IMG/VR virus record: IMGVR_UViG_3300034198_010768
Span: 1-27,984 of that record
From: a virus
Strand: one strand, 5' to 3'
Length of the DNA stretch: 27,984 nt
Notes under the pieces: generated by a model
The model's input: the letters and a program-made list of their open reading frames with translations, nothing else
The model's database searches: none
What the model was told of the DNA's origin: nothing
Part shown: positions 1 to 27,984 of the stretch, one piece after another
How positions within the stretch are numbered: position 1 is the stretch's first letter
Layout: each line of letters begins with the position of its first letter
Translations under genes and position numbers: made by a program

Positions 1-87
1 TAAATATATCATTAGAAATTTCTACTTAATGTCGTGTTAAAGGTTGTAACAACCAAGTCTAAGTTTGATAATTGGGTATCATTTAAA
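1..87. repeat. Terminal direct repeat, left copy (circular overlap)
   Basis: These 87 bases are identical to 27898-27984. Joining the ends places the gene that stops at 12 directly against the gene that starts at 27909 through a TAATG stop/start, so the repeat is best read as the overlap of a circular assembly. It implies a circularly permuted or circular genome. A true short terminal repeat is less likely because a gene junction runs through it. Confidence 0.95.
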
Positions 88-1529
88 CCTTGACCATAAG
101 AAAGAGATGCATATCTCATTTCTTCAGGGAAATTAGCACCATTCACAGTTCCAATATACATTGAGTTTGTTGATTGTGTTGCGGTGTTATTAACACTACC
201 AAAATTAAACCATGAACCACCTTGAAGTTTTCTTGCAAATCTTGCAAAGTTGCTAGCGGTTCTACTAATACCTTGAGAATATCCTCCAGTTCCTACCACA
301 GCTCCACCATTACTCAATGCGCTTCCACCATCAAACCATTCAAGTTGTGCACAGGTTCCCATAATAACATAAGGTCCCGCAACACCAGCATAATCACAAC
401 CTACATTGTATACACCATTAACATATCTGTAGTAGTGGTGTGAGTCATTTCTATTACCACCAACACCATAAGGATTCCAATGTGAATCACCATAGTTAGA
501 ACTACTCTTAGAATTTGGTTTAACACCATTTGAATCAACAGTCCAAGTACCATTGAATGACATTCTGTATGCCGCATCTGTATCCTGAGGGTCTTTAAGG
601 TTGAACTTACAAGTAAAATCAGTTCCCCCTACAAATGGATAGAAAGCATCAAGCAGAGTCCATAGACCATATGATTTAAGGTCAAGAACCAATGTATTGA
701 TTGCTGTTGCATCCAATCCTGAAATACCTGTTGCGGTAATAAACGCTTGAGCATCAGGGTCAACTGCGGGACCAGGACTTGAACTTGGTGTAGGAGTAAC
801 CGTAGGGGTTGATGTTTTGGTCGGAGTTATCGTTGGAGTGACTGATGGGGTTGTTGTAACCGTTGGAGTCACTGTTGAAGTTACCGATGGAGTAGGAGTT
901 GTTGTAGGACAAGTTGGTGGGTAGTTTAGATAGAAAGAATTACCAGGTGCTGTATTCAATCCACCTTGTAACCATCTTACACTTCCTTGAGTAATTGTCT
1001 GAGTATAACCTGGTATTAACAGGGCTGAATAACCTGTAGTTGACCAGGGGTCAGAACTGATTATACCTGTTACCCATCCTGCATCAACACCCAATGCCGA
1101 TACTCTTCTGAAAATATATCTATCCCCAAATGTGTATACGGGATAATTGTATCCATCAGGTGCTGTTCCGACAAGATATTCACTACCTGTATAATACCCG
1201 TAAGTCATTGAACCCCCTGAGTAACTATATTTTCTGTCGTAAGTTCCATCAAAATCATTTCCACCTGTTGAGTTAGTGATAATAAATTCTTCAGGACAGA
1301 TTGGGTAATTTGTCTGAGTCGGAGTGATTGATGGGGTTACTGTTGTTGTAGGAGTGATACTCGGAGTAGGTGTGATTGTTAAAGTTGGTGATGGTGTTAA
1401 AGTAATTGTAGGGGTAGGTGACGGACTTGGTGCAGGTGCATCAGGAACAAACCTTGCCACAATGTCCAAGATTGCTCTGTTCTCACCAAGATAGTTTGAG
1501 AATTGTTTGTTATAAAAAACTCTACCCAT
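12..1529 (-). CDS. Tail fibre / receptor-binding protein with two Pro-Thr linkers
   Basis: This is a 505-residue protein. The N-terminal 30 residues look like an anchor segment. A Pro/Thr/Ser linker follows (about residues 32-73), then a Gly/Tyr/Ser-rich domain of about 135 residues, a second Pro/Thr linker (about 208-255) and a C-terminal domain of about 250 residues. The C-terminal domain matches that of the protein at 2616-3893: both have a YGLW segment, an FYP..GG segment, a YGD...NP...GG.ND.H stretch and an ending like TTL.R. I know this module from fibres of phages of Bacteroidota (from memory). It probably binds the host surface. The gene ends in TAATG, coupled across the circle junction to the gene at 27469-27909. 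Adhesin function is inferred from architecture and position; no catalytic motif was seen. Confidence 0.7.
   Translation of the reverse strand: MGRVFYNKQFSNYLGENRAILDIVARFVPDAPAPSPSPTPTITLTPSPTLTITPTPSITPTTTVTPSITPTQTNYPICPEEFIITNSTGGNDFDGTYDRKYSYSGGSMTYGYYTGSEYLVGTAPDGYNYPVYTFGDRYIFRRVSALGVDAGWVTGIISSDPWSTTGYSALLIPGYTQTITQGSVRWLQGGLNTAPGNSFYLNYPPTCPTTTPTPSVTSTVTPTVTTTPSVTPTITPTKTSTPTVTPTPSSSPGPAVDPDAQAFITATGISGLDATAINTLVLDLKSYGLWTLLDAFYPFVGGTDFTCKFNLKDPQDTDAAYRMSFNGTWTVDSNGVKPNSKSSSNYGDSHWNPYGVGGNRNDSHHYYRYVNGVYNVGCDYAGVAGPYVIMGTCAQLEWFDGGSALSNGGAVVGTGGYSQGISRTASNFARFARKLQGGSWFNFGSVNNTATQSTNSMYIGTVNGANFPEEMRYASLSYGQGLNDTQLSNLDLVVTTFNTTLSRNF
768..908 (-). repeat. Pro/Thr-rich linker tract 2 of the 505-residue fibre protein
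   Basis: This is a degenerate short-period repeat encoding alternating TPT, TPS and VTP units. It separates the central domain from the C-terminal receptor-binding-like domain. Closely similar DNA words recur in the tracts at 1311, 3384, 3648, 15405, 15648, 15882 and 17952. Confidence 0.85.
1311..1436 (-). repeat. Pro/Thr-rich linker tract 1 of the 505-residue fibre protein
   Basis: This encodes about 42 residues made almost only of P, T and S with single I, L or V residues. It lies just after the N-terminal anchor segment. The composition fits an extended flexible spacer. Confidence 0.85.
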
Positions 1530-1534
1530 TTGGT

Positions 1535-2335
1535 TTACTTAATGGTGTGTAATATGAAACCTGGAGTTATTGACGCAGAAGTAGTTGCCGTAATTGCTGA
1601 TAATTCTGTTGTAGTAAATGTGGATGGGAAAGTTCCTGTATTAAATACATTACTGCTAACAATTGAAGTTCCAATATTATATCCAGGTGTGAAAGCCGCA
1701 GTTCCTGCTTGGTTCATTACAAATCCTGTTTGTAGAGTAAGTATTCTATTATAATCTGAAGCGGGTGTAATTGCTGAAGCCGCCATTCTTAATGTAAAAG
1801 TTCCTGAAGTAACATGCTTTGCAACCAACCAATAAAAACCAGGTCCTGTTCCTGAGAATGTTAAAGGACTTCCAAAATACATGGTTTTTAATCCTGTGGT
1901 TGTTGTTCCTGAAATTGTGGTTGGTGATGTTATTTGTTGATATGGCATATAACCATAAGTGTCGTCATATTGAGAATTATAAAGTGAAAATTCAACACTA
2001 TCTGTCGCGTGTAATGTTGTGCAGTTGAAAGTAATTGCACTATAACTTTCAACACCATTATCAAAGAAGTATTGAGCGGTTAGAAGATTTGGATATGTGG
2101 AAGGGTTTGCCGCAGTTGTTCCAAATGAAGAACCATAATATTTCCCTGCTTCTGGTTTATAGATGTTAAAGGAGTTCGCACCTGCTAATCCATTAGTTGA
2201 TATTTTTAATCCTGTATCATTTCCAAGTCCATCTTGAAGTGATTGAAATGTTGATGTAATGCCAGTTGTTGAATCAGAGAGTTTTAATAACCCCTGATAT
2301 GATTGATTGATTTGTGAACCTGTTAATGCACTCAT
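1535..2335 (-). CDS. Putative tail fibre / virion surface protein
   Basis: This 266-residue protein is rich in Thr, Ser, Gly and Ala. Its N-terminus (starting MSALTGSQINQ, with SLQDGLGN about 30 residues on) resembles an N-terminal module I recall from fibre proteins of aquatic phages, where a short helical segment precedes a beta-rich body. The body has alternating hydrophobic and Thr/Ser strands and no enzyme motif. It lies between two other fibre-like genes, five bases before the 505-residue fibre gene. It may be a fibre, a fibre-bound accessory or a head fibre. No Pro/Thr linker is present, unlike both flanking fibres. Confidence 0.55.
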   Translation of the reverse strand: MSALTGSQINQSYQGLLKLSDSTTGITSTFQSLQDGLGNDTGLKISTNGLAGANSFNIYKPEAGKYYGSSFGTTAANPSTYPNLLTAQYFFDNGVESYSAITFNCTTLHATDSVEFSLYNSQYDDTYGYMPYQQITSPTTISGTTTTGLKTMYFGSPLTFSGTGPGFYWLVAKHVTSGTFTLRMAASAITPASDYNRILTLQTGFVMNQAGTAAFTPGYNIGTSIVSSNVFNTGTFPSTFTTTELSAITATTSASITPGFILHTIK

Positions 2336-2355
2336 GTTTTTAATCTATAAATATT

Positions 2356-2613
2356 TTAGTTTGTTCCCCCCGAAAAGAATTGGGAGAAGTAGTTGGGGGT
2401 GTCTCCGGTTATTGGTTGATATGGACCTAACCAGTCCACAAGTGGCAATGTTTTAACCCAATCAAATTCGGGAAACTCAGATGCTGCCATCTCTTCGGTT
2501 GATATAACCCATTCACCATTTACCATTTGAACGGGATAGAAATACCAATCAGGAGCAACCATTTCCCCCACTAAGGTATCTTTCTGTATAATTGTTAATA
2601 ATCCTACTTTCAT
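2356..2613 (-). CDS. Small conserved-looking phage protein, function unknown
   Basis: This 85-residue acidic, aromatic-rich protein has a WYFYPV segment and a FDWVKTLP segment. The start follows the stop of the upstream fibre gene (2616) with a 2-base gap, so the two are probably co-translated. Position between fibres suggests a small virion or assembly protein. It has no signal peptide, membrane segment or known motif. I recall similar short proteins near fibres in other phages of Bacteroidota but cannot name a family. Confidence 0.6.
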   Translation of the reverse strand: MKVGLLTIIQKDTLVGEMVAPDWYFYPVQMVNGEWVISTEEMAASEFPEFDWVKTLPLVDWLGPYQPITGDTPNYFSQFFSGGTN

Positions 2614-2615
2614 AT

Positions 2616-3893
2616 TTAAACTTGTCTACCTAATGTTGTTTGGAAGTTCTGAATCGCTGTGTATAGATTTGATACTTCACTATCTGATAATGCATTTCCT
2701 GTTGTAACGAATGCGTATTGTCTTGTGGTTGGAGATTCTACTAATCCACCAGCATTAATCCAGTTTCTTGCAGCTAAGAACAAATCACCATTTGGTCTTG
2801 CTGTTGAAGTAACAGATGAGTTTCCAAGTGATGTTGAATTTCTGTAGAATTCAGTATCAGTTGAAGACCTTCTTGTAATGGTAAATAATCCACTTGAATC
2901 TGTGTTTGCAAATGTTCCTTGAGTTGTTGCATTTACAACACCTCTCATATCATCCACAGTGGAACGAGAGTTAACCTGAGTTCTTTCGTTAGGGTTTGCA
3001 TATGCTCCCATATCAAACTCAGCAGTTCCCTGTTGTTGGTTTGTTCTTGAATAGAACGACATGTGGAAATCATTCAACCCACCAATATTATTTGGGTTAG
3101 AATTCAAATCACCATAACCTGTTGTTCCATTAGAATTCACACCATTTGTTGTGAATATTAAACCACCATTCCAAGTGATATTACGGGTACCAGGAGTCTT
3201 TCCGTTAACAGCTTGACCTCCACTACTATTTCCACCTAAAAGTGGGTAGAATGAATATAATTTAGACCATAGACCATAATTGAATAAGTCATAGAATAAT
3301 TGGTATGTTGCTCCCGATGCTGTTGCGTCAAGAGTTCCCCCACCAGCAATTACTGCTGCCATGTAAGTCTGAGCCTCACTCACCCCTTGTGGAGTAGGTG
3401 TAGGTGTCGGAGTTGATGTTGAAGTCACTGATGGACTTGGAGGAATTGGTGATGAAGATGGAGTTATCGTTGGAGTTACTGTTGGACTTGATGTGATTGT
3501 CGGAGTAACCGTATTGGTTGGGGTAACCGTTGGAGTGGTTGTTGAAGTCGGAGTCGGAGATGGACTAGGTTGTGGTTGACACTCATTCCAATCGTTTACA
3601 TTGGATTCCCAATTCACAGATGTTGCACTCCAAGTACAATCAAATCCTACAGGAGTGGAACTCGGTGTAGGTGTTGGAGTAGGAGTTTTTGTTGCAGTTA
3701 CTGATGGAGTTGGAGTCGGTGAAGTTGGTGGTTGTGGTGATACCTCAGGTTCTTTGTAAACATTCATTACAACAGGGTTCCATACGGGGAGTTCTTTCTC
3801 ACCATATGGTTTCAATGCTTCCTTTACATCAAAAGGTTTTCTAACAGGATTTTGGGGTCTTTGAGGTCTATAACTTCTACCGTTCCACTTCAT
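2616..3893 (-). CDS. Tail fibre / receptor-binding protein, paralogous C-terminus
   Basis: This is a 425-residue protein. The N-terminal 50 residues are basic and contain an ALKPYGEKE..VW motif, probably the virion attachment segment. A Pro/Thr linker (about 52-82) leads to a short W-rich piece bounded by two cysteines (C86 and C105). A long second linker (about 106-170) then leads to a C-terminal domain of 255 residues homologous to the C-terminus of the 505-residue protein at 12-1529, with the shared YGLW, FYP..GG and YGD..NP..GG elements. It is the first gene after a strong terminator, so it depends on read-through or on an unseen promoter. Host binding is inferred. Confidence 0.7.
   Translation of the reverse strand: MKWNGRSYRPQRPQNPVRKPFDVKEALKPYGEKELPVWNPVVMNVYKEPEVSPQPPTSPTPTPSVTATKTPTPTPTPSSTPVGFDCTWSATSVNWESNVNDWNECQPQPSPSPTPTSTTTPTVTPTNTVTPTITSSPTVTPTITPSSSPIPPSPSVTSTSTPTPTPTPQGVSEAQTYMAAVIAGGGTLDATASGATYQLFYDLFNYGLWSKLYSFYPLLGGNSSGGQAVNGKTPGTRNITWNGGLIFTTNGVNSNGTTGYGDLNSNPNNIGGLNDFHMSFYSRTNQQQGTAEFDMGAYANPNERTQVNSRSTVDDMRGVVNATTQGTFANTDSSGLFTITRRSSTDTEFYRNSTSLGNSSVTSTARPNGDLFLAARNWINAGGLVESPTTRQYAFVTTGNALSDSEVSNLYTAIQNFQTTLGRQV
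3384..3578 (-). repeat. Long Pro/Thr linker tract of the 425-residue fibre
   Basis: This encodes about 65 residues of VTPT, TPTI and SPTP-type units, the longest such tract in the window. It leads straight into the paralogous fibre C-terminal domain. Confidence 0.85.
3648..3740 (-). repeat. First Pro/Thr linker tract of the 425-residue fibre
   Basis: This encodes about 31 residues, ending in a TPTPTPSSTP string that also ends linkers in the 582-residue tail protein (15405 and 15882). The same linker end in different genes points to exchange or duplication. Confidence 0.85.
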
Positions 3894-3910
3894 AGTCTTT
3901 TTTTGGCTTT

Positions 3911-3937
3911 AAAAAAAGGGGGAGGAAACCCTCCCCC
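3911..3937 (-). terminator. Rho-independent terminator after the capsid/tail-tube genes
   Basis: Read on the minus strand, an 8-bp perfect GC-rich stem (GGGGGAGG / CCTCCCCC) with a four-base loop is followed directly by seven T. It lies 25 bases beyond the stop of the gene at 3962-4507 and only 18 bases before the next start. It probably lowers transcription of the fibre-portal segment relative to the capsid genes. Confidence 0.92.
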
Positions 3938-3961
3938 CTCTATAATAAATATTATCGGTTA

Positions 3962-4507
3962 TTATTGAACCGTAATACCTGTAAACAATGCTCCCAAAGT
4001 TGTTGTTACCAACAATTCTTGAGTAGCCGCAGGTTCACCACCTTGGATGGTAAGTGCGTTCATACCGTTTAAGTCAGTGTATGCCTGACCTGTAGCGACA
4101 CCACCAGAGATAACCAAAGCTCCGTTTGACCATGCTCCTGACCAGTATCTACCGTTATTATCTTTTACGATGAACACGATATTGTTCTGACCAACAAGGT
4201 TGTAGAAAGCGTTTCTAAGCTCCTTGTCAAGCTTCGGAAGGTTCATAACCAATGTAGGTTGGAACACAACTGAACTTGAAGTAGTGTTTACAGCGATGTC
4301 TTCAGTGAATGAAGAACCCTGTTTGGTTAATTCAAATTTGTAGAAGACCCCTGTTCCTGATGCAGAGACGATTTGTGAATCACCGTTCTCAGTCCAACCA
4401 GTTACAGCTGCGTTTGCAGCGCCTCCTAAAATCCAAACTGTAGAGATACCTCCCGTAGATGCTGTTCTACAATCTAAGGTATAACCACTTGAAATATAAC
4501 AACTCAT
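3962..4507 (-). CDS. Putative major tail tube protein
   Basis: This is a 181-residue protein with an N-terminus of the form MSCYISSGYTLDCR, followed by Thr/Ser/Gly-rich beta-strand-like sequence and a central ELRNAFYNL..QNNIVFIVKD segment. I recall proteins with this N-terminal pattern (SG..LDC) just downstream of the capsid gene in phages of Bacteroidota, where they are thought to be tail tube or major structural proteins. The leader before the start is A-rich with no Shine-Dalgarno site, and a strong terminator follows the stop. Together with the capsid gene this suggests high expression. An alternative is a capsid decoration protein. Confidence 0.55.
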   Translation of the reverse strand: MSCYISSGYTLDCRTASTGGISTVWILGGAANAAVTGWTENGDSQIVSASGTGVFYKFELTKQGSSFTEDIAVNTTSSSVVFQPTLVMNLPKLDKELRNAFYNLVGQNNIVFIVKDNNGRYWSGAWSNGALVISGGVATGQAYTDLNGMNALTIQGGEPAATQELLVTTTLGALFTGITVQ

Positions 4508-4535
4508 TTTTGTATAATTTTTTAGTTAAGGTTTA

Positions 4536-5507
4536 TTAGTTAGCAACTACGAAAGAATCTACAGAGAATACACCCACACCGTATGTAGCGTGAAGGTTCA
4601 ATTTCACGATATCCTCAAATGGGTCATACATAGCTTTTTGGGTCATCATCTCTGCGTTCATACCAACCATGATGTACTGTGCAGGTCCTGCGATTACAGT
4701 TCCTTGACCAGTTAAACCTTGAGTTGGGATAACTCTAACATTAGTAGCAGGAAGGATTACACCCCAATCAGATGCTCCGTCAGACAATTCTCCTTTAGAG
4801 AAGTCAAACAAGTTGATGTATGAGTTGTTTCTCATAGAACTTACCAACGCTCTGAAGTCAGCGTATCCGCAGTAGATAACTAAGTCGTCTCTGTGTAATA
4901 CATTCTCAGGGATTGCTTGGTAGTAAGAAGTGAACACATCCAAACCATTAGAAGCTGTAGCTGCAGTGTAAGCAACATGGGTAGCTCCGTTACCAGTAGT
5001 AACCAATGCTAATACACCATCAAAACACTGACCGTTGTAAGGAGTAGCTCCTGTTGCAGTGGTGTTTCTCCACAATTGCAATTCAATTTGGTTAGCAGTT
5101 CTGTTAGCGATATCAGTCAAGATGACCTCTTCAAAAGGAATAGTTTCTTGGAAGTTTGAATCAGAAAGGAACTGAGACAAGTAAGTGTCATACAATGAGT
5201 ATGGACAAAGTTGTTGGTTAACTTTCTTGTTACAAAGGTTTACGGTAACAACATTCTGAACAGTGTCACCAGTTGGGTCAAAACCACACGCAAGGTCTTG
5301 CAAAATTACATCGTTTGTCACGAAACCTACCTTCTCGGTTGTACCTTTCAAGTTTGGTCTAACAGATGAATACTTAGGAAGTGTTAAACCTAAGAATGCT
5401 TTGATAAGCATATCGTCACCGTAGCTTGAGTACTCAGGAAGATTGGTCAAGTCATAGTTGAAAGAGAAGTTTTTAGCTTCGCCTTTTTTGAAATATTTCT
5501 TTTCCAT
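4536..5507 (-). CDS. Major capsid protein (HK97-fold expected)
   Basis: This 323-residue protein lies directly downstream of the scaffold-like gene. It has the balanced composition typical of capsid proteins, an IANRTANQIELQLWRN segment that would fit the long spine helix, and an HRDDLVIYCGYADFRAL segment typical of the A-domain core. No large N-terminal delta domain is visible, in keeping with a separate scaffold gene. The leader is very A-rich (two near-identical AAATAAAAAC units) and lacks a Shine-Dalgarno site, as is usual for strongly expressed genes in Bacteroidota. Identification rests on order (protease, scaffold, capsid) and general resemblance. Confidence 0.8.
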   Translation of the reverse strand: MEKKYFKKGEAKNFSFNYDLTNLPEYSSYGDDMLIKAFLGLTLPKYSSVRPNLKGTTEKVGFVTNDVILQDLACGFDPTGDTVQNVVTVNLCNKKVNQQLCPYSLYDTYLSQFLSDSNFQETIPFEEVILTDIANRTANQIELQLWRNTTATGATPYNGQCFDGVLALVTTGNGATHVAYTAATASNGLDVFTSYYQAIPENVLHRDDLVIYCGYADFRALVSSMRNNSYINLFDFSKGELSDGASDWGVILPATNVRVIPTQGLTGQGTVIAGPAQYIMVGMNAEMMTQKAMYDPFEDIVKLNLHATYGVGVFSVDSFVVAN

Positions 5508-5535
5508 TTTAATTTAATTTGTTTTTATTTTGTTT

Positions 5536-6303
5536 TTATTTTCTTAATGCTTCCTTTAAGAACTGTACCTTCATGTCCATGATGTTTTCTTTACCAAAAG
5601 TTTTTCTTGCAATTGGAGCTTCATGAGATGGAGAATTCTTAAATTCTTCATAATCTTTTTTATAGGATTCAAAATCCTTGGTGAAATTTGACATCATCTC
5701 CAACATTGAAGACATTGCCTCTTTCATTTTTTTCATTTCATCTTTGTAGTCCTCAAGTGAACCTTCACCTTCCATATCAGGATATTTGACACCAGTGATG
5801 ATGCCTTCCCCATCTGTTACAATGGTGATATCTGAAGTGGTTGTGTGTTCACCTGCAGGAGCTTTAACTTTTTCGCCTGATTCAGTAATGAAATAAAGTT
5901 GTTGTCCTACGGCAAATTCTCCAGCTTCATCGGTGTCAATTTTGGTACCGTCAGCAAGAGTTGCACTTGACAACATCTCAGTTTCAATCTTAATCTCGGT
6001 CTCAGCTTCGCTTACGGTAGATGCTTCTTCACTTTTTGGTTTTTCTTCAATTTTCATAATTACCGAATCCTCACCTACAGTTAAGATAAGACCTTCACGA
6101 GTCTCATGTGAACCTGCAGGGGCTGGCTTTAAAATTGAATCTTCACCTACAATGAATAATTCTTGTCCTACAGTAAATGGATTCTCATCGTTGGTGGTGA
6201 TTTCTGTTGCACCATCAATCAATTTTGTTACCATAAACTTTTCAGATTTGAACTTCATACCTAAGAGCTCAGCAATTTTTTCAATAGCTTCTGTAGCTTT
6301 CAT
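5536..6303 (-). CDS. Capsid scaffold protein with a duplicated beta domain
   Basis: This is a 255-residue acidic protein. Two copies of a domain of about 60 residues occur at about 23-83 and 108-170; both have a GQ.L(F/Y)(F/I) strand, a PAG.H turn and a following ITI/ILT..GE strand. A Lys/Glu/Met-rich helical segment (about 180-225, MKKMKEAMSSMLEMM) is probably coiled coil, and a short basic tail ends the protein. The layout of acidic body, coiled coil and C-terminal capsid-binding tail fits an internal scaffold cleaved or released in maturation. The start overlaps the protease stop as TAATG, so the two are translationally coupled. The duplicated domain resembles one I recall in scaffolds of phages of Bacteroidota. 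Confidence 0.7.
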   Translation of the reverse strand: MKATEAIEKIAELLGMKFKSEKFMVTKLIDGATEITTNDENPFTVGQELFIVGEDSILKPAPAGSHETREGLILTVGEDSVIMKIEEKPKSEEASTVSEAETEIKIETEMLSSATLADGTKIDTDEAGEFAVGQQLYFITESGEKVKAPAGEHTTTSDITIVTDGEGIITGVKYPDMEGEGSLEDYKDEMKKMKEAMSSMLEMMSNFTKDFESYKKDYEEFKNSPSHEAPIARKTFGKENIMDMKVQFLKEALRK

Positions 6304-9080
6304 TAAGATATTTGATTTAATATGTTTATTATTTGTTCTAATAAATAGTCATCCCCTTTTTGGAGTGAAAAATTCAATATGAAGTTTCCCTCAACTGATG
6401 CTCCACGAACCTTACCAGGTTTGATATATTCATTCCACAATGTATTTCCTTCAGGTGTATCTAAAACCTTATAGGCTGCGAACCAAGTACCGAATGGTAT
6501 TTGTTCTTTTGTAAAACCTAACTCGTAGGCTTTATCCTTTTCTCCTTGAACAATCCAAGATTCAACCATTACGATATCAGAGAACTTATGGTCTGTGTGC
6601 TCGTAATTTGTTTCTCTTAGTCTTTGTTCAATCATGAATTTATCCCTGATTTTTTTGATTGTCTCAGGAGTAAACTTAACATAATATTTTTCTTTGGAAA
6701 CCTCATCGTATCTTGGTATCAAAATGTCAGGTATCATCAAAGGAGTATAAATCATTTTTTCCTCCTTATTTGCAGCAAATAACATCTCATCGTTTTTGCT
6801 AAATTCTATCTTACATAAATCACCAAAACATCCCAAGTCGTTGGTAAATGATACTGACTGACTTGATAGGTTTGCCTCGTATCTTGCCGTTCCAGGGTAG
6901 TAACCCTTTCCTGGCATTGATTGTGGAGCCATACCTGCTTTACCCTCAGCCATTCCACGGTTAGCTTTGTTTCTTCCTTGGAACAAATACTTCTCCCATG
7001 CGTGAACACATTGAGGTCCACCCTTGTATAACCATTTGCTATAAGGTTCACCATTATGTCCAAAACTTGTGTTGGTATCTCTCAAGGCATCAATCTGAGC
7101 TCTACGGAAATATCTACCCTCAATTGAATCACAGAACTCTCTGTCAGGGAATCCACTCATAACTCTCTTATACAAGAAATATGTCGTTGGGGTCGGGTGG
7201 TTCATTCCATAGATTTCTGACTCAGTAAATCCTCTAAGTAAGGTATTGGTAACAGCTTCAAATTCTTGTCTTGATAACGAGAATCTAAGCTTGTCAAACT
7301 TAGCTTTCATCTCAAGGTCTTCAGGTGACCAGTCACTTGGTTCATCCAAGTAATCTTCAATTACCTTAACATGACCATCCATAAATGAGACATCATGCTT
7401 CATTCCAACAATCTCATCAATTTCACCCATTACATCCTTGAAATCATCAACCAATATCTTTGCTTGTTCGTATTGTTCAGGAGTTGCAAAACCATTGTCA
7501 ATTACATTCTCCTCAATACCGAATACATTGTCAGCAATCTGTGCTGCAGAACGAATCATTCCCTCAGCATCTTCGGTGAGTTCCATACCGGTTAAGTGAG
7601 TAAACAGAGCAATAGCACCAGGACACATGTAGAAATGTTTGGTTTCATAACCCAAGACATAGAGATTATCTTTCTCCATCATTACCTCATGAGTTTCCCC
7701 ACATCCACAGTTGAACAATTCAGGTTCAATTAACATATCATCTGTTCCACCACTGGTTGGGTAGTTGTCAAATGGGGGTAATGGTAACTGATAGTCAAAT
7801 TGAATACCCACAGTTCCCAATTCATCTACGACTCTAAAGTTATTATCGTAGTGTCTTTTGATTCCAAGTTCTTTAATCTTCTCAACCTTGGCTTTATTTG
7901 AACCAACAGTATAAATGTTCCTTGCAGGGAACCCATATTTGTTAGCCAAATCAATCATCTCTCTACTGGTGATACTACGAGCTGAAATGATGTAAATTAT
8001 TGAACCACGAGACATTTCTTGTTCCAATAACTTCTTACCATTCTTGGTACTTAAAGTGTCATCCCAGTCAAAGGAAACCTTGTCAGGAGCAAACTCTCTG
8101 TTGTCCCACATTCCATAACACTGACCTGCAGCTTGTTCAGGGGTTTTACCCTCCTTGATAACATAAGCGATACAACGAGAGATGAATTCATCTTTATCTT
8201 CTGTAGGACCTGGTTTAACAAAATCCTGAATACCCATATCCACCTTTTTAGGGTGTTTACTTGGTAACAAATCATAATCTGTGGTATACTTTGAGTTCTC
8301 AGGTCTACCATTCTTTACCAAGTATAAAAATGCGTTAACACGAGCAAGTGCCCATTGTTCAGCAGAGTTTACCGATGGTGAATGTGAAGTATTATATGCT
8401 CCAACACCTCTTTGATATACACTCTTTAACATCCCCACTGTTACACCGTAACCAAGGTTGTCTTTGTATTTCTCATTGAACTCATCAGATTTCTTCTGTA
8501 GGATTTCTTCCACTCTTTGGGTAACCTCAGCACCACGAGTATTGGATGCATCACCCTTGGCAGTTCCTTCACCTTTTGGGTCTCTGTTTGGAGTATCCGA
8601 CTTGGGAGCTTTATCACTCTCTCTGATACCACCTCTTGGTCCTACCTCTGCGAAGTCTTGGATACCCATCTCTTCAACATCCTTGAGAATACTATCAACC
8701 CATTCCAAACCAGGTTTTCCACCCCATAAATCATAAGAAATTGTACCATTGTCATCGTAGTTTCCTGTGTAATATGTTGCAGCTCTCTCCAAATAAGATT
8801 TCATTCTCTTGATTGTCTCAAGGGATACATCCTCTTTTTGACAGAGTTGTTGACCACGAATTTTTCCAACCATTGTGGCTGCGGGATTTCCCCTCTCTTC
8901 GTTTTCTTTTATGGCTCTACACGCTTTTGCTGAAACCTCCTCAGGAGCTCTGTAAAACTTCTGTTTTCCAAAAAACATTAACTCCTGTTCAATTGCTGGA
9001 TATTCCACCCATGCAACCTCAAATACACCTGTGTCAGCTGATAATGAGGGGTCAATGTCAAGTTCAATAATTCTGTACAT
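6303..9080 (-). CDS. XkdF-like capsid maturation protease fused to HAD-like and other domains
   Basis: This is a 925-residue multidomain protein. Residues 1-40 resemble the N-terminus of XkdF-type proteases (YRIIELDID...DPAIE-like pattern). Residues 45-137 hold a module with CQKEDVSLETIKRM and DLWGGKPGLEW that I know from phage head proteins. Residues 205-280 hold a YNTSHSP..N..QWALARVNAFL module, and about 297-328 a CIAYVIKEGKTPEQAAG segment. Residues 335-414 look HAD-like: motif I DWDDT at 338-342, a motif II candidate S366, Lys near 396-401 and DNN at 412-414. Residues 650-700 contain YSKWLYKGGPQC.HAW. Residues 778-900 fit the XkdF serine-protease family, with candidate His828 and Ser895 in GASVEG. 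It probably cleaves scaffold and capsid. It is coupled to the scaffold gene by TAATG. Confidence 0.75.
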   Translation of the reverse strand: MYRIIELDIDPSLSADTGVFEVAWVEYPAIEQELMFFGKQKFYRAPEEVSAKACRAIKENEERGNPAATMVGKIRGQQLCQKEDVSLETIKRMKSYLERAATYYTGNYDDNGTISYDLWGGKPGLEWVDSILKDVEEMGIQDFAEVGPRGGIRESDKAPKSDTPNRDPKGEGTAKGDASNTRGAEVTQRVEEILQKKSDEFNEKYKDNLGYGVTVGMLKSVYQRGVGAYNTSHSPSVNSAEQWALARVNAFLYLVKNGRPENSKYTTDYDLLPSKHPKKVDMGIQDFVKPGPTEDKDEFISRCIAYVIKEGKTPEQAAGQCYGMWDNREFAPDKVSFDWDDTLSTKNGKKLLEQEMSRGSIIYIISARSITSREMIDLANKYGFPARNIYTVGSNKAKVEKIKELGIKRHYDNNFRVVDELGTVGIQFDYQLPLPPFDNYPTSGGTDDMLIEPELFNCGCGETHEVMMEKDNLYVLGYETKHFYMCPGAIALFTHLTGMELTEDAEGMIRSAAQIADNVFGIEENVIDNGFATPEQYEQAKILVDDFKDVMGEIDEIVGMKHDVSFMDGHVKVIEDYLDEPSDWSPEDLEMKAKFDKLRFSLSRQEFEAVTNTLLRGFTESEIYGMNHPTPTTYFLYKRVMSGFPDREFCDSIEGRYFRRAQIDALRDTNTSFGHNGEPYSKWLYKGGPQCVHAWEKYLFQGRNKANRGMAEGKAGMAPQSMPGKGYYPGTARYEANLSSQSVSFTNDLGCFGDLCKIEFSKNDEMLFAANKEEKMIYTPLMIPDILIPRYDEVSKEKYYVKFTPETIKKIRDKFMIEQRLRETNYEHTDHKFSDIVMVESWIVQGEKDKAYELGFTKEQIPFGTWFAAYKVLDTPEGNTLWNEYIKPGKVRGASVEGNFILNFSLQKGDDYLLEQIINILNQIS

Positions 9081-9098
9081 TTCTTATAAGTATTTTAA

Positions 9099-11981
9099 TT
9101 AAATTTGACTGAGTTTTTCCAGTCTACGAGCGGTCTCTTGTTTTGCTGTAATATCAGATTCCACAACATATGCTCTAATTGGGGTATTTCTTTGTTTAGC
9201 AATTGCCTCCACGATTCTTGAATCATCAAAACCAGGTCCGATTGGTCTACCTCCACCAGCTTGGTTAATTTGGTCAAGTAGTCCCATGTAGTTAATTGTT
9301 GATTGTCTGTTGATAACAGCTTCGTTACCTTCCAATTCAATACCACCACCTTGGAATTTAACACCACCATATTCATGTGAAGGACCTGTAACGAGTCCAC
9401 CACCAGCCATCTTGTTTCTAATTCTACCACCTTTACGGTAGTTATCAATGTTTGCAAGTTGGTTTCCAATGATTCCCACCTGAACAGCGTTTAGAGCTGC
9501 GATAAGTGTACCTGCAACAATCGCTCCAACACCTGTCTGTGCAGTTACTTTGGTGATTGCCTCAGCGGTGTTAGCCAACGCCTGTGCCAAGGAGATTCTA
9601 AGAGCTGTTTTAGCAGCTTGTTTCTCCAATCTAATTCTTTCGTTCTGATATGCTTTTTCAGCTTCTAATCTCTTCTTATTAGCCGCTTCAGAATCCCCTA
9701 CGATTGTGTCTTGAACTCTCTTATATCTCTTCTCTAATTGGTCAAACTGAGCGTTGAAGAATAGGGTTGATGTCTGTTGAAGTGTGTTAAGAATTGCTTG
9801 GAAATTTTGGATGTTTTCCAAAAACTTATCTATTCTTTTCTTCTCAGCAGTTTCCTGTTTTGCGTTTGCATCTTCAGTGGCTTTTACCTCTTTTTCTAAG
9901 AACAATTTAAGAAGTGCCAGTTTCTCCTCATACGATGCTTTACGGATATCAAATCCTTGAGCAAGTAATTGTTCCTCAAGTGTGGTAACTTGGGATTGGA
10001 AGGTTCTGCTCTTATCGTATAATTTGGTGTCAAGTTGAGTCTGTAAATCAATCACAGCTTTTCTATTGGATTCCAAATCCCCCAACTTGATAGTGTATTG
10101 TTTGGTAATATCAACAGCATTCTCTCTAATGAAACCATTGAGAACATCTTGAGAGTTCTTCAACGCATTTGTCTCAGCTGTCAATTTAATCAATTCATCT
10201 TTTAGTTTGGTTACCTTCGCTTGGAATTCAACCAATCCTCTTTCGTTCTGTGCTAAAGTTTCAAACAATGCGGTTGCTTCAGCTCTGTATGCTTCTTCTT
10301 CAGCCTTGAGAGCCTCACCTGTATTCTTGGATGCCTTTAATCTCTTAGCTGTGTATTGGTCAATGAACGCATCTAAGAATTTCTGTCTGTCTGTGAAGTT
10401 TTTCAACTGAGCATCCAAGTCATTAATCTGACCTGATTCAATTGCGAATTGGTCTTGAATCAATTTCTTGAAGTCAGAGGTTTTTAGAGCAACACCAGCT
10501 TTCTCAAATCCCTTAACCAATAGGGTATTTAAGTTTTCAATTCTTTGACCCGCTGCAGTGATTTCTGCCTCAGCATCTTTGATTCTCTGTAAATCAGCAT
10601 CACTTAAATCAGCGGTAAGTTTTGTAAGTTTTTGTGTTACCGTTGCGTAGTCCTCAGAAGCTTTTGCCAAAGATTTTAACAAATCCAATTGTTTTTCTGT
10701 TGCAAATTGAACATTAAGTTCACCCAACTTTTGTTGTGCTTCAAATTGTTGATTGGTCTTAATAACCAATTCACTTGTCAATTTAATCTGTTCTAATAAT
10801 CTACGCTGTCTTTCCTCAGCGGCTTTCTTCTCAGCCTCATCAGCAGCTGCCTGAGTTTTCTTTCTATCTTCAATTAAATTATTGATACCCTCAATTAAAG
10901 ATAATTGTTCTGCACGAGTTTTTTGAATACCCTTAATTACAAAAAGTATTCTGTTTTGTTCCTGTAAATTACCAGCATCTCTGGCAGCTCTAAATTGTTC
11001 CTCAGCGGCTTTTAACTCACCATTGGATTTTGCCAATTCTATTTGAGCATTTGTAAAATCTTGGAATGCCTTTGTCGCATCTTCACCAAGAATTGAAAAG
11101 TCTTTTAGTGTGGGGATAATATCTTGTAATCCTGCTCTTAATTCATTAGCGTCAATTGCACCCTGACCAAACAAAGAAATCAATGATTCTAATTTTGCCG
11201 AGGTAATTACGGCTTGTGTTCCCGCATCTTGTACAGCTTTGTTAAATGCATCTTGAGCTTCAGCTGCTGATTTTGCTTGTTTCTCAGCTTCACCCTCAGC
11301 ATCCACCAAAGTATAGATTGCTGTTACCACAAGACCAATAGCTACCGCCAAAGCAGTTAATGGGTTTGCTGCGATAACTGCAAACAATTTCTTGAGGATA
11401 CCAATAGATGCGGTATCAGCCAAGTTTTTAGCTTTCTGAGCTATGGTGGCTCTTACAGTGGTGATAGCACCAACACCCTCAGCAACCTCACGAGCAGCGA
11501 TAGCCAAGGTCAATGCGTTCTGAGCTTTAGCGGCTGCTTCAGCTACCTTGGTAGTGTCCCCTCCGAAAAGTCCGATAGCTGCCTGTGCCGCAGCAAATGA
11601 TGAGGTAACCGCTGAACCAACTTTTGCAAAAGATTGAAACGCTTTCTCAAAGTTAATCTCTTTGGTTTTCTTACCAACATTTTCAACCTTTTGACCGGTC
11701 TTATCTAAGTCATTGTTAAGATTCTTAACATCACTGTCAGCTGCGGTTACTGATGCTTCTAAAGTATTACCAGTCTGTTTAGCCTGAGCTTCAACTTCCT
11801 TGAGTCTACCCTCTAATGAACCAACAACACCATTTAACGCACTATACGCATCGGAACTTTTATCAATCCCATCCAATTCAGTTTTTAAACTGACAATGGC
11901 AGCCTTTAGTTCATCAACATTACTTATGACTGTTGGAATACCATTAAGGGTAATGGTGAATGCAATATTATTTTGAGCCAT
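9099..11981 (-). CDS. Tail tape measure protein
   Basis: This 960-residue protein has long Ala/Gln/Glu/Lys-rich coiled-coil stretches (about 30-120 and 240-780), hydrophobic segments near 160-235 (including an ANPLTALAVAIGLVVTAIYTL-type helix) and again near 795-835. The C-terminus is Gly-rich with a KGG...GPSHEYGGV...GIELEGNEAVINR pattern that recurs in tape measure proteins of phages of Bacteroidota. The length would predict a tail of roughly 140 nm if fully helical, so a siphovirus. It sits between the hub-like gene (3 bases upstream) and the protease gene. Confidence 0.9.
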   Translation of the reverse strand: MAQNNIAFTITLNGIPTVISNVDELKAAIVSLKTELDGIDKSSDAYSALNGVVGSLEGRLKEVEAQAKQTGNTLEASVTAADSDVKNLNNDLDKTGQKVENVGKKTKEINFEKAFQSFAKVGSAVTSSFAAAQAAIGLFGGDTTKVAEAAAKAQNALTLAIAAREVAEGVGAITTVRATIAQKAKNLADTASIGILKKLFAVIAANPLTALAVAIGLVVTAIYTLVDAEGEAEKQAKSAAEAQDAFNKAVQDAGTQAVITSAKLESLISLFGQGAIDANELRAGLQDIIPTLKDFSILGEDATKAFQDFTNAQIELAKSNGELKAAEEQFRAARDAGNLQEQNRILFVIKGIQKTRAEQLSLIEGINNLIEDRKKTQAAADEAEKKAAEERQRRLLEQIKLTSELVIKTNQQFEAQQKLGELNVQFATEKQLDLLKSLAKASEDYATVTQKLTKLTADLSDADLQRIKDAEAEITAAGQRIENLNTLLVKGFEKAGVALKTSDFKKLIQDQFAIESGQINDLDAQLKNFTDRQKFLDAFIDQYTAKRLKASKNTGEALKAEEEAYRAEATALFETLAQNERGLVEFQAKVTKLKDELIKLTAETNALKNSQDVLNGFIRENAVDITKQYTIKLGDLESNRKAVIDLQTQLDTKLYDKSRTFQSQVTTLEEQLLAQGFDIRKASYEEKLALLKLFLEKEVKATEDANAKQETAEKKRIDKFLENIQNFQAILNTLQQTSTLFFNAQFDQLEKRYKRVQDTIVGDSEAANKKRLEAEKAYQNERIRLEKQAAKTALRISLAQALANTAEAITKVTAQTGVGAIVAGTLIAALNAVQVGIIGNQLANIDNYRKGGRIRNKMAGGGLVTGPSHEYGGVKFQGGGIELEGNEAVINRQSTINYMGLLDQINQAGGGRPIGPGFDDSRIVEAIAKQRNTPIRAYVVESDITAKQETARRLEKLSQI

Positions 11982-11984
11982 TTA

Positions 11985-14588
11985 TTAACAAGAGGTTTCT
12001 AATACCCTACCATAAATATCAACCACCACAAATGTGGTCGTGGATGTGGTTTGTCTAACATAGGTTCCCATTGGGAGAACAGCATAAGCCGTACCTGTGT
12101 CAATGTATACTTTATCCAAGTTACCCAAGGTTCCTGAACCAAATGAGAATATTGTAGTAAGTGATGGGGTTGTACCAGCACATACCAAGTCTTTGTCTGT
12201 TGAAACATATGCCAGAGTGTAATACAATGGTTCTGGTTGAGGATATGATTCATTTGGTGCCAAGATATAGATTGGAGCAGGTGGCTCAATTCTATAATAA
12301 GGTAAAGTGTCTTTGATTAATGAAATCTGAGTGAGTCTTTTGTTCACCAAGTCAGCATCACTAATTTTTTCAATTGTGAAATACGAATCCTTAATCCAAA
12401 TCTTATCATTGAGTTTGGTCTCGTATACATCAATTGGTCTGAAGAAGAACTGACCCGTCAATCTCTTGTTGGTTGGGTCATATAAGTTTTCAACATAAGT
12501 TCTCCAAAACGAGTTGTAGATGGTGAATGGTGTGAACTGTAAAATTTGATTTGTGGTGTTACCAAAGAAATCAAAGGTACCTCTGAAGTTCAAATCAGAA
12601 ATAACCTCACTAACGCCTTGAGATTCCAATGTGGACAAGTGTGATACACATGGATAGGTAACCCATTCTACTGGCGTTGAACCTGATAACAGATACCACG
12701 ACCCTTGAACCGATTTGAACACATCTTTGTATGCGTGTCTGTTTCCAACCCAAAAGAATAGGTGAGGAACAGTAGCGTATGGAGCTTGTTGTTGGTTGTT
12801 GAGGTAGTAATACTGAGGAATGATGAAGTTTGGTGCATTGGTAACCCCCGATGTAGGACAAGAACCGAATGGAACCTCATATACTTGTTCTCCAACAAAT
12901 ACATTTGATAATGAGGTAAATTTCTCCCTACCAAATACGAAATCAAATCTATCGGTAAATTGTTTTGGAAGGAATTCGTTATCAGTAAATCTATAAGTCC
13001 AAACGATATCTTTGGATAGGTCAAAAGACAAAGGTTCAATCTTGGTTACTGAGTCCAAATCCAAGATGTTTGTGAAGTCTTTTATCTGTCTATCAGTGTC
13101 ATTGAAATGCCAGTTGTATGGTTCAATTTTGATTGTCTGTTGAACCTCATCTTGAACAACAACCAAATTGAATATTGTGATGATGGACTTGAAGAAATCA
13201 ATACACGGTATGTTTGGAACCCCCAAACTCATATCCACCAATTCTGTTACAATGGTTGGGGATTGGTATAAATCATACATTGGGAATTGGTCAATAATGG
13301 TTCCATCATTATATCCTTGGATTTGATAGTTACCCTTACTTGGACTATAACAAAATGGGTTACCAAATGTGGTTTTATCAAAGATGAATATTCTAACAAA
13401 TTCACCAGCAAGTAAGTTATCACTAAAGAATAAATTCACTGGTAATGGACCACTTCCACCCAATCCACTGTAAGCTTGTGAGAGTTTAATTGGAGGTGAT
13501 TCATAGAACATTGTTCCTGAACTTAGGATGTTGTTCGGGTCAGTTCCCTTCCATGCTTGGATGGTGATATCAGGGACAGCAAGTGCGGTGAAGATACAGA
13601 AGTCAGTGGTTAAAACATTGAACCTCACATTGAATCCATACAGACCTGAATATGGCGTTCTAAAGGTATTACCACCCGCAGGAGTATAATTGTTCAACGG
13701 GTCATATCCACCATTGATTTGGTCAAAGAATATCATCTCATGGTGAGTATCTTTATCGTAATCAAATTGTTGTAGAGTACCGAAGGCTTTGAAGATGTTT
13801 TGGTTTGTTACCCCCGATGCATACTCAATTCCAATCTTACCATTTTGGAAAGTATCCATGTAGATAGAACGGAAGTACTCTGAATTGAAAAACTCAGAGT
13901 TAATTGTATATGGGGTCAATCCAAATATTCTATCCAACACATCTTTAACTTGAAGTGCTGGTTTAAACATTGATGGAGCAACAGGGAATGATGACTGGTC
14001 AAATGAAAAAGGACCATCAAAATCATAACTGAATGTTGGGGTTGCTCCTGAGGAACTATCACCCTGATAATCCAATCCATAGTTAATTAGGGGATAAAGA
14101 AGTTTACCCCCAAATAAACCTGATACACCATCGTTCACACATTCCCATGATTTTGTTATGGCTGAATAGACATGGTCATGATTCAAATCAGTCCAATTGA
14201 GGTCTTGAAGGTCAAGATTCCTAAAATAAGAGGTAAAATCAGACACTTCACCCAAGATGAATATCTCGTAGGTTCTCTCCTCTGTTGAGGTACTAACTGA
14301 GTTCAGTCTCATAACCCCTTGGAAGATGTCTGTTCCACGATATTGAACCACACAAGGTATCTTCTGTAATGGGTTAAATTCAATCCCATTGACCTCGTAG
14401 TAATGTTCAAATAGAATCGCATTATTAGCCGTGTCAGGAATGACGATTGTCTTTGAATAGGGAACCCTCCGATTTGTTAAATTCGTCAAATCGTTTTGTT
14501 GAATGGTTAGAGTGACTGGAATATCCTCAAATAAATCCACTCTTTCCCAAGTGTTTCCTGAAAGTTGAACCAATAATGTTGTATTCAC
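11985..14588 (-). CDS. Large tail tip / baseplate hub protein
   Basis: This 867-residue, strand-rich protein lies immediately upstream of the tape measure gene. Its N-terminus (LDLFEDIPVTLT-type strand, then RRVPYSKTIVIP...N..LF) resembles the start of a tail-tip protein I recall next to tape measure genes in other phages of Bacteroidota, where it may play the distal-tail/hub role. Tyr, Phe, Asn and Asp are abundant. No hydrolase motif and no Pro/Thr linker are visible. Only 3 bases separate its stop from the tape measure start. Tail tip or hub is the most likely role; the exact counterpart is uncertain. Confidence 0.65.
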   Translation of the reverse strand: MNTTLLVQLSGNTWERVDLFEDIPVTLTIQQNDLTNLTNRRVPYSKTIVIPDTANNAILFEHYYEVNGIEFNPLQKIPCVVQYRGTDIFQGVMRLNSVSTSTEERTYEIFILGEVSDFTSYFRNLDLQDLNWTDLNHDHVYSAITKSWECVNDGVSGLFGGKLLYPLINYGLDYQGDSSSGATPTFSYDFDGPFSFDQSSFPVAPSMFKPALQVKDVLDRIFGLTPYTINSEFFNSEYFRSIYMDTFQNGKIGIEYASGVTNQNIFKAFGTLQQFDYDKDTHHEMIFFDQINGGYDPLNNYTPAGGNTFRTPYSGLYGFNVRFNVLTTDFCIFTALAVPDITIQAWKGTDPNNILSSGTMFYESPPIKLSQAYSGLGGSGPLPVNLFFSDNLLAGEFVRIFIFDKTTFGNPFCYSPSKGNYQIQGYNDGTIIDQFPMYDLYQSPTIVTELVDMSLGVPNIPCIDFFKSIITIFNLVVVQDEVQQTIKIEPYNWHFNDTDRQIKDFTNILDLDSVTKIEPLSFDLSKDIVWTYRFTDNEFLPKQFTDRFDFVFGREKFTSLSNVFVGEQVYEVPFGSCPTSGVTNAPNFIIPQYYYLNNQQQAPYATVPHLFFWVGNRHAYKDVFKSVQGSWYLLSGSTPVEWVTYPCVSHLSTLESQGVSEVISDLNFRGTFDFFGNTTNQILQFTPFTIYNSFWRTYVENLYDPTNKRLTGQFFFRPIDVYETKLNDKIWIKDSYFTIEKISDADLVNKRLTQISLIKDTLPYYRIEPPAPIYILAPNESYPQPEPLYYTLAYVSTDKDLVCAGTTPSLTTIFSFGSGTLGNLDKVYIDTGTAYAVLPMGTYVRQTTSTTTFVVVDIYGRVLETSC

Positions 14589-14600
14589 TTAATTAAAATT

Positions 14601-15134
14601 TTACTTACCCAAAAGTTTTATGTTGTTACTGTACACATAGTTCAGTTCCAAATTGTAGATTGTTCTGTTACCCTGAATCTTTTTTTCAAATTCGGTGTTA
14701 AGGATGTTCACCGGTGCAAGTCCCCCATCTGTGGTGATTTCATATACCAAGTTGGATGTCCATAGCTCCTCTAACCACTGAAATGTAGGTTGGTTTACAA
14801 ATCCTGTGTTCACAAGAACTGTCTCAACCATTACCACTTCAGAGTCATTCAATCCCCTTGAGTATTGAGTCTTCTGTGGGTTGTCTGAACCCCAATCAAT
14901 ATTGAGGGATTTATATTGCTGACGATTGATTGATATACCCTGAAATCTGTTGAATCTCAGAGTAACATAATCAAAGTGTCCATACCTGTTCAAGAACATC
15001 AACTGTATGTGTTGGTTGTTTGAACGAGTAGGACCACAATCTACATTGAATGTGAAGATTTCTGACACAGGGGTTCTCTCTGTGCAGAAACCTTCAGTAT
15101 ATCCTGTGGGAACGGGTTGAGGTATTAAAGCCAT
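14601..15134 (-). CDS. Tail tip protein, C-terminal half of a probably split gene
   Basis: This 177-residue protein contains FTFNVDCGPTR..NQHIQLMFLNRYGHFDYVTLRF, then RGLNDSEVVMVETVLVN and a WLEELWTSNLVYEI segment. I recall these elements as the C-terminal part of a longer tail protein in related phages, whose N-terminal part resembles the start of the protein at 15147-16895. Here the two parts are separate genes 12 bases apart. It lies upstream of the hub gene and probably belongs to the tail tip. No enzyme motif is visible. Confidence 0.55.
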   Translation of the reverse strand: MALIPQPVPTGYTEGFCTERTPVSEIFTFNVDCGPTRSNNQHIQLMFLNRYGHFDYVTLRFNRFQGISINRQQYKSLNIDWGSDNPQKTQYSRGLNDSEVVMVETVLVNTGFVNQPTFQWLEELWTSNLVYEITTDGGLAPVNILNTEFEKKIQGNRTIYNLELNYVYSNNIKLLGK

Positions 15135-15146
15135 TTCTATATTTTA

Positions 15147-16895
15147 TTAACAAGGTCCGCCAGGAGAACATACCAATGTTACATTCGCTCCTGATGAGTT
15201 ATAGACATCTGAACTTCCGTATCTGAAGTCACCAGTGAACGGATTCGTCAACGCAGTGTTTTCAAAGATTTCGGTATCAGGGTCTGTTGGGTCACTTACA
15301 GAACAGTTCGTGTAAACGGTTCTTGCTGTTGGGTCTTCACAAGCACATATTCCACCTGAACATGTTCCACCCACACACTCAAAGATGTTCCATGATAAGA
15401 AACAACCTGGTGTTGAACTTGGGGTAGGAGTTGGTGTTGGAGTTCTTGTTGGACTTGGTACGATACAAGGTCCCAATGGTGTAACCTCTGAGTATTGAGA
15501 TTCAATGGTTCCTGCACAAGCACATGGGTTAAATACCGACAATGGTGCTAATACATAAGTTTGTGGAACACCCAAACAATCAATGTATTGGATGAAGTCA
15601 TTTATCTCTGCCAAGTTTTCAACAAGGTATTCGGTACAAACACAACTATTACTTGGAGTTGGGGTTGGAGTAGGAGTCGTTGGTGGTGCACATGGACCTC
15701 CTGTTAAGATTTGAACAGCAACTTCTGTAACAGGGTAAGTACAAGAACAGATGTTATAAGTTAGGTTAGGTTGTAATGAAATATTCTGTGACAAGTTGGT
15801 AACACAATTGGTAATTGTTACACTTGCCAAAGATTCACCACTCCAAAACAATTGATACTCGGTACAACCTGAACAGAATCCTGCCGGTGTTGATGATGGT
15901 GTTGGAGTTGGGGTTGGTGTTAAGAACTGAGTAGGAGTTGGGGTTGGTGAAGGTTGAATAGGTGTTGTACTTCCTGTGAACTTACCAAACAACTGAACGG
16001 TGTATTGTACTGTATCAGCTGAGATGGTTGACCAGAATGGGAAGTTCTTAGGACCTGCCGCCACATACAAGGTATTGAAATCGGTCGTTGCAGAATAGGG
16101 GTCAATCAAATAAAGTGATTGATACACCTGACCACAAACAGTTCTTGGTCCTCCACCATTGGTGGTAACATTCTCGTAAGTTACTCCTGTAATCAATACT
16201 CCATCCCCATCGTAAAACTTGTATTCAGAGTAATAGGGTTCAGATAATCCCGTAGAGGTGTTACCACTCCACAGATAGTAATTGGTGAATCCTAATGTAA
16301 AATAATCATCCTCAGTGATGTCCAATATTCTTGGAGCATTGGTTAAGAACAATCCAGTCCTTGTTGGATACTGACCGATTGGGTTACCTGATAACACATA
16401 AGGGTCAATGTTGAAATCCTGTTGTGTTGCTCTTGGGTTGGTACCCATGGTTGAACGGAATGTTTTATACACCTCAGATTGAACGGCTGGTTGACCTGTT
16501 GAATTTCCATATCCTGTGTAACCAGTAATTGACCCCAATTCAGAGTCAGCGTATTCATAACCAGCTCTTATGTAGAAGTTAATTACCTCATCGTTTGCAG
16601 GTCTTGAGAATGGAAATGTTTGGTGTGTATAAATTGGGGTTGTGTCCCAATATGAGATTGGTAATGAGTCTGTGTAGGTCTCAAGGATTTGTTGTAGGTC
16701 AACAATCCCCAAACCATAAGGGTTAGGTGAGCACTTACCTTGAAACACAAGAGTATCCTCCACAAAAAGATTATAGACATACCTAAATTTATAGGTCGTC
16801 AAGGCATTGTAAGTGTCAGATGATAAAGTAAAAAATATACCATCCGATAATACAGGTTGAAACTCCGCAGGGGTGTCTTGAAATATTAGACTCAT
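15147..16895 (-). CDS. Tail protein with three Pro/Thr linkers and Cys beads
   Basis: This is a 582-residue protein. Residues 1-310 form a strand-rich domain (FRYVYNLFVEDTLVFQGK.SPNPYGLGIVDLQQIL) that resembles the N-terminal half of a tail-tip protein in other phages. The rest is beads on a string: linker 311-338, Cys bead 341-402, linker 403-416, Cys bead 418-477, linker 478-497 and a third Cys-rich domain 498-582. The first two beads align: C-T-E-Y at 344-347 and 420-423, second Cys at 364 and 440, and Cys pairs at 383/385 and 458/460. The beads may be surface-binding decorations on the tail. The start overlaps the upstream stop by 4 bases (ATGA). Confidence 0.6.
   Translation of the reverse strand: MSLIFQDTPAEFQPVLSDGIFFTLSSDTYNALTTYKFRYVYNLFVEDTLVFQGKCSPNPYGLGIVDLQQILETYTDSLPISYWDTTPIYTHQTFPFSRPANDEVINFYIRAGYEYADSELGSITGYTGYGNSTGQPAVQSEVYKTFRSTMGTNPRATQQDFNIDPYVLSGNPIGQYPTRTGLFLTNAPRILDITEDDYFTLGFTNYYLWSGNTSTGLSEPYYSEYKFYDGDGVLITGVTYENVTTNGGGPRTVCGQVYQSLYLIDPYSATTDFNTLYVAAGPKNFPFWSTISADTVQYTVQLFGKFTGSTTPIQPSPTPTPTQFLTPTPTPTPSSTPAGFCSGCTEYQLFWSGESLASVTITNCVTNLSQNISLQPNLTYNICSCTYPVTEVAVQILTGGPCAPPTTPTPTPTPSNSCVCTEYLVENLAEINDFIQYIDCLGVPQTYVLAPLSVFNPCACAGTIESQYSEVTPLGPCIVPSPTRTPTPTPTPSSTPGCFLSWNIFECVGGTCSGGICACEDPTARTVYTNCSVSDPTDPDTEIFENTALTNPFTGDFRYGSSDVYNSSGANVTLVCSPGGPC
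15405..15464 (-). repeat. Third Pro/Thr linker of the 582-residue tail protein
   Basis: This encodes about 20 residues of alternating T and P, ending in TPSSTPG. It separates the second aligned Cys bead from the last Cys-rich domain. Confidence 0.8.
15648..15689 (-). repeat. Second Pro/Thr linker of the 582-residue tail protein
   Basis: This short linker of about 14 residues (PTTPTPTPTPSNS) lies between two homologous Cys beads. Confidence 0.8.
15882..15965 (-). repeat. First Pro/Thr linker of the 582-residue tail protein
   Basis: This linker of about 28 residues has an internal TQFL break. It joins the N-terminal tail domain to the first Cys bead. Confidence 0.8.
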
Positions 16896-17446
16896 TTGAT
16901 TTTAATTATTATTTTGTTTTGGATGAGCTCCTCTAAGAAAGCTTTACCATATTCTCCCAAGTAAAATTCTATGGATTCTCTTGTTTTATTGAAGCCTTCT
17001 TCAACAAATCTTGTAGGGAATATACCATATTCACCAATACTTCTTTGTAAAAGGAAGTTTCTTGTATCGTTTGATATAAATCTACCCTTCTTATCTCTGA
17101 ACTGACCGATACCTCTGACAGCAGCCCAATTCTCAATTGCTGATAATGGGGGATATTTTACTGCCAAGGATTGTTGTTTACCTCTTCTACCGTAATTGAC
17201 ATATCTCCACTCAGGAGCCATGGTCAATTCAATTCTAACCTTGTCTGATTGTTCGTTAAATTTAACCTCCACGGACTCATACAAATCACCAGTTGCGATT
17301 CTATTTGAGATTGAACCAAATCCCCCACCAACAGGTTTCTTTCTTCCGTCAAAAGCCCTTGAGGGTCTTAACTTGGAAAGTTCTGCTTTGATGTTATTGG
17401 TTAATAACTCAGAGATTAATTCTAAATAACTTGATGATTCAGCCAT
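16892..17446 (-). CDS. HK97 gp10-like tail completion / head-tail joining protein
   Basis: This 184-residue basic protein has the outline of the gp10-like family: an N-terminal helix (ISELLTNNIKAEL), a strand segment with TGDLYESVEVKF, a WRYVNYGRRGKQ turn in the middle, and a C-terminal helix with ESIEFYLGEYGKAFLEELI. In the family the motif (mutated or methylated Lys/Arg, then YG-R/K-G) lies at about the same place. It would act at the tail end nearest the head. It overlaps the next gene by ATGA and follows the tail-terminator-like gene by 16 bases, matching the usual pairing of these two functions. Confidence 0.6.
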   Translation of the reverse strand: MAESSSYLELISELLTNNIKAELSKLRPSRAFDGRKKPVGGGFGSISNRIATGDLYESVEVKFNEQSDKVRIELTMAPEWRYVNYGRRGKQQSLAVKYPPLSAIENWAAVRGIGQFRDKKGRFISNDTRNFLLQRSIGEYGIFPTRFVEEGFNKTRESIEFYLGEYGKAFLEELIQNKIIIKIK

Positions 17447-17462
17447 GACCTTGAAATATTAA

Positions 17463-18611
17463 TTATGGACAACCTCCTGAGAATCCTCCACCTTGTAAGA
17501 ATCCAAGGATAACTCTCCATGTACCATATGCACCCGCACCATCCATATCATTACTGTAGTATCCTGTAGGTGCTGGTATTGTTAGGTTAGAATCCAAGAA
17601 GAATTGTTGACCTGTCATCAAACATGGATAACAGTTATATGGGATACAAGGAGCACATGAACCTAAATCATAAGCGTAAACAGTGATTGTATTACCACTT
17701 GTTAAGTTGTTACATGCGTCTGATTTGGTGCTACCACTACCCACAGTAAATGACAATGGAACCAATGGACAAGAAACAGAGATTGAGGTAATCGTTCCTG
17801 TTCCTGAAGTTACGCTCACACTATTAGGAACCGCGCATATAGCAATTTGTTGTCCATTACTAACCGATACTGAATCAGGACTCAAATCACAATTTGTCCA
17901 AGAGAATGTTCCACCAAAGTTTGTTCCTAAAAGTTTATATGCCTGACATGCTGTTGGTGATGTTGTAGGAGTTGGAGTTGCTGTCTTGGTAGGAGTAACC
18001 GTTGGGGTTACTGTCTTGGTAGGAGTAACTGTCGGAGTAGTTGTTGATGTTACTGTTGGGGTTGGACTTGGTGATAAACCAGGTGTTGGTGTAGGGGTTG
18101 TTGTCGCCGTAGGTGATGGAGTAGGACTAACCTCTTCGTAGTAGTTACAAGCATTCAAGTCCTCATAAACAATCAGAGGTACCTCCATGGCAACTCCTGC
18201 CACATGGTCACCAAATCTTTCAAAGAATGGTAATGCTTGAACCGGCATATTGATGTCAATGTTCTCATACAACTCAGGGAATGTATGTAAACCCAACTTC
18301 ACATAGGAAAGGAACCTACGAGCTTGTAATGACATATCTGAGACACAATCTAACTCGTTTGATAAATCCCAATTTAAGATGTCAGCAAAAATCATCGTGC
18401 AGTTATACACGGTCATATTGTCTTGGTATTCTATTGCTTGTGGAACAACAAACAAAAACGGATACTGAACCGTTTGTCCTGAAATTGTTTTTCCAAAATC
18501 TACCAAGTTACCATATCCAAAAGTGTTCATGATGGGGGACTGCTCTTGGAAATATTGCAGGTAATCCATCAACTTATGGAAGGTGGTGTAGTTATTCATC
18601 GGTGTGCTCAT
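17463..18611 (-). CDS. Tail-terminator-like protein with a Pro/Thr linker and Cys bead
   Basis: This is a 382-residue protein. Residues 1-155 are a compact alpha/beta domain (MNNYTTFHKLMDYLQYF, later FFERFGDHVAGVAMEVPLIV) that resembles small tail completion or terminator proteins encoded near gp10-like genes. A Pro/Thr linker (161-220) follows, then a Cys bead with C222, C241 and C259 spaced as in the beads of the 582-residue tail protein, then more Cys-rich sequence to the end. A tail terminator is normally a small ring protein, so the 220-residue C-terminal decoration is unusual. The terminator assignment comes from context and resemblance; an alternative is another neck or tail completion component. 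Confidence 0.5.
   Translation of the reverse strand: MSTPMNNYTTFHKLMDYLQYFQEQSPIMNTFGYGNLVDFGKTISGQTVQYPFLFVVPQAIEYQDNMTVYNCTMIFADILNWDLSNELDCVSDMSLQARRFLSYVKLGLHTFPELYENIDINMPVQALPFFERFGDHVAGVAMEVPLIVYEDLNACNYYEEVSPTPSPTATTTPTPTPGLSPSPTPTVTSTTTPTVTPTKTVTPTVTPTKTATPTPTTSPTACQAYKLLGTNFGGTFSWTNCDLSPDSVSVSNGQQIAICAVPNSVSVTSGTGTITSISVSCPLVPLSFTVGSGSTKSDACNNLTSGNTITVYAYDLGSCAPCIPYNCYPCLMTGQQFFLDSNLTIPAPTGYYSNDMDGAGAYGTWRVILGFLQGGGFSGGCP
17952..18131 (-). repeat. Pro/Thr linker tract of the tail-terminator-like protein
   Basis: This encodes about 60 residues. Nearly identical units (VTPTKT followed by VTPTKT) lie in tandem, showing recent local duplication. Confidence 0.85.
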
Positions 18612-18661
18612 TTATTACAACTAAATCTTATTATACATATCATGGAATAATGACCGGCTGT

Positions 18662-18961
18662 TTAGACCCTCTTCATCTGATTCTCCATCTTTTTTATCTC
18701 CTCTTGTTCTCTGAGCACTCTGTCTTTTATCAGGGATGCCGCATTTAGACACAAATACATGTTCAGATTGTTGAGGTCGTTTATCTTTGTGATGTCTTCG
18801 TTTACAAGTCGGAAACTTGTCTCAAAGTAAAATCTTGCGGCACTTTCGGAAGGAGCCATGACGGGAATATCTTCCTCAGTGGGCTCAGGTATTTCTCTAT
18901 CTTCATCCTCGCTCTCATAGAAGTTTCTATATCTATCATGTACAGACTTGAGATTTGCAAA
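18662..18961 (-). CDS. -1 frame extension of the tail-chaperone-like gene
   Basis: From the T9 run at 18959-18967 the -1 frame stays open for 100 codons including the stop. It encodes an acidic stretch (YESEDEDREIPEPTEED) and then a helical, charged C-terminus ending MENQMKRV. In phase with the first frame, codons ACT TTT TTT TTG provide a T-TTT-TTT or T-TTT-TTG slippery heptamer. A slip after codon 169 would give a fusion of about 268 residues. The part from 18859 could instead be a separate 65-residue gene starting MAPSE. The composition of this frame looks at least as protein-like as the zero-frame tail that it overlaps. Confidence 0.55.
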   Translation of the reverse strand, partial: FANLKSVHDRYRNFYESEDEDREIPEPTEEDIPVMAPSESAARFYFETSFRLVNEDITKINDLNNLNMYLCLNAASLIKDRVLREQEEIKKMENQMKRV

Positions 18962-19467
18962 AAAAAAGTAGTTACACCATACCAGTAGTATATGGGTACT
19001 CCCTTGAATACTTGAGCTCTTTTCATTACCTCATCTGAGTTGAATGGTTCAAGTTCATACTTCACCCCATCTTGGATTTTGATTGGTCTGTAAAGTAGAG
19101 CCATGATGATGTGGATGTTGTCATTGATTTTATCCTTCTGAGAGAATACCTCCAAGTCAGTCCATTGACCCCAAGTCATGTTCCCCCAATCGTTTTCCAA
19201 ACCATATGCAATCCCATTGTAATTGAATGTGAATACAATCTCATCGGTCTTTGGTTTCATCAAGTGTTGGGTGAGTAATCCCTCCACAAATTTGATTTGG
19301 TCAACTGGTAGGTTTCTTAGTTCCTTCTTGGTTATTCCCAAATACAAACCCAATATTTCAGATTCATCCTCAAATTTCTTTGGGTTTCTTTGGATTTGTT
19401 GGTATTTTTCAATGGTTAAGTGGGTATCAACCTTAACTGTTTTGTTCCCTATTTTTACTTCAATCAT
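18802..19467 (-). CDS. Tail assembly chaperone-like protein (zero frame)
   Basis: This 221-residue protein starts at MIEVKIG. This start is chosen because its ATG overlaps the large terminase stop as ATGA; an upstream in-frame ATG lies inside terminase. The sequence has TIEKYQQIQRNP, a NYNGIAYGLENDWGNMTWGQWTDLE segment and MALLYRPIK, features I recall from a protein family in phages of Bacteroidota thought to help tail assembly. At codons 167-170 the message runs through nine T, where the -1 frame opens. A short form plus a frameshifted long form is the standard design of tail chaperones near the tape measure gene. Here, unusually, it follows terminase, seven genes before the tape measure gene. 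Confidence 0.6.
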   Translation of the reverse strand: MIEVKIGNKTVKVDTHLTIEKYQQIQRNPKKFEDESEILGLYLGITKKELRNLPVDQIKFVEGLLTQHLMKPKTDEIVFTFNYNGIAYGLENDWGNMTWGQWTDLEVFSQKDKINDNIHIIMALLYRPIKIQDGVKYELEPFNSDEVMKRAQVFKGVPIYYWYGVTTFFLQISSLYMIDIETSMRARMKIEKYLSPLRKIFPSWLLPKVPQDFTLRQVSDL

Positions 19468-20609
19468 ATTACTGTGAATTTTCTTGGTTTGTTTCCTACT
19501 TTCATTTGGAGAACATAGCGAATACAATCCACGGCGTGGTTAAAATCATCAATTGGTTCATCCAAATTCTTTAGGTTTTTATCTTGTTTCCACACATATT
19601 GATTCAATTCGTCAATAATATTCACGCTCCTTGAGGTAACGAAAAAGTTATGTCTCTTAATCAAATCAATTCCGTGTAGAATTGTTCCTTTAGCTACAGG
19701 TTTAGCGTTAATTCCACTCCTTCTCATCTCTTCAATTGCTTGGGGGTTAGCTGAGTCACAAATGAAATCATCTTTTAAATTTAACCCCAAATCTTTAATT
19801 TTATAGATAAAATCAGGAATTGTTGTTTTACGCAAATACAAGAGCTCATCTACATAAAGATTGTCATCATTTTTGTAGACGGCTATTAAAGGCTGTGCGT
19901 CGTTGTAACCATAGTCCACCCCATACCCAATCAGTTTTGCTTCAGGTGGAATTGAGTCTATAATTTGTTGGTGGTTAAATACAACTCTTGTGGGTACACC
20001 TTTTTGACCAAGACCAAATACCCTCCACAGATTTTGGTCTCTTGTTTTTAATTTCTCAATTTCTTTGATTTGAACCTCTGAAAGAAAGGGATTATTTTTG
20101 TAGGTTACAATCGTGTAAAAGACATCTTCCTGCCCCTCCAATTCATAAATCCAAGAGTTCCACAATGATGGGTTTAAATCAATAACCACACGGTCAGATG
20201 TACGGAGAATTAATTGGGTATATTCTTCCTCAGAAATCTCTGTGGCTTCGTTCATAAAAAGGTAATCTCTTTTTCGTCCACGAAGCTTAGACTCGTCATC
20301 ACAACTTATCCATTCTATGATGTTAGAACCGAGTTCATAATACCCATCAACTGAATGCCATTTGTTAGAATCAAATACTTCAAAGTTGATTAGGATTTCC
20401 TTGAGGTCCCTCAGTACAGAACCCTTAAGAGCTGGTAAGGTTTTTCTGACTATTGTGAGGGTTTTGTTTTCTTCTTGGAGTAATTTGTAAATCCAATAGA
20501 TAAGAATGTTATATGTTTTACTGGCTCTTGAGGAACCTTGAAACACACATATTCTTTTATCGGTATTGATTAGGTCTTCAAATACCTTTGTTGTTTGGAT
20601 TTTAGGCAT
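19464..20609 (-). CDS. terL: Terminase large subunit
   Basis: This is a 381-residue packaging motor. The ATPase half has a Walker A motif GSSRASKT at residues 25-32 and a Walker B-type strand DYLFMNEATE near 114-123. The nuclease half has VDYGYND near 225, CDSANPQAIEEMR near 280 and the terminal DDFNHAVDCIRY motif. The start is placed at MPKIQTT because the preceding gene stops one base before it (TAATATG); a longer reading would overlap that gene. It is of the Terminase_3/6-type large subunit group and moves DNA into the prohead. It ends by ATGA overlap with the chaperone-like gene. Confidence 0.95.
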   Translation of the reverse strand: MPKIQTTKVFEDLINTDKRICVFQGSSRASKTYNILIYWIYKLLQEENKTLTIVRKTLPALKGSVLRDLKEILINFEVFDSNKWHSVDGYYELGSNIIEWISCDDESKLRGRKRDYLFMNEATEISEEEYTQLILRTSDRVVIDLNPSLWNSWIYELEGQEDVFYTIVTYKNNPFLSEVQIKEIEKLKTRDQNLWRVFGLGQKGVPTRVVFNHQQIIDSIPPEAKLIGYGVDYGYNDAQPLIAVYKNDDNLYVDELLYLRKTTIPDFIYKIKDLGLNLKDDFICDSANPQAIEEMRRSGINAKPVAKGTILHGIDLIKRHNFFVTSRSVNIIDELNQYVWKQDKNLKNLDEPIDDFNHAVDCIRYVLQMKVGNKPRKFTVI

Positions 20610-20610
20610 A

Positions 20611-20751
20611 TTAACCCTGACCTCTATTTTTTTTCTTATAAAACTTGGAACCCTTGTGATTGGAGTGTCTTGTTTTTGCATGGACACCAGGTCTTGTTAC
20701 CTTTGGTTTCACAAGTTTTGTGGTTGTGGATTGAGATTTACTTTTCGCCAT
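20611..20751 (-). CDS. Small basic protein between terminase genes
   Basis: This 46-residue protein is extremely basic, with RPGVHAKTRHSNHKGSKFYKKK and a final RGQG. The ATG overlaps the stop of the RHH gene by 14 bases, and the stop lies one base from the large terminase start. I recall short proteins with a VHAK...YKK...GQG pattern near terminase in phages of Bacteroidota; their function is unknown to me. The charge suggests binding to DNA or RNA, perhaps during packaging. It is too short for routine gene callers, but the tight spacing on both sides supports it. Confidence 0.75.
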   Translation of the reverse strand: MAKSKSQSTTTKLVKPKVTRPGVHAKTRHSNHKGSKFYKKKNRGQG

Positions 20752-20902
20752 TTGGACAGGTACATTTCTTTTGATTTATGATGAATTGGAGGTAGTCACT
20801 CATTGAGAGGTTCATGGCTCTTGCCTCATCTTTAACTTGCTTATGGAGATTCTCTCTAACCAATACGGTTTTGTAATCATACTCATAAGTCTTATTCTTC
20901 AT
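20738..20902 (-). CDS. Ribbon-helix-helix protein in the packaging operon
   Basis: This 54-residue protein has a strand (KTVLV) at about 11-15, a first helix (ENLHKQVKDEARAM) and a second helix (SMSDYLQFIINQ), the layout of Arc/CopG/MetJ-type DNA-binding dimers. It ends in CTCPNGEK. It starts inside the end of the small terminase gene (11-base overlap) and overlaps the next gene by 14 bases. It may be a repressor of the packaging operon or a DNA-recognition helper for terminase. It is distinct from the RHH protein at 23294-23458. Confidence 0.75.
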   Translation of the reverse strand: MKNKTYEYDYKTVLVRENLHKQVKDEARAMNLSMSDYLQFIINQKKCTCPNGEK

Positions 20903-21326
20903 TTTTATCTTCATCTAATGTGTTTTTAATAATCTCAATCTGAATCTTATTGTCAGAGTTTATCTTCTGTCCACCAGTGGTAACATCAATCTGTCTCTCG
21001 GTTTTCCAATTGTCCTTGAATCTGTTTTTCATTACGGTCTCCCATAATTTGGTGTTGAACTTCACACCCCCATTTTCTTTCATCGCCTCAAGAGCCAAGT
21101 TATACCAGTAGTTCTCAGCCAATTTTAGAAATTCGCTATAGGTTTGCGAATATTCTTTATTTCTTTCAAGTAGGGCGTAGTGTCCATTCCACGAAATACC
21201 CAATTGAATCAATACTTCGGTGGTGTGTTTTCCCTCCAAACCAGCTTCCAACATTATGTCCTTCCACATTTGTTTCATTGTGGACTCCAAACGAGGTCTA
21301 CCAGGACCTCTTTTCTCACTTTCCAT
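20892..21326 (-). CDS. terS: Terminase small subunit
   Basis: This 144-residue protein has an AT-hook-like GPGRPRLE at its N-terminus, a helix-turn-helix-like stretch (HTTEVLIQLGISWNGHYALLERNKEYSQTY), a central helical region (FLKLAENYWYNLALEAMKENGGVKFNTKLWETVMKNRFKDNW) and a Lys/Asp/Glu-rich tail. This layout fits DNA-recognising small terminases. It lies upstream of the large terminase gene with two small genes between, overlaps the upstream gene by 11 bases and is in the same operon. It binds the packaging site and passes DNA to the large subunit. Confidence 0.8.
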   Translation of the reverse strand: MESEKRGPGRPRLESTMKQMWKDIMLEAGLEGKHTTEVLIQLGISWNGHYALLERNKEYSQTYSEFLKLAENYWYNLALEAMKENGGVKFNTKLWETVMKNRFKDNWKTERQIDVTTGGQKINSDNKIQIEIIKNTLDEDKNEE

Positions 21327-21567
21327 ACTGAGTGTCGTATATGTGTTTTATCGTTGATGAGGCGTGTTCTATCGTTACCTTGGTTTTAACATTTGGATAG
21401 ATTGAATAGAACGCATTGATGACTTGATGTGCATCAGCCTCTGTGTATCCTGATACATCATACTTGGATACCACATCTTCATATGCCATGAAGGCAAGAT
21501 TAAGATGGTCTTTAGAATTTAAATTATTGAGGACTTGAACTTTTCCCCCCTTGCAATTACAACCCAT
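21316..21567 (-). CDS. Small MGCNCKGG protein, first gene of the late operon
   Basis: This 83-residue protein begins with MGCNCKGG. The rest is helical (LNLAFMAYEDVV, TEADAHQVINAFYSIYP). I recall short proteins with this CxC start in phages of Bacteroidota but no function. The two early cysteines could bind a metal or be modified. It has its own upstream -7-like box (21585-21592) after a terminator, so it is probably the first gene of the long leftward transcript that begins with packaging genes. It overlaps the small terminase start by 11 bases. Confidence 0.7.
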   Translation of the reverse strand: MGCNCKGGKVQVLNNLNSKDHLNLAFMAYEDVVSKYDVSGYTEADAHQVINAFYSIYPNVKTKVTIEHASSTIKHIYDTQYGK

Positions 21568-21584
21568 AGTTTTTCTTTATATTA

Positions 21585-21592
21585 TAAATATA
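21585..21592 (-). promoter_or_regulatory. Bacteroidota-type -7 box for the packaging operon
   Basis: TATATTTA is one base from TAnnTTTG. It lies 17 bases before the start at 21567, just after the terminator at 21616-21642. No clear TTG stands at the expected -33 distance; the terminator T-run occupies roughly that place. Confidence 0.5.
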
Positions 21593-21615
21593 GGAATCTT
21601 GGAATAGGAGGAAAT

Positions 21616-21642
21616 AAAAAACCCCCACCTTTTGAGTGAGGG
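21616..21642 (-). terminator. Rho-independent terminator after the lipoprotein gene
   Basis: On the minus strand CCCTCAC pairs with GTGGGGG (one G-U pair), followed by six T. It lies 9 bases beyond the lipoprotein stop. Its loop and arms resemble the terminator at 22015-22047, suggesting common origin. Confidence 0.85.
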
Positions 21643-21651
21643 TCATATAGT

Positions 21652-21951
21652 TTATTTGATACCGAGTCTAATATCCTCTAATTCTTTATTAATTTCAGCA
21701 ATTTTATCGTATTTCTTCATGACATCATAATGACAATTCCACCATTTAGAATCAACCATGAGATATTCATCATTAAAAATTTGTCCATTGTCTCTAATTT
21801 TATTTTTAATCTGATATAAACTATCTTGAGTCTTACCAAGAACATTAATCTCATTTTGTAATGTTTCTTTGGCTTGAATCAATTTTTCTTCTCGTGATTG
21901 ACATGAAGTGAAACCAATCAACAGGATTACGATGTAGAAGATGTTTTTCAT
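21652..21951 (-). CDS. Small lipoprotein with a coiled coil, moron-like
   Basis: This is a 99-residue protein with a type II signal peptide: MKN, hydrophobic core IFYIVILLIGF, lipobox FTSC with Cys17 as the lipidated residue. The mature part (about 82 residues) has a Lys/Glu/Gln-rich heptad region (QAKETLQNEINVLGKTQDSL) followed by a W-containing segment and a final helix. It probably sits on the periplasmic side of a membrane. It has its own candidate promoter (21987-22016) and terminator (21616-21642). Possible roles are superinfection exclusion, a host surface change, or a spanin-like lysis role; none is shown by the sequence. Confidence 0.8.
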   Translation of the reverse strand: MKNIFYIVILLIGFTSCQSREEKLIQAKETLQNEINVLGKTQDSLYQIKNKIRDNGQIFNDEYLMVDSKWWNCHYDVMKKYDKIAEINKELEDIRLGIK

Positions 21952-21986
21952 TTTGTTTGTTTGTTTATTGTCTTACAAATTAACGG

Positions 21987-22016
21987 CAAATATTTTACAC
22001 TGCCAAACTATTACAA
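21987..22016 (-). promoter_or_regulatory. Candidate promoter for the lipoprotein gene
   Basis: On the minus strand TTG (22014-22016), 19 bases, then AATATTTG (21987-21994; one mismatch to TAnnTTTG). The TTG is the end of the T-run of the preceding terminator. The start codon is 36 bases downstream of the box. Confidence 0.55.
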
Positions 22017-22047
22017 AAAAAAATCCCACCTTTTTTGAGATGGGATT
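22015..22047 (-). terminator. Rho-independent terminator upstream of the lipoprotein gene
   Basis: On the minus strand AATCCCATC pairs with GGTGGGATT (one G-U pair) around an 8-base loop and runs into nine T. It follows the small gene at 22099-22320. Just upstream, at 22057-22077, lies a second hairpin (TTTTACA / TGTAAAA). Confidence 0.85.
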
Positions 22048-22098
22048 CAGAGTCAAATTTTACACGGAATGTAAAATATTATGGATATCTGTATAAAC

Positions 22099-22320
22099 TT
22101 AAAACAATTCTCCGTTACAGTCAAGCACTTCTTGAGTCAATCCAATTTCTTCTTGAAGTTTCAAACATAACTTTCGTTGAAGTAATCTGTAATCAATCAT
22201 CTCAGGATATGTTCTAACCAAATCCACACAGAGGTTGTGCATCAGTTTTAATTCTTTGATAGAGACATTTAAATCTGTCTCTTGATGGTCCTCATTGAAA
22301 TTAAGATGATAGTGTCTCAT
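22099..22320 (-). CDS. Small hypothetical protein
   Basis: This is a 73-residue protein of mixed charge with a helical body (IKELKLMHNLCVDLVRTYPEM, LLQRKLCLKLQEEIGL). It has no signal peptide, membrane segment or known motif. It begins 17 bases after the stop of the gene at 22338-22565 and is followed by a terminator about 50 bases on. The two genes probably form a short operon under the promoter at 22580-22610. Confidence 0.6.
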   Translation of the reverse strand: MRHYHLNFNEDHQETDLNVSIKELKLMHNLCVDLVRTYPEMIDYRLLQRKLCLKLQEEIGLTQEVLDCNGELF

Positions 22321-22337
22321 ATATCAAATTTAGTGGG

Positions 22338-22565
22338 TTATTTCTTGTTATTGATGTATTCTTCAATCTTATCTAATCTCTCCCCAATTTCCTTGGTATA
22401 TCCATACTCAACAAAATCACCAAGGACTAATGAGATTGTTACCAGTTCTTTTAGGGTTAGACACTTTCCACATGCCTGACTCCATTCCAAAACTAATTTG
22501 GTTTGTGATTGATTTGCAATTTGTCTGTCTTTTGATAAAGGTTTCTTTTCCATTTTTGTTTCCAT
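22338..22565 (-). CDS. Small hypothetical protein with a KCLTLKELV motif
   Basis: This 75-residue, mainly helical protein contains LVLEWSQACGKCLTLKELV and FVEYGYTKEIGERLDKIEEYI. I recall short phage proteins with the pattern W...CGKCLT.KELV...YGYTKEIGER in phages of Bacteroidota; no function is known to me. The two cysteines three residues apart may be structural. The start at 22565 lies 14 bases downstream of a very good -7 box. A second in-frame ATG is four codons later. Confidence 0.7.
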   Translation of the reverse strand: METKMEKKPLSKDRQIANQSQTKLVLEWSQACGKCLTLKELVTISLVLGDFVEYGYTKEIGERLDKIEEYINNKK

Positions 22566-22579
22566 TTAAAGTTATACCA

Positions 22580-22610
22580 CAAATATAATAAATCTTTTTC
22601 TAATAAACAA
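22580..22610 (-). promoter_or_regulatory. Bacteroidota-type promoter, best match in the window
   Basis: On the minus strand TTG (22608-22610), 20 bases, then TATATTTG (22580-22587), an exact match to TAnnTTTG. The TTG is formed by the last bases of the preceding terminator's T-run plus G. Confidence 0.75.
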
Positions 22611-22638
22611 AAAACCCCCTCAAAATAATCTGAGGGGG
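22609..22638 (-). terminator. Rho-independent terminator after the DUF6291-like gene
   Basis: On the minus strand CCCCCTCA pairs perfectly with TGAGGGGG around an 8-base loop and is followed by six T. It ends the RHH-DUF6291 transcript. Confidence 0.93.
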
Positions 22639-22741
22639 CAACCGACCACTTAAATGGGAAACAAGTAATGAATAAAGGTCTTAGATAAATATAGACCTTT
22701 TCCATTGGAAAAAAAAGTGTTGTTAGTGTTATTATTAAATA
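22639..22741 (-). other. Structured 3' untranslated region with two further hairpins
   Basis: These 103 non-coding bases lie between the DUF6291-like stop and the terminator. They hold a perfect 8-bp hairpin (AAAGGTCT, 11-base loop, AGACCTTT; 22674-22700) and an overlapping near-palindrome TTTTCCA-T-TGGAAAA (22698-22712). The region could be a 3'-end small RNA, an RNA-stability element or a protein-binding site. No coding potential seemed convincing. Confidence 0.45.
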
Positions 22742-23290
22742 CTAACCCAGTTTGGATTGAAACAAATAGTCAATGTACTTGTCAACATCCTCCAAGGAAT
22801 CGGTGTCTGGTTTGATATTCATAGAGTCAACAAAGCCAGGTATATGTTTAAACAAATTTTCCCTACTAGATTCTTTATCTAATACATTACTAATTTCTTT
22901 ATTATTATCTTTTTCTTTTTCTTTATCCTTATCCTTATCCTTCTCTTTAGGGTTTTTTGGGTTTGGTTGGGTTTCTGAAATAACCATTTGGTTTTCTTGG
23001 GTTTCTAAAATAACCATTGGGTTTTCTTGGGTTTTGTTGGAGTCCTTTTTTGGTCGTCCCCCCAACTTACCATTTTCACGATTTGTTTCAACTCTAGTCT
23101 CATACCGGTTTTTGTCTGAAATCAATAGAGGTTCAACTTGGTCCCAAAAATCTAACATACGGTCATCAGAAATATTTATTTCTTCACCTTGAGAAAATCT
23201 TTCCAAGATGCAAATAAAGTCGTATACTTTCTGTGGTTCCCAACGCTTCAGTGTTTTGAACCACGATTTTCTAAATAATATATTGTCCAT
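22742..23290 (-). CDS. DUF6291-like protein (replication-organiser type)
   Basis: This is a 182-residue protein. The first 70 residues (helical; LKRWEPQKVYDFICILERFSQGEE then FWDQVEPLLISDKNRYE) and the GKLGGRPKK motif at about 71-79 fit the DUF6291 family found in phages and prophages, often beside replication genes. A low-complexity part follows, with two tandem copies of a TQENPMV-type unit and an alternating KEKDKDKDKEKEKD run, then a short helical end. It lies in an operon with the RHH protein (3-base gap). It may be the only replication-related gene here. The function of the family is not established. Confidence 0.7.
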   Translation of the reverse strand: MDNILFRKSWFKTLKRWEPQKVYDFICILERFSQGEEINISDDRMLDFWDQVEPLLISDKNRYETRVETNRENGKLGGRPKKDSNKTQENPMVILETQENQMVISETQPNPKNPKEKDKDKDKEKEKDNNKEISNVLDKESSRENLFKHIPGFVDSMNIKPDTDSLEDVDKYIDYLFQSKLG

Positions 23291-23293
23291 ATT

Positions 23294-23458
23294 TTATTTC
23301 ATTTCATTGGGAACTTCGGTTCCCTTTTTTTGTTTATTTAATTCCGCTCTGATTAAATCCTCAAGGACTCTTTTCATAATCAGGTGGTTTTTTACACAGT
23401 AGAGCTTCATCTCCTGATGGAGTTCCCTGTCAATGCCAATCATTTTATCTGTCTTCAT
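23294..23458 (-). CDS. Ribbon-helix-helix regulator at the divergent promoter
   Basis: This 54-residue protein has a strand at KMIGID (about 5-10), a first helix RELHQEMKLYCVKNH and a second helix MKRVLEDLIRAELNK, matching the RHH layout of Arc/CopG-type dimers. It ends in a short polar tail. It is the first leftward gene from the divergent promoter region, so autoregulation and control of the rightward operon are likely. An inverted repeat GACTA-N8-TAGTC in that region is a candidate operator. Predicted transcription would start at or very near the ATG. The DUF6291-like gene follows after 3 bases. Confidence 0.75.
   Translation of the reverse strand: MKTDKMIGIDRELHQEMKLYCVKNHLIMKRVLEDLIRAELNKQKKGTEVPNEMK
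23309..23331 (+). terminator. Terminator-like hairpin on the plus strand inside the RHH gene
   Basis: GGGAAC-TTCG-GTTCCC followed by seven T has the form of a strong terminator with a C(UUCG)G tetraloop. It lies antisense to the end of the RHH gene. No plus-strand gene ends there, so it would only stop antisense transcripts. Confidence 0.4.
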
Positions 23459-23463
23459 GTAAA

Positions 23464-23494
23464 TAAATATAGTGGACTATTGAATTTTAGTCAA
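23464..23494 (-). promoter_or_regulatory. Leftward divergent promoter (RHH-DUF6291 operon)
   Basis: On the minus strand TTG (23492-23494), 20 bases, TATATTTA (23464-23471), then 5 bases and the ATG at 23458. The short gap predicts a leaderless or nearly leaderless transcript. Confidence 0.65.
23475..23492. promoter_or_regulatory. Candidate operator: inverted repeat GACTA-N8-TAGTC
   Basis: This imperfectly centred inverted repeat lies across the overlapping -33 parts of both divergent promoters. A dimer or tetramer of the adjacent RHH protein bound here could block both promoters. Confidence 0.4.
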
Positions 23495-23509
23495 GCATTG
23501 ATATATTTA
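23480..23509 (+). promoter_or_regulatory. Rightward divergent promoter (seven-gene operon)
   Basis: TTG (23480-23482), 19 bases, TATATTTA (23502-23509), then 5 bases and the ATG at 23515. It mirrors the leftward promoter and overlaps it by 15 bases. Confidence 0.65.
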
Positions 23510-23514
23510 TTGTA

Positions 23515-23853
23515 ATGGGAAGTAAAAAAATTAATTCGTATCTGAATCGTAGGATTTGGAGAGAGGATGGAACATATTACTTTTGTCGTCTCTGTGGGGA
23601 CTACAAACACGAGAATGAGTTCTACAACTCAAAGCATACCCCCTTCGGTAAGACTTACAAGTGTAGAATCCATTACAGCAAAACCGGTGATGCTGTTGAT
23701 GATGAATCAGAACACCTCAAGATGAATCCAATCACGGATTCGGACTTTGAAGGAGCTGAGACAGTATTGAAGAATCTCGGTTTCACTTTCGGACCTGGTG
23801 AGTTACCGGTTTGGAAACAATTTGAAATAAAACATAAACTAAATAAAAATTAA
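23515..23853 (+). CDS. Zinc-finger protein A, first gene of the rightward operon
   Basis: This 112-residue protein has a zinc site C24-x2-C27-x22-C50-x2-H53 preceded by REDGTYYF and containing a NEFY segment, a pattern like the small zinc modules found near phage HNH/endonuclease VII-type proteins. No nuclease motif follows. The C-terminal 30 residues (VLKNLGFTFGPGELPVWKQF..KHKL) match the C-terminus of the protein at 24265-24723. It may bind DNA or RNA, or be an early regulator. The start is 5 bases after the predicted -7 box. Confidence 0.7.
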   Translation: MGSKKINSYLNRRIWREDGTYYFCRLCGDYKHENEFYNSKHTPFGKTYKCRIHYSKTGDAVDDESEHLKMNPITDSDFEGAETVLKNLGFTFGPGELPVWKQFEIKHKLNKN

Positions 23854-23858
23854 AAACC

Positions 23859-24287
23859 ATGTTAGGAGCAAGTAAAATTAATGAGTTGACGGATGACTTA
23901 CACCGTCTAAATGAAATGTTTGAAATGGGATTAAACAATTCCCAAATCGCAAGAATCTACAGGACCAATAGTGGTCATCAAATCTCAAGAATCCATGTCT
24001 CTTCAATCAGAAGAAACAAACGATGGAATTCTGATAAGCGTTCATTTTTAATGAAACATGAACTTGGTGGGAGTTTCTCTGTATCCACCAAAATTGGACA
24101 GACACAATACAAAACCGTAGTTGGTGTGGTATTCACAGATGAATCCAATTTGTATACTTATTTGACATATAAGGACTCAGTTTTACAAAATGGTAATATG
24201 TCCTACCTTATGACAAAACAACCAAGCACAGAGGAATTAATGAAATTCCATAACCAATGGATTTATGATGACATCTCACACATCTGA
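23859..24287 (+). CDS. Putative helix-turn-helix DNA-binding protein
   Basis: This is a 142-residue protein. Residues 12-55 (LNEMFEMGLNNSQIARIYRTN...HVSSIRRNKRW) fit a helix-turn-helix of the type where GLNNSQIA is the first-helix/turn and the following helix recognises DNA. The C-terminal part (about 70-142) is strand-rich and not recognised. It starts 5 bases after the stop of zinc-finger protein A, and its end overlaps the start of zinc-finger protein B by 23 bases. A regulator role in the operon is likely but unproven. Confidence 0.6.
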   Translation: MLGASKINELTDDLHRLNEMFEMGLNNSQIARIYRTNSGHQISRIHVSSIRRNKRWNSDKRSFLMKHELGGSFSVSTKIGQTQYKTVVGVVFTDESNLYTYLTYKDSVLQNGNMSYLMTKQPSTEELMKFHNQWIYDDISHI

Positions 24288-24723
24288 TAGAAAGTACACC
24301 GAGAATGGAGTAGAGTATTGTTTTTGCACCAAACACAATGCCTTTGAACCATGCACCGAGTTTAGTCCACGACCAAATAAGGTGCATGGTTACTACTACT
24401 ATTGTCGTAAATGTGTTACTGGTTATCAGAAACTCTACAGAGAAAAAAAAGATAGACTCATCGTTGAGGATGGAATTGAGAAATGTTTCTGTACTCAACA
24501 CGATGAATACCACCCATGTGAGAACTTCCAACGAAGCAAAGCTAACCATGGATACCAATACAACTGTAGAGATATTGTGAAACTTCAAATGGTTGATAGG
24601 GGTACCGAATATGCTCGGAACAATGAAAGAACTCAAGCATTTGAAATGTTATCAATGATAGGTTACGATACCTCAGGTGAGGTGTCAATCCATGAACAAT
24701 TTAAACAAAAATATAACTTATGA
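24265..24723 (+). CDS. Zinc-finger protein B with a duplicated finger
   Basis: This 152-residue protein has two tandem copies of a unit of about 55 residues. The first has C21-x2-H24-x22-C47-x2-C50. The second has C76-x2-H79-x21-C101 but Ile104 where the fourth ligand should be, so it is probably degenerate. Both share an ENG/EDG..(E)..CFCT.H start. The C-terminus (MLSMIGYDTSGEVSIHEQF..KYNL) aligns with that of zinc-finger protein A. The gene overlaps both neighbours (23 bases, then ATGA). A second in-frame ATG lies at 24268. Nucleic-acid binding is likely; no catalytic motif was seen. Confidence 0.7.
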   Translation: MMTSHTSDRKYTENGVEYCFCTKHNAFEPCTEFSPRPNKVHGYYYYCRKCVTGYQKLYREKKDRLIVEDGIEKCFCTQHDEYHPCENFQRSKANHGYQYNCRDIVKLQMVDRGTEYARNNERTQAFEMLSMIGYDTSGEVSIHEQFKQKYNL

Positions 24724-24950
24724 GCGAATTTGAAAAAGAACTCAAATACCTTAAAACTAAATTTAGTAAGGTTATTACCCCCGATGATTTGAATGAGGCA
24801 AAGAGATTGAAACAATTCTTTGTGGACAAGTATGTCGTTTTGGTATCTTCAACCGATAAAACCTTCATCAAATTGATTGAAGAACTCAACTCAATTGAAA
24901 GGGAAAAAACACGACAAATCACCTCAGCTTATTTATTTAATAAAAAATAA
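24720..24950 (+). CDS. Small hypothetical protein, rightward operon
   Basis: This 76-residue, charged, helical protein has two helices (FEKELKYLKTKF, DLNEAKRLKQFF) and a final basic helix (LIEELNSIEREKTRQI). Its start overlaps the zinc-finger B stop as ATGA, good evidence for a real gene. No motif was recognised. Confidence 0.65.
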   Translation: MSEFEKELKYLKTKFSKVITPDDLNEAKRLKQFFVDKYVVLVSSTDKTFIKLIEELNSIEREKTRQITSAYLFNKK

Positions 24951-24954
24951 ATCG

Positions 24955-24962
24955 TATATTTG
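24955..24962 (+). promoter_or_regulatory. Internal -7 box in the rightward operon
   Basis: TATATTTG is an exact match to TAnnTTTG and lies 4 bases before the ATG at 24967. No TTG stands at the -33 distance, only T-rich sequence. It is the only real gap in the operon, so a second promoter is plausible. Confidence 0.45.
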
Positions 24963-24966
24963 TATT

Positions 24967-25092
24967 ATGGGAAAACAAAAAGAACAATGGGAACAATCGT
25001 TGCCAGTATTGAGTAAGAAGGAACTTGAAAAAGAATTACAGCACCTTGTATTTATGAAAGAGAAAGGTCAAATACCTCCAAAGAAAAAATGA
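24967..25092 (+). CDS. 41-residue hypothetical protein
   Basis: This short charged protein contains WEQSLPVLSKKELEKELQHL and ends in PPKKK. The start at 24967 is preferred to an upstream in-frame ATG at 24877, which lies inside the previous gene. The chosen ATG directly follows a -7-like box, and the stop overlaps the next start as ATGA. Function unknown. Confidence 0.6.
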   Translation: MGKQKEQWEQSLPVLSKKELEKELQHLVFMKEKGQIPPKKK

Positions 25093-25367
25093 GCGTTGTC
25101 AGAAAGTATACCCGAACATTTGAGAAATACGAAACCTTATTTCATTTGGTTTTAATTGATGTTTCTCTTCTGTTTGGAATATATGTTTTTGAAGATACTT
25201 TAATTGATTACACAACAGATTTGATGGGTTCTATGACCATTGTAAACCCCAATGGGGAATCTTACAAAGTTGAATTTGGAAGAATTAAAGAAGATGAGGA
25301 ATTTATCCTCGTTGAGTTTGATGTGTATTACGAAACCCCTATTGGATTTGAAAAATTATCACGATGA
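25089..25367 (+). CDS. Hypothetical protein, rightward operon
   Basis: This 92-residue protein starts with a basic segment, then a hydrophobic stretch (LFHLVLIDVSLLFGIYVF) that is interrupted by an Asp and is probably buried rather than membrane-spanning, then strands ending in an acidic part. Both ends overlap neighbours as ATGA. No family was recognised. Confidence 0.6.
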   Translation: MSVVRKYTRTFEKYETLFHLVLIDVSLLFGIYVFEDTLIDYTTDLMGSMTIVNPNGESYKVEFGRIKEDEEFILVEFDVYYETPIGFEKLSR

Positions 25368-25663
25368 AACCAGAAAGAATTAGATTATATCATTCAGTAA
25401 ACATTGATGTCTACAAAAGATTGGTGCAAATTGACGAATTGGAAGAAGTAATCCATCGTCAGTTTGTTAATCAGTTGGCACCAAAAATAATATCAACTCT
25501 CAAAGATGATATTAAAAAAAGTAAAATGTGTGGGGAAATCCTTTTTGAATTGGATTTTATGATTATACCAAGTAACGAGTATGTCCTAACTCCTATTCAG
25601 AGGTTTGTCCCTTCTTATTTGGCTTCAGATTCTTCCACATTAGAATCAGATTCAAACCAATAG
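25364..25663 (+). CDS. Last gene of the rightward operon, hypothetical
   Basis: This 99-residue protein has a helical middle (LEEVIHRQFVNQLAPKIISTLKDDI) and an FELDFMIIP strand, then a low-complexity SDSSTLESDSN end. It starts by ATGA overlap. Its last 71 bases overlap, tail to tail, the membrane-protein gene on the other strand. The low-complexity end may be an adaptation to this double coding. Confidence 0.6.
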   Translation: MKPERIRLYHSVNIDVYKRLVQIDELEEVIHRQFVNQLAPKIISTLKDDIKKSKMCGEILFELDFMIIPSNEYVLTPIQRFVPSYLASDSSTLESDSNQ

Positions 25664-25766
25664 CGGTCATCAACGATACAATCGTTAGGATTTCAACGGG
25701 ACTCATAACTGTCATTCCAACAGCCCCCATTGTAAGAGTGTTTGCTATAACGGTATCTTTATCCAT
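25593..25766 (-). CDS. Small membrane protein, candidate holin
   Basis: This 57-residue protein has one clear membrane segment (EILTIVSLMTAIGLNLILMW, about 24-43), a weaker hydrophobic stretch before it (8-20) and a Lys-rich tail (KNLKPNKKG). The start is MDKDTV at 25766: GGAGAA lies 5 bases upstream and the adaptor gene stops 1 base before the ATG. Size, charge and place at the end of the late operon fit a holin, but no endolysin was found, so the role is only a guess. Confidence 0.6.
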   Translation of the reverse strand: MDKDTVIANTLTMGAVGMTVMSPVEILTIVSLMTAIGLNLILMWKNLKPNKKGQTSE

Positions 25767-25767
25767 C

Positions 25768-26400
25768 TTATTCTCCTGAACGCCTTCCCCCGTACCACCA
25801 GGGTATTTGACAATCAAATAAACCATTACCCGAATAGTATCCATTTCCGTATCTTGAACCAGCAAATCTACTACCTGAAGGTAAGGTGATTGAGGTTTTA
25901 AATGCTGAACCAAACTCAGGGATTAATTGTCCATTGTTTGTTACTCTTGTGTATTCAGGATACTTCCAATTTTCAAAGACAAGGTGTCTTCTCATTAGGT
26001 TGTCCAAGAACTCAGCTCTGTCTTTTGCAGAATCCTTAAGGTAGGTAAATTCCTTAATACCGATTGGTTGAGATTGTTCAGAACGGAACTGTTGAAGACC
26101 CACATTTACCAACTTAACAAATTGGTTATCCAAAATTAAATAGTAAGAGTAAGCTACCAGTGTTGGTTGGATGAAGTTGTTTAACAATTCTTTGTTATAA
26201 GTGTTACCTGATAAATTGATATCACCACTCTCAACTTGATTCAAGATTTGCTCATAGAAGTTCGTTCCAAGGGTCTCTTGAATGAATATGTTCTGAGCTT
26301 GTTGAATACCATAACGCAGTTCCTCTGAATCCACATTGGGGTCAATTGGACTCTGAGATTTTAACTTCTGTTCAGATATTAATAAAACATTATAGTTCAT
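25768..26400 (-). CDS. Head-tail adaptor (head completion) protein
   Basis: This is a 210-residue protein with a helical N-terminal two-thirds (LRYGIQQAQNIFIQETLGTNFYEQIL, FIQPTLVAYSYYLILDNQF) and a Gly/Ser/Arg-rich end. The pattern of early helices with LGTNFYE and PTLVAYSYY resembles adaptor-type proteins placed after the portal in phages of Bacteroidota (from memory; sometimes classed as DUF6712-like). It is coupled to the portal gene by TAATG. It would seat on the portal ring and accept the tail. Confidence 0.6.
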   Translation of the reverse strand: MNYNVLLISEQKLKSQSPIDPNVDSEELRYGIQQAQNIFIQETLGTNFYEQILNQVESGDINLSGNTYNKELLNNFIQPTLVAYSYYLILDNQFVKLVNVGLQQFRSEQSQPIGIKEFTYLKDSAKDRAEFLDNLMRRHLVFENWKYPEYTRVTNNGQLIPEFGSAFKTSITLPSGSRFAGSRYGNGYYSGNGLFDCQIPWWYGGRRSGE

Positions 26401-27476
26401 TATGACAATATTTGGTTTTGTTCAATTGTTAAATCAACCTGCTCATTTGGATACATAAGTTGAACGATTGGTGTTAATTCACGAATCATAAACTCCTGTA
26501 ATGGAAAGATTGTTGTTGATTGGAATAATTTATACGCTGTCTCAATTTGGTCAGCCTGTGAGGAGAATCCTGAACCCGTTGGAAGTCCCAATAGAGATGG
26601 GTCAGGAATCTTGTGTCCTGCTAAGATATTCTCTCTAACAAGAGCAAAAATCTCACTGAACATACCAGCTTGCATGTTCTGACTGATTTGAGTAATTTCA
26701 GGTTTTTCGCCATCAGGTCCTCCCCATGATACGATGATTCTACCTGTGTTGTTTGCTCCAACATATCTGTCTTCAAGTCTTTGAAGAACATTCTCCTGTT
26801 CATTCTGTGAGTCAGGTGCTTCCTCAGGGAAGTGTACCCACAGTGAAGGTGATGCCCCATTGGTGATATTTGCCAAATTGTATTCAGAAATCTGACGAGA
26901 TAATCTGATGTCCAATAACGAAGACATGTAATCAGGGTTACCATAAAAAATGTAACCAGGTTGGTATGCTTTGATATGAACAATCTGTCTGTCCTCATAT
27001 AGGTTGGGGTCAAACTCTTTCATTTCAATAATACCTGATTTCTTCCACATAGCCCAATCGTGTGAGTAGTACCATGTATCAGAATATAATTCGGCTGTTT
27101 TTGGTTGACCAGCTCTCATGAACTTTGAAGGGATAACATGGAATCCACTGATACCTTGTCTTCTATCCTTCTTCCATACAATTTCCAAAAATACATTACC
27201 CGTTACAATGAACTCCCAAAAGATTTGCTTGATGACATCGTTGATGGTTTCCTTTGTGTTAATTTTGTAGTCATTGGTGAACCCACGACCTGCGGCATTG
27301 TCTACCTTTGAACGAACACAAGCATTGTGAATTGGTGAGTAGTCTGTATACCAATACAATCTATCCACTTCCATATTGTCAAGTCCCCATCTAACGAAGG
27401 GCTCGTTCTTATACATCTTCTCTTGCCAACGGTCAATGTTGTCAAGACCGAAATTCATTGAATCTATTTTAATCAT
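26400..27476 (-). CDS. Portal protein
   Basis: This 358-residue protein has the typical course of a portal protein: an early YWYTDYSPIHNACVRSKVDNAAGRGF segment, a WEFIVTGNVFLEIVW strand region, IVHIKAYQPGYIFYGNPDYMSSL, then the long helix region ISEYNLANITNGASPS, a QNMQAGMFSEIFALVRENILAGHKIPDPSLLG wing/stem stretch, and a final QIETAYKLFQSTTIFPLQEFM helix. It forms the dodecameric gate for DNA. It overlaps the upstream gene by 8 bases and the adaptor gene by 1. Its place after the fibres, far from terminase, is unusual. Confidence 0.85.
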   Translation of the reverse strand: MIKIDSMNFGLDNIDRWQEKMYKNEPFVRWGLDNMEVDRLYWYTDYSPIHNACVRSKVDNAAGRGFTNDYKINTKETINDVIKQIFWEFIVTGNVFLEIVWKKDRRQGISGFHVIPSKFMRAGQPKTAELYSDTWYYSHDWAMWKKSGIIEMKEFDPNLYEDRQIVHIKAYQPGYIFYGNPDYMSSLLDIRLSRQISEYNLANITNGASPSLWVHFPEEAPDSQNEQENVLQRLEDRYVGANNTGRIIVSWGGPDGEKPEITQISQNMQAGMFSEIFALVRENILAGHKIPDPSLLGLPTGSGFSSQADQIETAYKLFQSTTIFPLQEFMIRELTPIVQLMYPNEQVDLTIEQNQILS

Positions 27477-27909
27477 TATCTGGGTTGTATATTACATAAG
27501 TATTTGATGTTCCAGTCCAAACGACAGGGTTATAACCATTCACTCCAACCACATTTACCAAGGTCTCGTAAACCACATCATGAGCAAGTGCTGGGTTTAA
27601 ATTGGTCGTTGAGTACTGTTCATACACCTTCAAGTCATACTCACCAGGAATCAAATGGACATTTGTCTGTCCACAAATGGTAGCTCCGGTTAATACTTCA
27701 GGAATGGCATTATCAATATTTATACAAAATAAATCATAAGCCGGATTATAGGAAACTGAAGGTAATACCCTAAATGGGATGAACCTGTATCTTTGATTAC
27801 TCAGTTTATGACTCATACTCCACAAGTAAGTCACACTACCCGTAAGTGTTTTATTACGGGAACACACAGCAGCTGCTTGGTTATTTTGTCCTTGGTTTAA
27901 ATATATCAT
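27469..27909 (-). CDS. Small beta-rich virion protein, next to the portal
   Basis: This 146-residue protein starts MIYLNQGQNN and has strand-rich sequence (YLWSMSHKL, YRFIPFRVLP, LIPGEYDLKVYEQYSTTNL) ending in WTGTSNTYVIYNP. The pattern PGEY.LKVYEQ.STTNL.PALA recurs in small structural proteins of phages of Bacteroidota and suggests an immunoglobulin-like or fibre-related fold. It is joined to the upstream 505-residue fibre gene by TAATG across the circle junction and overlaps the portal gene by 8 bases. Attachment of fibres to the virion is possible. Confidence 0.6.
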   Translation of the reverse strand: MIYLNQGQNNQAAAVCSRNKTLTGSVTYLWSMSHKLSNQRYRFIPFRVLPSVSYNPAYDLFCINIDNAIPEVLTGATICGQTNVHLIPGEYDLKVYEQYSTTNLNPALAHDVVYETLVNVVGVNGYNPVVWTGTSNTYVIYNPDND

Positions 27910-27984
27910 TAGAAATTTCTACTTAATGTCGTGTTAAAGGTTGTAACAACCAAGTCTAAGTTTGATAATTGGGTATCATTTAAA
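27898..27984. repeat. Terminal direct repeat, right copy (circular overlap)
   Basis: Identical over 87 bases to 1-87. It contains the start codon of the gene at 27469-27909 and the last codons of the fibre gene whose other copy ends at 12. Confidence 0.95.

Follow-up and report, generated by a model that had tools for sequence, protein, structure and literature searches.

Ig-like domains of phages (Big_1, Big_2, I-set and FN3) are found on proteins of the tail tube, the fibres and the capsid, and those on tail tubes are dispensable, with some of the mutants being less infective (PMC9022992); the T4 protein Hoc is a precedent of mucin-glycan binding (cited in PMC9022992). BACON tandem repeats are tail-associated in Bacteroidetes phages, and in two lineages separate domains have spread horizontally (PMC6949934). 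In 936 phages, CBMs are present on neck and tail proteins, and two of them bound host cells (PMC6669499). Promiscuous decoration domains help to set which surfaces phages stick to, and the repertoire of such domains in environmental Bacteroidota phages is almost unannotated.

Here, a Cys-rich bead that is encoded by two genes of one complete virus record (27,984 bases, referred to as the window) was compared with these systems. An earlier note on the same DNA had described it as a three-cysteine bead that is shared by two otherwise unrelated tail proteins, one of them tail-terminator-like, and that appears to be mobile, shuffled and placed on the outside of the tail, perhaps to bind glycans. 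The bead defines a domain family that has no name yet but whose functional kind is already known.

Results

Cysteine pattern and predicted fold of the beads

The two proteins, p582 and p382, carry two beads and one bead of the same kind (bead A), respectively, together with further Cys-rich domains designated B and C (Table 1).

Table 1. The two bead-encoding genes and their parts (positions in the window)
Feature	Positions	Strand	Description	Basis
p582 gene	15147..16895	-	conserved N-terminal ~310 residues, then beads A-A-C	
p582 linker before bead 1	15876..15953	-	Pro/Thr linker, residues 315-340	sequence
p582 bead A, copy 1	15690..15875	-	C341-C402; core C344, C364, C383, C402; accessory pair C341/C385	sequence, profile, AlphaFold pLDDT about 90
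p582 linker joining beads 1 and 2	15645..15689	-	Pro/Thr linker, residues 403-417	sequence; low model confidence
p582 bead A, copy 2	15465..15644	-	C418-C477; core C420, C440, C458, C477; accessory pair C418/C460	sequence, profile, AlphaFold pLDDT about 92
p582 linker past bead 2	15405..15464	-	Pro/Thr linker, residues 478-497	sequence; pLDDT <50
p582 domain C	15150..15404	-	third Cys-rich domain, residues 498-582	sequence comparison, architectures
p382 gene	17463..18611	-	conserved ~155-residue N-terminal domain (role unproven), linker, beads A-B	
p382 linker	17949..18128	-	Pro/Thr linker, residues 162-221; many close relatives end here, beadless	sequence
p382 bead A	17769..17948	-	C222-C281; core C222, C241, C259, C281; no accessory pair	sequence, profile, AlphaFold pLDDT 91.6
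p382 domain B	17469..17759	-	second Cys-rich domain, residues 285-381	found in 19 of the ORFs that were fetched first

A letter-by-letter check confirmed the C-x-x-Y start at C344, C420 and C222, the second cysteine at offsets of +20, +20 and +19, the third at further offsets of +19, +18 and +18, and the Pro/Thr linker ahead of every bead. The count of three cysteines in the earlier note was, however, too low: the core has four, and C402, C477 and C281 complete the beads. In the wider family, the fourth column is Cys in 148/148 beads that align there, and the column frequencies give Cys at all four core columns in every bead aligned there, an invariance that for C1-C3 is partly built in by the procedure with which beads were found. 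The p582 beads contain an extra cysteine pair, which the p382 bead lacks (Table 1). Conservation falls on scaffold positions (C, Y, D/N-C-x-G, I-C-A and G-x-C), while the remainder is widely variable, and the column frequencies contain no conserved surface patch of the kind expected for a single ligand.

AlphaFold with 42 aligned beads predicted an all-beta p382 bead (pLDDT 91.6), and the prediction for the C-terminal part of p582, starting at residue 339 (14 sequences), reached about 90 for both beads, the linkers and domain C being modelled at low confidence. When the models are compared by strand order, the three window beads have a five-strand all-beta fold with the same order, strands 1 and 2 being reported as a single long element in the p382 model. 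In all three, C1 starts strand 1, C2 lies just past strand 2, C3 is in or at strand 4, and C4 is at or just beyond the end of strand 5. The predicted folds of the beads agree, as they should if the earlier note was right about a shared domain. A Foldseek search of the PDB, solved Ig domains included, returned nothing at E <0.001, although the five-stranded bead is short and short domains score poorly. Among predicted structures of viral proteins, the best fold match was a protein of an uncultured Caudovirales member (E 6.6e-6, TM 0.90). The fold recurs in several uncultured-phage proteins, and one of these, matched more weakly (E 0.056, TM 0.75, rmsd 1.9), is named a TP901-1-type major tail protein. 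A relation to the VHL beta-domain was considered and set aside as chance, since a Pfam match was obtained for one bead among the 42 scanned (0.0039) and the fold matches had E >1.

Homology of the p582 and p382 beads

Cysteine spacing alone is weak evidence and is common by chance: a loose spacing pattern occurred 288 times in the first-fetched ORFs versus 129-165 times in shuffled ORFs, only about twice the shuffle frequency. Furthermore, a non-iterated profile of the p582 family gave the p382 bead 15.8 bits, barely above the best of 2000 composition-preserving shuffles (15.6). Both results would fit non-homologous beads that share their spacing through convergence or chance. That explanation is nevertheless hardly credible. 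An iterated profile seeded by the two p582 beads only retrieved the p382 bead at E=8.8e-5 before its inclusion and at E=5.5e-9 after convergence, intermediate beads are present in other p382-type proteins (L021, L031 and L131), and the predicted fold is the same, with cysteines at equivalent places, even if the alignment behind the p382 model included both kinds of bead. Against the bead A family profile, the window beads gave 3.8e-16, 5e-14 and 1.3e-9. The profile search proposed in the earlier note isolates a real family, although the spacing on its own does arise often by chance. The beads of p582 and p382 are homologous, as judged by profile iteration through their relatives. Their hosts are, as claimed, otherwise unrelated: a profile comparison of their N-terminal parts yielded a probability of 0.05%.

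Cysteine pairing

The accessory cysteines, scored in 186 distinct beads, were a Cys preceding C1 by no more than 4 residues and, at C3+2, the second Cys of the CxC. Both were found in 91 beads, the upstream one only in 45, the CxC one only in 0, and neither in 50; the Fisher value for this co-occurrence (4e-19) is inflated, related beads having been treated as independent. Two proteins (L188 and L171) contain beads of both kinds. Because they co-occur as disulfide partners do, the accessory cysteines are likely to be a disulfide pair, and their co-occurrence points to stacked disulfides, in which the N-terminal end of the bead would adjoin the C3 strand. The pairing within the core cannot be read in this way, because the core cysteines never vary. 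Phage proteins fold in the reducing cytoplasm, and therefore disulfides would be possible only after lysis. The reducing cytoplasm would also suit a core that binds a metal such as zinc, as would four near-invariant cysteines within one small domain. Metal binding is very unlikely, however, since the distribution of the accessory pair resembles that of disulfide partners and the core contains single cysteines about 18-20 residues apart in place of a knuckle-type CxxC. Most likely, the four invariant cysteines would form two disulfides and the accessory pair an optional third.

The bead family and its carriers

Relatives were gathered by scans of viral contigs with the terminase, p382 and p582, and by a DNA pattern derived from the bead motif; of the first 80 loci found with this pattern, which preselects for part of the motif, 61 encoded a bead at E<0.1. 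The family comprises domains of ~59 residues in 136 ORFs within 125 fetched stretches of viral contigs, with 1-5 copies each (threshold E<0.01; the loci include stretches that overlap on the same contig). In 82/136 ORFs, the last bead ends at most 15 residues from the end of the protein. A Pro/Thr/Ser-rich linker lies immediately upstream of just 51/153 beads outside the p582 family.

After masking of beads and linkers, the carriers formed 21 clusters, 16 of which had at least 150 unmasked residues, which puts the number of host backbones at 16 or more; it should be noted that the single-linkage clustering merges some unrelated backbones. One such case is an apparent link between p582 and p867, another protein of the window, which was rejected because it consisted of ~80-residue matches (the length of domain C) to one p867-type protein (L153), and the cluster represents two backbones. 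The carriers include p582-, p382- and p867-type proteins (beads in the latter: L045, L052 and L154), and a virion structural type (phrog_14478, ~2072 residues) that has four C-terminal beads in uncultured relatives. In MW202828, an uncultured-type genome from Manatee Spring, a bead forms the extreme C terminus of an annotated structural protein.

Every bead carrier found is an environmental or uncultured virus. When tblastn with single beads was used to look for cultured relatives, the uncultured-type MW202828 was the sole significant match, and the fetched stretches of the cultured phages phi19:3 and elemoA yielded no beads. Searches of Pfam, NCBIfam, PHROGs and PDB sequences gave no named family significantly related to the bead, p582 matched nothing in Pfam or PHROGs, and a literature search limited to open-licence texts retrieved no description of the bead.

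Place of the proteins and likely host

PHROGs and PDB profile searches with the p382 N-terminal domain gave nothing usable with regard to terminator or completion families, and the whole protein matched one PHROGs family of unknown function (E=4e-4) through a region spanning the linker and the beads. The putative terminator role of p382 comes from gene order, and the particle positions of p382 and p582 rest on gene neighbourhood, because neither has a family or PDB match that would place it. The terminase of the window is 30% identical over 255 aa to that of Nonlabens phage P12024L, and p867 matches the same phage in two stretches (22-25%). Phages of Cellulophaga and Flavobacterium were the matches of other bead carriers; therefore, a Flavobacteriia-like host is likely. 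A scan of bacterial and archaeal genome contigs for relatives of p582 and the terminase found none. In the cultured relative P12024L, the p867-type protein, whose counterparts L045, L052 and L154 carry beads, contains a weak BACON match near its end (E=0.0029, below the curated cut-off).

Mobility and inheritance

The description of the bead as mobile and shuffled holds in part: one domain is found on unrelated proteins and at least 16 backbones and is patchy in the p382 family, but the p582 beads are old and vertically inherited. The p582 homologues that reach the C terminus contain A beads and/or domain C, in the arrangements AA, AAA, AAC, AC and similar. In a tree built from 60 columns, the copies of p582 bead 1 make up one orthologue group and those of bead 2 another (support 99/90 each), although resolution is missing at many of the remaining forks; both are therefore regarded as old residents. 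The p382 bead lies outside these p582 clades, in a weakly supported cluster of mixed membership, and is therefore no recent duplicate of the adjacent p582 beads.

At the place of A+B in the window, p382 relatives with an N-terminal identity of 77-80% have domain B, domain C, further kinds of domain or a linker with nothing attached. Specifically, L085 and L087 carry domain B, L086 carries domain C, and L082, L083 and L098 end with a bare Pro/Thr tail of 26-32 residues; A beads were found in this family only in the window, L021, L031 and L131/L132. These data support the view that the beads of the p382 family come and go. Ten of the linker-ending relatives were inspected for a programmed frameshift that would add beads, and this idea was dropped: no bead was present in another frame, and the bare tail gives way at once to the next gene (p184 type). 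Domain C is common to p582, the p382-type L086 (7.4e-20) and the p867-type L153 (37-48% identity, 71-83 aa). A single family uniting domains B and C with the conserved C-terminal domain of p867 found no support, since profile-profile comparisons share a short stretch only.

Discussion

The bead is proposed to be a small all-beta display domain that is carried by flexible linkers rich in Pro and Thr, at the C-terminal end of virion proteins or close to it, and would be gained, lost and swapped as a unit. As a tethered accessory module it would probably touch the host surface or its glycans weakly and in many copies, by the mechanism of phage Ig-like domains, and these contacts would raise the chance of adsorption, the bead not being the main receptor-binding protein. 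We consider it probable (roughly 0.6), by analogy, that the bead is such a module, an accessory one for surface contact whose scaffold is fixed and whose faces vary, because the conservation of the scaffold, the tethers, the terminal placement and the swapping match Ig-like, BACON and CBM decorations. Points that count against this reading are the lack of a conserved surface patch, the gene-neighbourhood basis of the placement of p382 and p582, the minority of beads outside the p582 family that have an upstream linker, and the reducing cytoplasm. The disulfide pairing, the outward exposure and the binding are features that we infer.

The main rival is that the beads are structural spacers or stabilisers, that is, disulfide-knit, protease-resistant knobs that stiffen or shield the C-terminal tethers or lock adjacent subunits and have no ligand. 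The restriction of conservation to scaffold residues, the cysteine-rich composition and the retention of the tandem p582 copies as orthologues across the family would all agree with such a role, but the patchy and swapped beads of p382, the bare linkers of its close relatives and the other kinds of domain that take the same place would be odd for a part required for stability, and thus the spacer role seems unlikely. It is still less probable that the beads act on the environment and not on the host cell, for example by attaching the particle to extracellular polysaccharide, as has been proposed for Ig-like domains and mucus; the mucin-glycan precedent of T4 Hoc and the environmental or uncultured origin of all carriers would be in accord with this, yet by sequence it is hardly separable from binding to the host surface.

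Beyond the surface-contact role itself, a wider picture can be put forward tentatively: the bead may be an overlooked, widespread, disulfide-stapled beta module that plays an Ig-like role in phages of Flavobacteriia-like hosts, with a cysteine-locked scaffold and freely varying faces, is exchanged among several kinds of virion protein together with at least two more small Cys-rich modules (B and C), and is oxidised after lysis. Many virion proteins labelled 'hypothetical' could have their C termini annotated with a profile of the bead, and the variants with bare and with loaded linkers in close relatives represent a natural experiment on the role of the bead.

Like phage Ig-like domains, the bead is small, all-beta, promiscuous among unrelated virion proteins and often C-terminal (PMC9022992), but it differs from them in its four invariant cysteines and, in the window virus, in its Pro/Thr tethers, and no Ig, Big or FN3 family was among the Pfam matches of 10 and 42 beads. 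It resembles BACON (PF13004) in being present on proteins of phages, likely Bacteroidetes phages, and differs in having a cysteine scaffold; the Pfam model of BACON matched neither the window nor the scanned beads. With the CBMs of 936 lactococcal phages (BppA type; neck, tail and Dit), the bead shares the character of an exchangeable module on several virion proteins, whereas those CBMs, unlike the bead, belong to phages of Gram-positive hosts and have a solved counterpart; searches of Pfam, PDB sequences and Foldseek connected the bead with no known CBM family or structure, and a relation to BppL_N was discarded, one Pfam match among 42 beads (E=0.016) being at chance level. A further link to cultured phages is provided by the virion structural protein of the Cellulophaga phi19:3 and Flavobacterium elemo type (phrog_14478), which is the same N-terminal protein as that of the bead-carrying uncultured relatives.

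Small domains of p582 and p382

Domain C, the small Cys-rich domain of p582 (the window protein of 582 residues), was also found in a p382-type protein, that is, one with the N-terminal domain of the 382-residue window protein p382 (L086; L-numbers denote fetched stretches of viral contigs), and in a homologue of the 867-residue window protein p867 (L153). This distribution argues that domain C, too, moves between virion proteins, like the bead, the small four-cysteine domain of p582 and p382. Domain B, the second Cys-rich domain of p382, was present in 19 of the ORFs that were fetched first; several of these have it upstream and not downstream of the p382-type domain. The N-terminal domain of p382 itself occurs as a tandem pair within a single ORF in 12 ORFs of relatives (for example, in L057, L058, L059, L063, L065, L069 and L071).

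Features of the window, with positions in nucleotides
Feature	Position	Strand	Remarks
p505, Pro/Thr-linker protein	12-1529	-	near capsid gene
p425, Pro/Thr-linker protein	2616-3893	-	near capsid gene
Tryptophan-motif-like stretch CTWSATSVNWESNVNDWNEC	3579-3638	-	p425 residues 86-105
p867 conserved Cys-containing C-terminal domain (~76 residues)	11988-12215	-	
Domain C	15150-15404	-	p582 residues 498-582
Domain B	17469-17759	-	p382 residues 285-381, directly C-terminal to bead
Three consecutive small proteins, including p112 and p152	23515-24723	+	strand opposite to p582/p382

Linker proteins and small opposite-strand proteins

The C-terminal domain of p425 matched phrog_17104 and is also held by the p382-type ORFs of L045 and L149. 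Judged by eye, the C-terminal domains of p505 and p425 are similar.

A tiny tryptophan motif, W-N/D-x5-W-x2-E-x3-W-D/N, placed where Pro/Thr linkers end, gave 19 matches (carriers include L031, L032, L052 and L064), 17 of them with a Pro/Thr/Ser-rich stretch upstream. When the ORFs were shuffled once, the motif gave no match. The p425 stretch CTWSATSVNWESNVNDWNEC does not match the pattern itself and looks like a relaxed version of it.

In p112 and p152, Cys/His spacings are repeated (for example, CFCTKHNAFEPC...YYCRKC, twice in p152) and look zinc-finger-like.

The C terminus of p867

The C-terminal domain of p867 is kept in 22 homologues and shares no more than a short motif with domain B. 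Relatives carry C-terminal beads in their p867-type proteins (L045:10339-11247 and L154), and at this same position BACON matches weakly in Nonlabens phage P12024L, a cultured phage.
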